47,571 nt of DNA from Peptococcaceae bacterium SCADC1_2_3 (GTDB lineage: Bacteria; Bacillota; Desulfotomaculia; Desulfotomaculales; Nap2-2B), in assembly GCA_000681355.2 (NCBI GenBank), contig JJNX02000009.1, forward strand, positions 1 to 47,571, written 5' to 3'. The notes beneath the pieces were generated by a model, which was not told where the DNA came from, did no database searches, and worked only from the letters and a program-made list of their open reading frames with translations. This document shows, piece after piece, positions 1-47,571 of this stretch (the stretch's first letter is position 1; each line of letters opens with the position of its first letter). Both the position numbers and the translations under genes were made by a program.

Positions 1-218
1 TACCGGGTCGATTCGTTTATGTTCATACTCCCAAACACGGGTCCTGGTTAAATCTCGTGGAAACGCTCTTTGGTAAAATGGCAAGAACATTCCTGAAGCA
101 CATTCGCGTGAATTCCAAACAGGAACTTAAAGAAAGAATCCTACTGGGAATTAAGGAAATCAATGATTCTCCTGTTGTGCATCGCTGGAAGAAATTCGAT
201 TTTGCTCATGCTTTCTAA
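1..218 (+). mobile_element. IS630-family transposase, C-terminal 71 residues (cut by window edge)
   Basis: An open frame runs from base 3 to a TAA at 216-218. It holds the motif TPKHGSWLNLVE, which matches the end of the DDE domain of IS630/Tc1-mariner-type transposases; the Glu in this motif is normally the third catalytic acidic residue. About 50 residues follow, ending in a basic/aromatic tail (HRWKKFDFAHAF). The N-terminal part lies outside the window, so intactness cannot be judged. The right terminal repeat of the element was not identified between 219 and 300. The family call is by motif only. Confidence 0.82.
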
Positions 219-308
219 TGTAAGTATTTTGATGAAATGTTATACTAGTACCTAATAAAGAATCTGGTCTACTTGAAGATAATCTTTCCGTAGATAACCT
301 ATCCATGC

Positions 309-329
309 TATAATTATTACAGTTGTAAT
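309..329 (+). promoter_or_regulatory. -10 box with overlapping BlaI/CopY-type operator
   Basis: A perfect TATAAT (309-314) is followed at once by the palindrome ATTACA-GT-TGTAAT (316-329), whose core is TACA-N2-TGTA. That core is the known operator consensus of the BlaI/MecI/CopY repressor family. The -35 region is weak (TTCCGT around 286-291). The site lies 53 bases upstream of the ABC-2 permease. Repression by a BlaI/CopY-type protein is inferred; no such regulator gene is in the window. Confidence 0.55.
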
Positions 330-381
330 CTAAGGATTAAGAAGTTTAAATAATATTAAGGGGATAAAAACAGGTTTTTAG

Positions 382-1161
382 ATGGGTAGTTTTTTTCAAA
401 TAGACATTTCTCCATTAGTTTGGCGTGTTTTTAAGCGACACTTGATTGTTTTTTCCCGTAACTGGAAGGTAAATATAACCTTTAATTTTATTGAACCCTT
501 TCTTTATTTGGTAGCCTTGGGAATAGGCTTAGGCGCTTATGTTCAGCCCATAGAAGGCTTACCGTACCTTAAATATCTTGCTCCGGGCCTGGTAGTTTCC
601 TCGGCCATGTTTGCTGCTTCTTACGAATGTACTTACGGAACGTTTGTAAGGATGGAATTCCAAAAAACTTTTCAAGCCATGGTAACCACCCCAATAAACA
701 TAGATGACGTAATAGCCGGTGAAATTATGTATGGTGCTTTTAAAAGTACTCTTTACGGGATTATTTTTTTGTTGGTTACTCTGGTTTTGGGTCTGGTAAC
801 TTCACCCTGGGTAATTTTAATGCCCTTTTTACTGGCACTGGCAGGATTATTTTTCGCCATTATCTCTATAATCTGGACCGGTTTAGTTCCTAGAATAGAA
901 AGTTTTAATTACTTTTTTACTTTAATTATGACCCCAGTGTTTTTATTTTCCGGTATTTTCTTCCCTCTTTCCGGCCTACCGCAATTTATCCAAAAAATCG
1001 CCTGGTTTAATCCTCTTTTCCACGCAGTTAATCTCAGCCGCGGATTAATATTGGGTCAGTTAGGCAATGTCTTATGGCTGGATTTGCTTTGGCTTTTAGT
1101 TTTTACTATCCTCTTATTTCCTTTTCCCATTTATTTAATGCGCCGGTTAGTAATCAAGTAA
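382..1161 (+). CDS. ABC-2 type transporter permease (NodJ/DrrB-like), orphan
   Basis: This 259-residue protein has six hydrophobic segments and the layout of ABC-2 permeases: a cytoplasmic N-terminus, first membrane helix at about 35-55, and a conserved FLFSGIFFPLSGLPQ stretch near 190-205 typical of NodJ/DrrB-like efflux permeases. It would form the membrane channel of an exporter; the substrate cannot be read from sequence. Such permeases need an ATP-binding partner, usually encoded immediately upstream. Here the upstream neighbour is a transposase remnant and the downstream neighbour is uvrB, so the ATPase is missing from the locus. The ATG follows a weak CAGG at 7-base spacing. Expression probably depends on the promoter/operator at 309-329. 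Confidence 0.82.
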   Translation: MGSFFQIDISPLVWRVFKRHLIVFSRNWKVNITFNFIEPFLYLVALGIGLGAYVQPIEGLPYLKYLAPGLVVSSAMFAASYECTYGTFVRMEFQKTFQAMVTTPINIDDVIAGEIMYGAFKSTLYGIIFLLVTLVLGLVTSPWVILMPFLLALAGLFFAIISIIWTGLVPRIESFNYFFTLIMTPVFLFSGIFFPLSGLPQFIQKIAWFNPLFHAVNLSRGLILGQLGNVLWLDLLWLLVFTILLFPFPIYLMRRLVIK

Positions 1162-1187
1162 ACAATTGCCCCGGGGTAAAAATTTAA

Positions 1188-1372
1188 GTAAAATATACAG
1201 GTAGGCACATAGGGGCAAACAGTAGGGATTAGGATGTAGGGGCTAGGATGTAGGGGAAACGAAAACGTAGGGGCTAGCTAAATCCTAAATCCTAAATCCT
1301 AAAGAGATCTGCAAGTCTGGCAAAAAAACTTTGTGCCTTTGTGCCTTTGTGCCTACGAACCTAAGTAGTTAC
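1188..1372. repeat. Repeat A copy 1: MITE-like element with inverted ends
   Basis: It begins GTAAAATATACAGGTAGG and ends CCTAAGTAGTTAC, so the ends are imperfect inverted repeats. The outer arms match those of the copy at 15912-16100: left CAGGTAGGCACA-AGGGGCAA, right AGAGATCTGCAA then GGCAAAAAA-CTTTGTGCC. The inner cargo is different: TAGGATGTAGGGGC units on the left and three ATCCTAA units on the right, which can pair with each other. No open frame is present. It ends 30-48 bases before uvrB. Confidence 0.72.
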
Positions 1373-1419
1373 AAAAAATATAGATCCTAAATTTTTAAAG
1401 CGTGGTGCATATTGGCTTG

Positions 1420-3429
1420 ATGTTTCAATTAAAATTACCTTTTCCCTTAAGAGGGGACCAACCAAAAGCAGTTAACGCTCTAATAGAAGGAATTAAAAAG
1501 GGCTACCGCCACCAAACGCTTTTGGGCGTTACGGGAAGCGGCAAAACATACACTATGGCTCACGTTATTCAAACTTTACAAAGGCCCACTCTTGTCCTGG
1601 CCCCAAATAAAACTTTAGCGGCTCAACTTTGCGCTGAATTTAAGGAATTCTTTCCTGATAATGCGGTTGAATTCTTTATTAGCTATTATGACTATTACCA
1701 ACCCGAGGCTTATCTTCCTCAAACAGACACTTATATAGAAAAAGACTCTTCAATTAATGAAGAAATAGATAAATTACGCCATTCCGCTACTTGTTCCCTA
1801 TTTGAAAGGCGAGATGTAATTATTGTAGCTAGCGTCTCCTGTATTTACGGTCTGGGAGACCCTCAGGAATATAACAATTTAGTCCTCTCGCTGCGGCGGG
1901 GGACGGTTTTAAACCGGGAGAAAATACTGCGCAAGCTGGTGGATATTCAATTTGAGCGCAACGACGTTAATTTTACCCGCGGCAAGTTTAGGGTTAAGGG
2001 TGATGTACTAGAAATTTTTCCTATTGCGGCTGAAGATCACGCTATCAGGGTGGATTTTTTGGGGGATGAAATAGAGCGTCTCTTGGAGTTTGACGTCTTA
2101 ACCGGGGAAATTATAGGGGAACGCCAGCATGTTTCCATTTTTCCGGCCAGTCATTACGCGGTATCTTACCAGCGTATGCAGCAGGCTACCCAGAGTATTG
2201 AGGCGGAATTACCCGAAAGACTGGCTGCCTTAAAAAAGCAAGGAAAACTCTTAGAAGCCCAGCGCTTAGAGCAAAGAACTAATTATGATTTGGAAATGAT
2301 GCGCGAAATGGGTTACTGCAAAGGAATTGAAAATTACTCCCGCCATCTTAGCGGACGCTCACCTGGCGAGCCACCTTACACCTTGCTTGATTATTTCCCG
2401 CCAGATTTTTTAATGTTTATTGACGAGTCTCACGTGGCCGTTCCCCAAATCCGGGGCATGTATGAAGGTGATCGCTCGCGTAAAGAAACGCTGGTGGAAT
2501 TTGGCTTTCGCTTGCCTTCCGCTTTTGATAACCGTCCTTTAAAATTTCACGAATTTGAAAGCAAGCTTAGCCAGATTATTTATGTTTCGGCAACGCCTGG
2601 CCCGTACGAATTAGAAAATAGCAAGCAAGTTGTAGAACAAATCATTCGCCCTACTGGTCTGGTAGACCCAGAAATGAAGGTAAAGCCTACCAGAGGACAA
2701 ATTGACGATTTATTTGGCGAAATTACGCAGCGGGTAAACTGCAAGGAAAGGGTGCTTGTTACCACTTTAACTAAAAAAATGGCGGAAGACTTAACCTCTT
2801 ACTTTCAGGAGTTGGGAGTAAAAGTGCGCTATTTACATTCCGAGATTAACGCCCTTGAACGCATGCAAATTTTACGTGATTTGCGCCTGGGAGTTTTTGA
2901 TGTTTTAGTGGGCATCAATCTTTTGCGTGAAGGTCTTGATTTACCCGAAGTAAGCTTAGTCGCTATTCTTGATGCCGATAAAGAGGGCTTCCTGCGTTCA
3001 GAACGCTCTTTAATTCAAACTGCCGGAAGAGCAGCCCGCAATATAAAAGGAAAAGTAATTATGTACGCAGATAGGATTACCCTTTCTATGGAACGGGCAA
3101 TTAAAGAAAGTGAACGCCGCCGCAAAATACAATTGGCTTACAACCAAAAACACCGTATCATTCCCCAATCAATATCAAAAAAGGTCTATGGGGTTATTGA
3201 AGCCACCAGTAAAGTAGCGGAAAGCGAGTCAATTTATCAAGCAAAGACAAAAACCGGTAAATTAACGAAAAAAGAATTAAAACAAACCATTACCCGGTTA
3301 GAAAAAGAAATGCGGGAAGCTTCCCGGAAACTAGAATTTGAAAAGGCGGCCGGGCTGCGAGATTTGCTTATAGAATTACGCCTGGAATTAAGAGGAAAAG
3401 ACAGCCGTTTAATAGCCCAAGCCCAGTAA
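1420..3429 (+). CDS. uvrB: UvrABC system protein B
   Basis: UvrB is the damage-verifying helicase-like subunit of nucleotide excision repair; it is loaded by UvrA and then recruits UvrC. The 669 residues show the family order: GDQPKAV Q-motif near residue 14, Walker A GVTGSGKT near 35, the [10 protein letters not shown] beta-hairpin region, the DESH Walker B, helicase motif [29 protein letters not shown], and a C-terminal UVR domain that contacts UvrC. I chose the ATG at 1420 because it gives the usual MFxLxxP N-terminus; GTG codons at 1402 and 1405 are in frame, and no strong Shine-Dalgarno marks any of them. No uvrA or uvrC is adjacent. Repeat A sits just upstream and may have replaced the native promoter. 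Confidence 0.97.
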
Positions 3430-3476
3430 ACTTAAAACCAATAAATTAAAATACTGATTTTCTCGTCTTTGGTTCG

Positions 3477-3485
3477 TGGTATAAT
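3477..3485 (+). promoter_or_regulatory. Extended -10 promoter upstream of priA
   Basis: TGGTATAAT is a perfect extended -10 (TGN plus TATAAT). There is no good -35 at 17-base spacing, which is normal for extended -10 promoters. It lies 141 bases upstream of priA and could drive priA-def-fmt. The leader would contain the palindrome at 3558-3585. Confidence 0.5.
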
Positions 3486-3557
3486 ATCATTAGTGACTTA
3501 TTTAATTTTTTAACGCGGCCGGTTTTCACAGATTTTAAAGTCCCGTTAAAATATTTT

Positions 3558-3585
3558 GTAGGGACGTTAAATTTAATGCCCCTAC
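3558..3585. repeat. Palindromic repeat, TTAAATTTAA family, copy 1
   Basis: A 28-bp near-perfect palindrome runs from GTAGGG to CCCTAC with TTAAATTTAA at its centre; the two central-flank mismatches are compensated as G/A pairs. The centre matches the palindromes at 5626-5649 and 15691-15708. It lies in the untranslated leader of priA. Confidence 0.65.
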
Positions 3586-3625
3586 ATAAAGTTACTATGA
3601 ACTTTTAAAATCAGGAGGCGGGTTT

Positions 3626-5860
3626 TTGTTTGCCGAAGTATTAGTTAATATCGTCGTTCGCCAGGTAGATAAAACTTTTCTTTACGCCGTTCCTGAAGAA
3701 TTAGAAAATAAGGTGCAAATAGGGGCTCGCGTAAAGGTACCTTTTGGCCGAAGGGCGGCCGATGGTTATGTGGTTGGGCTTAACTCAGACCAACCTGCCG
3801 AAAAGGTAAAAGAAATTACGGCTGTTTTAGACCATGGGCCGTTATTTACCCCTTCCCAACTAGCTTTAGCCCGCTGGATGGCGGCCTATTATTTACGTCC
3901 CACGGTGGAGGCCATGCAAGTAGTTATTGGGCCGCGCCTAAAAGCAACCGTTTGCCGGAAGTTAAAAGAATACTGGCCGGTAAAATCAGACAACACTGAA
4001 ATTTCATCCTCCTTACTCCTTACCCCTAAACAAACTGCCCTATGGCAGGTTGCCCTAACCAACCCCGGTCTTTCCCGGACAAAATTAGCTGCCTTGGCCG
4101 GCGTATCCTCTGGCCTGATAGACGTACTGGTGAAAAAAGGACTATTATCCGAAAGGGTGTATACTGGACCAGCCGGAACTAGCCCGCTGGATAAAACCCC
4201 AAAAAATGAGGTTTTGGTTCTTAACCCGAACCAAAAGGCCGCCTCTGGCCTTATTAACACGGCCATCCAGGCCAAAAATCCCGAGGTCTTCTTGCTTCAC
4301 GGGATAACGGACAGCGGCAAAACAGAGGTATACCTGCAATGCGTACAACAGGTGATTTCTCTAGGAGGCCAGGCCATTATCCTGGTCCCGGAAATTGCCT
4401 TAACACCCCAAATGGTAGACATTTTTTACGCCCGTTTTGGCTCCACCGTAGCTATCTTGCACAGCCGCCTTTCGGCCGGCGAAAGGTTTAATGACTGGAA
4501 CCGGGTCCAAAGTGGGGAAGCCAGGGTAATTTTAGGTACCCGTTCGGCTATTTTTGCCCCGGTAACAGATTTACGCCTGGTGGTAATTGATGAGGAACAC
4601 GAACCATCATACAAACAAGAAGAAAACCCGCGTTACCACGCGCGCACGGTTGCTTTACGTTTAGCCAAACAATACCAGGCAGTAGTAGTATTGGGCAGCG
4701 CTACCCCGTCGCTTTATTCTTATTCCCGTGCTTTATCCGGCGGGCCTTTCCGGTTATCAGAACTCTCTCATCGGGTAGATAGGCGCCCCTTACCAGAAAT
4801 CCGAATTATAGATATGCGCCAAGAAGCAAAGGGGGGAAACCGGCATCTTTTCAGTCAGCCTTTACAGGAAGCAATACAAGACCGTTTAAATAAAAAAGAA
4901 CAGATTATTTTATTTTTAAACCGCCGGGGTTACGCTACTTTTGTTTTTTGCCGGGCTTGCGGTTTGGTCATGAAATGTCCCCACTGTAATATTTCTTTGT
5001 GCTACCATGCAAACAATAATTTAATTTGTCATTACTGTAATTATCTCCTTCCCGCCCCCTCTCTATGTCCTGATTGTCAAGAGCAATATTTGGGCTATTT
5101 TGGCGCCGGAACCCAAAAAATAGAAAAGGAAATAACCCTTCTTTTTCCCCAGGCTAAGGTATTGCGTTTGGACAAAGATACGGTTAGCCGGAAAAATGCT
5201 CACCGGCAAATTATTATGACTTTTCAGGAAGGCGAGGCAGATATCTTAATTGGGACGCAAATGGTGGCTAAAGGATTGGATATACCTGGGGTAACCCTGG
5301 TAGGGGTAATAAATGCCGATATTACCTTACATATGCCTGATTTCCGGGCCAGCGAACGCACCTTTCAATTGCTGATGCAGGTAGCGGGCCGGGCCGGTCG
5401 CAGCAGCAAGGGGGGAGAGGTACTGGTACAAACTTATTCACCGCAACACTACGCCATAGTAGCCGCCCAAAAACAGGTTTATCTGGACTTTTTTCGTCAG
5501 GAAATGATGGTGCGCCGTAAAATGAATTACCCCCCTTTTACTCGATTATGCCGCTTGGTTTTATCCGGCACCGATCCGGACATAGCAGCTAAAGCCGCCG
5601 GTGAACTTGGCGCTAAATTAAAATTAAAGGCGTTAAATTTAACGCCTTTGCAGGAGGAGCAAATAGAAATATTAGGACCCGTGATGGCTCCTTTAGCTAA
5701 AATTAAAGACCATTACCGCTGGCACTTGATTCTTAAGGCCAAAGAGATTACAATTTTACGTGCCGCCGCTCAAATAGCCTTAAACTGGTACGAAGAAAAA
5801 ACCGTTTTAAAGAGGAAAGTAAAGCTTGTGGTTGACCTGGACCCGCAAAATATGATGTAA
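3626..5860 (+). CDS. priA: Primosomal replication restart helicase PriA
   Basis: PriA recognises stalled forks and loads the replicative helicase to restart replication. The 744 residues contain the N-terminal fork-binding domain, Walker A GITDSGKTE (about 230), the DEEH box, motif LGSATPS, and the zinc-binding insert with paired cysteines (CRACG, CPHC, CHYC, CPDC) near 450-495. The helicase C-lobe follows with GTQMVAKGLDIPGVTLVG and QVAGRAGR. The start is TTG, 7 bases after AGGAGG. A perfect 24-bp palindrome of the dispersed family is embedded in frame near residues 667-675 (KALNLTPL), a poorly conserved C-terminal stretch, and adds residues without breaking the gene. def and fmt follow, the usual Firmicute order. 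Confidence 0.97.
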   Translation: MFAEVLVNIVVRQVDKTFLYAVPEELENKVQIGARVKVPFGRRAADGYVVGLNSDQPAEKVKEITAVLDHGPLFTPSQLALARWMAAYYLRPTVEAMQVVIGPRLKATVCRKLKEYWPVKSDNTEISSSLLLTPKQTALWQVALTNPGLSRTKLAALAGVSSGLIDVLVKKGLLSERVYTGPAGTSPLDKTPKNEVLVLNPNQKAASGLINTAIQAKNPEVFLLHGITDSGKTEVYLQCVQQVISLGGQAIILVPEIALTPQMVDIFYARFGSTVAILHSRLSAGERFNDWNRVQSGEARVILGTRSAIFAPVTDLRLVVIDEEHEPSYKQEENPRYHARTVALRLAKQYQAVVVLGSATPSLYSYSRALSGGPFRLSELSHRVDRRPLPEIRIIDMRQEAKGGNRHLFSQPLQEAIQDRLNKKEQIILFLNRRGYATFVFCRACGLVMKCPHCNISLCYHANNNLICHYCNYLLPAPSLCPDCQEQYLGYFGAGTQKIEKEITLLFPQAKVLRLDKDTVSRKNAHRQIIMTFQEGEADILIGTQMVAKGLDIPGVTLVGVINADITLHMPDFRASERTFQLLMQVAGRAGRSSKGGEVLVQTYSPQHYAIVAAQKQVYLDFFRQEMMVRRKMNYPPFTRLCRLVLSGTDPDIAAKAAGELGAKLKLKALNLTPLQEEQIEILGPVMAPLAKIKDHYRWHLILKAKEITILRAAAQIALNWYEEKTVLKRKVKLVVDLDPQNMM
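5626..5649. repeat. Palindromic repeat, TTAAATTTAA family, inside priA
   Basis: A perfect 24-bp palindrome with core GGCGTTAAATTTAACGCC, extended by AAA on one side and TTT on the other. It is read in frame within priA. The same 18-base core recurs exactly at 15691-15708. Confidence 0.75.
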
Positions 5861-5868
5861 GAAAATAA

Positions 5869-5891
5869 CCCTCCCCCTCAAAGGGGGAGGG
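5869..5891. terminator. GC-rich hairpin between priA and def
   Basis: CCCTCCCCCT pairs with AGGGGGAGGG across a 3-base loop: a perfect 10-bp stem 9 bases after the priA stop codon. A T-run (TTTTTTT) starts only about 20 bases later, so it is not a textbook terminator. It may end priA transcription or act as an RNA-stabilising or repetitive element. def keeps its own strong Shine-Dalgarno downstream. Confidence 0.45.
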
Positions 5892-5965
5892 AAGAAGGTT
5901 CATTGACCCTTGTTTTTTTCTAATGACTGACGACCGACATCTTTTTCAGGAGGTAGGAGCAAAGA

Positions 5966-6418
5966 ATGGCTATTTACCAGATTATAAAAGAAAATAATAA
6001 AATTTTACGGACCAAAGCAATAAAAGTTACCAAAATTACTACCAACATCCATAAGTTATTAAACAATTTACAGGATACAATGTACTTCTATAAAGGGGTA
6101 GGTCTTGCTGCTCCTCAAATTGGTATTTCTAAAAGAGTAATTGTAATTGACGCAGGTGAAGGGTTAATTGAGATAATCAACCCTAGTATCGTCAATAGCG
6201 AGGGCCAAGAATTAGGTACTGAAGGTTGCTTGAGTATTCCCGGTATACTTGGTGAAGTGCCGCGAGCAACCCAAGTACTTGTTACCGGTCTTAATCGTCA
6301 CGGCAAGGAAATAAAAATTAAGGCTAATAGTCTTTTGGCCAGAGCTTTACAGCACGAAATTGACCACCTGGACGGTATTTTATTTATTGACCGGGCAGTT
6401 AAAATAAAAAGAGAGTGA
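5966..6418 (+). CDS. def: Peptide deformylase
   Basis: This metalloenzyme removes the formyl group from the initiator methionine of new proteins. All three family motifs are present in 150 residues: [10 protein letters not shown] (motif 1, near 43), EGCLSIPG (motif 2, with the metal-binding Cys), and HEIDHLDG (motif 3, two metal-binding His plus catalytic Glu). The ATG lies behind a strong AGGAGGTAGGAG. fmt follows 13 bases later, so the enzymes that add and remove the formyl group are translated together. Length is normal. Confidence 0.97.
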
Positions 6419-6431
6419 GGTAGAGCTTATT

Positions 6432-7403
6432 ATGCGGATAGTATTTATGGGCACTCCATCTTTTGCCCTACCGTCCTTAGAAAAACTTTTAACTCACGGC
6501 CACCAGGTCGTAGGGGTAGTAACCCAACCAAACCGTCCCCGCGGGAGAGGAAAAAAAATACAACCACCCCCCATAAAAGAGTTTGCTCTTTCTCACGGCC
6601 TGGCAATTTACCAGCCCCTTCACGTAAAAGAGCCAGGATTTCTGGATGTGTTGGCCCGCCTACAACCCAAAGTAATTATTATCGTTGCCTTTGGTCAAAT
6701 TATTCCCCCTCAAATTATTTCCTTGCCCTCGTATGGCTGCATTAATCTTCACGCCTCATTATTACCTCAATATCGCGGCGCCGCTCCTATTCACCGGGCC
6801 ATTATAAACGGGGAAACCAAAACCGGGGTAACTACCATGCTTATAAATGAAAAATTAGACGAAGGGGATATTTTGCTTCAAGAAACAATTCCTATTAGAA
6901 AAGAAGATAATGCAGGTACGCTACATGACCGCCTGGCCAAACAAGGAGCGGACCTGCTGGTAAAAACCCTGGCCTTATTGGTCCAAGGTAAATTAAAACC
7001 GCAACCGCAAGACCACAGTCGGGCAACTTTCGCCCCACCTTTAAGACGTGAGGATGAAATAATTGACTGGTCAAAACCAGCCCGGGCTATTTTCAATCAT
7101 ACCAGGGGGATGGACCCCTGGCCGGGAGCAAAAACAACCCGGGATGAACGAACATTAAAAATTTACCGCGTAAAAATAAATAAGCCTGAAATTAACCCTG
7201 AACTTTACCCTTTAACAGTACTTAACCCACTCCCCGGTCAAGTTTTAACTGCCTCCCCGGAAAAGGGCTTGTTGGTTCAAACAGGGGAAGGTCAGGTATG
7301 GATTATGGAATTGCAAGCAGAAGGAGGCAAACGGTTGGCTATCCAAGAATTTTTAAGAGGCAACCCCCTTTCTGCAAACCAAAGGTTAGGAACTAAAGAT
7401 TAG
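6432..7403 (+). CDS. fmt: Methionyl-tRNA formyltransferase
   Basis: Fmt transfers a formyl group from 10-formyl-tetrahydrofolate to methionyl initiator tRNA. The N-terminal Rossmann domain starts MRIVFMGTPSFALPSL, and the catalytic loop LHASLLPQYRGAAPI (Asn, His, Asp scaffold) is intact near 107-121. The C-terminal OB-like domain ends near 320. Length (323) is typical. It directly follows def and precedes the FHA operon, which has its own promoter. The rsmB and rlmN genes often found downstream of fmt in related genomes are absent here. Confidence 0.97.
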   Translation: MRIVFMGTPSFALPSLEKLLTHGHQVVGVVTQPNRPRGRGKKIQPPPIKEFALSHGLAIYQPLHVKEPGFLDVLARLQPKVIIIVAFGQIIPPQIISLPSYGCINLHASLLPQYRGAAPIHRAIINGETKTGVTTMLINEKLDEGDILLQETIPIRKEDNAGTLHDRLAKQGADLLVKTLALLVQGKLKPQPQDHSRATFAPPLRREDEIIDWSKPARAIFNHTRGMDPWPGAKTTRDERTLKIYRVKINKPEINPELYPLTVLNPLPGQVLTASPEKGLLVQTGEGQVWIMELQAEGGKRLAIQEFLRGNPLSANQRLGTKD

Positions 7404-7427
7404 AAAAAGAAAGTTTTACGGTTTTTC

Positions 7428-7455
7428 TTGTAGAAATAAGGTAATATAGTATAAT
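7428..7455 (+). promoter_or_regulatory. SigA-type promoter of the FHA/kinase operon
   Basis: TTGTAG (7428-7433), a 16-base spacer and a perfect TATAAT (7450-7455) lie 62 bases upstream of the first FHA gene and after the fmt stop codon. It is the only good promoter seen before 15.7 kb, and the genes after it are tightly packed, so it probably serves the operon through rpe. Confidence 0.6.
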
Positions 7456-7516
7456 AATATTATTAGGAAGTAACATTAAACACGTCTAAGTCAAGGCTTG
7501 TACTGAAGGTGATGTA

Positions 7517-8308
7517 ATGGGGCTTTTTTTAAGCATAGAGGGAAGTTTAGAAAAATATATTGAGAAGTTTTTTCATGATAAATATAAGGGTCGCGTTCAC
7601 CCTTTGGAAATCGCCAAAAAGTTAACCCGGGAAATGAGAGACCGCAAAAGAGTGAGTATTAACCATACATACGTTCCTAATAAGTATCTTGTTTATTTAT
7701 ATCCGGAGGATTTGCAGGCGGTAATACCCATTGTCCCCTTATTAACCAGGGAACTTAAAGATTACGTTGAAAAAAAAGCAGCCGAAAAAAAGCATATTTT
7801 AATTGCCCCCCCGCAAATTTTTTTCCAGGCGGATGAAAACCTGGAAACGGGCCAATTACATGTCGAAGGAAGCTTTGAGGAGGTAAAAATAAACAAGGGG
7901 GTAGGGGTTGAAAATGAACCGCCCCTGGCCGAAAAAAAGGAAGAAGATGAAAAAAACACCCTTTGTTTTAAACCAATTAAAAACGTTATTCCTGCCCAAA
8001 ATAACTTTCCGGAACCAAAAGGACAACTTATACTTAACACGGGTACGGCAGTTGGTAAAACATTCTATCTTAAAACAAGCCCTATGATTATCGGACGCCA
8101 TGATTCCTGTGATATAATTTTAAATGATCACAGTGTATCCCGGCACCAGGCAAAAATAGAATACCAACAGGGAAAATATATCCTAACTGATTTAGAAAGC
8201 ACTAACGGGACTTTTGTTAACGGCAAAAAAATTACCACCCACCCGTTAAAGGCCGGGGATACCATTAAAGCAGGCACTTCGCTTTTACTTTTTAATTTTT
8301 TACCTTAA
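7517..8308 (+). CDS. FhaA-like protein: DUF3662 domain plus FHA domain
   Basis: A 263-residue cytoplasmic protein. Residues 1-110 match the FhaA N-terminal domain (DUF3662), beginning GLFLSIEGSLEKYIEKFF. A charged linker (about 125-165) follows, and residues 180-263 form an FHA domain with the phosphothreonine-binding motifs IIGRHDSCD, SVSRHQAKI and STNGTFVNG. FHA domains bind phosphorylated threonines, so the likely partner is the Ser/Thr kinase encoded five genes downstream. In actinobacteria the matching protein links kinase signalling to peptidoglycan precursor flipping and division; transfer of that role here is inference. ATG follows AAGGTGATGTA. Confidence 0.88.
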   Translation: MGLFLSIEGSLEKYIEKFFHDKYKGRVHPLEIAKKLTREMRDRKRVSINHTYVPNKYLVYLYPEDLQAVIPIVPLLTRELKDYVEKKAAEKKHILIAPPQIFFQADENLETGQLHVEGSFEEVKINKGVGVENEPPLAEKKEEDEKNTLCFKPIKNVIPAQNNFPEPKGQLILNTGTAVGKTFYLKTSPMIIGRHDSCDIILNDHSVSRHQAKIEYQQGKYILTDLESTNGTFVNGKKITTHPLKAGDTIKAGTSLLLFNFLP

Positions 8309-8326
8309 GGCATATTAAGGTATATA

Positions 8327-8731
8327 ATGTTAAGTTTTTTATTAATTATTCTTCATGGGCTTTTAATTATTTTTTTGTATTTGTTTATCGTTAAAGTAGG
8401 ATTATTTCAAATTGACCATCAGGTTAAGCAAAAAAATTACGGGCTAGTTGTTATAACCGCAACTGATCCGGAATTAAAAAAGGGAATGCTTTTTAACCTG
8501 ACCCAAAAATTGAGCCTGGGCCGGGAAGCAAGCAATGATTTAGCCATCAATGACTCTTATGTTTCTTTAAAACACGCCTTAATTATTCAAAAAAAGGGCC
8601 GCTACTGGATTTTGGACCAGGAAAGTTTAAATGGAACCTACCTAAACAAAAAACGCCTTGAAAAACCGGCCGTTTTAAAGATTAATGACTTGATCAAAAT
8701 TGGTAATACGGTTCTTCAGTTTAAGGGGTAA
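8327..8731 (+). CDS. Membrane-anchored FHA domain protein (FhaB-like)
   Basis: 134 residues: an N-terminal membrane helix (about 3-24, rich in Leu and Ile) and then one FHA domain with LSLGREASND, SYVSLKHALI and SLNGTYLNKKRL. The Ser-Arg-His motif is changed to Ser-Leu-Lys-His, so phosphothreonine binding may be altered. It lies 18 bases after fhaA and 4 bases before the PP2C gene. Its position equals that of fhaB/fipA in the mycobacterial pknB operon. It probably recruits phosphorylated partners to the membrane. Confidence 0.85.
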   Translation: MLSFLLIILHGLLIIFLYLFIVKVGLFQIDHQVKQKNYGLVVITATDPELKKGMLFNLTQKLSLGREASNDLAINDSYVSLKHALIIQKKGRYWILDQESLNGTYLNKKRLEKPAVLKINDLIKIGNTVLQFKG

Positions 8732-8735
8732 AAAT

Positions 8736-9452
8736 ATGAAATGGAGCCAAGCAACTGAGACGGGGCTAGTTCGCAAACAAAACGAGGATAATTTTTGTAT
8801 CTGTCCCGACATAGGACTATTTGCCATAGCTGACGGTATGGGTGGTCACCAAGCAGGCGAGATTGCCAGCCGCCTGGCTACCCAAAAATTAGCAGATTTC
8901 ATCCGTACTTACCTGGAATTTTATTCTGACCAGGAAACTCTTTTAACCAAGGGAATGCAAGAAATTAATCATCAGATATACCTTATTTCCCAACAGAACA
9001 AGAGGTACCAAGGGATGGGTACTACCCTCACGGCAGCCTTAATTCAAAACAATCATTTATATCTGGCTCATATTGGGGACAGCCGCCTTTACTTACTTCG
9101 CCAAGGACAAATCAAACAATTAACCGAAGACCATACGGTTGTTCAAAACTTAGTAGCCAACAGCACTATTACCGCTGACCAGGCCCGGACCCACCCAAAA
9201 CGCCACATTTTAACCCGGGCTCTAGGCATTGATTCAAGCGTAAAGGCGGAAATAAGCAAAATAACTTTAAGGACGCAAGATAAAATATTATTATGTACCG
9301 ATGGATTGACTAATTACGTAACGCCTGAAGAAATACACCATTTAGTAAACAACGCGGCTGAAGTAAAACAAGCGGTCCATAACCTAACTGAAATGGCCTT
9401 GGAACGGGGAGGAGCTGATAATATTACAGTCATTTTAGTGGCGGTGGATTAA
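8736..9452 (+). CDS. prpC: PP2C-family protein phosphatase (PrpC/Stp type)
   Basis: This metal-dependent Ser/Thr phosphatase would reverse the action of PrkC. The 238 residues carry the PP2C motifs in order: TGLVRKQNEDNF, ADGMGGHQAGE (metal-binding Asp and Gly), GTTLTAALI, HIGDSRLYLL, CTDGLTNYV and GGADNITVILV. I start it at the ATG at 8736, 7 bases after AAGGGG; an in-frame TTG at 8700 would add 12 residues inside fhaB. Its stop codon abuts the ATG of the next gene, indicating translational coupling. Confidence 0.95.
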   Translation: MKWSQATETGLVRKQNEDNFCICPDIGLFAIADGMGGHQAGEIASRLATQKLADFIRTYLEFYSDQETLLTKGMQEINHQIYLISQQNKRYQGMGTTLTAALIQNNHLYLAHIGDSRLYLLRQGQIKQLTEDHTVVQNLVANSTITADQARTHPKRHILTRALGIDSSVKAEISKITLRTQDKILLCTDGLTNYVTPEEIHHLVNNAAEVKQAVHNLTEMALERGGADNITVILVAVD

Positions 9453-10730
9453 ATGTTAGTCACGGCACGCTTAAAAGAAAGAGCCCTTCTTTTGATTGCC
9501 AGTACTTATTTTTTAACTGGCATGGGAACAATTTATTTAGTCAGACCGGTTGATAATAAAGGATTATTTTTAACCGCGGCGGGAGTTTTAATCCTTGCCT
9601 TTTTCGCTCTTAGTTACCTGTGGCAGCACCTTGATTTTAGCGGTAACCAATATTTATTACCTCTGGTAGCTATCTTTTCCTATACCGGCTTAATTTTTCT
9701 TTATCGGTTAAACCAAACTTATGCCTTACGTCAGTTTATCTGGTTATTAGCTGGTTTAGCAATAGTTACCATCATAACCTGTTTCTTGCGCAATTACAAT
9801 TTCTTAGCCGATTATAAATATATCTATGCTGTTTTAGGAATAATAGGATTAGTTTTACCCATTTTCTGGGGAATAGAACAAGGAGGCGCGAAAAGTTGGC
9901 TTGACTTAGGTCTTTTCCATATTCAAACCTCCGAATTTGTAAAAATATTGCTCGTTTTATTTTTAGCTTCTTTTTTAGCCGAAAACAGGTTAATTTTAAC
10001 CAAGGGTACCCGTAATTTTTATGGTTTTACTTTGCCTGGACCCCAAGAGTGGGGGCCTTTGGTTGGAATGTGGGCCATTTCCTTGCTTTTATTAATTTTT
10101 CAAAAGGATTTGGGGGGGGCTCTTATTTATTTTAGCACCTTTTTAGCCATGGTTTACGTGGCCACGGCCCGTATCATTTACACCATCAGCGGAGCAGGTC
10201 TTTTTTTAATAGGAACAGCGTTTTGTTATCATTATTTTGAACACATTCGTTGGCGAATAGAAGTATGGCTTAATCCCTGGCCATACGCTGATACTGTTGG
10301 TTACCAGGTACTCCAGTCACTCTTTGCCATAAGCGCCGGAGGTTTTACAGGCACCGGGTTAGGTAATGGTTACCCCAATTTTATCCCGGCCGTCCATACA
10401 GACTTTATCTTTGCGGCAATCACTGAAGAAATAGGGCTACTAGGTGGAACAGGAATTATAATTTTATATTTATTGTTTTTTTACAGCGGTTTTCAACTGG
10501 CCGTAAAAGCAAAAGATGAATTTGCTGCCTTGTTGGCCGGCGGCTTAACTGCTTTAATAGGCTTACAAACCTTTATTATTATTGCTGGAGTAACGAAACT
10601 TTTACCCTTAACCGGAATAACCCTTCCTTTTATCAGCTATGGAGGCAGTTCTTTAGTGGCAAATTTTATTATTTTGGGTTTATTGCTGGTTGTTTCCCAA
10701 GAATACTCAGATAGGTCTAGAGGGTTTTAA
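9453..10730 (+). CDS. FtsW/RodA/SpoVE-family peptidoglycan glycosyltransferase
   Basis: A SEDS-family polytopic membrane protein of 425 residues that polymerises lipid II glycan strands. Conserved elements include GGAKSWLDLG (about 146), the FVKI...FLA segment, the QKDLGGAL loop around 217 with the functionally important Asp, GYQVLQSLFAISAGGFTGTGLG, and the C-terminal LPFISYGGSSLV. It starts on the base after the phosphatase stop codon and overlaps the PBP gene by one base. The pairing with a class B PBP suggests a SEDS-bPBP synthase pair under kinase control. RodA versus FtsW cannot be settled; the operon order resembles rodA of actinobacteria. Confidence 0.93.
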   Translation: MLVTARLKERALLLIASTYFLTGMGTIYLVRPVDNKGLFLTAAGVLILAFFALSYLWQHLDFSGNQYLLPLVAIFSYTGLIFLYRLNQTYALRQFIWLLAGLAIVTIITCFLRNYNFLADYKYIYAVLGIIGLVLPIFWGIEQGGAKSWLDLGLFHIQTSEFVKILLVLFLASFLAENRLILTKGTRNFYGFTLPGPQEWGPLVGMWAISLLLLIFQKDLGGALIYFSTFLAMVYVATARIIYTISGAGLFLIGTAFCYHYFEHIRWRIEVWLNPWPYADTVGYQVLQSLFAISAGGFTGTGLGNGYPNFIPAVHTDFIFAAITEEIGLLGGTGIIILYLLFFYSGFQLAVKAKDEFAALLAGGLTALIGLQTFIIIAGVTKLLPLTGITLPFISYGGSSLVANFIILGLLLVVSQEYSDRSRGF

Positions 10731-12169
10731 TGGCTGCTAATATCCGGAAACTGGCTTATTTTTTAACCGGCCTTTTTATCATTTTAATTATTTATTTGTT
10801 TTACCTTAACTTCTGGCAAGGTCCTGTTTTAGCCAACCACCCGTACAATAAAAGGGCAGTAGCCCTAGAAGCCAAAATTCAGCGCGGCACAATTTACGAT
10901 TGTCACGGGGTGGTGCTGGCCAAAACCGTCGCGCAAGGGGGGCTTAAAAAACGTATTTATCCGCAAGGAGAAGATTTTGCCCCTTTAATCGGATTTGTCT
11001 CTTTACGATACGGACATACTGGTTTAGAATCAGTTTATAACCAGGAACTTTTAGGGATAAGTAAAGTTAGTAAGCTTAAAAATTTTATTAACCGGCTGGC
11101 GCGGCGCCCTCAAACAGGTAATGATTTGATTCTTACTTTGGACGCTAATTTACAGCACTTGGCCCGACAGTTACTAAATAACCAACGGGGGGCCATAGTT
11201 GCTCTTGATCCTAAAACAGGGGCGGTACTTGCCTTAGCCAGTGCCCCTGGTTATGACCCTAATACAATTGATAGATTAGTAAATTTAGGTCCAGGAAAAA
11301 AAATAACTGAATTTGATCTTTTAAAAAAAGATCCGGCCGCCCCTTTTTTGAACCGGGCTACCCAGGGAGTTTACCCTCCTGGTTCTATTTTTAAAATTAT
11401 TACCCTTGCCGGAGCGTTGACTTATATTCCTGAGGTGACGCATGGAACATATAATTGTACTGGAAGCCTTATAATAGATGGATTTCGCTTAACCGACCAC
11501 GCCGTACACGGAGAAGTTTACTTTCAACAAGCCTTAGCTGTTTCTTGTAACGCTTATTTTGCCCGTTTAGGTTTGGCCCTGGGTCAGGATAAATTTTACC
11601 AAAATGCCCTTTCTTTTGGGTTTAACCAAAATCCAGGGGATGGAGAAAAATTATGGCGAGAAATTTATTTGCCCGGTAAAATACCTCCTCCCGGCCAAAT
11701 TAGCAAACCAGAACTGGCCAGCAACGCCATTGGCCAGGGGCAGATTACGGTAAGTCCATTGCAAATGGCTTTAGCGGCAGCGGGCATAGCCAACGCAGGG
11801 GTAATTATGAAACCTTACTTTTTGCAAGAAGTCCGGTCCCCAAACGGGAAGACCTTAAAAAAAACTGCTCTTAAAAAGTGGAAAATAGCAACTACGCCAT
11901 TAGTAGCCGGGTTAGTTAACGAAGCCATGCGAGCGGTAATAGAACGTGGTACGGGACAGGCAGCGACTATTCCAGGTTTTAATGTAGCGGGTAAGACTGG
12001 TTCAGCCCAAAATCCACAAGGGAAAACCCACGCCTGGTTTGTTGGGTTCGCCCCGGCAGAAAACCCGCGGGTAGTGGTAGCGGTAGTGGTGGAGCAAAAA
12101 GGAGCAGGGGGAATAGTAGCTGCCCCTATAGCCAGAGAAATATTAAGAGCCGCTCTTATTAACCGTTAG
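10730..12169 (+). CDS. Class B penicillin-binding protein (PbpA-like)
   Basis: A D,D-transpeptidase that crosslinks glycan strands. The 479 residues have an N-terminal membrane anchor (10-27), a short dimerisation region, and a transpeptidase domain with the three active-site motifs: SxxK (PPGSIFKI), SxN (SCNAYFARLG) and KTG (AGKTGSAQNP). The C-terminus is compact, without PASTA domains. The ATG overlaps the stop codon of the SEDS gene (TAATG), and length and context match mycobacterial PbpA. It most likely acts in a complex with the SEDS protein outside the membrane. Confidence 0.94.
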   Translation: MAANIRKLAYFLTGLFIILIIYLFYLNFWQGPVLANHPYNKRAVALEAKIQRGTIYDCHGVVLAKTVAQGGLKKRIYPQGEDFAPLIGFVSLRYGHTGLESVYNQELLGISKVSKLKNFINRLARRPQTGNDLILTLDANLQHLARQLLNNQRGAIVALDPKTGAVLALASAPGYDPNTIDRLVNLGPGKKITEFDLLKKDPAAPFLNRATQGVYPPGSIFKIITLAGALTYIPEVTHGTYNCTGSLIIDGFRLTDHAVHGEVYFQQALAVSCNAYFARLGLALGQDKFYQNALSFGFNQNPGDGEKLWREIYLPGKIPPPGQISKPELASNAIGQGQITVSPLQMALAAAGIANAGVIMKPYFLQEVRSPNGKTLKKTALKKWKIATTPLVAGLVNEAMRAVIERGTGQAATIPGFNVAGKTGSAQNPQGKTHAWFVGFAPAENPRVVVAVVVEQKGAGGIVAAPIAREILRAALINR

Positions 12170-12200
12170 CTTTAGTTAGCTTTAGAAGGAAGGAAATGAA

Positions 12201-14102
12201 ATGACGGGGAAAATATTAGGCAACCGTTACGAAATTTTAGAACAATTAGGTGGCGGAGGAATGGCCATCGTTTATAAAGGTCAGGACAAACTGCTGCACC
12301 GCCTGGTAACTATAAAAATATTACGTCCTGAGTTTACTCTGGACCAAGATTTTATCCGCCGGTTCCAGAGGGAGGCCCAGGCAGTAGCCAGGTTATCCCA
12401 TCCTAACATTGTTAATATTTACGATGTTGGTCAGGAAAATGATATTCATTATTTAATCATGGAATACGTTAACGGTGAGGACCTAAAAACAATTTTAAAG
12501 CGCGAAAAAACCCTGCCATTTTCCCAAATTATACAATTTTCCCTACAGGTGTGTACCGCGCTGGAACACGCTCACGAAAATAATATTGTCCACCAAGACG
12601 TAAAACCGCATAATATTTTAATAACTCCCAACGGTAAAGCTAAATTAACGGATTTTGGCATTGCCCACGATATTACCACTACTATGGTCACGCAAACCGG
12701 TAAGGAAACAATAATGGGAACGGCCCACTACCTTTCCCCTGAACAGGTACGCGGTGAGCCGGCCACTCCTAAGTCCGATTTATATGCTCTAGGAGTTACT
12801 CTTTACGAAATGCTTACGGGAAAGGTGCCTTATACCGGTGATAATTTAATTGCCGTAGCAGTAAAACATATTCAAGAAGAGCCTCTCCCACCGTCCCAAA
12901 TTAACCCTTTGGTTAATTCCCAATTGGAACGGGTAATTTTACAAGCTATGGAAAAAGATCCTGCCCGGCGCTTTTCCAGCGCTAAAGAAATGGCTTTATA
13001 TTTGGCCGAAACTCCACCTGATTCAGAGGAAGCTACCCGCCTTATCCCTAAAGATGAATTTGCCACCAAGCTATTATCACCCGAATTGAATAAAATAAAA
13101 AGAAATTTAAAAACAAAAACCAAAAATAGCAGGCTTATTTTTCGGTGGTTAGCCGTAATTTTTACGCTTGTTATTTTACTGGGAGGCGGAGCTTACGCTT
13201 TTAACCGTTACTTTAATGTTCCCGAAGTCAAGGTCCCTGACTTAAAAAATAAAAGCCTGCAGGAAGCCGCGGCTTCGTTGGAGGAGCGCGGCCTGCAATA
13301 TACGGTACGACAAGAATATAATGATACCGTACCGGCCGGTTATGTCATTGCCCAGGATATTGGTCCGGCCAACCCGCCGGTAAAACCGCCGCGCAAAATT
13401 TTGCTCACGGTAAGCTTAGGACCTGAGTTAAGAGAAGTACCTGATTTATACCAAAAAACCATAAATGAAGCCCGCTTAGAACTAATAAAAGTTGACTTGA
13501 ACTTAGAAGAACCGGTTAAAGAAGGCTATCATGAACAGGTACCCAAAGACCTTATTTTTAAACAAATACCTATCCCAAAAGAAAAATTAAAGAAAGAAAG
13601 TAAAGTTACTGTTTATGTTTCTATGGGACCTCCGCCAATCTCTCCAGATAAGGTTGGTGAAAATCTAGAAATTATCGTACCTTCATTAACGGGTCTTTCT
13701 TTAGAAGAAGCACGTAATAAGCTAGCTGAAAACGGCTTATCTTTAGATGAAAACATCCAATGGGAAACCAGTGATCAATATCTTAACGGCAAAATAATTA
13801 GGCAAGAGCCGCCGGAAAACAGTAAGGCAACTAAAGAAACCGGGGTAAAAGCAGTGGTAAGCGAGGGCCCTGGTCCTTTACCCAGAGATGTTACGGTAGA
13901 AATACCCGTTCCTAATGACGGAATAAATCACGAAGTAAAAATAGAAGTAACCGATGCAGCCGGAACCAGAACTGCTTATTTTGGTAATCATCCTCCCGGT
14001 GATAAAATAGAAAAAACAGTGCGTTATTACCCCGATGGTTTTATACGGGTTTACCTCGACCAAAAATTGTTCGAAGAAAGGAATACAAAAACAATCAAGT
14101 GA
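12201..14102 (+). CDS. prkC: PASTA-domain Ser/Thr protein kinase (PrkC)
   Basis: A receptor kinase of 633 residues. The kinase domain (about 10-270) has the glycine loop LGGGGMAIVYKG, Lys39 in VTIKIL, the DFG box (LTDFGIAH) and SPEQ. The catalytic loop reads HQDVKPHN at 131-138, so the usual Arg of HRD is Gln132. A membrane helix (about 314-335) is followed by three PASTA repeats (about 345-405, 407-475, 495-555), which in this family bind peptidoglycan fragments or lipid II. An extra beta-rich domain ends the protein. In Bacillus PrkC senses muropeptides, promotes germination and phosphorylates cell-wall and translation factors. Its stop codon overlaps the GTG of rsgA. Confidence 0.96.
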   Translation: MTGKILGNRYEILEQLGGGGMAIVYKGQDKLLHRLVTIKILRPEFTLDQDFIRRFQREAQAVARLSHPNIVNIYDVGQENDIHYLIMEYVNGEDLKTILKREKTLPFSQIIQFSLQVCTALEHAHENNIVHQDVKPHNILITPNGKAKLTDFGIAHDITTTMVTQTGKETIMGTAHYLSPEQVRGEPATPKSDLYALGVTLYEMLTGKVPYTGDNLIAVAVKHIQEEPLPPSQINPLVNSQLERVILQAMEKDPARRFSSAKEMALYLAETPPDSEEATRLIPKDEFATKLLSPELNKIKRNLKTKTKNSRLIFRWLAVIFTLVILLGGGAYAFNRYFNVPEVKVPDLKNKSLQEAAASLEERGLQYTVRQEYNDTVPAGYVIAQDIGPANPPVKPPRKILLTVSLGPELREVPDLYQKTINEARLELIKVDLNLEEPVKEGYHEQVPKDLIFKQIPIPKEKLKKESKVTVYVSMGPPPISPDKVGENLEIIVPSLTGLSLEEARNKLAENGLSLDENIQWETSDQYLNGKIIRQEPPENSKATKETGVKAVVSEGPGPLPRDVTVEIPVPNDGINHEVKIEVTDAAGTRTAYFGNHPPGDKIEKTVRYYPDGFIRVYLDQKLFEERNTKTIK

Positions 14103-14998
14103 ATTCTATCCGGGAAGGACTGATAATTAAAATTACGGGGGGGTATTATTACGTTAAAAGCGGGGCTGAAATATGGGTATGTACTTTAAGGGGACGATTT
14201 AGACAGGAAAAAGAAAAGGTATTAGTAGGCGACAGGGTTCAACTAAAACCTGCTCAAACAGCTACAGGGGTAATTGAAAAAATATTTCCCCGTAAAAATA
14301 TCTTGTTTCAACCTTCTATAGCTAATATTAATCAAGTAGTGGTTGTTTTTTCTTTGCAAGAACCAGAGCCTAATCTGTACCTATTAGATCGTTTTTTAGT
14401 CCAAACAGAACTGGCCAAAGTTAAGGCTGTGCTTTGCCTAAATAAAATTGACTTAGCCATGTCTGCCGACAGGCAGGGAAGGCAACAACTTGACAATCTT
14501 ATCCAAATTTACGGTTCACTTGGCTACGTAATTTTAACCACCAGCGCTAAAATAAAACAGGGTTTAGCTGATTTAAGAAACGTTTTAAAAAACAACACTT
14601 CGATTTTAGCCGGTCCTTCAGGAGTAGGTAAAAGCAGTCTTTTAAACGCCCTTATACCTGATTTGTCCTTAGACACCAGGGAAATAAGCCGTAAACTAAA
14701 GCAAGGAAAACATACCACGCGTTATGTTGGGTTAATTCCTTTGCCGGATAATGGTTTGGTCGCTGATTCGCCTGGTTTTTCCAACCTGACTCTTCCAGAT
14801 ATAAACCAGGAAGAATTGGCCTCTTGTTTTGTGGAAATTTATAAATATCAAGTTAATTGCAAATTTAGCAATTGCTTACACTTTGCTGAACCGGGTTGTG
14901 CGGTACAAGAAGCAGTAGTAGAAGGAAAAATCAATCCTTCACGTTACCATAATTATCTTTTATTATTAAAGGAAATGAATAAAAGAAAGAGGTATTAA
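14099..14998 (+). CDS. rsgA: Small ribosomal subunit biogenesis GTPase RsgA
   Basis: RsgA is a circularly permuted GTPase that checks 30S subunit maturation. The 299 residues show an N-terminal OB fold, then G4 (NKID) before G1 (GPSGVGKSSLLN) and G3 (DSPGF), which proves the permutation. The C-terminal zinc site is CKFSNCLHFAEPGC (Cys, Cys, His, Cys). It starts with GTG overlapping the prkC stop. The prkC-rsgA-rpe order is conserved in Firmicutes, and RsgA is a known PrkC substrate in Bacillus. Confidence 0.96.
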   Translation: MNSIREGLIIKITGGYYYVKSGAEIWVCTLRGRFRQEKEKVLVGDRVQLKPAQTATGVIEKIFPRKNILFQPSIANINQVVVVFSLQEPEPNLYLLDRFLVQTELAKVKAVLCLNKIDLAMSADRQGRQQLDNLIQIYGSLGYVILTTSAKIKQGLADLRNVLKNNTSILAGPSGVGKSSLLNALIPDLSLDTREISRKLKQGKHTTRYVGLIPLPDNGLVADSPGFSNLTLPDINQEELASCFVEIYKYQVNCKFSNCLHFAEPGCAVQEAVVEGKINPSRYHNYLLLLKEMNKRKRY

Positions 14999-14999
14999 A

Positions 15000-15698
15000 T
15001 TGGTTAAAATTGCCCCTTCTATTTTAGCGGCCGATTTTGGACGATTAAAAGATGAAGTAAAAAAAGTGGAGGACGCAGGGGCCGACTACCTTCACATTGA
15101 TGTTATGGACGGACATTTTGTGCCCAAGATTACCGTAGGGCCAGATATTGTTAAGTGTTTACGCCCTCACAGCAGCTTGATTTTTGATGTTCATTTAATG
15201 GTAAAAGAACCTGAACGTCAAATTAATTCTTTTGTTGAAGCCGGGGCTGATATAGTGACTGTCCACGCGGAAGCCTGTTCTCACCTTCACTACACGTTAA
15301 CCGAAATTAAAAAAAGGAACGTTAAAGCTGGGGTAGCCTTAAACCCGGCTACTTCTCCTGAAATTTTAAGCTATATTCTTCCTTTAATAGACTTGGTAGT
15401 GATAATGACCGTTAACCCTGGCTTAGGAGGTCAAACTTTTCTTATGGAAATATTGCCGAAAATTAAGGTGATTAAAGAAATGCTCCTTAAGGCAGATATC
15501 CCAGTTGAAATTCAAGTTGACGGCGGCGTTAACCTCCAAGTAGCCCCGCTGGCCGTTAAAGAAGGAGCTGATGTTCTAGTAGCCGGGGCGGCTGTATTTG
15601 GTACTCCTGACCCTGCCGAAGCTATTCAAAAGATTCGGGAAAGCTGTAAAATTGGTCGTCAGACGTCAGGAGAAAAACAAACTAAAATGAGGCGTTAA
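15000..15698 (+). CDS. rpe: Ribulose-phosphate 3-epimerase
   Basis: Interconverts ribulose 5-phosphate and xylulose 5-phosphate in the pentose phosphate pathway. The TIM-barrel motifs are complete: KIAPSILAADFGRL, HIDVMDGHFVP (catalytic Asp and metal His), DVHLMV, MTVNPGLGGQ and QVDGGVN. The start is TTG, 7 bases after AGAGG and one base after the rsgA stop. The last 15 or so residues (RQTSGEKQTKMRR) are not conserved, and the stop codon falls inside a GGCGTTAAATTTAACGCC palindrome. This suggests the palindrome set the present C-terminus. Confidence 0.96.
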   Translation: MVKIAPSILAADFGRLKDEVKKVEDAGADYLHIDVMDGHFVPKITVGPDIVKCLRPHSSLIFDVHLMVKEPERQINSFVEAGADIVTVHAEACSHLHYTLTEIKKRNVKAGVALNPATSPEILSYILPLIDLVVIMTVNPGLGGQTFLMEILPKIKVIKEMLLKADIPVEIQVDGGVNLQVAPLAVKEGADVLVAGAAVFGTPDPAEAIQKIRESCKIGRQTSGEKQTKMRR

Positions 15699-15708
15699 AT
15701 TTAACGCC
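15691..15708. repeat. Palindromic repeat, TTAAATTTAA family, at rpe 3' end
   Basis: Perfect 18-bp palindrome GGCGTTAAATTTAACGCC that supplies the rpe stop codon (TAA at 15696-15698). It matches the core inside priA exactly. There is no T-run, so termination is doubtful. Confidence 0.72.
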
Positions 15709-15731
15709 CTTAACAAAAGGAGGTAAAACCA

Positions 15732-15890
15732 ATGGCTATTTGGAAATGTCAGGAATGTGGTAATATTTTGGAAAACCGGTGTAAGCCGGGTAAATGTAAG
15801 GTATGCGGGGCGGTAAAAGATAAATTAATTAAAGAAGAACAGGAAAAGGGGCAAAAGCGGAAAGATGCAGTAAAAGACCCCGGGGAATAA
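15732..15890 (+). CDS. RCKP-type rubredoxin-like zinc-ribbon protein, 52 aa
   Basis: A strong AGGAGG precedes an ATG at 15732. The protein starts MAIWKCQECGNI and continues with NRCKPGKCKVCGA, giving CxxC and CxxC metal-binding knuckles plus the extra RCKP cysteine that names this small family. The C-terminal half is highly charged (Lys and Glu). It probably binds Zn or Fe; the function is unknown. It sits 33 bases after rpe and just upstream of Repeat A copy 2. Base composition and the Shine-Dalgarno support a real gene. Confidence 0.85.
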   Translation: MAIWKCQECGNILENRCKPGKCKVCGAVKDKLIKEEQEKGQKRKDAVKDPGE

Positions 15891-15911
15891 AGACACAAAG
15901 GTAAATAAATA

Positions 15912-16100
15912 GTAACTATTCAGGTAGGCACAGAGGGGCAATTGATAGTTTTTAGTGGATAGTTTTGAGTTTTTAGTCTCAACATTGGTACTTCCTTTTC
16001 TGTAAACTAAAAACTGTCAACTACCTACTACTAGAGATCTGCAAATAGGCAAAAAACTTTGTGCCTTTGTGTCTTTGCCCCTATGAACCTGAGTAGTTAC
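15912..16100. repeat. Repeat A copy 2: MITE-like element with inverted ends, carrying Repeat B
   Basis: The left end GTAACTATTCAGGT and right end ACCTGAGTAGTTAC form terminal inverted repeats with one mismatch; the pairing continues as GGGGCAA/TTGCCCC. The outer arms match 1188-1372, while the inner part is replaced by Repeat B (15942-16020). The right arm includes CTTTGTGCCTTTGTG, a word common in bacterial intergenic repeats. It lies between the rubredoxin-like gene and miaB. Confidence 0.75.
15942..16020. repeat. Repeat B copy 1 (79 bp), nested in Repeat A
   Basis: The ends TTGATAGTTTTTAGT and ACTAAAAACTGTCAA are 15-base inverted repeats with one mismatch. The whole unit recurs in reverse orientation at 46294-46367, nearly identical apart from a 3-base indel (CAACATTGGTAC here, versus CAACGGTAC in the complement of the other copy). 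Confidence 0.78.
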
Positions 16101-16152
16101 AAGAAATAGATAAAATATGTAAATATTCAGCAACCAGTGAAGGGGTGGCGTT

Positions 16153-17478
16153 ATCCTTTATAAAATAATTACTTTTGGCTGTCAAATGAATGAATATGAC
16201 TCGGAAGTAATGGCCGGCCTTTGTGAGGCATTGGGTTATTTTGCGGCCGAAAAACAAGAGGAAGCCAACCTTATCTTAGTCAATACCTGCTGCGTACGAG
16301 AAAAAGCGGAGAATAAGGTTTACGGCTTGCTTGGCCGCTTTCGTAAACTAAAACAGGCTAACCCGGGCTTAATTATTGGGGTAGGTGGCTGTATGCCCCA
16401 GCAAAAAAATTTAGCCCGGGAAATAAAAAGCCGTTTTCCTTACGTAAACTTTATTTTTGGTCCCCATACCCTTTTTCAACTACCGCAACTCATAAGGCGG
16501 GCTTACGAAAACAAGGAAACAATAATTGCCATTCAAGAAAACCCGGTTGAAATAACCGAAGATAAACCGGTTAAGCGAGTTCATAATGTATGTGCCTGGA
16601 CACCTATTACTTTTGGTTGTAATAACTTTTGCACTTACTGCATTGTTCCTTACGTCCGCGGGCGGGAACGCAGCCGTCAACCGGAAGCAATTCTTCGCGA
16701 GATTAAACAACTGGTAGCCTCAGGTTACAAGGAAATTACCTTATTGGGTCAAAACGTTAATTCTTACGGAAAAGACTTGCCTGACAAAATTGATTTTGCG
16801 GCTTTACTTTCCCGGGTCTGCCAAATTGAAGAACTTATACGCCTTCGTTTTTTAACCTCTCATCCCCGTGACTTTCACCAAAGGCTAATTGAAGAAATTG
16901 CCCGGCAGCCAAAAGTATGTGAGCATATCCACTTGCCTGTTCAAGCCGGGAATAATAAAATTTTAAAAAAAATGAACCGTGGTTATACCCGGGAGGAATA
17001 TTTAGCCTTAATTAAAAACCTCCGGCAAGCAATACCGCAAGTGGCTATTACTACTGACCTTATAGTTGGTTTTCCCGGAGAAACAAACGAGGATTTTCTT
17101 CAAACACTTGATTTGGTGGAAAATGTACGTTTTGCCAGCGCTTTTACTTTTGTTTATAGCAACCGGTCAGGAACCCCGGCGGCAAAGATGCCTGATCAGG
17201 TGCCTGCCGAAATTAAAAAAGAAAGGATTCAAACGCTAATAAAAATTCAAAATGAAATTACCGTAGCCGAAAACCAGGCCGAAATCGGAAAAACATACCA
17301 GGTGCTGGTGGAAGGAAGAAACGAAAAAAATCCTTCTTTGCTGGCCGGCCGAACCAAAACAAACAAACTGGTCTTATTTCCCGCCAGAAAAGATTTAACC
17401 GGTGAGCTAATCCAGGTGAAAATTACCGCCACCACTTTAACCCATTTAGCCGGAGTGGCGCAGGTTACTTTAGTCTAA
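16153..17478 (+). CDS. miaB: tRNA-2-methylthio-N6-dimethylallyladenosine synthase (start codon non-canonical)
   Basis: MiaB is a radical-SAM methylthiotransferase acting on i6A37 of tRNA, next to MiaA, which makes i6A. Three domains are clear: an N-terminal MTTase domain with Fe-S cysteines (FGCQMN, NTCCVREKA, GGCMPQ), radical-SAM CNNFCTYC, and a C-terminal TRAM domain. The first ATG (16186) is the Met of FGCQMN itself and would lose the first cluster cysteine. Upstream to the in-frame TGA at 16138 there is no ATG, GTG or TTG. ATC at 16153 lies 7 bases after AAGGGG and gives (M)LYKIITFGCQMN, so I place the start there provisionally. A one-base homopolymer error is the alternative. Confidence 0.93.
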   Translation: MLYKIITFGCQMNEYDSEVMAGLCEALGYFAAEKQEEANLILVNTCCVREKAENKVYGLLGRFRKLKQANPGLIIGVGGCMPQQKNLAREIKSRFPYVNFIFGPHTLFQLPQLIRRAYENKETIIAIQENPVEITEDKPVKRVHNVCAWTPITFGCNNFCTYCIVPYVRGRERSRQPEAILREIKQLVASGYKEITLLGQNVNSYGKDLPDKIDFAALLSRVCQIEELIRLRFLTSHPRDFHQRLIEEIARQPKVCEHIHLPVQAGNNKILKKMNRGYTREEYLALIKNLRQAIPQVAITTDLIVGFPGETNEDFLQTLDLVENVRFASAFTFVYSNRSGTPAAKMPDQVPAEIKKERIQTLIKIQNEITVAENQAEIGKTYQVLVEGRNEKNPSLLAGRTKTNKLVLFPARKDLTGELIQVKITATTLTHLAGVAQVTLV

Positions 17479-17528
17479 GCAATTGTAGGTCAATCGTCCC
17501 AGATGACCATATAGAAAGAAGAGATACG

Positions 17529-18479
17529 GTGCCACCTGAGAACGTACTGCCCCCTTTAATAGTAATTACCGGTCCCACGGCTACAGGAAAGAGTGCCCTT
17601 GGGGTAGAAGTAGCCAAACAACTTGGCGGCGAAATTATTTCCGCTGATTCAATATTAATTTATCGTAGTATGAATATTGGAACGGCTAAACCTACTTTAG
17701 AAGAACGACAGGGTATTCCTCATTATATGATTGACCTTGTTGACCCAGATGAAAAATATAGTGTTGCTTTATACCAAAGCCAGGCCACAAAATGCATTGA
17801 GGATATAATTGAACGGGGTAAAATACCCCTTCTGGTGGGTGGAACAGGTTTATATATTCGTGCCCTTACCGAGCAATATAGTTTTCCAGGAACAGAAAAT
17901 AATCATGAGTTTAGACAAAGCCTGGTGCGTCAAGCTCAAAAATACGGTCAAGAGGCCCTTCACGCGCGCCTAGCCCAGATAGATCCTGTTACGGCTACCA
18001 GACTGCACCCCAACGATTTAAAACGCGTTATCCGGGCTTTGGAAGTATACTATCTCACCGGAAAACCATTTTCTTACTTTCAAAAAAGCGGGCAAAAGTG
18101 CAAGTATAACCTGATTATGTACGGAATAAATATGGAAAGACAACTTTTATACCGTAAAATTGAAGAACGGGTAGATAAAATGATCCGTCTAGGTTTGGTA
18201 GAAGAGGTTCAAAATTTATTAAATAAAGGTTACGATATTGGATTAACTTCTTTGCAAGGTTTAGGGTATAAAGAAATTATTACTTACCTAAAAGGAGAAA
18301 ATACTTTGGCCGAGGCAATTTATCTATTAAAACGTAACACCCGTCGCTTTGCCAAGCGTCAATTAACCTGGTTTAAAAAGGATCAACGTATTTTGTGGTT
18401 GAAGGTGGAGAAAAATAATATTTCAGAAGTTGCCCAAAATATTGCAGGAAGATATAAAGAAATGTCGAAAATTTTTTAA
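17529..18479 (+). CDS. miaA: tRNA dimethylallyltransferase
   Basis: MiaA adds a dimethylallyl group to N6 of A37 in tRNAs reading codons that start with U; MiaB then thiomethylates it. The 316 residues carry the P-loop GPTATGKS, ADSILIYRSMNIGTAKP, the DLVDPDE box, LVGGTGLYIRAL, and the C-terminal KRNTRRFAKRQLTWF. The start is GTG, 51 bases after miaB. hfq follows 30 bases later, the standard miaB-miaA-hfq order. Confidence 0.97.
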   Translation: MPPENVLPPLIVITGPTATGKSALGVEVAKQLGGEIISADSILIYRSMNIGTAKPTLEERQGIPHYMIDLVDPDEKYSVALYQSQATKCIEDIIERGKIPLLVGGTGLYIRALTEQYSFPGTENNHEFRQSLVRQAQKYGQEALHARLAQIDPVTATRLHPNDLKRVIRALEVYYLTGKPFSYFQKSGQKCKYNLIMYGINMERQLLYRKIEERVDKMIRLGLVEEVQNLLNKGYDIGLTSLQGLGYKEIITYLKGENTLAEAIYLLKRNTRRFAKRQLTWFKKDQRILWLKVEKNNISEVAQNIAGRYKEMSKIF

Positions 18480-18509
18480 GATAAAATATTTTCAACGGAG
18501 GCTTTTTAA

Positions 18510-18782
18510 ATGACCAAAACGCAACTTAATCTTCAGGATGCTTTTTTAAATCAAATACGCAAGGAAAATATTTTGGTAACAATTTTCTTGGTTAATGGAT
18601 TTCAATTAAAAGGAATGGTTAAAGGTTTTGATAATTTTACCATTATCCTGGAAAGCGAAGGTAAACAAATGATGGTTTATAAACATGCTGTTTCTACCAT
18701 AAGTCCAGGACGCCGGTTAAATACTTCTTTTTCGGAACCAAAAACAAGCCCGAATGTTTCTCCGCCCGAAGGAGGACATTAA
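18510..18782 (+). CDS. hfq: RNA chaperone Hfq
   Basis: Hfq forms a hexameric ring that binds U-rich and A-rich RNA. The Sm1 ([29 protein letters not shown] region) and Sm2 motifs are intact; Sm2 reads [11 protein letters not shown], a variant of the usual Tyr-Lys-His-Ala motif with the distal and proximal face residues kept. A 20-residue Ser/Pro-rich tail follows the Sm fold. The ATG is behind GGAGG. It is followed at 5 bases by the PLP enzyme gene, as in Bacillus (hfq near ynbB). Confidence 0.97.
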
Positions 18783-18787
18783 ATTTT

Positions 18788-20026
18788 TTGACCTGTTTAA
18801 TTTCTTTAGCGGATGAAGTGGAACAAGAAACACAATTAGTATTCCGGGAACTAGAAGACCTGGCTTTTCATAATTATATCCGGGTTTTAAAGGCTTTTCG
18901 CCAGTTTAAAGTTAGTGATTATCACCTTCAAGGCTCTACTGGTTACGGGTATGATGACCAAGGGCGTGAAATTTTAGAAAAAATTTACGCCCAGTTGTTT
19001 GGGGCCGAAAAAGCTTTGGTACGGGGACAAGTTGTTAGCGGAACTCACGCTATTGCCCTTTGTTTATACGGGATTTTACGACCTGGCGACGAATTGCTTA
19101 CCGTCCAGGGTGCTCCATATGATACCCTGGCAGAAATGATTGGGATTCAAGGCGAGGCTGCTGGTTCGTTAAAAGAACTTGGTATTATTTACCGGCAGGT
19201 AGATCTTCTTCCTGACGGCAACCTTAATTGGGGTGAAATTGTAAATGCGCTTAACAAAAAAACCCGGCTAGTCTTACTGCAGCGCTCCCGCGGCTACCGG
19301 TGGACTTCTCCTTTAAAATTAGCTCAAATAAAAGAAGTAACTAAATTTATTAAAGAACGTTTTCCTGAAGTGATAATTTTTATTGACAATTGTTACGGCG
19401 AATTTGTAGATACAACTGAACCCACTGCAATAGGGGTTGATCTGGCAGCAGGTTCACTGCTTAAAAATCCGGGAGGCGGTTTGGCCCCAACGGGGGGTTA
19501 TGTGGTTGGTAAGCACCACTTGGTGGAAATGGCGGCCAACCGTTGGACTGCCCCAGGCCTTGGTGCAACGATAGGACCCTCTCTTAACTTGCAACGTCTT
19601 TTTTTTCAAGGCTTATTTTTAGCCCCCCACGTAGTTAAAGAGTCCTTAAAAGGAGCAGTTTTTACGGCCTGTTTATTTGCCAGGCTAGGCTTTCCTGTTT
19701 CCCCAACATTTAATGAAAAGCGAACAGATATTATCCAGGCCATTGACCTTGGCTCGTCTGAAAAACTAGTCTCTTTTTGCCGGGCTATTCAAGAAACCTC
19801 ACCGGTAAATGCTCATGTTCGTCCAGAACCAGCAAAAATACCAGGTTATGCTGAGGCTATTATTATGGCTGCCGGTACTTTTGCCCAAGGAAGTTCCATT
19901 GAGTTAAGCGCCGATGGGCCCATGCACCCGCCATACATTGCCTACCTGCAAGGAGGCTTAGCCTATGAACATATTAAGCTGGCCGTACTTTCTGCTGCCC
20001 GGGTCCTGCTAAAAGAAAGGGAATAA
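18788..20026 (+). CDS. Methionine gamma-lyase-like PLP enzyme (YnbB / aluminium-resistance family)
   Basis: 412 residues of the Cys/Met-metabolism PLP fold. It begins with an N-terminal helix (LADEVEQETQLVFRELE) and the family signature STGYGYDDQGRE. The cofactor loop follows: FIDNCYGEFVDTTEP positions the PLP-binding Asp, and the Schiff-base Lys is in AGSLLKNPGGG. The family is annotated as methionine gamma-lyase or aluminium-resistance protein, but its true substrate is not established. The TTG start lies 12 bases after GGAGG, a long spacing. A LysR regulator follows after 3 bases and may control, or be controlled with, this gene. Confidence 0.9.
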   Translation: MTCLISLADEVEQETQLVFRELEDLAFHNYIRVLKAFRQFKVSDYHLQGSTGYGYDDQGREILEKIYAQLFGAEKALVRGQVVSGTHAIALCLYGILRPGDELLTVQGAPYDTLAEMIGIQGEAAGSLKELGIIYRQVDLLPDGNLNWGEIVNALNKKTRLVLLQRSRGYRWTSPLKLAQIKEVTKFIKERFPEVIIFIDNCYGEFVDTTEPTAIGVDLAAGSLLKNPGGGLAPTGGYVVGKHHLVEMAANRWTAPGLGATIGPSLNLQRLFFQGLFLAPHVVKESLKGAVFTACLFARLGFPVSPTFNEKRTDIIQAIDLGSSEKLVSFCRAIQETSPVNAHVRPEPAKIPGYAEAIIMAAGTFAQGSSIELSADGPMHPPYIAYLQGGLAYEHIKLAVLSAARVLLKERE

Positions 20027-20029
20027 TTA

Positions 20030-20959
20030 ATGAACTTTAAGCAATTAGAGACTTTTTTACGGGTTGTAGAATGGCAAAGTTTTACTAAAGCCGCGCAACA
20101 TTTATATTTAAGCCAGCCAACCATAAGTTTGCAAATCAAAGCCTTAGAAAAGGAACTGCAGGTTATCTTGTTTCAGCGTAATGAAAAAAAAGTTACCCTT
20201 ACTGAAGCAGGCCGTCTTTTTTACCCTGAAGTAAAGCAAATCTTACACCATTACTACAATATTCAGGCAGGCTTGGAAGACTTGAAAGAATTAAAAACCG
20301 GACGGTTAATGATTGGAGCCAGTACCATCCCCGGCGAATATTTATTACCCCAAATAATTGGTGACTTTCACCATAAATACCCGGGAATAAAAATAAATTT
20401 ACGTATTTCGGACAGTGCAAGCATTGGAGCAAAGGTTCGTCATAAGGAGATTGATGTAGGTATTGTTGGCCTTCCGTTTACTGAAGATGATATTGTCTGT
20501 ACGCCCTGGATAAAAGATTATTTAGTTTTAATTGTCCCCCCACAACATAAATGGGCCCAACTAAAAAGTATTAACTTGAAAGAATTAAGAAAAGAACCGA
20601 TAATCATACGGGAACCAGGATCAGGAACCAGGCGAACAATAGAATTACTTTTAGAAAAAAAGGGGGTTAGTTTTAAGGACCTTAAGGTAACAATGGAGTT
20701 GGGAAGTACCAGGGCAATAATTACGGCTGTTTTGTCCGGCACCGGGATAAGTATTGTTTCCTTCTTTGCTGCTCATGATCTGGTGGGGTTAAATAAACTT
20801 AGCCTTATTTCCTTTAAAGATGTTGATTTTAAGCGCTATTTATACATCATTCACCCTAAAAAATGGTGGGGAAATTTTGCCGCTAAAGCTTTTTTTTCTT
20901 TTTTAAAAACCAAAAATATTTGGGCGCTTTATGACACCAAATCAGGTAGTTTATCTTGA
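20030..20959 (+). CDS. LysR-family transcriptional regulator
   Basis: 309 residues: an N-terminal winged helix-turn-helix (MNFKQLETFLRVVEWQSFTKAAQ; LSQPTISLQIKALE) and a periplasmic-binding-like effector domain (about 88-300) with the GASTIPGEYLLP start typical of the CysL/YeiE-like branch. The start is ATG. It sits 3 bases after the PLP enzyme, so the effector may be a sulfur or amino-acid metabolite; this is inference. The last codons overlap the -35 box of the sigH promoter. Confidence 0.93.
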   Translation: MNFKQLETFLRVVEWQSFTKAAQHLYLSQPTISLQIKALEKELQVILFQRNEKKVTLTEAGRLFYPEVKQILHHYYNIQAGLEDLKELKTGRLMIGASTIPGEYLLPQIIGDFHHKYPGIKINLRISDSASIGAKVRHKEIDVGIVGLPFTEDDIVCTPWIKDYLVLIVPPQHKWAQLKSINLKELRKEPIIIREPGSGTRRTIELLLEKKGVSFKDLKVTMELGSTRAIITAVLSGTGISIVSFFAAHDLVGLNKLSLISFKDVDFKRYLYIIHPKKWWGNFAAKAFFSFLKTKNIWALYDTKSGSLS

Positions 20960-20985
20960 CTTTTCTTTTATCTTTACGGTATAAT
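20956..20985 (+). promoter_or_regulatory. Strong SigA-type promoter upstream of sigH
   Basis: TTGACT (20956-20961), an 18-base spacer and TATAAT (20980-20985): the best promoter match in the window. The -35 overlaps the lysR stop codon. The leader to the sigH GTG is about 60 bases. Confidence 0.78.
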
Positions 20986-21048
20986 AACTAGAAATGTTGT
21001 GGTACTAATTAAGGCATAAGGCAAAATTACCAGAGGTGGGGGGATACA

Positions 21049-21699
21049 GTGGGGCTAAATGTTCCTAAAGAAGTATCGTTTGACGCTTATGGCTTATTAG
21101 TTGACGAAGAAATAATTGAGTATATCCATGAAGGTGATGACGAAGCTCTGGAGTACTTAATTAACAAGTATAAAAACTTTGTGAGAGCAAAAGCACGTTC
21201 GTATTTCTTAATCGGCGCCGATAAAGAAGATATTTATCAAGAAGGAATGATTGGTCTTTATAAAGCAATTCGTGATTTTAAAATGGACAAGCTATCCTCT
21301 TTTCGGGCCTTTGCGGAGTTATGTATTACCCGTCAAATTATAACAGCCATTAAAACCGCAACAAGACAAAAACATGTTCCACTAAACTCATACATTTCTT
21401 TAAATAAGCCCATCTACGATGAAGACTCCGATCGCACCCTCCTGGATATAATTTCCCAAACCAAGATTGCTGACCCGGAAGAACTGATTATTAGTAAGGA
21501 AGAATTTTATCATATTGAAGAAAAAATGGGGGAAATTTTAAGTTCTTTAGAATGGAAGGTGCTAACATCATACCTGGAGGGTAAGTCTTATCAGGAAATA
21601 GCCGAAGATTTAAAAAGGCACGTTAAGTCAATTGATAATGCTTTGCAACGAGTAAAGCGCAAGCTGGAAAGATACCTTGAAAAACAACATGAACCTTAA
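21049..21699 (+). CDS. sigH: RNA polymerase sporulation sigma factor SigH
   Basis: SigH (Spo0H) directs early sporulation and transition-state genes. The 216 residues match it along most of the length: region 2 LINKYKNFVRAKARSYFLIGADKEDIYQEGMIGLYKAIRDF (core and -10 recognition) and region 4 SYQEIAEDLKRHVKSIDNALQRVKRKLERYL. The start is GTG. In most Firmicutes sigH lies next to rpmG-secE-nusG; here it stands alone between lysR and the sdh operon. It has its own strong promoter and converges on sdhB across a shared hairpin terminator. Confidence 0.93.
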   Translation: MGLNVPKEVSFDAYGLLVDEEIIEYIHEGDDEALEYLINKYKNFVRAKARSYFLIGADKEDIYQEGMIGLYKAIRDFKMDKLSSFRAFAELCITRQIITAIKTATRQKHVPLNSYISLNKPIYDEDSDRTLLDIISQTKIADPEELIISKEEFYHIEEKMGEILSSLEWKVLTSYLEGKSYQEIAEDLKRHVKSIDNALQRVKRKLERYLEKQHEP

Positions 21700-21870
21700 T
21701 TCTTAAACGCAGATTTTCAAGCTAGTCAGTCCTAAATAGCCCTTAACTTTTAAGATTAAACAATCTGAGAATATAACGAACTCTAAAAATAAATGGATAT
21801 TTTTACTTAAAGCTACGGTAAAGCGATATTTTTCTTTTATCTGCTGAAAAAAGCACGTAAGATTGAAACA

Positions 21871-21924
21871 AAAACCAGGGTATAATACTCATATCAGAAA
21901 AATATTTTAGAATACCCTGGTTTT
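21871..21924. terminator. Bidirectional terminator between sigH and sdhB
   Basis: 13-base perfect arms (AAAACCAGGGTAT and ATACCCTGGTTTT) close a 28-base loop. On the minus strand the stem runs into TTTTTG, fitting the end of sdhCAB; on the plus strand it ends in TTTT, fitting the end of sigH. It lies 28 bases past the sdhB stop. Confidence 0.78.
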
Positions 21925-21952
21925 ATGCTAATTTTTCGAGTTGCAGTTAATT

Positions 21953-22681
21953 TTAACCTGCTCTTAAGCCTGCAATCAATAACTTCCGGCGTACGTAAGC
22001 CAGTTGTTTTTGCAAAGGAATTTGTTGCGGACAGTAACTATCACATGCCATTAGAGCAGTGCAGCCAAAAACCCCATCATCTGACCCCACAATTTCATAA
22101 TATTGATGGTCTGTCCGGTTATCCCGCGGATCTAACATGAAACGAGATATTTTGTTGATACCTGCGGCTCCTAAAAAGTCTTCCCTGATATTCATAGTTA
22201 TGCACGTGGCAATACAACAACCGCACTCGATACAACGATCAGCTTCATAAATGTTTAAAGCTGTTTTGTTGTCCATACGCTCTTCCAACTCATTTTCATT
22301 GAAAGCTTTATTTGTATGAATCCATGATTCCGTTCTTAAATTACACTCTCTAAACCAGATACCTGTATCTACGGAGAGATCTCCAATCAGCTTGAAAACA
22401 GGCAGCGGGTAGAGTGTAATTTTTCTTTTTAGGTCACTAACTGGTGTTCTGCAAGCAAGCTTAGGCTTTCCATTAACAATCATGCCACAAGAACCGCAAA
22501 TACCTGCCCGGCAGCAGAAATCAAAAATTAAAGTGGGATCTTGCTCTTCACGAATCCTTGTTAATGCAATGAAAAGATTCATTTGGGGTTCTTCTTGCAA
22601 GCGATAGGTTTGAATATATGGTCTTATATCGGGTGTATTTGGATTGAATCGAAAAATATTAAAAATAAGCTCACGTGCCAT
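21953..22681 (-). CDS. sdhB: Succinate dehydrogenase/fumarate reductase iron-sulfur subunit
   Basis: Carries electrons from the flavin subunit to the membrane haem subunit through three clusters. The 242 residues contain the [2Fe-2S] ligands CCRAGICGSC plus a distal Cys, then two ferredoxin-type motifs: CIECGCCIATC for the [4Fe-4S] cluster and CTALMACDSYCP for the [3Fe-4S] cluster. Length is close to the Wolinella FrdB type. It is the last gene of the C-A-B operon on the minus strand, 27 bases after sdhA with GGAGGG as Shine-Dalgarno. Direction in vivo (succinate oxidation or fumarate reduction) cannot be read from sequence. Confidence 0.95.
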   Translation of the reverse strand: MARELIFNIFRFNPNTPDIRPYIQTYRLQEEPQMNLFIALTRIREEQDPTLIFDFCCRAGICGSCGMIVNGKPKLACRTPVSDLKRKITLYPLPVFKLIGDLSVDTGIWFRECNLRTESWIHTNKAFNENELEERMDNKTALNIYEADRCIECGCCIATCITMNIREDFLGAAGINKISRFMLDPRDNRTDHQYYEIVGSDDGVFGCTALMACDSYCPQQIPLQKQLAYVRRKLLIAGLRAG

Positions 22682-22708
22682 TGCTTTTTATTTTCCCTCC
22701 CTTTTCTA

Positions 22709-24523
22709 TTATTTAGTAGCAGATTCTCCATAGCCACGTTCTCCAGGGGGTAGTTCCGTGATTACAGGGTCCTCATATTTTAGTACCGGTAAGTCTGCGT
22801 TTAGATCAGACCAGTAAGACAGGGTGCGTTTTAGCCAGTTAGCATCATCTCTTTTGGGATAATCTTCACGGTAATGAGCGCCGCGGCTTTCTGTCCTTGT
22901 TACTGCGCCGTAAGAAATGCAAATAGCAAGCCTGATCATACCGGGAAGCCTTAAAGCCTGCCCTAATTCTGGACTTGCTCCCATACCACCAGATTTAAGT
23001 TTAATATTTTGTGACCGTTTGTATAATTCCCGAAGTTCGTCTACTGCTTCTTGCAGGTCCTTACCATTACGAAAAATACCTACTTTATCCCAAAGGATTT
23101 CTCCCATACGAGTTCTTAGCTTGTAAACGTCTTCCTTACCATTTTTTCCTTCAATTAATTTTTTAATCCGGTCCTTCTGTTTAGCAACGTTATCTTCAAT
23201 CATTTGATAACTATAGCTTAAGGTAGTTCCCAATGTATATTCCGTACATTTTTTGCCTACTATTTTACCTGTAACTACAGTCTCAGCCACGGAATTACCT
23301 CCCAGACGGTTAAAGCCGTGCATATCCCAACACATTGCTTCACCGGCTGCAAACAACCCCTTTAAGCCGTAAGCTGCACCGTCAATGTTAGTCCTTATGC
23401 CACCCATACTGTAATGCTGGGTGGGTCGTACCGGAATGAGATTTTTTTCCGGATGAACACCATGAAATATACAGATTTCAGCAATTTCACGTAAGTTGGT
23501 GTAAATATGTTTGGCTCCCAGATGTCTTATATCAAGCCATAAGTGTTCAATACCGGAAGGATGTTTAATTCCAAGTCCTTTAAGTATATGCCTCATCATA
23601 TGCCGGGACACTACGTCACGAGAAGCCAGCTCTTTCTTTTTAGGTTCGTAGTCTGGCATAAACCGGTATAAATTTTTATCTAACAAGTAACCTCCATCAC
23701 CCCGGGCACCTTCTGTGATTAATACCCAGTCGGGGACAATACCCGTTGGATGGAACTGAACTGCTTCCATATTACCAAGAGGGACAATACCAGTTTCTTG
23801 GGCAATAAACATGCCATTGCCTTCATTAATAACGGCATTGGTAGAAGCAGCATATAATCGACCATATCCCCCTGTTGCTATTAACGTAGCCTTGGATAAA
23901 TAAACTACCAGCTCTCCAGTACGCAGGCAGCGAGCTACAACCCCCTTGCAATATTCCCCATCATGTATAAGAGAAATGGCTTCCATACGGTCATGAATGG
24001 TAATCCCCATTTTAACTACCACTGAATCTATTGTATAAAGCATGCAGTGACCGGTACCATCAGAGGTATAACAGGTACGCCATTTAGCAGTCCCACCAAA
24101 ATCACGGGCAGTGATGTAACCTTCTTTATCCTTGGTATCTTCAACTTCCTGGCCGTTGGGCAGCTTCTTTTTACCAGCTACCACCCGGTTCCAGGGTGTA
24201 CCCCAATATGATAGCTCTCTGACGGCAACAGGTGAAGTTTCACAAAAAAGTCGCACAACATCCTGGTCACTGCCCCAGTCAGAGCCTTTTACTGTATCAG
24301 CAAAGTGAATATCTGTGTTATCGCCATAACCCATGGCTATGTTCCCCAGCGATGCCTGCATTCCACCTTGAGCAGCACAACTATGTGAACGTCTAGGAGG
24401 AACAATACTTAAAATAATTACGTCTAACCCTGCTTCAGCGGCAGCAATTGCAGCTCGTCCACCTGCTAGTCCAGCTCCCACGATTAAAACATCTGTAGTA
24501 TGTATTCTTCTATATGTACCCAT
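22709..24523 (-). CDS. sdhA: Succinate dehydrogenase/fumarate reductase flavoprotein subunit
   Basis: The catalytic subunit. The 604 residues start with the FAD-binding VLIVGAGLAGGRAA. The RRSHSCAAQGGMQA motif (about 45-58) holds the His that binds FAD covalently. The substrate site includes VQFHPTG, EGARGDGGYL and RPTQHYSMGGI. Sequence style and the C-A-B order match the epsilonproteobacterial/Wolinella quinol:fumarate reductase group rather than mitochondrial Sdh. With the fumarase and methylmalonyl-CoA genes downstream it fits the succinate-fumarate step of propionate oxidation. ATG after AGGAGGTGG. Confidence 0.96.
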   Translation of the reverse strand: MGTYRRIHTTDVLIVGAGLAGGRAAIAAAEAGLDVIILSIVPPRRSHSCAAQGGMQASLGNIAMGYGDNTDIHFADTVKGSDWGSDQDVVRLFCETSPVAVRELSYWGTPWNRVVAGKKKLPNGQEVEDTKDKEGYITARDFGGTAKWRTCYTSDGTGHCMLYTIDSVVVKMGITIHDRMEAISLIHDGEYCKGVVARCLRTGELVVYLSKATLIATGGYGRLYAASTNAVINEGNGMFIAQETGIVPLGNMEAVQFHPTGIVPDWVLITEGARGDGGYLLDKNLYRFMPDYEPKKKELASRDVVSRHMMRHILKGLGIKHPSGIEHLWLDIRHLGAKHIYTNLREIAEICIFHGVHPEKNLIPVRPTQHYSMGGIRTNIDGAAYGLKGLFAAGEAMCWDMHGFNRLGGNSVAETVVTGKIVGKKCTEYTLGTTLSYSYQMIEDNVAKQKDRIKKLIEGKNGKEDVYKLRTRMGEILWDKVGIFRNGKDLQEAVDELRELYKRSQNIKLKSGGMGASPELGQALRLPGMIRLAICISYGAVTRTESRGAHYREDYPKRDDANWLKRTLSYWSDLNADLPVLKYEDPVITELPPGERGYGESATK

Positions 24524-24545
24524 TACAGGCCACCTCCTTTCTGTA

Positions 24546-25319
24546 TTAATGAATTAAAATATTTGTAGGAATTAAAGCCATAGTCTTGAGCGTTCCTAAA
24601 GTGATAAAAGCCAGAATGACCATCAATACACTAATTGTTTTTAAAACATAGCCTGCTGTATGGTAGTTGACCCAGCCCCATTTGGCAAACTGGCGATAAA
24701 GACCAAATCCAACATGGTATTCGCATATAATAATTAAGATTGCATAAAACCACAAGAAAGAAGGGCCTATTCCTTTCATGCCTTCTACTATAGCACCTTG
24801 AACACGTGCAGCGCTGATGACAGCATAAAAACCAACGCCAGTTTGGAAAAACCGTACAAAGTAATCAGACACTATTACCCATAAGTGAACACTGACAAAA
24901 GCAAACAAGATGATGCCCGTAATTACCTGAAACACCCAAATCCAGGTATCTGTGTGCCCCAGCATTTTAGCATGGTTCCAGGTTATTCTAAACTCCGAAT
25001 ACTTGTTAGGAATTTTCCGTGCGGCGCAAATCGCATGCACGTAAAAGATCAAAACCGTAATGGGAATACCTATCGGAGCAAGGTAGTATTTATCTAAAAA
25101 TACAGAAAGGGCATCAAAAATTTGCGGACCGAGAAGAATCGAAGATACAAACAACAGGTGCATCCAGACAAATAACGCCATTCCAAGGCCCGCTACCAAT
25201 TCAAGTAAATCTAAGTATACCTCTATCTTTCCTGTCTTACCAGGAACCTTTTGTTTAGGACGTTGCAACACAGAAGTTGGTATAGAAACTGTACTGTTAC
25301 TAGCAACATTTGATTCCAA
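24546..25319 (-). CDS. sdhC: Dihaem cytochrome b subunit of succinate dehydrogenase/fumarate reductase
   Basis: A 257-residue membrane anchor with five hydrophobic helices. His54, His95, His145 and His202 lie in four helices at the spacing of the haem ligands of Wolinella FrdC (about 256 residues), so two b haems are expected. It would pass electrons between SdhB and menaquinone across the membrane; with haems on both sides it could use the proton potential to drive the unfavourable oxidation of succinate. The start is TTG, with AAAGGAG 10 bases upstream. It is the first gene of the operon; its promoter in the AT-rich region upstream was not pinned down. Confidence 0.92.
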   Translation of the reverse strand: MESNVASNSTVSIPTSVLQRPKQKVPGKTGKIEVYLDLLELVAGLGMALFVWMHLLFVSSILLGPQIFDALSVFLDKYYLAPIGIPITVLIFYVHAICAARKIPNKYSEFRITWNHAKMLGHTDTWIWVFQVITGIILFAFVSVHLWVIVSDYFVRFFQTGVGFYAVISAARVQGAIVEGMKGIGPSFLWFYAILIIICEYHVGFGLYRQFAKWGWVNYHTAGYVLKTISVLMVILAFITLGTLKTMALIPTNILIH

Positions 25320-26045
25320 TCTCTTAAATCTCCTTTCTTTTTAAATTACCTGCAAATTTTGAATTTAAACAAAAAAAATAACTTCCCCTCCTTTCTTTAT
25401 ATAAAAGTTAATTACCTAGTTCATTTATATAAGTAAGAAAGTTTTAACATATTAGTATGATTTCATATTAAAGGCAATAATAAACTTAAAAGTAAAATTT
25501 AAGAGTAATAAAAGAACCTTAAAAAGTTTTTATTCAAATTAATTATAGTTACGGGATTTATTGTTTGTCAAGGAATTTTTGAAAAAAACAATGATTTAAT
25601 GAAAAAAGCTAAGAAAAAAATATCAGCAATGTGGTATATTATGTGGTATATTATACTAAAAAAATTAGAAAAAACTTTAAAAATATTTTTGGATTATTAA
25701 AAGGTTTAAATTAATATATCTCGAATTATGTAACTGTTGTATGTTATGCTGAATGTAGGGCGATATATTGAAAAATTAGAGGCAGGATATTTATAAAATC
25801 TTTAACAAGGTTCCAAGTGGCAAAGAATTTTAGTGATAGAGTGGAGTGTGATGTTCGAAAATTTAAAAAAAAGAAGCGAAAATTCATGATGACAGGGGGC
25901 AGCTTAAAAGAAATACCCTTAGTTTCAATTATTGGTGAATTAAATAGACAAATTATTTTTCGAAGCTTCAACCGCTGGTTATTTAAGTGATTTTTAGCCT
26001 TTAAACAAGTATGGTTATTTCCGAAAATATGTTTTAGAAGGGGCA
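25320..26045. other. AT-rich divergent intergenic region between sdhC and the MaoC gene
   Basis: 726 bases, strongly AT-rich, between diverging operons. Nearest sdhC is a leader with two Shine-Dalgarno-like stretches on the minus strand (one at about 25380-25395). A 12-base tandem repeat lies at 25629-25652. From about 25770 to 25990 the plus strand is open for some 70 codons without a convincing start; its Lys/Arg-rich translation (ending LNRQIIFRSFNRWLFK) is not recognised and may be a decayed gene. No RNA gene was seen. Confidence 0.5.
25629..25652. repeat. 12-base tandem repeat, possible operator
   Basis: ATGTGGTATATT occurs twice head to tail and is followed by ATACTA. The unit contains TATATT, so it overlaps -10-like sequence. 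It lies 310 bases from sdhC and about 400 bases from the MaoC gene. A regulator binding site is possible but unproven. Confidence 0.4.
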
Positions 26046-26051
26046 GTGGAA

Positions 26052-26495
26052 ATGGGATTATTTTTTGAAGATTTTGAAGTAGGGCAAGAATTTAGCAGTG
26101 CAGCCAGAACAATTACGGAGACAGATGTAGTAATGTTTGCGGCTCTTACCGGGGATTATAATTCTTTACATACTGATGTGGAATACGCCAAAACAACCCA
26201 GTTTGGCCAGCGTCTTGCCCATGGTTTATTAGGACTTTCTCTTGTTTCCGGTTTAATGATGCGCGCTCAAATCTTTGAAGGAACAATTATAGCTTTTTTA
26301 AGCATCGACAATTGGCGGTTTACTGGCCCTATTTTTATTGGTGATACCGTCCACTTTAAAATGAAAATTGCCCAAAAGAAAGAAACTTCCAAAGCAGACA
26401 GGGGTATTATTGTGCGCGAAGTATCTTTAATTAACCAACGTGGGGAGGTAGTTCAGCAAGGCCAAATGACTGTGATGGTTAGAAGAAAAACATAG
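26052..26495 (+). CDS. MaoC-family (R)-specific enoyl-CoA hydratase-like protein
   Basis: A hot-dog-fold protein of 147 residues. It has the hydratase-2 motif: FAALTGDYNSLHTDVEYA, where Asp and His are the catalytic pair, then QRLAHGLLGLSLVSGL. The likely reaction is hydration of a trans-2-enoyl-CoA; the exact acyl group is unknown. I chose the ATG at 26052, 8 bases after AAGGGG; a GTG at 26046 is too close to the Shine-Dalgarno. The BadH-like dehydrogenase follows 13 bases later, so the two enzymes could act in sequence (hydration, then oxidation of the hydroxyacyl-CoA). Confidence 0.88.
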   Translation: MGLFFEDFEVGQEFSSAARTITETDVVMFAALTGDYNSLHTDVEYAKTTQFGQRLAHGLLGLSLVSGLMMRAQIFEGTIIAFLSIDNWRFTGPIFIGDTVHFKMKIAQKKETSKADRGIIVREVSLINQRGEVVQQGQMTVMVRRKT

Positions 26496-26508
26496 GAGGT
26501 AAAAAATA

Positions 26509-27258
26509 ATGAGATTGCTTGATAAGGTTGCTATTGTAACAGGTGGAGGTAGGGGAATTGGCCGGTCTATTGCCCTAAAGCTGGCCCAAGAGGGAGCAAA
26601 AGTAGTGGTTACTGATATGAATAAAGAAACGGCAAAAGAAGTAGCCAATGAAATCCAAAAAAAGGGTCAAACAGCAATGGCTTTAAAAGTGGACATAACT
26701 GTACCAAAAGACGTAGATGAAATGGTGCAAAAAACGCTTAATGAACTTAAGGTAATTGATATCTTAGTCAACAACGCTGGCTGGGATAAAGTAGAGAATT
26801 TTATTAATAGTTCCGAAGAAACCTGGGATAAAGTAATTACTATTAATTTAAAAGGCCCCATCAGGTGCGTTAAAGCAGTATTGCCCCATATGATTTCACG
26901 CCAGTATGGCAAGATTTTAAATATATCTTCTGACGCGGGCCGGGTAGGTTCCAGCGGCGAGGCTGTTTACTCAGCGTGCAAAGGAGGAATAATTGCTTTT
27001 TCTAAAACAATAGCCCGTGAAGTAGCCCGTTATAAATTAAACGTTAACTGCGTTGCCCCAGGACCTACCGATACACCAATATTAGAAATTTTTGCTGACC
27101 AACCTAAAATTTTAGAAGGCATGAAAAGATCAATACCTTTCCGCCGTTTAGCAAAACCAGAAGATATTGCAAATGCCGTTGCCTTTTTTGTTTCTGATGA
27201 GGCAGAATTTATTACCGGCCAAACCCTTAGTGTAAGTGGCGGGTTAACCATGATTTAA
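26509..27258 (+). CDS. Short-chain dehydrogenase, BadH-like (2-hydroxycyclohexanecarboxyl-CoA dehydrogenase type)
   Basis: A 249-residue NAD(P)-dependent SDR. The cofactor motif TGGGRGIGRS is at 11-20, NNAGWD near 88, and the catalytic Ser/Tyr/Lys fall in the stretch NISSDAGRVGSSGEAVY followed by ACKGG. PGPTDTPILE and FITGQTLSVSGGLTM close the protein. The NNAGWD, SDAxRVGSSGEAVYxACKGG and SVSGGLTM words closely match what I recall of BadH, which oxidises 2-hydroxycyclohexanecarboxyl-CoA in anaerobic benzoate metabolism of Rhodopseudomonas. A generic FabG-like 3-oxoacyl reductase is the alternative. Strong AGGAGG before the ATG; cotranscribed with the MaoC gene. Confidence 0.85.
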   Translation: MRLLDKVAIVTGGGRGIGRSIALKLAQEGAKVVVTDMNKETAKEVANEIQKKGQTAMALKVDITVPKDVDEMVQKTLNELKVIDILVNNAGWDKVENFINSSEETWDKVITINLKGPIRCVKAVLPHMISRQYGKILNISSDAGRVGSSGEAVYSACKGGIIAFSKTIAREVARYKLNVNCVAPGPTDTPILEIFADQPKILEGMKRSIPFRRLAKPEDIANAVAFFVSDEAEFITGQTLSVSGGLTMI

Positions 27259-27291
27259 CAGTACTAAATCTAACAGAAAGGTTTATTCTAA

Positions 27292-27921
27292 ATGAGGGTA
27301 ATTGCAATAAATGGTAGTCACCGCAAAGGAAAAAATACTACTATTATGCTGCAATGGGTTTTAGAAGAGGTCGCGGCTGCTAACGTAGAAACTGAGTTAA
27401 TAGAACTTACGGACTATAAAATAACACCATGTAAGGCCTGTAATTTTTGTTTAAAAAAAACAGAGTGCAATATAAAAAATGATGATATGATTGCTCTAGC
27501 GGAGAAGATGTTTAATGCGGACGGGATTGTTTTAGGCTCACCGGTATATTTTACTAACGTAACCGGTTTAATGAAAGTTTTTATGGACCGTACCCGGTGG
27601 ATGCATATGTGCCGCAATATGTTAAGCGATAAAATTGGCGCGGTGGTGACTAACGCTGGTTTGCGTAATGGGGGACAGGAGATTGTTTTAAACATTTTAA
27701 CCCGATTTTTAATGGCTCACGGCTTACATATAGTAGACAGTCGAAATCCAAAAAAAGGTATTTATAACATCGGAGCAACGGGAACAGTTTTTCAAGATCT
27801 TAGTCAAGAAAATAACGGAATAAATTGGAAAAAAAGCATCCGGGAAGACAATTTAGCCTTTAAAGAATGTAAAGAACTAGGTCAAAACCTGGTCAGGGAA
27901 ATTACGTTACGAAAAAGCTAG
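27292..27921 (+). CDS. Iron-sulfur flavoprotein (NADPH-dependent FMN reductase family)
   Basis: A 209-residue flavodoxin-fold protein. The N-terminal INGSHRKGKNT loop binds FMN phosphate. CKACNFCLKKTEC at about 45-57 is the compact Cx2Cx2Cx5C motif of the Isf family, which binds a [4Fe-4S] cluster. GSPVYFTNVTGLMKVFMDR is the second flavin-binding region. Isf proteins pass electrons between ferredoxin and other carriers or reduce oxidants; the partner here is unknown. It ends a three-gene unit with the MaoC and BadH-like genes, closed by the hairpin at 27965-27993, and may serve their redox step. Confidence 0.87.
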   Translation: MRVIAINGSHRKGKNTTIMLQWVLEEVAAANVETELIELTDYKITPCKACNFCLKKTECNIKNDDMIALAEKMFNADGIVLGSPVYFTNVTGLMKVFMDRTRWMHMCRNMLSDKIGAVVTNAGLRNGGQEIVLNILTRFLMAHGLHIVDSRNPKKGIYNIGATGTVFQDLSQENNGINWKKSIREDNLAFKECKELGQNLVREITLRKS

Positions 27922-27964
27922 TTCTTATTCTTATGTTATAAACAGATACCTATACATTATTAAA

Positions 27965-27993
27965 GGTCGTAAAATTTAAACGACCGTTTTTTT
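27965..27993 (+). terminator. Rho-independent terminator after the flavoprotein gene
   Basis: GGTCGT and ACGACC form a stem around an AT loop, followed by G and seven T residues. It lies 43 bases after the gene. The core GGTCGTAAAATTTAAACGACC-like layout resembles the GGCGTTAAATTTAACGCC palindromes with a few insertions and may be a diverged member. Confidence 0.75.
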
Positions 27994-28092
27994 AAGTTTA
28001 AAATGTAGTATGATTATTTAAAGCAGGAAATTAAAAATATTTGTTGAAATATTATATGATGAATGATGGTATCAAAATTATGGAAAGGGTTT

Positions 28093-28938
28093 ATGCTAAA
28101 ACAGATTCATACTCAAACGATAACCGATAACGTGGCGCGTCTATGCCAAGAAGCTAATTATTGTTTAGGACAAGACGTTACGGAATTATTAAAAAAAGCT
28201 AAAAAAGAAGAGGTTTCTCCTTTAGGTAAAGAGATCTTACAGCAAGTGCTTGAAAATGCTTGTATTGCGCAAGAAGAATCAGTCCCATTATGTCAGGATA
28301 CGGGAATGACCGTAGTATTTATTGAATTAGGTCAAGATGTCCACCTTACAGGAGGCGACCTTACTAAAGCAATTAATGAAGGAGTCCGGCGTGGTTACCG
28401 GGAAGGGTATTTACGTATGTCCGTAGTAAATCATCCTTTTAAAAGAAAAAATACTAACGACAATACCCCGGCCGTTATTCATGTAAAAATAGTCCCGGGA
28501 GATAAATTAAAGATTATTGTTTTTCCTAAAGGTTTTGGGGGGGAAAACTTTAGCGGATTAAAAATGCTGTTGCCCGGTGAAGGAAAAAGAGGGGTTAAAA
28601 AATTTATCCTTGAGCAGGTGAAATTAGCAGGTTCTAATCCTTGCCCCCCGATAATTGTGGGTGTTGGTATTGGCGGTACTTTTGAAAAAGCAGCTTTACT
28701 GGCTAAAAAGGCTTTGTTACGCAAGGTTGGCGAGCCTAGCTCTTTATCTGAAATTGCTATCCTGGAAAAAGAATTATTACATGAAATTAACTCTTTAGGT
28801 TTTGGACCACAGGGATTAGGCGGCAGCACAACCGCCCTGGCGGTTAATATTGAAATTTTTCCGTGCCATATAGCCAGTTTACCAGTAGCCGTAAATATTA
28901 ATTGTTCTGCGCATCGTCAAAAGGAAGTTATACTTTAA
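28093..28938 (+). CDS. Class I fumarate hydratase, alpha subunit
   Basis: The N-terminal chain of the two-subunit, oxygen-sensitive [4Fe-4S] fumarase that hydrates fumarate to malate. Cluster cysteines are in VPLCQDTGM, NPCPPIIVGVGIGG and the late FPCHIASLPV. I start at the ATG at 28093 (MLKQIHTQTITDNVARLC); upstream ATGs at 28063 and 28066 lack a Shine-Dalgarno. Length 281 fits the family. It heads the methylmalonyl-CoA gene block, as fumarase does in the mmc cluster of Pelotomaculum thermopropionicum. The beta gene overlaps its end. A close homologue is L(+)-tartrate dehydratase alpha; context favours fumarase. Confidence 0.92.
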   Translation: MLKQIHTQTITDNVARLCQEANYCLGQDVTELLKKAKKEEVSPLGKEILQQVLENACIAQEESVPLCQDTGMTVVFIELGQDVHLTGGDLTKAINEGVRRGYREGYLRMSVVNHPFKRKNTNDNTPAVIHVKIVPGDKLKIIVFPKGFGGENFSGLKMLLPGEGKRGVKKFILEQVKLAGSNPCPPIIVGVGIGGTFEKAALLAKKALLRKVGEPSSLSEIAILEKELLHEINSLGFGPQGLGGSTTALAVNIEIFPCHIASLPVAVNINCSAHRQKEVIL

Positions 28939-29525
28939 AAGAAAGTGAAATAAAAAAGTTGACCCTGTTGACCCCCCTTAAATTATATACACCTCTAACC
29001 GATGAAGTAATTGAGAAGCTTCGCGTTGGCCAACGGGTTCTTCTAAACGGTGTACTTTTAACGGCCCGAGACGCGGCGCATAAAAAATTAAACAAATTTC
29101 TGGAATTAGGCAATGAACTTCCTTTTTCCCTTAAAGGCCTCGTTATTTACTATGTAGCCCCAACACCTGCAAAACCTGGTCAGGTAATTGGCTCAGCCGG
29201 ACCTACCACCAGCAGCCGGATGGATATTTATACTCCCCGCTTGCTGGCTTTAGGAATTAAAGGGACCATTGGACACGGAAAGCGTTCTCCTCAGGTAGTT
29301 AAAGCGTTGAAAAAATATCAGGCGATTTATTTTGTTGCTGTTGGTGGTACAGCCGCCTTAATTGCTAAATCCATTAAAGAAAATCGCCTGATTGCCTTTC
29401 CTGAATTAGGCGCAGAGTCCATTCAAGAACTGGTGGTTGAAAATTTCCCCGTTATTGTAGCCAATGATATTTATGGAGGTGATATATACGAGGAAGGCTG
29501 GAAAAAATACGCCATAAAACCATAA
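28902..29525 (+). CDS. Class I fumarate hydratase, beta subunit (start uncertain)
   Basis: The C-terminal chain of the same enzyme. It shows the expected YTPLTDEVIEKLRVGQRVLLNG start, TARDAAHKK, the substrate-binding GPTTSSRMD and TIGHGKRSP. The first in-frame start is TTG at 28902, inside the alpha gene and without a Shine-Dalgarno. An AAAGGAAG at 28919-28926 has no canonical start at normal spacing. Later TTG codons at 28959 and 28968 would give a more typical N-terminus but also lack a good Shine-Dalgarno. The true start is therefore open; translation is probably coupled to the alpha chain. Confidence 0.9.
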   Translation: MFCASSKGSYTLKESEIKKLTLLTPLKLYTPLTDEVIEKLRVGQRVLLNGVLLTARDAAHKKLNKFLELGNELPFSLKGLVIYYVAPTPAKPGQVIGSAGPTTSSRMDIYTPRLLALGIKGTIGHGKRSPQVVKALKKYQAIYFVAVGGTAALIAKSIKENRLIAFPELGAESIQELVVENFPVIVANDIYGGDIYEEGWKKYAIKP

Positions 29526-29551
29526 ATAAATAATGAAGGAGGAGATGTTTT

Positions 29552-31222
29552 TTGTTTGACCAGGAAATGGTGTCTAGTTTACAGGCAAAAAAAGAAAAAT
29601 GGCAGGCTAAATTAGATACCCAAAATCAAAAACGTCCTGAAAGGCAAACCGATTTTACCACTGATACCGGAATTAAGATTAAAACAACCTATACTCCAGT
29701 TGAAGTAGCCGAACTGGGTTACGAAAAGGATTTGGGTCTTCCGGGAGAATATCCTTATACCCGGGGGGTTCAACCAAATATGTACCGCGGGCGGTTATGG
29801 ACCATGCGACAATACGCCGGGTTTGGCACAGCCGAAGAAACTAATAAACGTTTTCGTTATTTGCTAGAACAAGGACAGACAGGCTTAAGCATCGCGTTTG
29901 ATTTACCCACCCAAATAGGTTACGACTCTGATCATTCTTTGGCCCAGGGAGAGGTAGGAAAAGTAGGGGTAGCTATTGACTCATTGTTAGATATGGAAAC
30001 ATTGTTTGAAAAAATTCCGTTGGATAAAGTAAGCACTTCTATGACCATTAATTCACCAGCCGCAATTTTGCTGGCTATGTACATTGCCCTGGGAGAAAAA
30101 CAAGGGGTTTCTCCGGATATATTAAACGGGACAATTCAAAACGATATTTTAAAAGAATATGTGGCGCGTGGTACTTATATTTTTCCTGTTGGGTCTTCCA
30201 TGCGTTTAATAACAGATGTCTTTGCCTATTGTGCCAAGAACGTTCCCCGTTGGAATACAATTAGCATCAGTGGTTACCACATCCGGGAAGCAGGTTCCAC
30301 TGCCGTCCAGGAAATTGCCTTTACCCTGGCCAATGGTATTGCTTACGTAAAAGCAGCTATTGACGCTGGGCTAGATGTAGATGAGTTTGGCCCGCGTTTA
30401 TCATTTTTCTTTAACGCCCACCTTAATTTTTTTGAAGAAGTGGCTAAATATAGAGCCGCACGTAAGCTATGGGCAAAAATTATGAAAGAACGTTTTGGAG
30501 CTAAAAACCCCCGTTCCCAAATGCTTCGTTTTCATACCCAAACGGCAGGATGTACTTTGACGGCCCAACAGCCTGACGTAAATATTATGCGGGTAGCTTT
30601 TCAAGCTTTAAGCGCGGCTTTGGGCGGCACCCAATCTTTACACACTAATTCTAAAGACGAAGCATTGGCGCTGCCTAGTGAACATGCTGTTTTAATTGCT
30701 TTACGCACCCAGCAGGTAGTTGGTTATGAAATCGGCGTGGCCGATACTGTTGACCCCTTAGGCGGCTCATTTTTTGTCGAAGCCCTGACTAATGAAATAG
30801 AACAAAAAGCCCAAGAATATATAGAAAAAATTGATGAGTTGGGCGGTGCCCCGGAAGCCTTGGCCTTCATGCAAAAAGAAATTCAACAAAGCGCCTACCA
30901 GTACCAACAAGACATCGAAAGTAGTAGGAAAACGGTGATAGGAGTTAATAAATTCCTGATAGCTGAAGAATTACCCCAGGATTTGCTAAAAGTAGACCCG
31001 GCCGTAGGTGAAAAGCAAATAGCCAGGCTAAAAAAACTTAAAGCCGAAAGGGACAATGCTATCGTTGAGGTAGCGTTAAAGGAAATTCGTCAGGCTGCCC
31101 AAACCAAAGAAAATTTAGTGCCCCTTTTTGTTGAGGCTGTTAAAAATTATGCTACCTTAGGTGAGATTTGCGGAGTATTAAGAGAAGTATTCGGTGAACA
31201 CCAACAACAACCAATATTCTAG
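29552..31222 (+). CDS. Methylmalonyl-CoA mutase, large (catalytic) subunit
   Basis: Interconverts (R)-methylmalonyl-CoA and succinyl-CoA using adenosylcobalamin. The 556 residues are the TIM-barrel substrate domain only, as in archaeal/syntroph two-subunit enzymes. Specificity residues point to methylmalonyl-CoA: Tyr88 in TMRQYAGF (Phe in isobutyryl-CoA mutase) and Arg218 in SSMRLI. Other family words are [27 protein letters not shown] and TVDPLGGS. The separate cobalamin-binding subunit (DxHxxG) is not encoded next to it: the epimerase gene follows after 22 bases. The start is TTG behind AAGGAGGAGAT. Confidence 0.95.
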
Positions 31223-31244
31223 TCTAATTTAGGGAGGGGATACT

Positions 31245-31646
31245 TTGATTAAAAAGATAGACCATATTGGCGTAGCCGTTAAGGATTTAAACGCGGCTAT
31301 TAAGTTTTACGAAGGGCTATTAGGCTTAAAGGTAGTAGATACCGAAATAGTTGAGGATCAAAAGGTAAAGGTAGCTTTTTTACCTGTAGGTGATAGTGAA
31401 GTAGAGCTATTAGAATCTACCGCCCCTGATGGGCCAATAGCCAAATTTATTGAAAAAAATGGTGAGGGAATCCAGCATATTGCTTTTCGGGTAGAAAACC
31501 TGACGGAAAAACTAGCCGAGCTAAAAGAAAAAGGGGTACGCTTAATTGATGAAAAACCTAGACGGGGAGCCGGAGGAGCAATGATTGCTTTTTTACATCC
31601 TAAATCTACTTTTGGTACCCTGGTTGAACTATGTAAACGCGGGTAG
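31245..31646 (+). CDS. mce: Methylmalonyl-CoA epimerase
   Basis: Converts (S)- to (R)-methylmalonyl-CoA, linking the carboxyltransferase product to the mutase. The 133 residues form two glyoxalase/VOC beta-alpha-beta-beta-beta units: [26 protein letters not shown] at the N-terminus and [14 protein letters not shown] in the second half, with metal ligands His and Glu (HIG, VELLE, QHIAF, LVELC). The start is TTG after GGGAGGGG. Spacing to both neighbours is under 25 bases, so it is cotranscribed with the mutase and carboxyltransferase genes. Confidence 0.95.
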
Positions 31647-31663
31647 GAGAAAGGAGAAAAGTT

Positions 31664-33199
31664 ATGAGTATGTTGGAAAAATTAGAACAGTTAAACAAAC
31701 TACGAGCCCAAATAATTGCTGGAGGCGGACCAAAAAGAATTGAAAAACAGCATGAAGCAAGCAAAAAAACAGCGAGAGAGCGTATTGAATTATTATGTGA
31801 TCCGGGTAGTTTTATAGAGATAAATGTTTTTGCCGGTGATTCAAGCACTGAAAAAAACGATTATCCTGGTGAAGGAGTGGTTACGGGACACGGGACTATA
31901 GATGGCCACTTGGTTTATATTTTTGCCCAGGATTTTACGGTTACTGGTGGTTCTTTAGGTCGGATCCACGCTGATAAAATATGCGAAGTTCTTGATCTAG
32001 CCATGAAAACAGGGGCGCCGGTTATAGGCTTAAATGATTCAGGAGGAGCCCGGATTCAGGAGGGTGTAGATGCATTAAACGGTTACGGAAAAATATTTTT
32101 CCGCAATACCATTGCTTCAGGAGTCGTCCCTCAAATCTCAGTAATTATGGGTCCATCAGCCGGAGGAGCGGTATATTCTCCCGCCTTAATGGATTTTATT
32201 TTTATGGTTCAGCATACCAGTCACATGTTTATTACTGGTCCAGCCGTAATTAAATCAGTTACCGGAGAAGAAGTTTCTATGGAAGACCTGGGAGGCGCGT
32301 TGACTCATAACCAAACCAGCGGCGTGGCTCATTTTATAGCTGAAGATGAAAATACTTGTCTGAGCATGATCAGACAATTAATAAGTTACCTGCCAGCTAA
32401 CAATTTAGAAGAACCTCCTTTGGCTCCCCCAAGAGAACCTGCAGGTGACCCTGAAGAATTGCTTACTATTATTCCCGACGATCCAAATCGTTCCTACGAC
32501 GTAAAAAGAATAATTAGTCTAATCTTTGATGGTGGTGAATTACTTGAAGTCCATCCTTACTACGCACGTAATGGCGTAATAGGTTTTGCCCGAATTAACG
32601 GTCAAGTAGTAGGAATAATAGCCAACCAACCTAATCACCTGGCGGGGTGCCTAGACATAAACGTTTCGGATAAAATCAGCCGTTTCATACGTTTCTGTGA
32701 TTGCTTTAACATTCCCCTGGTTACTTTTATGGATGTGCCGGGCTTTTTACCAGGCACAGACCAGGAATACGGCGGAATTATCCGCCATGGGGCAAAAATG
32801 CTTTATGCCTATTCAGAAGCAACCGTACCTAAAATTACAATAATCTTGCGTAAAGCTTATGGAGGAGCTTACCTGGCTATGTGCGCTAAAGCTTTGGGCG
32901 CTGATTCCTCATACGCCTGGCCAACAGCCGAAATTGCGGTAATGGGACCTGGTGGAGCAGTAAATATTGTTAACCGGGAACAAATTGCTAAGGCAGAAAA
33001 TCCTGCTGCCGTGCGGGCACAACTGGTAGCCGAATACCGGGAAAAATTCGCTAATCCATACATTGCTGCTGCCCGGCCGTTTTTGGAAGACGTTATTGAT
33101 CCTCGCGACACCAGGAAAAAAATAATTATGGCTTTACGGGCCCTGGTAAATAAAAGAGAAAGCAGGCCGCGCAAAAAACATGGTAATTTCCCGGTATAA
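31664..33199 (+). CDS. Methylmalonyl-CoA carboxyltransferase 12S / decarboxylase alpha subunit
   Basis: Transfers CO2 between methylmalonyl-CoA and the biotin carrier. The 511 residues hold the two crotonase-like halves of acyl-CoA carboxyltransferases. The N-half has ETARERIEL-type KTARERIELL and oxyanion glycines in GLNDSGGARIQEG; GPSAGGAVYSPAL and the C-half FMDVPGFLPGTDQE and RKAYGGAYLAMC follow. Sodium-pumping methylmalonyl-CoA decarboxylase uses the same alpha subunit. Here the adjacent 5S gene and the lack of a membrane beta subunit favour transcarboxylase. ATG after AGGAGAAAAG. Confidence 0.94.
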   Translation: MSMLEKLEQLNKLRAQIIAGGGPKRIEKQHEASKKTARERIELLCDPGSFIEINVFAGDSSTEKNDYPGEGVVTGHGTIDGHLVYIFAQDFTVTGGSLGRIHADKICEVLDLAMKTGAPVIGLNDSGGARIQEGVDALNGYGKIFFRNTIASGVVPQISVIMGPSAGGAVYSPALMDFIFMVQHTSHMFITGPAVIKSVTGEEVSMEDLGGALTHNQTSGVAHFIAEDENTCLSMIRQLISYLPANNLEEPPLAPPREPAGDPEELLTIIPDDPNRSYDVKRIISLIFDGGELLEVHPYYARNGVIGFARINGQVVGIIANQPNHLAGCLDINVSDKISRFIRFCDCFNIPLVTFMDVPGFLPGTDQEYGGIIRHGAKMLYAYSEATVPKITIILRKAYGGAYLAMCAKALGADSSYAWPTAEIAVMGPGGAVNIVNREQIAKAENPAAVRAQLVAEYREKFANPYIAAARPFLEDVIDPRDTRKKIIMALRALVNKRESRPRKKHGNFPV

Positions 33200-33277
33200 T
33201 TAAAATTGAAATAAAAAACTATCTAGATTTTATAAGACACTAGAATGTAATGTTCTTGTTAAAAAGAGGTGTAAATA

Positions 33278-33457
33278 ATGTTGATTAAGAAAAAAATTAG
33301 TCCAGAAGTAGCGGCAGCAGTTATTGCAGCAATAACTGCAATTGGCTTGCCTACTATAGAAACCAGGGTAGTTAGCATCAAGCCTATCACAAAATCTGGT
33401 ATTTGGAAATGGGCCGGGGTATTCGAAATGATGCTTGGCCGGGGGATAAAAAACTAA
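33278..33457 (+). CDS. Small MmdE/OadG-C-terminal-like subunit, 59 aa
   Basis: AGAGGTG precedes an ATG at 33278. The peptide starts MLIKKKISPEVAAAVIAAITA and continues RVVSIKPITKSGIWKWAGVFEMMLGRG. The first half is an Ala/Ile amphipathic helix and the second half has the RVVSI-x-W-x-AG-x-E-M-R pattern seen at the C-terminus of delta subunits and in epsilon (MmdE) subunits of methylmalonyl-CoA decarboxylases. There is no membrane helix. In Veillonella, epsilon stabilises the decarboxylase complex. Its position between 12S and the biotin carrier supports the assignment, which remains by pattern only. Confidence 0.72.
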   Translation: MLIKKKISPEVAAAVIAAITAIGLPTIETRVVSIKPITKSGIWKWAGVFEMMLGRGIKN

Positions 33458-33509
33458 GCTATTTTTTAAAATTTTAAATTTCCAAGCTTTAATTTATTAT
33501 TTATAATCC

Positions 33510-33526
33510 GATATTCATAGAATATC
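33510..33526. promoter_or_regulatory. Perfect 7-bp stem-loop ahead of the biotin carrier gene
   Basis: GATATTC-ATA-GAATATC is a perfect inverted repeat 27 bases before the short reading frame at 33554. There is no T-run, so it is more likely an operator or an mRNA structure than a terminator. Confidence 0.35.
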
Positions 33527-33553
33527 ACCGAGTTTATTACATAGGAGGAGGTT

Positions 33554-33577
33554 ATGTATTATAATGAAAAAATTTAA
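33554..33577 (+). CDS. Possible 7-codon leader peptide overlapping the biotin carrier start
   Basis: ATG TAT TAT AAT GAA AAA ATT TAA encodes MYYNEKI. This ATG sits at the best distance from the very strong AGGAGGAGG, whereas the biotin carrier ATG at 33564 is 14 bases away and in another frame. Ribosomes may therefore start here first and reinitiate at the carrier, whose start codon lies inside this frame. It is equally possible that the longer spacing is simply tolerated. Confidence 0.35.
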   Translation: MYYNEKI

Positions 33578-33986
33578 AGTTATTGTTAACGGCGATCCTT
33601 TTGAAGTTGAGGTAGAAGAAATAACTGGGGCAATTCAAAGTGTTACAACACCTAAGTCTGCACCATCAGTAAGTACCGCTCCAAAACCAACCCCAAAATT
33701 TACGCCGCCTCCTGCTGCAGCAACCCGTCCTGCAGCAGCACCAACAGCAGCTAAGCCAGCAGTAACGGCAAAACCAGGCGTAGTATGTGCTTTAATGCCT
33801 GGTAGTGTTATTGATATTAAAGTGAATGTTGGGGACAAGGTAAAAACAGGAGACGTTATCTTAATTTTAGAAGCAATGAAAATGGAAAATGAAATTAGCG
33901 CTCCTAAAGACGGTACCATAAAAGAGATTAAGGTTAATAAAGGTCAAGCCGTTAATACAGGCGATGAACTAATTTATATTGAATAG
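33564..33986 (+). CDS. Biotin carboxyl carrier subunit (1.3S / gamma)
   Basis: Carries CO2 on biotin between the 12S and 5S active sites. The 140 residues begin with a short assembly domain (MKKFKVIVNGDPFEVEVEE), followed by a Pro/Ala/Thr-rich flexible linker (about 26-70). The biotinyl domain has the canonical EAMKMENEI, whose Lys is biotinylated by BirA, and the hinge GDELIYIE at the C-terminus. It lies between the 59-aa subunit and the 5S gene. Alternative partners (oxaloacetate or glutaconyl decarboxylase) are less likely in this context. Confidence 0.94.
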   Translation: MKKFKVIVNGDPFEVEVEEITGAIQSVTTPKSAPSVSTAPKPTPKFTPPPAAATRPAAAPTAAKPAVTAKPGVVCALMPGSVIDIKVNVGDKVKTGDVILILEAMKMENEISAPKDGTIKEIKVNKGQAVNTGDELIYIE

Positions 33987-33992
33987 CTAAAA

Positions 33993-34056
33993 AATCGTCG
34001 GGGATCTAATGCCGGATATTTGGTAGCTTATACTTGACGTTAGATTTCCGGCGATT
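33993..34056 (+). promoter_or_regulatory. Long imperfect stem-loop between biotin carrier and 5S genes
   Basis: The arms 33993-34011 (AATCGTCGGGGATCTAATG) and 34038-34056 (CGTTAGATTTCCGGCGATT) pair along 19 bases, with G-U pairs at four positions and no gaps. The 26-base loop holds GGTAGCTTATACTTG. It is followed by ATTATAATAATT repeats rather than a T-run. It may be an mRNA processing or stability element that sets the ratio of carrier to 5S, or a weak terminator. No known riboswitch class was recognised. Confidence 0.5.
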
Positions 34057-34140
34057 ATAATTATTATAATAATTATAATAATAAATAAAAGACCTTTAAA
34101 TAAAAAAGATTAACGACTATTTTTAAGGAAGGGAGAAACC

Positions 34141-35535
34141 ATGATTGAAGGCAAGCAAGTAAAAATTACTGATACCACTTTACGTGATGGTCATCAGTCC
34201 CTTCTGGCAACGCGCATGAAAATTGAAGACATTTTGCCAATCTGCAGTAAAATAGATGAAGTTGGTTATTATTCCCTGGAAGTTTGGGGTGGGGCAACCT
34301 TTGACACGTGTTTAAGATTTTTAGATGAAGACCCTTGGGAAAGATTAACTTTATTACGCAAGCACCTAAAAACTCCTTTGCAAATGCTCTTACGGGGTCA
34401 AAATATAGTAGGCTATAAAAATTATCCCGACGATGTGCTTATAGAATTTATTAAAAGAGCATTTTACCACGGCATAAATATTTTTCGGATTTTTGATGCT
34501 TTAAATGACGTTCGTAATTTAAGCCGGTCCATTGAAGTGGTAAAACAGGAAGGGGCTCATGCTCAAGCCACGGTGGTTTACACTATAAGCCCCGTTCATA
34601 ACGTGTCATATTATTTAAAAGTTGCCAAAATTTTAGTTGAAACAGGGGCAGATTCCTTATGTTTAAAAGATATGGCCGGTATTTTAACCCCTCAGGCTGC
34701 TTTTGAAATTTTTAAAACGTGGAAAGAAAACTTAAAAGTCCCACTCCAGGTTCATTCTCACTACACAGGTGGTTTTGCCTCCATGTCTTATTTAAAAGCT
34801 ATTGAAGCAGGGGTAGACATTATTGACTGTGCTATTTCCTCCCTGGCCCTTCAAACCTCCCAACCAGCTACAGAAACAATGGTTATAGCTTTAAAGGGAA
34901 CGCCTTATGATCCTGGTTTAAATCTTACCGTTTTAAGGGAAATTGCCGCCTATTTTCAAGAAGTACGTAAACACTACGCTGAATTTGACCTCGCAACTAA
35001 AAACATAGACCCAAATGTTATACTCTACCAGTTACCTGGGGGTATGATTTCCAATTTTATTTCCCAATTAACCCAGCAAAACGCTCTGGATAAATTACCT
35101 GAAGTTTTAGCGGAATTACCCCGGGTAAGAGAAGATTTAGGATATCCCCCGTTGGTTACCCCAACCAGTCAAATTGTAGGTACACAAGCGTTATTTAACG
35201 TTTTATTTGGTCGTTATAAGATGCCTTCTACAGAAACGAAACAATATTTACGCGGCTATTATGGTTTACCACCCGGCCTAGTTAATGAAAAGATCAGGCA
35301 AATGGTTATTGGGAACGAAAAACCAATTACTTGCCGTCCAGCAGATTTATTACCTCCTGGCATGGAAAAAGCACGGGAAGAAGCCGCCCCGTATAATGAT
35401 AAAATAGAAGACGTTATTTCTGTTGCTTTATTTCCTCAAGCAGCTATATGTTTTTTAAAAGAACAACAAGCCAAAAAAACCAGTCTCAACTTTGATTCGC
35501 TTTGCTCTGAAGATGATGGGATTCATTATATTTAA
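34141..35535 (+). CDS. Transcarboxylase 5S / oxaloacetate decarboxylase alpha-type carboxyltransferase
   Basis: Transfers CO2 between carboxybiotin and pyruvate, making or using oxaloacetate. It has the DRE-TIM family start ITDTTLRDGHQSLLATRM, the metal-binding HSHYTGG, the carboxylated Lys in LCLKDMAGILTP, and TSQPATETMV (a conserved Thr in biotin binding). The C-terminal conserved carboxylase domain is present, ending near 420-464. No biotin domain is fused, consistent with the separate carrier upstream. With 12S and the carrier it completes a methylmalonyl-CoA:pyruvate transcarboxylase. ATG after GGAAGGGAG. Confidence 0.93.
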   Translation: MIEGKQVKITDTTLRDGHQSLLATRMKIEDILPICSKIDEVGYYSLEVWGGATFDTCLRFLDEDPWERLTLLRKHLKTPLQMLLRGQNIVGYKNYPDDVLIEFIKRAFYHGINIFRIFDALNDVRNLSRSIEVVKQEGAHAQATVVYTISPVHNVSYYLKVAKILVETGADSLCLKDMAGILTPQAAFEIFKTWKENLKVPLQVHSHYTGGFASMSYLKAIEAGVDIIDCAISSLALQTSQPATETMVIALKGTPYDPGLNLTVLREIAAYFQEVRKHYAEFDLATKNIDPNVILYQLPGGMISNFISQLTQQNALDKLPEVLAELPRVREDLGYPPLVTPTSQIVGTQALFNVLFGRYKMPSTETKQYLRGYYGLPPGLVNEKIRQMVIGNEKPITCRPADLLPPGMEKAREEAAPYNDKIEDVISVALFPQAAICFLKEQQAKKTSLNFDSLCSEDDGIHYI

Positions 35536-35595
35536 TTTACTTTTGGCCATAATTAAGGGTATATAACAATTTATTATTAAAAATTTACCTTGTTT

Positions 35596-35601
35596 TATAA
35601 T
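35596..35601 (+). promoter_or_regulatory. -10 box of a possible pstS promoter
   Basis: A perfect TATAAT 17 bases upstream of the pstS TTG, with a poor -35 (ATTATT at 35573-35578). A weak -35 would fit an activator-dependent promoter such as those served by PhoP, but no clear PhoP direct repeats were found. The short distance to the start would leave a very short leader. Confidence 0.35.
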
Positions 35602-35618
35602 GAAAAGAGGGATTAGTT

Positions 35619-36491
35619 TTGTTTAAAGGGAGAAAATATTTATTTATATTCTTAACGGGTCTTTTTATTTTTTTTATGGTAACTTTTACTGGCTGTGGTA
35701 AGCAAAAGGATAACGGCCAAACCTCACCAGTTTCAGGAACCTTAACCATCGTTGGTTCTACCGCCATGCAACCCTTAGTGGAAGAGGCAGCAGCAAAATT
35801 TCAAACTAAGAACCCCCAGGTGCAAATAGTGGTCCAGGGAGGGGGAAGCGGAACAGGTTTAACCCAAGTAGCTCAGGGAGCAGCAGATATAGGAAATTCC
35901 GATATTGAGGCTCACGAAAAAGAGGGAATTGAAGCAAGTCAATTGACAGGCACCAAAATATGTGTGGTTGGGATAGCGGTGGTAATTAATCCTAACTGTA
36001 AAATTAAAAACTTAAGTAAGAAACAATTAAAAGATATATTTACCGGAAAAATTACTAATTGGAAAGAGGTTGGCGGATCCAACCAAAGGATTGTTCTAGT
36101 TAATCGTCCTAAAGGTTCAGGTACAAGAATTACCTTTAAAAAGTTCGCCTTAGACGGAGCTGAAGAAGCTAAGGGAATGGAAAGTGATTCCTCAGGCGTG
36201 GTGCGGCAAATCATCAGTAACACCCCCGGGGCTATTGGTTATCTAGCCTTGCCATACGTTAACGATACGGTAAACACGTTGAGTATAGACGGTTACGCTC
36301 CTACAAAAGAAAACATTATCAGCGGAAAGTATCCTGTTTGGGCTTACCAGTATATGTATACCAAAGGCCAGCCGGCAGGATTAAAGAAAATTTTTTTAGA
36401 TTATATGTTAAATACGGAAGTTCAAACAACCATTGTACCAGATTTAGGATATATCCCTATTACGGCCATGAAAGTTACCAGAGATAAATAA
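35619..36491 (+). CDS. pstS: Phosphate ABC transporter substrate-binding lipoprotein
   Basis: Binds inorganic phosphate outside the membrane and hands it to PstCA. The 290 residues start with a lipoprotein signal (membrane stretch 7-24, lipobox TFTGC with Cys at about 26). The PBP-like domain carries the phosphate-contacting GSTAMQPL, GGGSGTG and RPKGSGTRITF words. The start is TTG after AGAGGGAT. First gene of pstS-pstC-pstA. Such operons are induced by phosphate limitation through PhoPR; that is family knowledge, not seen in the sequence. Confidence 0.95.
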   Translation: MFKGRKYLFIFLTGLFIFFMVTFTGCGKQKDNGQTSPVSGTLTIVGSTAMQPLVEEAAAKFQTKNPQVQIVVQGGGSGTGLTQVAQGAADIGNSDIEAHEKEGIEASQLTGTKICVVGIAVVINPNCKIKNLSKKQLKDIFTGKITNWKEVGGSNQRIVLVNRPKGSGTRITFKKFALDGAEEAKGMESDSSGVVRQIISNTPGAIGYLALPYVNDTVNTLSIDGYAPTKENIISGKYPVWAYQYMYTKGQPAGLKKIFLDYMLNTEVQTTIVPDLGYIPITAMKVTRDK

Positions 36492-36547
36492 AAAAAGTAG
36501 TCACCCCGTAATTTTAAGTATTTATCCAGGCAAAAAGGGGACTGGTA

Positions 36548-37471
36548 ATGGCTAAAAGTTCATTTTCTTTTAAGACTGATTCATGGTTGGTAAAAAGAAA
36601 AAAGTACCATGAAATTGGTGGGAAGGCTCTAGCTTTTGTTTGTGCGGCTGTGGTAATCATTTTAACGTTAGCCCTGGTTTATTTTATCAGCACTAAAGGC
36701 TTAGCTGCCTTTTTCATCAATAAAGTAAGCTTTAAAGAATTTTTTTTAAGTACCCAATGGTGGCCAGACCGCCCCCCGATTGAAGGTGGCCCTAAAGTAG
36801 GGGCTTTACCCTTTATCATTGGCTCTCTTGCTGTTTCTATGCTGGCTGTATTGGTAAGCGCCCCACTAAGCATTCTGGTTGCTGTTTTTATGGTGGAAAT
36901 TGCTCCTGCCTGGGGGCAGCGCATCCTGCAACCGGCCATTGAGCTATTGGCCGGAATTCCCTCGGTGGTTTATGGTTATGTTGGTCTAATTTTACTGGTT
37001 CCTTTCATTCGCGATTATATTGGGGGCAACGGTTTCAGTGTCCTGGCGGGTTTTTTGGTCCTGGCCGTAATGATTTTACCCACCATTATTAGTGTTTCTA
37101 CCGACAGCCTCCGTTCGCTGCCCCGCCAATGGAAAGAAGCGGCCTTTGCTCTAGGCTCCACCCACTGGCAGGTAATTAGACTGGTCTTACTGCCGGCGGC
37201 ACGTTCGGGAATAATCACCGGTATTGTTTTAGGTCTGGCGCGTGCTTTTGGGGAAGCCTTAGCGGTACAGATGGTAATTGGTAATACCCGAAAAATTCCT
37301 ACCTCAATTTTAGACCCGGTTATGACCCTTACCAGCGCCATTACTATGGACATGGGTTATACAACCACAGGTTCCCTGTGGAATAACACTCTATGGACAA
37401 TGAGCCTAATCTTACTAGGGTTGTCTTTTTTCTTCATTTTAACTATTAAAATAGTTTCTAAAAGGGGATAG
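36548..37471 (+). CDS. pstC: Phosphate ABC transporter permease
   Basis: One of the two channel subunits for phosphate import. The 307 residues have six membrane helices, a large second loop and the cytoplasmic EAA-type motif EAAFALGSTHWQVIRLVLLPAARSGIITG region that docks the ATPase, followed by GLARAFGEALAVQMVIGN. ATG after AAAAAGGGG. It is followed 4 bases later by pstA. The ATPase it needs (PstB) is not encoded in this window. Confidence 0.95.
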   Translation: MAKSSFSFKTDSWLVKRKKYHEIGGKALAFVCAAVVIILTLALVYFISTKGLAAFFINKVSFKEFFLSTQWWPDRPPIEGGPKVGALPFIIGSLAVSMLAVLVSAPLSILVAVFMVEIAPAWGQRILQPAIELLAGIPSVVYGYVGLILLVPFIRDYIGGNGFSVLAGFLVLAVMILPTIISVSTDSLRSLPRQWKEAAFALGSTHWQVIRLVLLPAARSGIITGIVLGLARAFGEALAVQMVIGNTRKIPTSILDPVMTLTSAITMDMGYTTTGSLWNNTLWTMSLILLGLSFFFILTIKIVSKRG

Positions 37472-37475
37472 GGTA

Positions 37476-38360
37476 TTGAACGCCTGGTTGGCAAACCGGA
37501 TTGCCTTATGTTTGTTTTGGCTGGGAGCAGGATTGGTGCTGATTTTACTACTGGGGTTGTTATTTTTTATTTTGCTTGAAGGAATAAGGGTTATCAGTTG
37601 GGATTTTTTAACCTTACCGGCAGCAACAACCCGTTCCGGCGGGGGCATTGGCCCCCAAATATTTAATTCTTTTTATCTTTTAATTCTTACCATGCTCATG
37701 ACCATTCCCTTAGGTTTGTTAGCCGGGATATACATGGCCGAATACGCGAAAAAGGGGCCTTTAATTGAGCTTATCCGGCTAAGTATTGAAACTTTAACTT
37801 CACTTCCCTCAATTGTGGTTGGTCTTTTTGGTTTACTGCTTTTTGTTAATTATACGGGCTGGGGATATTCCTTAATGGCCGGAGCATTGACTTTGACGGT
37901 AATCAATTTACCTATGATGGTAAGGATCTCTGAAGAGGCCATTCAGGGTGTATTTCCTGATCTACGTGAGGCCAGTCTGGCTTTAGGCGCTACCCGCTGG
38001 CAAACAATTTGGCGCATTATGATTCCGGCGGCCCTTCCGGCTTTGGTTACCGGCATAATCATTACTTCCGGACGTGTTTTTGGCGAAGCAGCCGCTTTAT
38101 TGTATACTGCGGGCATGAGCAGTCCGGCTTTAGATTTTACCAACTGGAATATTTTTAGTTCCGCTTCACCCCTTAACCCTTTTCGTCCGGCAGAAACTCT
38201 GGCCGTTCATATTTGGAAAGTAAACGCAGAAGCAATTATTCCCGACGTAAAAAGGGTAGCCAACGGCTCGGCAGCCGTTTTAATTTTAATAGTATTAATA
38301 TTTAATTTATTGGCCCGCTGGTTAGGACACTATATTAACCGCAAATTAACCGCTGTTTAA
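37476..38360 (+). CDS. pstA: Phosphate ABC transporter permease
   Basis: The second channel subunit, 294 residues, six membrane helices, EAA loop EASLALGATRWQTIWRIMIPAALPALVTG region and ITSGRVFGEAAALLYTAG. The start is TTG, GGGGATAGG upstream. In most bacteria pstB and phoU follow at once. Here the next gene, ylbJ, is on the other strand with only 6 bases between the two stop codons, so no further operon member exists and the ATPase must be elsewhere. Confidence 0.94.
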   Translation: MNAWLANRIALCLFWLGAGLVLILLLGLLFFILLEGIRVISWDFLTLPAATTRSGGGIGPQIFNSFYLLILTMLMTIPLGLLAGIYMAEYAKKGPLIELIRLSIETLTSLPSIVVGLFGLLLFVNYTGWGYSLMAGALTLTVINLPMMVRISEEAIQGVFPDLREASLALGATRWQTIWRIMIPAALPALVTGIIITSGRVFGEAAALLYTAGMSSPALDFTNWNIFSSASPLNPFRPAETLAVHIWKVNAEAIIPDVKRVANGSAAVLILIVLIFNLLARWLGHYINRKLTAV

Positions 38361-38366
38361 ATAAAG

Positions 38367-39707
38367 TTAGTTAATTTTAGCCCGTAAACATAAACGAAGT
38401 AAATAGCTTAAAAAAAGAAGGGCCAAAAAAAGAATAATTAAAGCGGCCAGGAAAGAGGCGGAAATATAACCGCATAAAGGTAAGCTTAGCCACAAAGAAA
38501 GGGACCGTTCCAAACAATTAAAGGGGGCGGTAACAGGCTGGACAAACGATTTGATTAAAGCGTGTAATGGCCCAAAAAGTAAATAAGTATAAAAGACAGC
38601 CAAAAAAGCATGGGCCAGGCGCCCAAATACGTAAGGCGCTAAGCGTAAATCAGTTTTAGCAATCATACTGGCGGCTTGGGCGTGGATAGAAAACCCACTC
38701 CAGGCCAAAATCATGGCTACCGCCATTAATTGCTGGGAAAGAGGAGCTATAGTCTCACTGGCCATCTTAGTACCGATGGTCACCTCAAACAAGCCGCTGG
38801 CTATGGCTGACAAAACTGCCGGTTCAAAACCTAAGGGCAACAAAAAAAAGCCCATTACCCGCGCAAAAAAGTTTATCCAGCCAGTATCGGTTAAAAGTCT
38901 GATTACCACGGCGAAAAAAATAATAAAACCCCCGATGCTCAAAAGGTTATTAACCGCGCTACTTACCGCCTCACTAATAATTTTTCCCAAGGGGCGGTTT
39001 TCTTGTTGTTGCACCCGGCTCATTTCCCGCCAGGCTTTTTTAATAATGTTCCCACAACTTGGTTTAGGCAGGGTAATGGTTTCCGGGTCTTTACGTCCAT
39101 AATAACGCAGGCAAAAACCAAGGGTCAGGTTAGCCAGGTAATGATTAAGAGCAATAAGTGGTCCTAAAGACGGGTTATGAAACATTCCGGTGGCCACTGC
39201 AACCAACATAAATAAGGGGCTGGAGTTATTAGTAAAGACCAGCAGGCGTTCACCTTCAATCCGGGTGCATAAACGTTGCTGACGTAAACGCGCCGTAATC
39301 ATTGCCCCTACCGGGTACCCGGAAGTATAACCAATTGCCACCACAAAAGAGCCGGCGCCAGGAACATTAAAAAGAGGACGCATTACTGGTTCAAGTAAAA
39401 CACCCATAAAATGAACCACCCCTAAACTCATTAAAATTTCCGAGGCAATAAAAAAGGGGAGCAGGGATGGAAAAACAATATTCCACCAGGCATTAAGCCC
39501 ATTAACTGCTCCGGTGTACGTAGCACCCGGGTAAGCAACCATAAAAATAATAAAGGCCACTACCCCAACAGCCCCTAAAACCCGGGATAATTGGTGGTAT
39601 TGCTGGTTTAAAAAATTAGTTAAAAATAATATTTTCCTTTTTCTAAGGGCCTTTAAAAATATAGTTCCTGTAAACCCCGCTAAAATAATTAATAAAATAG
39701 TTAACAT
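38367..39707 (-). CDS. ylbJ: Sporulation integral membrane protein YlbJ
   Basis: A 446-residue protein with about ten membrane helices and the nucleoside-recognition/gate domains of the YlbJ/SpoVV family: NAWWNIVFPSLLPFFIASEIL and GYTSGYPVGAMITARL in the N-half, and GWINFFARVMGFFLLPLG and AIASGLFEVTIGTKMASE in the C-half. In Bacillus this SigE-dependent protein sits in the outer forespore membrane and helps dipicolinic acid reach the spore. It is convergent with pstA. A hydrophilic insert near 200-240 is of unknown role. ATG start. Confidence 0.92.
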   Translation of the reverse strand: MLTILLIILAGFTGTIFLKALRKRKILFLTNFLNQQYHQLSRVLGAVGVVAFIIFMVAYPGATYTGAVNGLNAWWNIVFPSLLPFFIASEILMSLGVVHFMGVLLEPVMRPLFNVPGAGSFVVAIGYTSGYPVGAMITARLRQQRLCTRIEGERLLVFTNNSSPLFMLVAVATGMFHNPSLGPLIALNHYLANLTLGFCLRYYGRKDPETITLPKPSCGNIIKKAWREMSRVQQQENRPLGKIISEAVSSAVNNLLSIGGFIIFFAVVIRLLTDTGWINFFARVMGFFLLPLGFEPAVLSAIASGLFEVTIGTKMASETIAPLSQQLMAVAMILAWSGFSIHAQAASMIAKTDLRLAPYVFGRLAHAFLAVFYTYLLFGPLHALIKSFVQPVTAPFNCLERSLSLWLSLPLCGYISASFLAALIILFLALLFLSYLLRLCLRAKIN

Positions 39708-39960
39708 TAAAACCGCCTGTTCGTTTAGATTTATAAAATACCCACGGCTAATAACTGATAACTGACTATTGACCGGTTATAGCTAATACGGATGCTAATT
39801 CAATTTTTTTATATATTTTATTGGGAAAAATCTGGGTAGTAGAACCAAATAAATAAGGAGGAAGAAAAAGCGAAGTAATTGTTTTATCCGAATTGCCGAC
39901 ACGATTATTCCTTAAGCATTGACGTTGTTGAAAGATTGGCAGGTTTTATGTTTAAGCATT

Positions 39961-40503
39961 TTACCCGTAAAGATACTGGTATACCTTGTGGTTCCATAAA
40001 ACCTTCCGGATAAATTGTCTTGTTTCCGGAAAGGGAAGCGAATCCAGGTCTGTCAGCTCACCAACCCACTGTTTTTGCTGCAGCCACCTGCTTACATTTT
40101 CACGCCCCCCATTATAGGCCGCTAAAGCTAAAATGGTGTTCCCGTAAAATTCCCGTTTTAACTCCGCCAGATACCACGACCCCAGACAAATATTTACTTC
40201 GGGTTCATCTAACTGTTCTACCTTAAATTCAATTTGTCCTATCTGCAAAGCCACCCATCTTCCTGTCTCCGGCATAATCTGCATCAACCCACGGGCCCCT
40301 TTGGCTGATAAAGCCTGCGGCTTAAAATTACTTTCGGTTTTAATAACCGCGACCAGCAGGTAAGGATTTAAACCGTTCTTTTGGGCATGGTAAAAAACGG
40401 TCTTCTGATAAGGAAAAGGGTAAAAGAGGCGCCCTATAGGCTTAAAACAAAAGATTAATATCAGGATGAAAAGGAGTAATAACAGCCATTTTAACCTTGC
40501 TAT
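39961..40503 (-). CDS. Membrane-anchored lytic transglycosylase, SLT domain (non-canonical start)
   Basis: A cell-wall lytic transglycosylase cleaving glycan strands, about 180 residues. The N-terminus is a membrane anchor (ARLKWLLLLLFILILIFCF). The SLT domain has the catalytic Glu in LLVAVIKTESNF, then SAKGARGLMQIMPETG, and LALAAYNGG. The first canonical start (TTG at 40287) lies after the catalytic Glu, so it cannot be right. From there up to the stop at 40510-40512 there is no in-frame ATG, GTG or TTG. ATA at 40503 is 9 bases after GGAG; ATT at 40509 and CTG at 40485 are alternatives. It overlaps the coaE stop by 4 bases, suggesting coupling. In Bacillus the same locus holds the related YtcC-free coaE region; here the gene follows coaE. 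Confidence 0.85.
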   Translation of the reverse strand: MARLKWLLLLLFILILIFCFKPIGRLFYPFPYQKTVFYHAQKNGLNPYLLVAVIKTESNFKPQALSAKGARGLMQIMPETGRWVALQIGQIEFKVEQLDEPEVNICLGSWYLAELKREFYGNTILALAAYNGGRENVSRWLQQKQWVGELTDLDSLPFPETRQFIRKVLWNHKVYQYLYG

Positions 40504-41099
40504 TCTAATTCACTCCAAAGTTTATCTACTTGAGTTAACAAATCCTTTATATTGCCATTATTATTTATTATCCGGTGAGCGTATGCTTTTTTTTCTTCCT
40601 GTGGCATTTGAGCTGCCAGCCGCAACCTTACTTCTTCTTCGGTCAAGCCGTCTCTGGTCATAACCCGCTTCAACCGGGTTTCTTCATCTACGGTTATCAG
40701 CCAGACTTCATCAACAAGGTCCTGCATTTTTGCTTCAATTAATAAAGGTACTTCAATTACCAGCACCTTTGGTTCCGCTTTTTTTTGTCTTTTAAACGTT
40801 TTTATTTGTTTTATTAATTCTTTCCTAATTTGAGGGTGAACAATAGCATTTAAGCTGACCAGCGCGTTAGCGTCACGAAAGACTTTTGCCCCTATATATT
40901 TGCGGTCCAGGGTCCCATCTGAACGGAGTGTTTCCCGGCCAAACTTACGCACTATTTTTTCCAAAGCCGGAGCACCAAAAGCCACCACTTCTCTGGCTAC
41001 AATATCGGTATTAATTACTTGCGCGCCAAGTTCCCGCAGGCGACGGGAAACAAAACTTTTACCACTACCAATATTACCAGTTAGACCAATAATTATCAT
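40500..41099 (-). CDS. coaE: Dephospho-CoA kinase
   Basis: Catalyses the last step of coenzyme A synthesis, phosphorylating the 3' hydroxyl of dephospho-CoA. The 199 residues show the P-loop GLTGNIGSGKS at 5-15, the DTD-like INTDIVAREVV, LVIEVPLLIEA (substrate lid) and the Arg-rich LKRVMTRDGLTEEEVRLRL. Length is normal. It lies in the conserved polA-mutM-ytaF-coaE order, about 104 bases after ytaF with an inverted repeat between. Its stop overlaps the start region of the lytic transglycosylase. Confidence 0.96.
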   Translation of the reverse strand: MIIIGLTGNIGSGKSFVSRRLRELGAQVINTDIVAREVVAFGAPALEKIVRKFGRETLRSDGTLDRKYIGAKVFRDANALVSLNAIVHPQIRKELIKQIKTFKRQKKAEPKVLVIEVPLLIEAKMQDLVDEVWLITVDEETRLKRVMTRDGLTEEEVRLRLAAQMPQEEKKAYAHRIINNNGNIKDLLTQVDKLWSELE

Positions 41100-41173
41100 T
41101 TAATATTTCCGTCCTAAATATTTTTTACGATTCGTTAAACACAGTTAAATTTACTTTAGTATACTTTAATATA

Positions 41174-41213
41174 TTTAAAGTAAATTATTTATATAATAAT
41201 AATTTACTTTAAA
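41174..41213. terminator. Perfect 16-bp inverted repeat at the 3' end of ytaF
   Basis: TTTAAAGTAAATTATT (41174-41189) and its exact complement (41198-41213) enclose an 8-base loop. The ytaF stop codon (41204-41206) is inside the right arm. Two more TTACTTTA words follow at about 41150-41170. The stem is entirely AT-rich with no long T-run, so it may be a weak terminator, an mRNA 3' end cap, or a dispersed palindrome. Confidence 0.55.
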
Positions 41214-41833
41214 TTCAGGAACCCTAAAAATATCAAAATAAAACCAGGCAAGATTAAAAAATACCGGCTAAATATGGAAGCGCTTAAAAATTTCCCGCAG
41301 TATAAACCAAGATAAATAAGGAAAATATGACCTCCCCCTATAATAAAAACAGTTAACAGCAGGTTAATTTTTAGCATTGAAAAGGCAAATCCAGCCGCAA
41401 AAGCATCCAAGGCTAAAGCTAAGCCCAGCAACAATGCTTCTTGAAAAGAAATAACCCCTGAATTATCAAAATCAACCCGTTGGGGCTCCCGGAGCACTTG
41501 AATAACTATCCCCAAAGTACGGATGTGCAACTGCAGTATGGAATGTGGAAGATGGGTCTCCTTTTTTTCCTTAGATTTACCCTGAATTATCATCCAAGTG
41601 CCCAGTAAAAATAAAATAATCCCGCCGCAAAACCTGGCCAATTCTAACGAAATTATTTGGGTTATAAAGTTACCCGCTAACATAGACAGGCTAATGGCGG
41701 CCATAGATTCCAAACAAATTATTAAAACGGAGCTAAGGGGCAATTTAATTTTTCTTACCCCGTAGGCCACCCCAACCCCAAAGGAATCTAAATTTAGCGC
41801 CAGAGCAAGCATAAATATGGTAAACAGGTCCAC
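41204..41833 (-). CDS. ytaF: Sporulation membrane protein YtaF (MntP-like fold)
   Basis: 209 residues and six membrane helices in two repeats. Each repeat carries an Asp motif: LALALNLDSFGVGVAYG at the N-terminus and LGLALALDAFAAGFAFSM in the second half, the pattern of the MntP/LysE-like exporter group to which YtaF belongs. The central hydrophilic loop includes DFDNSGVISF, an EF-hand-like acidic stretch. Function is unknown; it is linked to sporulation in Bacillus, where it also lies between mutM and coaE. The start is GTG. Confidence 0.9.
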   Translation of the reverse strand: MDLFTIFMLALALNLDSFGVGVAYGVRKIKLPLSSVLIICLESMAAISLSMLAGNFITQIISLELARFCGGIILFLLGTWMIIQGKSKEKKETHLPHSILQLHIRTLGIVIQVLREPQRVDFDNSGVISFQEALLLGLALALDAFAAGFAFSMLKINLLLTVFIIGGGHIFLIYLGLYCGKFLSASIFSRYFLILPGFILIFLGFLNLK

Positions 41834-41908
41834 TAATGACCAACCCCCAAGAATTGTTTCTCCTAAAAATCGTATGGGGGAAAAGCAAAAGTGTGCTGAT
41901 TCACTTAA

Positions 41909-42736
41909 TTATAGTTTTTGACAATATGGGCAAATATAGGCACTGCGACCTTGTAGGCGCAGGCGAGTTATAAGCTGACCGCATCGCTCGCAGGCCTGAC
42001 CGGCGCGTCCGTGCACCTTTAGCTTATTTTGGTAATTCCCCGGCCGGCCTTCTCCATCCACGTAATCGCGGATAGTGGTGCCGCGGTAAGCAATGCCCTC
42101 TTGTAAAACTTCCTGAATAGCTTTAAATAACCAGGCTGTTTCTTGAGCCTTTAGCGTATTAGCCGGCCGCAAGGGGTGCAGGTAAGCCCGGTATAAAATT
42201 TCATCAGCGTATATATTACCAATTCCTGCAATAAACGACTGGTCTAAAAGAAGCGGCTTTAACCTGGTACGCCGGTGGCTTAATTCTTGGGCCATTATAT
42301 CCGGGAAAAAATTTTCACTTAAAGGGTCAAATCCTAACTTTTTTAGGCCGGGCATATTTTCTAACTCCTCAAGCGGAACCAGGTATAAACGCCCAAACTG
42401 GCGCAAATCTATAAAACTAAGGCGATGTTCATTACTTAAGTTAAAAAAAGCGTGGGTATGCTTAGCTACCGGGGCATTAGCCGGGGAGTATATTAACTGA
42501 CCCGTCATTTTTAAATGCACTACTAAAACATACTCGGCTGACAAATAAAAAAGTAAATACTTACCACGCCGATTAACGTTAAGAAAAGTTTTTCCTTTAA
42601 GCCCGGTTTGGAATTCGTCCGGATTTGTTATTTGAATAATTTTCGGTAAATATATTTTTACTTCACGAATGGTAAGTCCGGTAATTTTTTGAGCCAGGCT
42701 GCGTTTAATTGTTTCTACTTCCGGCAGTTCAGGCAT
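41909..42736 (-). CDS. mutM: Formamidopyrimidine-DNA glycosylase
   Basis: Removes 8-oxoguanine and formamidopyrimidines from DNA and nicks the backbone. The 275 residues start with catalytic PELPEVETI (Pro2, Glu3 after Met removal), then Lys in NRRGKYLLF, the H2TH helix region with QSFIAGIGNIYADEIL, and a C-terminal zinc finger CERCGQ plus CPYC. ATG start. It lies 16 bases after polA and shares its operon, coupling oxidised-base removal with gap filling. Confidence 0.97.
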   Translation of the reverse strand: MPELPEVETIKRSLAQKITGLTIREVKIYLPKIIQITNPDEFQTGLKGKTFLNVNRRGKYLLFYLSAEYVLVVHLKMTGQLIYSPANAPVAKHTHAFFNLSNEHRLSFIDLRQFGRLYLVPLEELENMPGLKKLGFDPLSENFFPDIMAQELSHRRTRLKPLLLDQSFIAGIGNIYADEILYRAYLHPLRPANTLKAQETAWLFKAIQEVLQEGIAYRGTTIRDYVDGEGRPGNYQNKLKVHGRAGQACERCGQLITRLRLQGRSAYICPYCQKL

Positions 42737-42752
42737 TTAACCACCTTCGCCA

Positions 42753-45416
42753 TCATTCTTTGATTAAACCGGCTTCGTACCAGTTTGATCCGGCTTTTAA
42801 ATCTACCACCAGAGGAACAGTCAAGGGCAGCGCGTTAACCATGTAGTGTCTGACCAGTTCTTTGACTTCCTTAATTTCCTCGCCCGGAACGTCAAAAATA
42901 AGCTCATCATGAACCTGTATAATCATTTGGGTGGCTAATTTGCGCTTTTTTAGGGCGTCATAAACATACACCATGGCCAGCTTAATAATATCGGCTGCGC
43001 TGCCTTGAATGGTCGTATTAATAGCCATCCTTTCCCCAAGGTTACGTAAGTTGTGGTCAGAGCTAAGTAAATCAGGCAAATAACGGCGCCTGTTTAATAA
43101 AGTAGTCACGTAACCTTTTTCCCGGGCCTGACTTATAGTGTTTTCGATATACTTTTTTACCCCTGGATGACGGGCAAAATAATATTCAATATATTGTTTG
43201 GCCTCCTGACGGGAAATATTAATTCCCCGGGCCAGGCCAAAATCGCTCATACCATAAATAATCCCAAAATTCACGGCTTTAGCCCTTTCCCGCATTTCTG
43301 GCTTTACGGCGTTTAAGTCCACATTAAAAACTTCTGCCGCCGTCCGGACGTGAATATCCTGTTTTTCTTGAAAAGCCGAGCACAAGCTTTCATCCCCCGA
43401 TAAATGGGCCAGCACTCGTAGTTCAATTTGGGAATAATCAGCCGTTAAAATTAAATTTCCGGCCTGCCGGGGAACAAATACCCGCCTGATTTTCCTACCT
43501 TCGGGCATCCGAATAGGAATATTTTGTAGGTTAGGATTAGCGCTGCTAAGCCGGCCGGTAGCCGTACCTGTTTGGTGAAAAGTGGTGTGCAGCCGCCCGG
43601 TGCGGGGGTTAATTAAAGCCGCCAGTCCGTCCACATAAGTAGATTTTAATTTAGCCATTTGCCGGTGGGCTAGTATTTTATCAATAATAGGGTGGGTGCC
43701 AGCCAGGGCCGTTAATACTTCAAAATCAGTAGAATAACCTGTTTTTGTCCGCTTAACCACCGGTAACTTTAATTTTTCAAAGAGGACCTGGCCTAATTGT
43801 TTAGGAGAGGACAGATTAAATTTTTCCCCGGCCAAGACAAAAGTTTCTTGAGTTAATAATCCAATTTGCCTGGATAGTTCCTCGGCCATAAGCATTAATT
43901 GCTGCTTATCCACCGTCACACCTGCCATTTCCATGGCCGTCAAGACCTTAACTAAAGGCATTTCCACCTCATAAAAAAGCTTCTCCTGTCCTTGCAGCTT
44001 AATTTTGGTGGCTAAAACATCGACCAGCCTTAACACCGCGTTAGCCTGGGTTACCAAGGCCTGTTCCTTGGCGTGAGTAGGCAAAACAATATTTAAGTGC
44101 TCTAAGGCAAGACCTGGCAAATCATAACTGGAAAGACCGGGGTTTAAAAGATAACCCGCAATCATGGTATCAAAGGCTAGATTTTTTATTTCCCACCCAT
44201 GATATTTTAACCACCAAAGAGCTGATTTGCCATCATGAGTTAATATTTTAAGCTCAGGATTTTGGCAAATATCTTTTAAAGTTTCAAGCGGTGCAGGCAA
44301 AACCTCGTGGTCAATAACCAGCGGCAAATAAAAATTTTTTGGCTCTTCGTTTGGTTCCTTAAATGAAATGGCGGCCTGCAAAACTCCCTTTTCACGGCTG
44401 CCACTTAAGGCTAAAGCAGCCCGGCCAGCCCGACAAACTCTCAGGCACAATCTATGTAAATCTTCCGGTTGGGTTATTGGCTGGTAGTCTACCTGATAAG
44501 AAACTGTTAACGTTTGATTCAAAAAATTCTCTTTTGAATTATTGTTTTGCTCTCCTTTTTCTTTTTCGGGCTGGTTTAAGGCGGCGCGGATTAAGCTTTT
44601 AAATTCCAACCGGTTAAAGAAAGCCAGTAATCTGGAATGATCGGGGCCCAGCCAGCGGCACTCGCTAGGTTCAATCAAGTTAGGGACATCCTGGACAATG
44701 GTAACTAGATCCTTGGCCAACCTGGCTTGATCGGTAAACATTCTTATTTTAGGTTGTAATTTTAAAGGCAATTCAGCCTGACGCGAAATAATTTCTTCTA
44801 AAGAAGAGAATTTATTTAGTAATTTTGCGGCAGTTTTGGCTCCAATACCAGGAACTCCGGGAACGTTGTCTGAAGGATCACCAACTAAGCCTTTAAAGTC
44901 GGTAAATTGATCTGGAGTAACCCCAAATTGCGCCTTTACTCTTTGGGCGTCATATTCTTCCAACTCACTAATTCCCTTTTTAGTAAGCAAAGCCTTAGTT
45001 TGCAACGATACCAGTTGCAGCACATCCTGGTCTCCGGTAAGAATGATATTATGTAAACTTATTTTTTCTGCTTTTAAAACCAGCGAACCAATGAGGTCAT
45101 CGGCCTCATATCCTTGCAATTCCAAAACAGGAATGCACATGACCTGAAGCAGTTCTTTAATTAAAGGAAATTGGGCCCTTAATTCAGCCGGAGTAGCCAG
45201 GCGTTGCGCCTTATATGCTTTAAATTTTTCGTGACGGAAGGTTATTTTTTCTTTATCAAAGCAGGCCGCTACAAAATCTGGCTTGAGGTCGCGCAATATC
45301 TTTAATAGCATATTGGTAAAACCATAAACTGCGTTAGTAATTATGCCGCGGCTGGTGGCAAGAAGGGGTAAGGCATGAAAAGCCCGGTAACTTAAGCTGT
45401 TACCATCAATAAGCAA
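42753..45416 (-). CDS. polA: DNA polymerase I
   Basis: Fills gaps in repair and removes Okazaki primers. The 887 residues comprise a 5'-3' exonuclease (1-290; GYEADDLIGSL, TGDQDVLQL, GDPSDNVPGVPGIGAKTA), a 3'-5' exonuclease-like domain, and the polymerase (about 480-887; DYSQIELRVLAHLSGD, RRAKAVNFGIIYG-type motif, QVHDELIFD). The exonuclease domain reads AALALSG where proofreading enzymes have DTET, so proofreading is probably lost, as in Bacillus. The TTG at 45416 lacks a Shine-Dalgarno. ATT at 45437 and CTG at 45434, in frame and 6 and 9 bases after AGG, would give the fuller N-terminus (ILAQETFLLIDGNSL). Confidence 0.96.
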   Translation of the reverse strand: MLIDGNSLSYRAFHALPLLATSRGIITNAVYGFTNMLLKILRDLKPDFVAACFDKEKITFRHEKFKAYKAQRLATPAELRAQFPLIKELLQVMCIPVLELQGYEADDLIGSLVLKAEKISLHNIILTGDQDVLQLVSLQTKALLTKKGISELEEYDAQRVKAQFGVTPDQFTDFKGLVGDPSDNVPGVPGIGAKTAAKLLNKFSSLEEIISRQAELPLKLQPKIRMFTDQARLAKDLVTIVQDVPNLIEPSECRWLGPDHSRLLAFFNRLEFKSLIRAALNQPEKEKGEQNNNSKENFLNQTLTVSYQVDYQPITQPEDLHRLCLRVCRAGRAALALSGSREKGVLQAAISFKEPNEEPKNFYLPLVIDHEVLPAPLETLKDICQNPELKILTHDGKSALWWLKYHGWEIKNLAFDTMIAGYLLNPGLSSYDLPGLALEHLNIVLPTHAKEQALVTQANAVLRLVDVLATKIKLQGQEKLFYEVEMPLVKVLTAMEMAGVTVDKQQLMLMAEELSRQIGLLTQETFVLAGEKFNLSSPKQLGQVLFEKLKLPVVKRTKTGYSTDFEVLTALAGTHPIIDKILAHRQMAKLKSTYVDGLAALINPRTGRLHTTFHQTGTATGRLSSANPNLQNIPIRMPEGRKIRRVFVPRQAGNLILTADYSQIELRVLAHLSGDESLCSAFQEKQDIHVRTAAEVFNVDLNAVKPEMRERAKAVNFGIIYGMSDFGLARGINISRQEAKQYIEYYFARHPGVKKYIENTISQAREKGYVTTLLNRRRYLPDLLSSDHNLRNLGERMAINTTIQGSAADIIKLAMVYVYDALKKRKLATQMIIQVHDELIFDVPGEEIKEVKELVRHYMVNALPLTVPLVVDLKAGSNWYEAGLIKE

Positions 45417-45491
45417 AAATGTTTCTTGAGCCAGAATTTAACACCTACCCGTAAACCAAAGTAAAATTTTACTAAATAATTAAATTGAAAC

Positions 45492-45510
45492 CACAGGCAA
45501 GATGCCTGTG
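45492..45510. repeat. CACAGGC hairpin, common intergenic repeat type
   Basis: CACAGGC-AAGAT-GCCTGTG forms a perfect 7-bp stem with a 5-base loop and is followed by CCACC. This word (CACAGGCAAGATGCCTGTG) is of a kind often scattered between genes in bacterial genomes. Here it lies between the divergent polA and dedA genes. Confidence 0.5.
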
Positions 45511-45676
45511 CCACCAGTGGTAATAATATTATTTCTCCACTATAACTTAAAAAACCTGCTATTGATATATTTTTCTTTTTGCCTAAATCATTAAAGCAGA
45601 AAACAGGCAGGAAAAAAACCCTTTGTTATGGAATATTTTAAAGTACCAAAATGGAAAGGGGAAGGAAGATTTAACT

Positions 45677-46294
45677 TTGTTTGATTTTTTAACCTCACTG
45701 CTTGAACCGGTAATTAAAGAAACGGTTGCTTTTATAGCTAAATTTGGCTACTGGGGGGTAGCCATCGGCATGGCTATTGAGAGTTGTAACATACCCTTGC
45801 CAAGTGAGGTAATTTTGCCCTTTGGAGGATACCTAGTTTTTACCGGCCGCCTGGTTTTTTTCTGGACAGCTTTAGCTGGTACGGCAGGAGGCACGGTAGG
45901 GTCAATAATTTCGTATTATATTGGTCTTTGGGGCGGACGCCCTTTCTTATTACGTTACGGACGCTGCTTTGGAATTTCCGTACACCATTTTAACTTAGCG
46001 GAAGATTGGTTTTTACGTTACGGTGAAGCAACCGTTTTTTTTACCCGTTTAATGCCTGTTATTCGCACCTTTATTTCTTTACCGGCCGGAATTTCAAACA
46101 TGAATTTTCCGCGTTTTGTTCTTTATACTTTCTTAGGTTCCCTTCCCTGGAGTCTTCTCCTTACCTACCTTGGCTATAAAATGGGTCAGCACTGGGAAAA
46201 CTTAAAGTTTTGGTTCCACCGGCTAGATATATTATTTGTGGTAGGTATAATTGTTTTAATTCTTTATTTATGGCTAAGAAAAAGAAGGAGGTAG
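45677..46294 (+). CDS. DedA-family membrane protein (SNARE-associated/VTT domain)
   Basis: 205 residues with about five membrane segments. It has the family words FGYWGVAIGMAIESCNIPLPSEVILPFGGYLV, then GGTVGSIISYYIGLWGGRPFLLRYGR, and FFTRLMPVIRTFISLPAG with the functional Arg. DedA proteins help recycle or flip undecaprenyl phosphate and other lipids. I use TTG at 45677 after GGAAGGAAGA; upstream codons to 45623 are open but lack a Shine-Dalgarno. The stop codon TAG is created by the junction with Repeat B; without the repeat the frame would read four codons further (YST and stop). Confidence 0.92.
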   Translation: MFDFLTSLLEPVIKETVAFIAKFGYWGVAIGMAIESCNIPLPSEVILPFGGYLVFTGRLVFFWTALAGTAGGTVGSIISYYIGLWGGRPFLLRYGRCFGISVHHFNLAEDWFLRYGEATVFFTRLMPVIRTFISLPAGISNMNFPRFVLYTFLGSLPWSLLLTYLGYKMGQHWENLKFWFHRLDILFVVGIIVLILYLWLRKRRR

Positions 46295-46367
46295 TTGACA
46301 GTTTTTAGTTTACAGAAAAGGAAGTACCGTTGAGACTAAAAACTCAAAACTATCCACTAAAAACTAT
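46294..46367. repeat. Repeat B copy 2 (74 bp), flanked by 13-base direct repeats
   Basis: Reverse complement of 15942-16020 with very high identity. It begins GTTGACAGTTTTTAGT and ends ACTAAAAACTAT. The sequence AAAGAAGGAGGTA occurs exactly on both sides, at 46281-46293 and 46368-46380, as a target-site duplication would. The left copy is the last codons of dedA. Confidence 0.78.
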
Positions 46368-46407
46368 AAAGAAGGAGGTACTCAACTTAAGAAAACCCTA
46401 AACTTTC

Positions 46408-46452
46408 CTTTTATAAATTTAGTTAAACCTGAGAAAAACTAAGTTATAAAAG
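46408..46452. promoter_or_regulatory. Inverted repeat just upstream of the dacF-like gene
   Basis: CTTTTATAAATTTAGTT (46408-46424) pairs with AACTAAGTTATAAAAG (46437-46452) apart from one extra base. The loop is 12 bases. It ends one base before the AAAAGGAGAGG Shine-Dalgarno of the next gene. It could end dedA transcription or affect initiation; there is no T-run. Confidence 0.45.
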
Positions 46453-46470
46453 AAAAGGAGAGGATATAAG

Positions 46471-47454
46471 GTGACCAAATGGATAAAAAAATACTTTCAA
46501 ATTATAAGAAGGCTTACACCTAAGAGGAACCTTATTTTCTTTTTATTAGTTTTTTTAACTTTAGCTATTTCTTGCCCTGCTAAAGCTGCACCACCATCCA
46601 TTACTGCTGAAGCAGCTGTTTTAATGGACGCCAAAACAGGGCAGTTATATTTTACCTGCAGCCCCTGGAAAAGACGCCCCCCGGCTAGTCTTACCAAGAT
46701 AATGACGGCCCTTATTGCCCTGGAAAACGACAGGCTTGATAGTATAGCCACGGTTACTCCAAAGGCTGCCTCAATTTACGCCGGTTCTGTACTAGGCCTT
46801 ACGGCCGGCGATAAATTAACGCTAGAAAATCTCATCAAGGCTGCTTTAATTGCTTCGGCTAACGACAGCACCGTGGCTATTGCGGAGCATCTAGCCGGAA
46901 CAGAAGATTGTTTTATTGAAATGATGAATATTAAAGCCATCCTCTTAGGAGCCCTCAATACGCGTTTTGCCAATACCAACGGCTACACTAACCCCAACCA
47001 TTATTCCACGGCCTTTGACCTAGCCCAAATCACGCGTTTCGCCTTAAAAAATCCTAAACTTGCTGAACTGGTCCGAACAAAAGAAGCCATTGTTTACTGG
47101 GATAATAAAAAACGCCAGGAAATAATAAGCAACACAAATATGTTAGTGCGAACGGAAGCCTATCCAGGAATTGACGGGGTAAAAACAGGCACTACCGCAA
47201 GGGCTGGTAATTGTTTAATTGCTTCCGCCACAAAAAAAGAACGCCGCCTTATCGCGGTGGTTTTAAACTGTCAAAATCGCTACCTTGACGCCATTAATTT
47301 ACTTAACTATGGCTTTTATCAGGTGAAGCCGGTAACCTTTTACCGGAAAGGAGAAACAGTAACCCACCTGGAAGTTAAGGAAGGGGCAAAACCTAAAGTA
47401 GCCGTATTAACAGCCGGTCCACTTACCGTAAACCTGGCTAAAGAGGTAGCGTAA
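46471..47454 (+). CDS. D-alanyl-D-alanine carboxypeptidase, DacF/PBP5 type, short C-terminus
   Basis: Trims the terminal D-Ala of peptidoglycan stem peptides. A signal peptide spans 1-40, with a likely cleavage after CPAKAAP. The S11 peptidase motifs are intact: SxxK in ASLTKIMTAL, SxN in SANDST and KTG in GVKTGTTA. At 327 residues it is about 50 shorter than usual: the C-terminal PBP5 domain stops after a few strands (VAVLTAGPLTVNLAKEVA). The next element starts about 40 bases on, so an insertion or rearrangement may have cut the tail. GTG start after AGGAGAGG. The usual partners spoIIAA-spoIIAB-sigF do not follow. Confidence 0.9.
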   Translation: MTKWIKKYFQIIRRLTPKRNLIFFLLVFLTLAISCPAKAAPPSITAEAAVLMDAKTGQLYFTCSPWKRRPPASLTKIMTALIALENDRLDSIATVTPKAASIYAGSVLGLTAGDKLTLENLIKAALIASANDSTVAIAEHLAGTEDCFIEMMNIKAILLGALNTRFANTNGYTNPNHYSTAFDLAQITRFALKNPKLAELVRTKEAIVYWDNKKRQEIISNTNMLVRTEAYPGIDGVKTGTTARAGNCLIASATKKERRLIAVVLNCQNRYLDAINLLNYGFYQVKPVTFYRKGETVTHLEVKEGAKPKVAVLTAGPLTVNLAKEVA

Positions 47455-47491
47455 AATTGATTGTGTAAAAAGGATTTTAAGCAAAAATGGC

Positions 47492-47538
47492 GTACCCTTT
47501 AAATAGACAAATTCACCAAAATAACTAAAGGAGGGTAC
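47492..47538 (+). promoter_or_regulatory. Hairpin that hides the Shine-Dalgarno of the next gene
   Basis: GTACCCTTT (47492-47500) can pair with GGAGGGTAC (47530-47538), nine pairs including two G-U. The right arm contains the whole AGGAGGG ribosome-binding site of the gene starting at 47543. Several transposase genes are protected in this way against read-through transcription. Confidence 0.5.
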
Positions 47539-47542
47539 ACCA

Positions 47543-47571
47543 TTGAAAATAAGTCTACCAGAAGAAATGCA
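47543..47571 (+). CDS. Start of an unidentified gene (cut by window edge)
   Basis: TTG, five bases past the hairpin and behind AGGAGGGTACACCA, opens a frame reading MKISLPEEM to the window end. Nine residues are too few to name it. The hidden Shine-Dalgarno, and the fact that the other window edge also lies in a transposase, make an insertion-sequence gene plausible but not shown. Confidence 0.45.

Follow-up and report, generated by a model that had tools for sequence, protein, structure and literature searches.

How can two intergenic repeats have the same ends and different centres? The question is raised by positions 1188–1372 and 15912–16100 of a 47,571-nucleotide stretch (the window) of contig JJNX02000009.1 from Peptococcaceae bacterium SCADC1_2_3. 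A first-pass annotation had described them as two copies of a non-coding, modular family, here called repeat A, whose conserved arms freely exchange their cores. Its description of the two copies proved accurate: they share their outer arms (58 nt at the right end with 90% identity, 28 nt at the left end with 89%), sequence comparison shows that their centres differ, and they lie upstream of uvrB (1402–3429) and miaB (16186–17478), both genes being confirmed by NCBIfam. The features are listed below; IVP stands for the 23S rRNA intervening sequence protein, and the strand assigned to copy 1 is the sense of its IVP remnant.

1188–1372, + strand: repeat A copy 1, putative IVP-cassette deletion derivative with nested core C, upstream of uvrB (from genome matches and the layout of the copies)
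1188–1200, + strand: copy 1 left terminal inverted repeat, decayed relative to the end consensus (GTAAAATATACAG)
1219–1303, + strand: copy 1 nested core C, TAGGATG / AATCCTA repeats (core C also occurs without repeat A arms, at L013)
1306–1326, + strand: copy 1 remnant of the IVP gene, GATCTGCAAGTCTGGCAAAAA, encoding DLQVWQK
1327–1359, + strand: copy 1 right arm, TTTGTGCC repeats
1360–1372, + strand: copy 1 right terminal inverted repeat CCTAAGTAGTTAC
15904–15911, no strand: copy 2 left target-site duplication, AATAAATA
15912–16100, + strand: repeat A copy 2, putative IVP-cassette deletion derivative with nested core B, upstream of miaB; the site is unoccupied in sister genome G002
15912–15924, + strand: copy 2 left terminal inverted repeat GTAACTATTCAGG
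15945–16031, + strand: copy 2 nested core B, also found alone
16036–16055, + strand: copy 2 IVP remnant, GATCTGCAA (codons 6–8) followed directly by AATAGGCAAAAA, the 3' terminus of the gene including its stop
16056–16087, + strand: copy 2 right arm
16088–16100, + strand: copy 2 right terminal inverted repeat CCTGAGTAGTTAC
16101–16108, no strand: copy 2 right target-site duplication, AAGAAATA, 7/8 match to the left one
46283–46370, - strand: stand-alone core B element

Repeat A is a true family with about 60–70 copies in the 2.6 Mb genome that contains the window. The concern that few or no further copies might exist was unfounded, as 53 places in the genome match copy 1 and 60 match copy 2. 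A 15-bp end pattern gave 74 + 74 hits, compared with 3 + 4 for the reversed control (148 vs 7). Good ends on both sides were seen in 58 candidate copies, a number that includes at least two overlapping pairs, and the elements measure about 85–400 bp. In the best-preserved copies the ends are 13 bp long (GTAACTAYTCAGG) and the 8-bp target duplications are exact. Being short, multicopy, bounded by terminal inverted repeats and target duplications and devoid of a transposase gene, repeat A has the properties of a MITE. All 55 copies checked for their context are intergenic and thus lie outside rRNA genes, the location that defines a 23S rRNA intervening sequence (IVS).

The flanks show that these elements have moved. 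Exact 8-bp direct repeats border 21 of 72 candidate end pairs, and 28 of the 72 have a flanking match of at least 7/8; the corresponding background rates, from mismatched left and right flanks, are 0.117% and 0.86%, and the 72 pairs include some false ones. Flanking repeats of length 7 or 9 stay at background level. A clear duplication is missing in about half of the copies, as would be expected if age and recombination had eroded it. Both states are found in the window: copy 2 has a 7/8 duplication, while the left end of copy 1 (GTAAAATATACAGG) is decayed and a clear duplication is absent. Sister genomes supply the corresponding empty sites. The site orthologous to C5:27156 is empty in G002 and retains a single 8-mer between flanks that are 95% identical, the site of C14:16280 is empty with a single 8-mer in three sister genomes, and at window copy 2 the G002 sequence aligns through without the element. 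The copy on C68 is present in G002 and absent from G003. Some orthologous sites in G001 and G003 hold other insertions and are not readable as simple empty sites.

These data bear on a reading of repeat A as structured RNA, that is, as intergenic hairpins (terminators or processing sites) kept for regulation and without recent mobility. The two window copies do fold far better than shuffled sequences (z of -4.6 for copy 1 and -5.7 for copy 2), and the family is always intergenic. Against this stand the insertions documented by target duplications and empty sites, the lack of any Rfam match when the window was scanned with gathering thresholds, and the lack of a clear orientation preference towards neighbouring genes among the copies checked for context. 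We consider this explanation extremely improbable, although mobile elements of this kind may have a regulatory role as well. The same duplications and empty sites led us to reject REP-type elements (REP/REPIN, mobilised by a RAYT tyrosine transposase), for which no target duplication is expected.

If repeat A is a transposable family, what are its centres? Most copies share, in one orientation, the segment GGGAAATGAAAACATATAGAGATCTGCAAGTCTGGCAAAAA. It can be read as the start of a gene, with a purine-rich stretch followed by ATG and MKTYRDLQVWQK, and longer copies continue into an IVP protein. The gene scraps in repeat A are those of the IVP (S23, a four-helix-bundle protein; PF05635). Pfam PF05635 has 19 matches in the genome, most of which are truncated copies within repeat A arms. 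One is a full-length gene (L049, G000:C16:9129-9446), which from its flanking sequence appears to lie inside a 23S rRNA gene; it has GTCGGA-type arms without GTAAC ends. Fragments in the genome, like the proteins of the cassettes from UBA4049 and L233 described below, match the PF05635 / TIGR02436 profiles above the curated cut-offs. Among the 58 two-ended copies, codons 5–12 are kept in 33, the 3' end of the gene (ERMLSSLIRKLSSK-stop) in 9, and the middle or larger pieces in 7. The label "non-coding" therefore does not fit the probable ancestor, which would have carried an IVP gene, and the free exchange of cores is contradicted by the 33 copies that retain the same codons of one gene.

The junctions hint at the way in which the gene was lost. 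The sequence GGCAAAAA occurs in IVP codons 10–12 and, in L039, again right after the stop codon, and short copies have one GGCAAAAA at the junction. This suggests that the gene was lost by deletion between these direct repeats. The junction in copy 2 differs (GATCTGCAA joined to AATAG), so that at least two deletions would be needed. A sister species has a near-complete but frame-broken IVP between repeat A ends, with both gene ends present (L162). An intact type-A IVP cassette was not found in the genus, nor an intact mobile insertion cassette in the window's own genome.

Two further kinds of copies were noticed. Many copies (L019, L024, L026 and L051-L056) are hybrids, in which the IVP is cut after ...EGYGRNS and followed by a second left arm without GTAAC; the junction is identical in every one of them, which points to one rearranged founder that multiplied. 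In L045, L036 and L037, an extra small hairpin (GGGGCAGACC...GGTCTGCCC type) is located near the right arm.

As had been noted in the first pass, each centre is itself an inverted repeat. Cores B (15945–16031), C (1219–1303) and D (AGGCTGT repeats) are palindromic, and each is also found outside repeat A arms; core B stands alone at 46283–46370. This stand-alone copy overlaps the last codons of an upstream UptA/DedA-like frame (45623–46294) and seems to provide its stop codon. Core D in turn derives from an IVP cassette: where D-type copies stand alone, on C17 and C32, they still contain IVP codons that PF05635 recognises.

The existence of several core types between like arms, with cores B and C spanning nearly the same stretch between the left arm and GAGATCTGC, is what a modular non-coding family would show if its conserved arms exchanged unrelated cargo by recombination. 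However, IVP scraps are found in most copies of all core types. Moreover, all copies of one composite type have the same junctions, and B, C and D composites bear their own 8-bp duplications, so that whole composites must have moved. Most B composites are 93–95% identical to the window copy. We therefore regard exchange by recombination as very unlikely. Apparently, and as the simplest reading of the junctions, the three nested element types each inserted once and the composites were then amplified. A survey of cargo and flanking duplications thus confirms nesting, a variety of core types and 8-bp duplications, but the centres share ancestry and owe their diversity also to nested insertions. 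On this reading, intergenic repeats with seemingly swapped cores would all go back to a single cassette that lost its gene and took up nested elements.

Gene-bearing cassettes with the same ends as repeat A are found in UBA4049, a Firmicutes bacterium of the same family (its IVP matches record DFZT01000096). About 20 identical or near-identical IVP gene ends break its assembly, and the full IVP frame was assembled from overlapping contig ends. Three pairs of broken halves could be rejoined by their 8-mers (L141/L146, L142/L153, L143/L147), and three gene-deleted copies on single contigs have exact duplications. A scan of GTDB representatives with the UBA4049 IVP revealed relatives with 68–99% identity in many phyla, a host range that may be inflated by binning errors of metagenome bins. 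In 10 of the 80 retained IVP loci both ends are within two mismatches of GTAACTACTCAGG, compared with a best value of three mismatches in any locus for the reversed control. Single-contig IVP cassettes with repeat A-type ends occur in several phyla, some with exact 8-bp duplications (L233 and L241 in Desulfobacterales/Desulfobacteraceae, L209 in Ignavibacteria) and one, in Planctomycetes (L248), with a 7/8 duplication. The clearest case is L233, in which duplication, end, arm, a 118-codon IVP, complementary arm, end and duplication follow each other within 453 bp. With an intact passenger gene, IS-type ends and no transposase gene, it corresponds to a mobile insertion cassette. The IVP in end-bearing cassettes is under purifying selection, with a dN/dS of about 0.1 in close pairs (e.g. 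0.012/0.155, and 0.053/0.533 between Desulfobacterales and Planctomycetes bins). The UBA4049 IVP had no relative in phage records and only distant cyanobacterial ones in plasmid records.

Repeat A-type ends are lacking in L049, in L139 and in most of the 80 IVP loci. The rRNA insert (L049) and L139 show that our finding explains part of IVP mobility, not all of it. In L139 (G009:C76:1-700), an IVP with CTGTCAACT-type arms and no GTAAC ends lies in an apparent type III DNA methyltransferase gene; the arms of core B resemble these arms. A tree of 78 IVP proteins (117 columns) is poorly resolved, with end-bearing copies scattered and at least four changes forced by supported branches, and therefore does not tell gain of the ends from their loss.

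The arms themselves appear to be conserved in pairing rather than in sequence. In 22 IVP loci with differing repeat units (21 of relatives and one of this genome), the best match of an upstream arm is mostly the downstream arm of its own locus, with a mean of 17.2 for the own partner and 8.5 for other loci. Hairpins of rRNA intervening sequences are cut by RNase III (PMC4990558), and by analogy we infer that cutting of this type may occur at the intergenic cassettes.

The ends of repeat A begin with GTAA, as do published IS66 ends (PMC12888890), and GTAACTAYTCAGG agrees with the ends of IS66 elements in L296, L298, L306 and L180. Duplications of 8 bp, the length seen for repeat A, flank the IS66 elements of L296, L181 and L069, and IS66 elements with 8-bp duplications have been tabulated (PMC3281130). 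The best example is L296, from another genome of the phylum, with the ends GTAACTACTCAGGTCACC / GTAACTACTCAGCCACCC and the exact duplication ATTGATTT. L298 has GTAACTACTCAGGT and L306 has GTAACTATTCAGGT at both ends, and L180 has GTAACTACTCAGGC and GTAACTACTCAGCC; no duplication was seen at these three elements. The window's own genome contains two IS66 copies with GTAANNATTCAGT ends where readable, one of them with the duplication TATAGCTC. An IS66 copy with exact repeat A ends was not found in this incomplete genome, whose own IS66 ends read GTAANNATTCAGTG. From the match of the ends and the duplication length we infer that an IS66-family transposase made elsewhere would mobilise repeat A in trans. 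In L296, a second gene (2934–3809) matching DruA (PF14236, a Druantia protein) adjoins the IS66 transposase, and L069 has a similar frame. In other genomes of the same order, short elements that end in GTTACTATTCAGGT / GTAACTACTCAGGA are numerous (L173-L176; G052, G029).

It could be argued that the IVP element moves itself by means of its protein and hairpin arms, as was suggested for rRNA intervening sequences in 1993, and that the IS66-like ends are a mere resemblance. Purifying selection on the IVP in end-bearing cassettes, arms that pair with their own partner despite differing repeat units, and the existence of end-less IVP elements, hence of another way of moving, would all fit. But copies without an intact IVP have exact duplications, so the protein is unnecessary in cis, and IS66 elements agree with repeat A in their ends as well as in the 8-bp duplication length, in one case (L296) exactly. 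A self-mobile IVP element is thus highly improbable.

We are confident that repeat A consists of miniature IS66-type elements descended from a mobile IVP cassette, with mobilisation in trans, deletion and nesting as probable parts of their history. The ancestor would have comprised a 13-bp end (GTAACTAYTCAGG), an arm of short tandem repeats, the IVP gene, a complementary arm and a second 13-bp end. The cassette would have no transposase gene, its ends being recognised by an IS66 enzyme supplied from elsewhere, and each insertion into intergenic DNA would duplicate 8 bp. Most copies would then have lost the IVP by internal deletion between the GGCAAAAA repeats; other palindromic mini-elements would have nested once each, and transposition of the composites as units would give the look of exchangeable cargo. 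When transcribed, the arms could fold into a long hairpin like that of rRNA intervening sequences, which may render the insert harmless. A broader proposal is that IS66-ended cassettes are the general dispersal form of the IVP, that the protein and the arms make insertions tolerable (or help targeting) at the RNA level, and that the rRNA IVS, known since 1990, is a second, end-less state; we consider it rather unlikely.

The function and origin of S23/IVP remain unclear according to PMC4990558, which cites the ideas of a transposition remnant (1990) and of a mobile element (1993); the question of how IVS/IVP move has stood since the 1990s. The gene is now seen in elements with transposon ends, duplications and empty sites, and in several phyla. 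Repeat A provides one concrete route by which an rRNA-insert gene can move within and between bacterial genomes, and a partner transposase for IVP cassettes can now be named and tested. The IVP also resembles Avd of diversity-generating retroelements (PMC10053308).

MITEs and IS66-type mobile insertion cassettes are already known as a kind: cassettes that lack a transposase form an accepted class of their own (PMC3281130), and IS66 carriers of passenger genes have been described (PMC12888890). Open-access literature on the end sequences, on TIGR02436 and on S23 with MITE or MIC contained no description of elements like repeat A: neither a link between IVP and IS66 cassettes, nor arms of tandem repeats, nor a family of nested deletion products was found there. 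Repeat A resembles TIMEs (PMC4133298), miniature elements with inverted repeats that derive from Tn3, give rise to mosaic non-autonomous transposons and take their transposase from elsewhere, but differs from them in being linked to another transposase family and in having an IVP. With IS66 elements and the non-autonomous forms derived from them (MITEs, mobile insertion cassettes, and tIS66 with passenger genes) it shares GTAA ends and 8-bp duplications, whereas the gene that it carries codes for an IVP and is enclosed by complementary arms of tandem repeats, and most of its copies are deletion and nesting products. With the 23S rRNA IVS that contain an S23/IVP frame (PMC4990558) it shares the PF05635/TIGR02436 protein and the complementary arms around the gene; unlike them, it is intergenic and multicopy, with IS66-type ends and 8-bp duplications.
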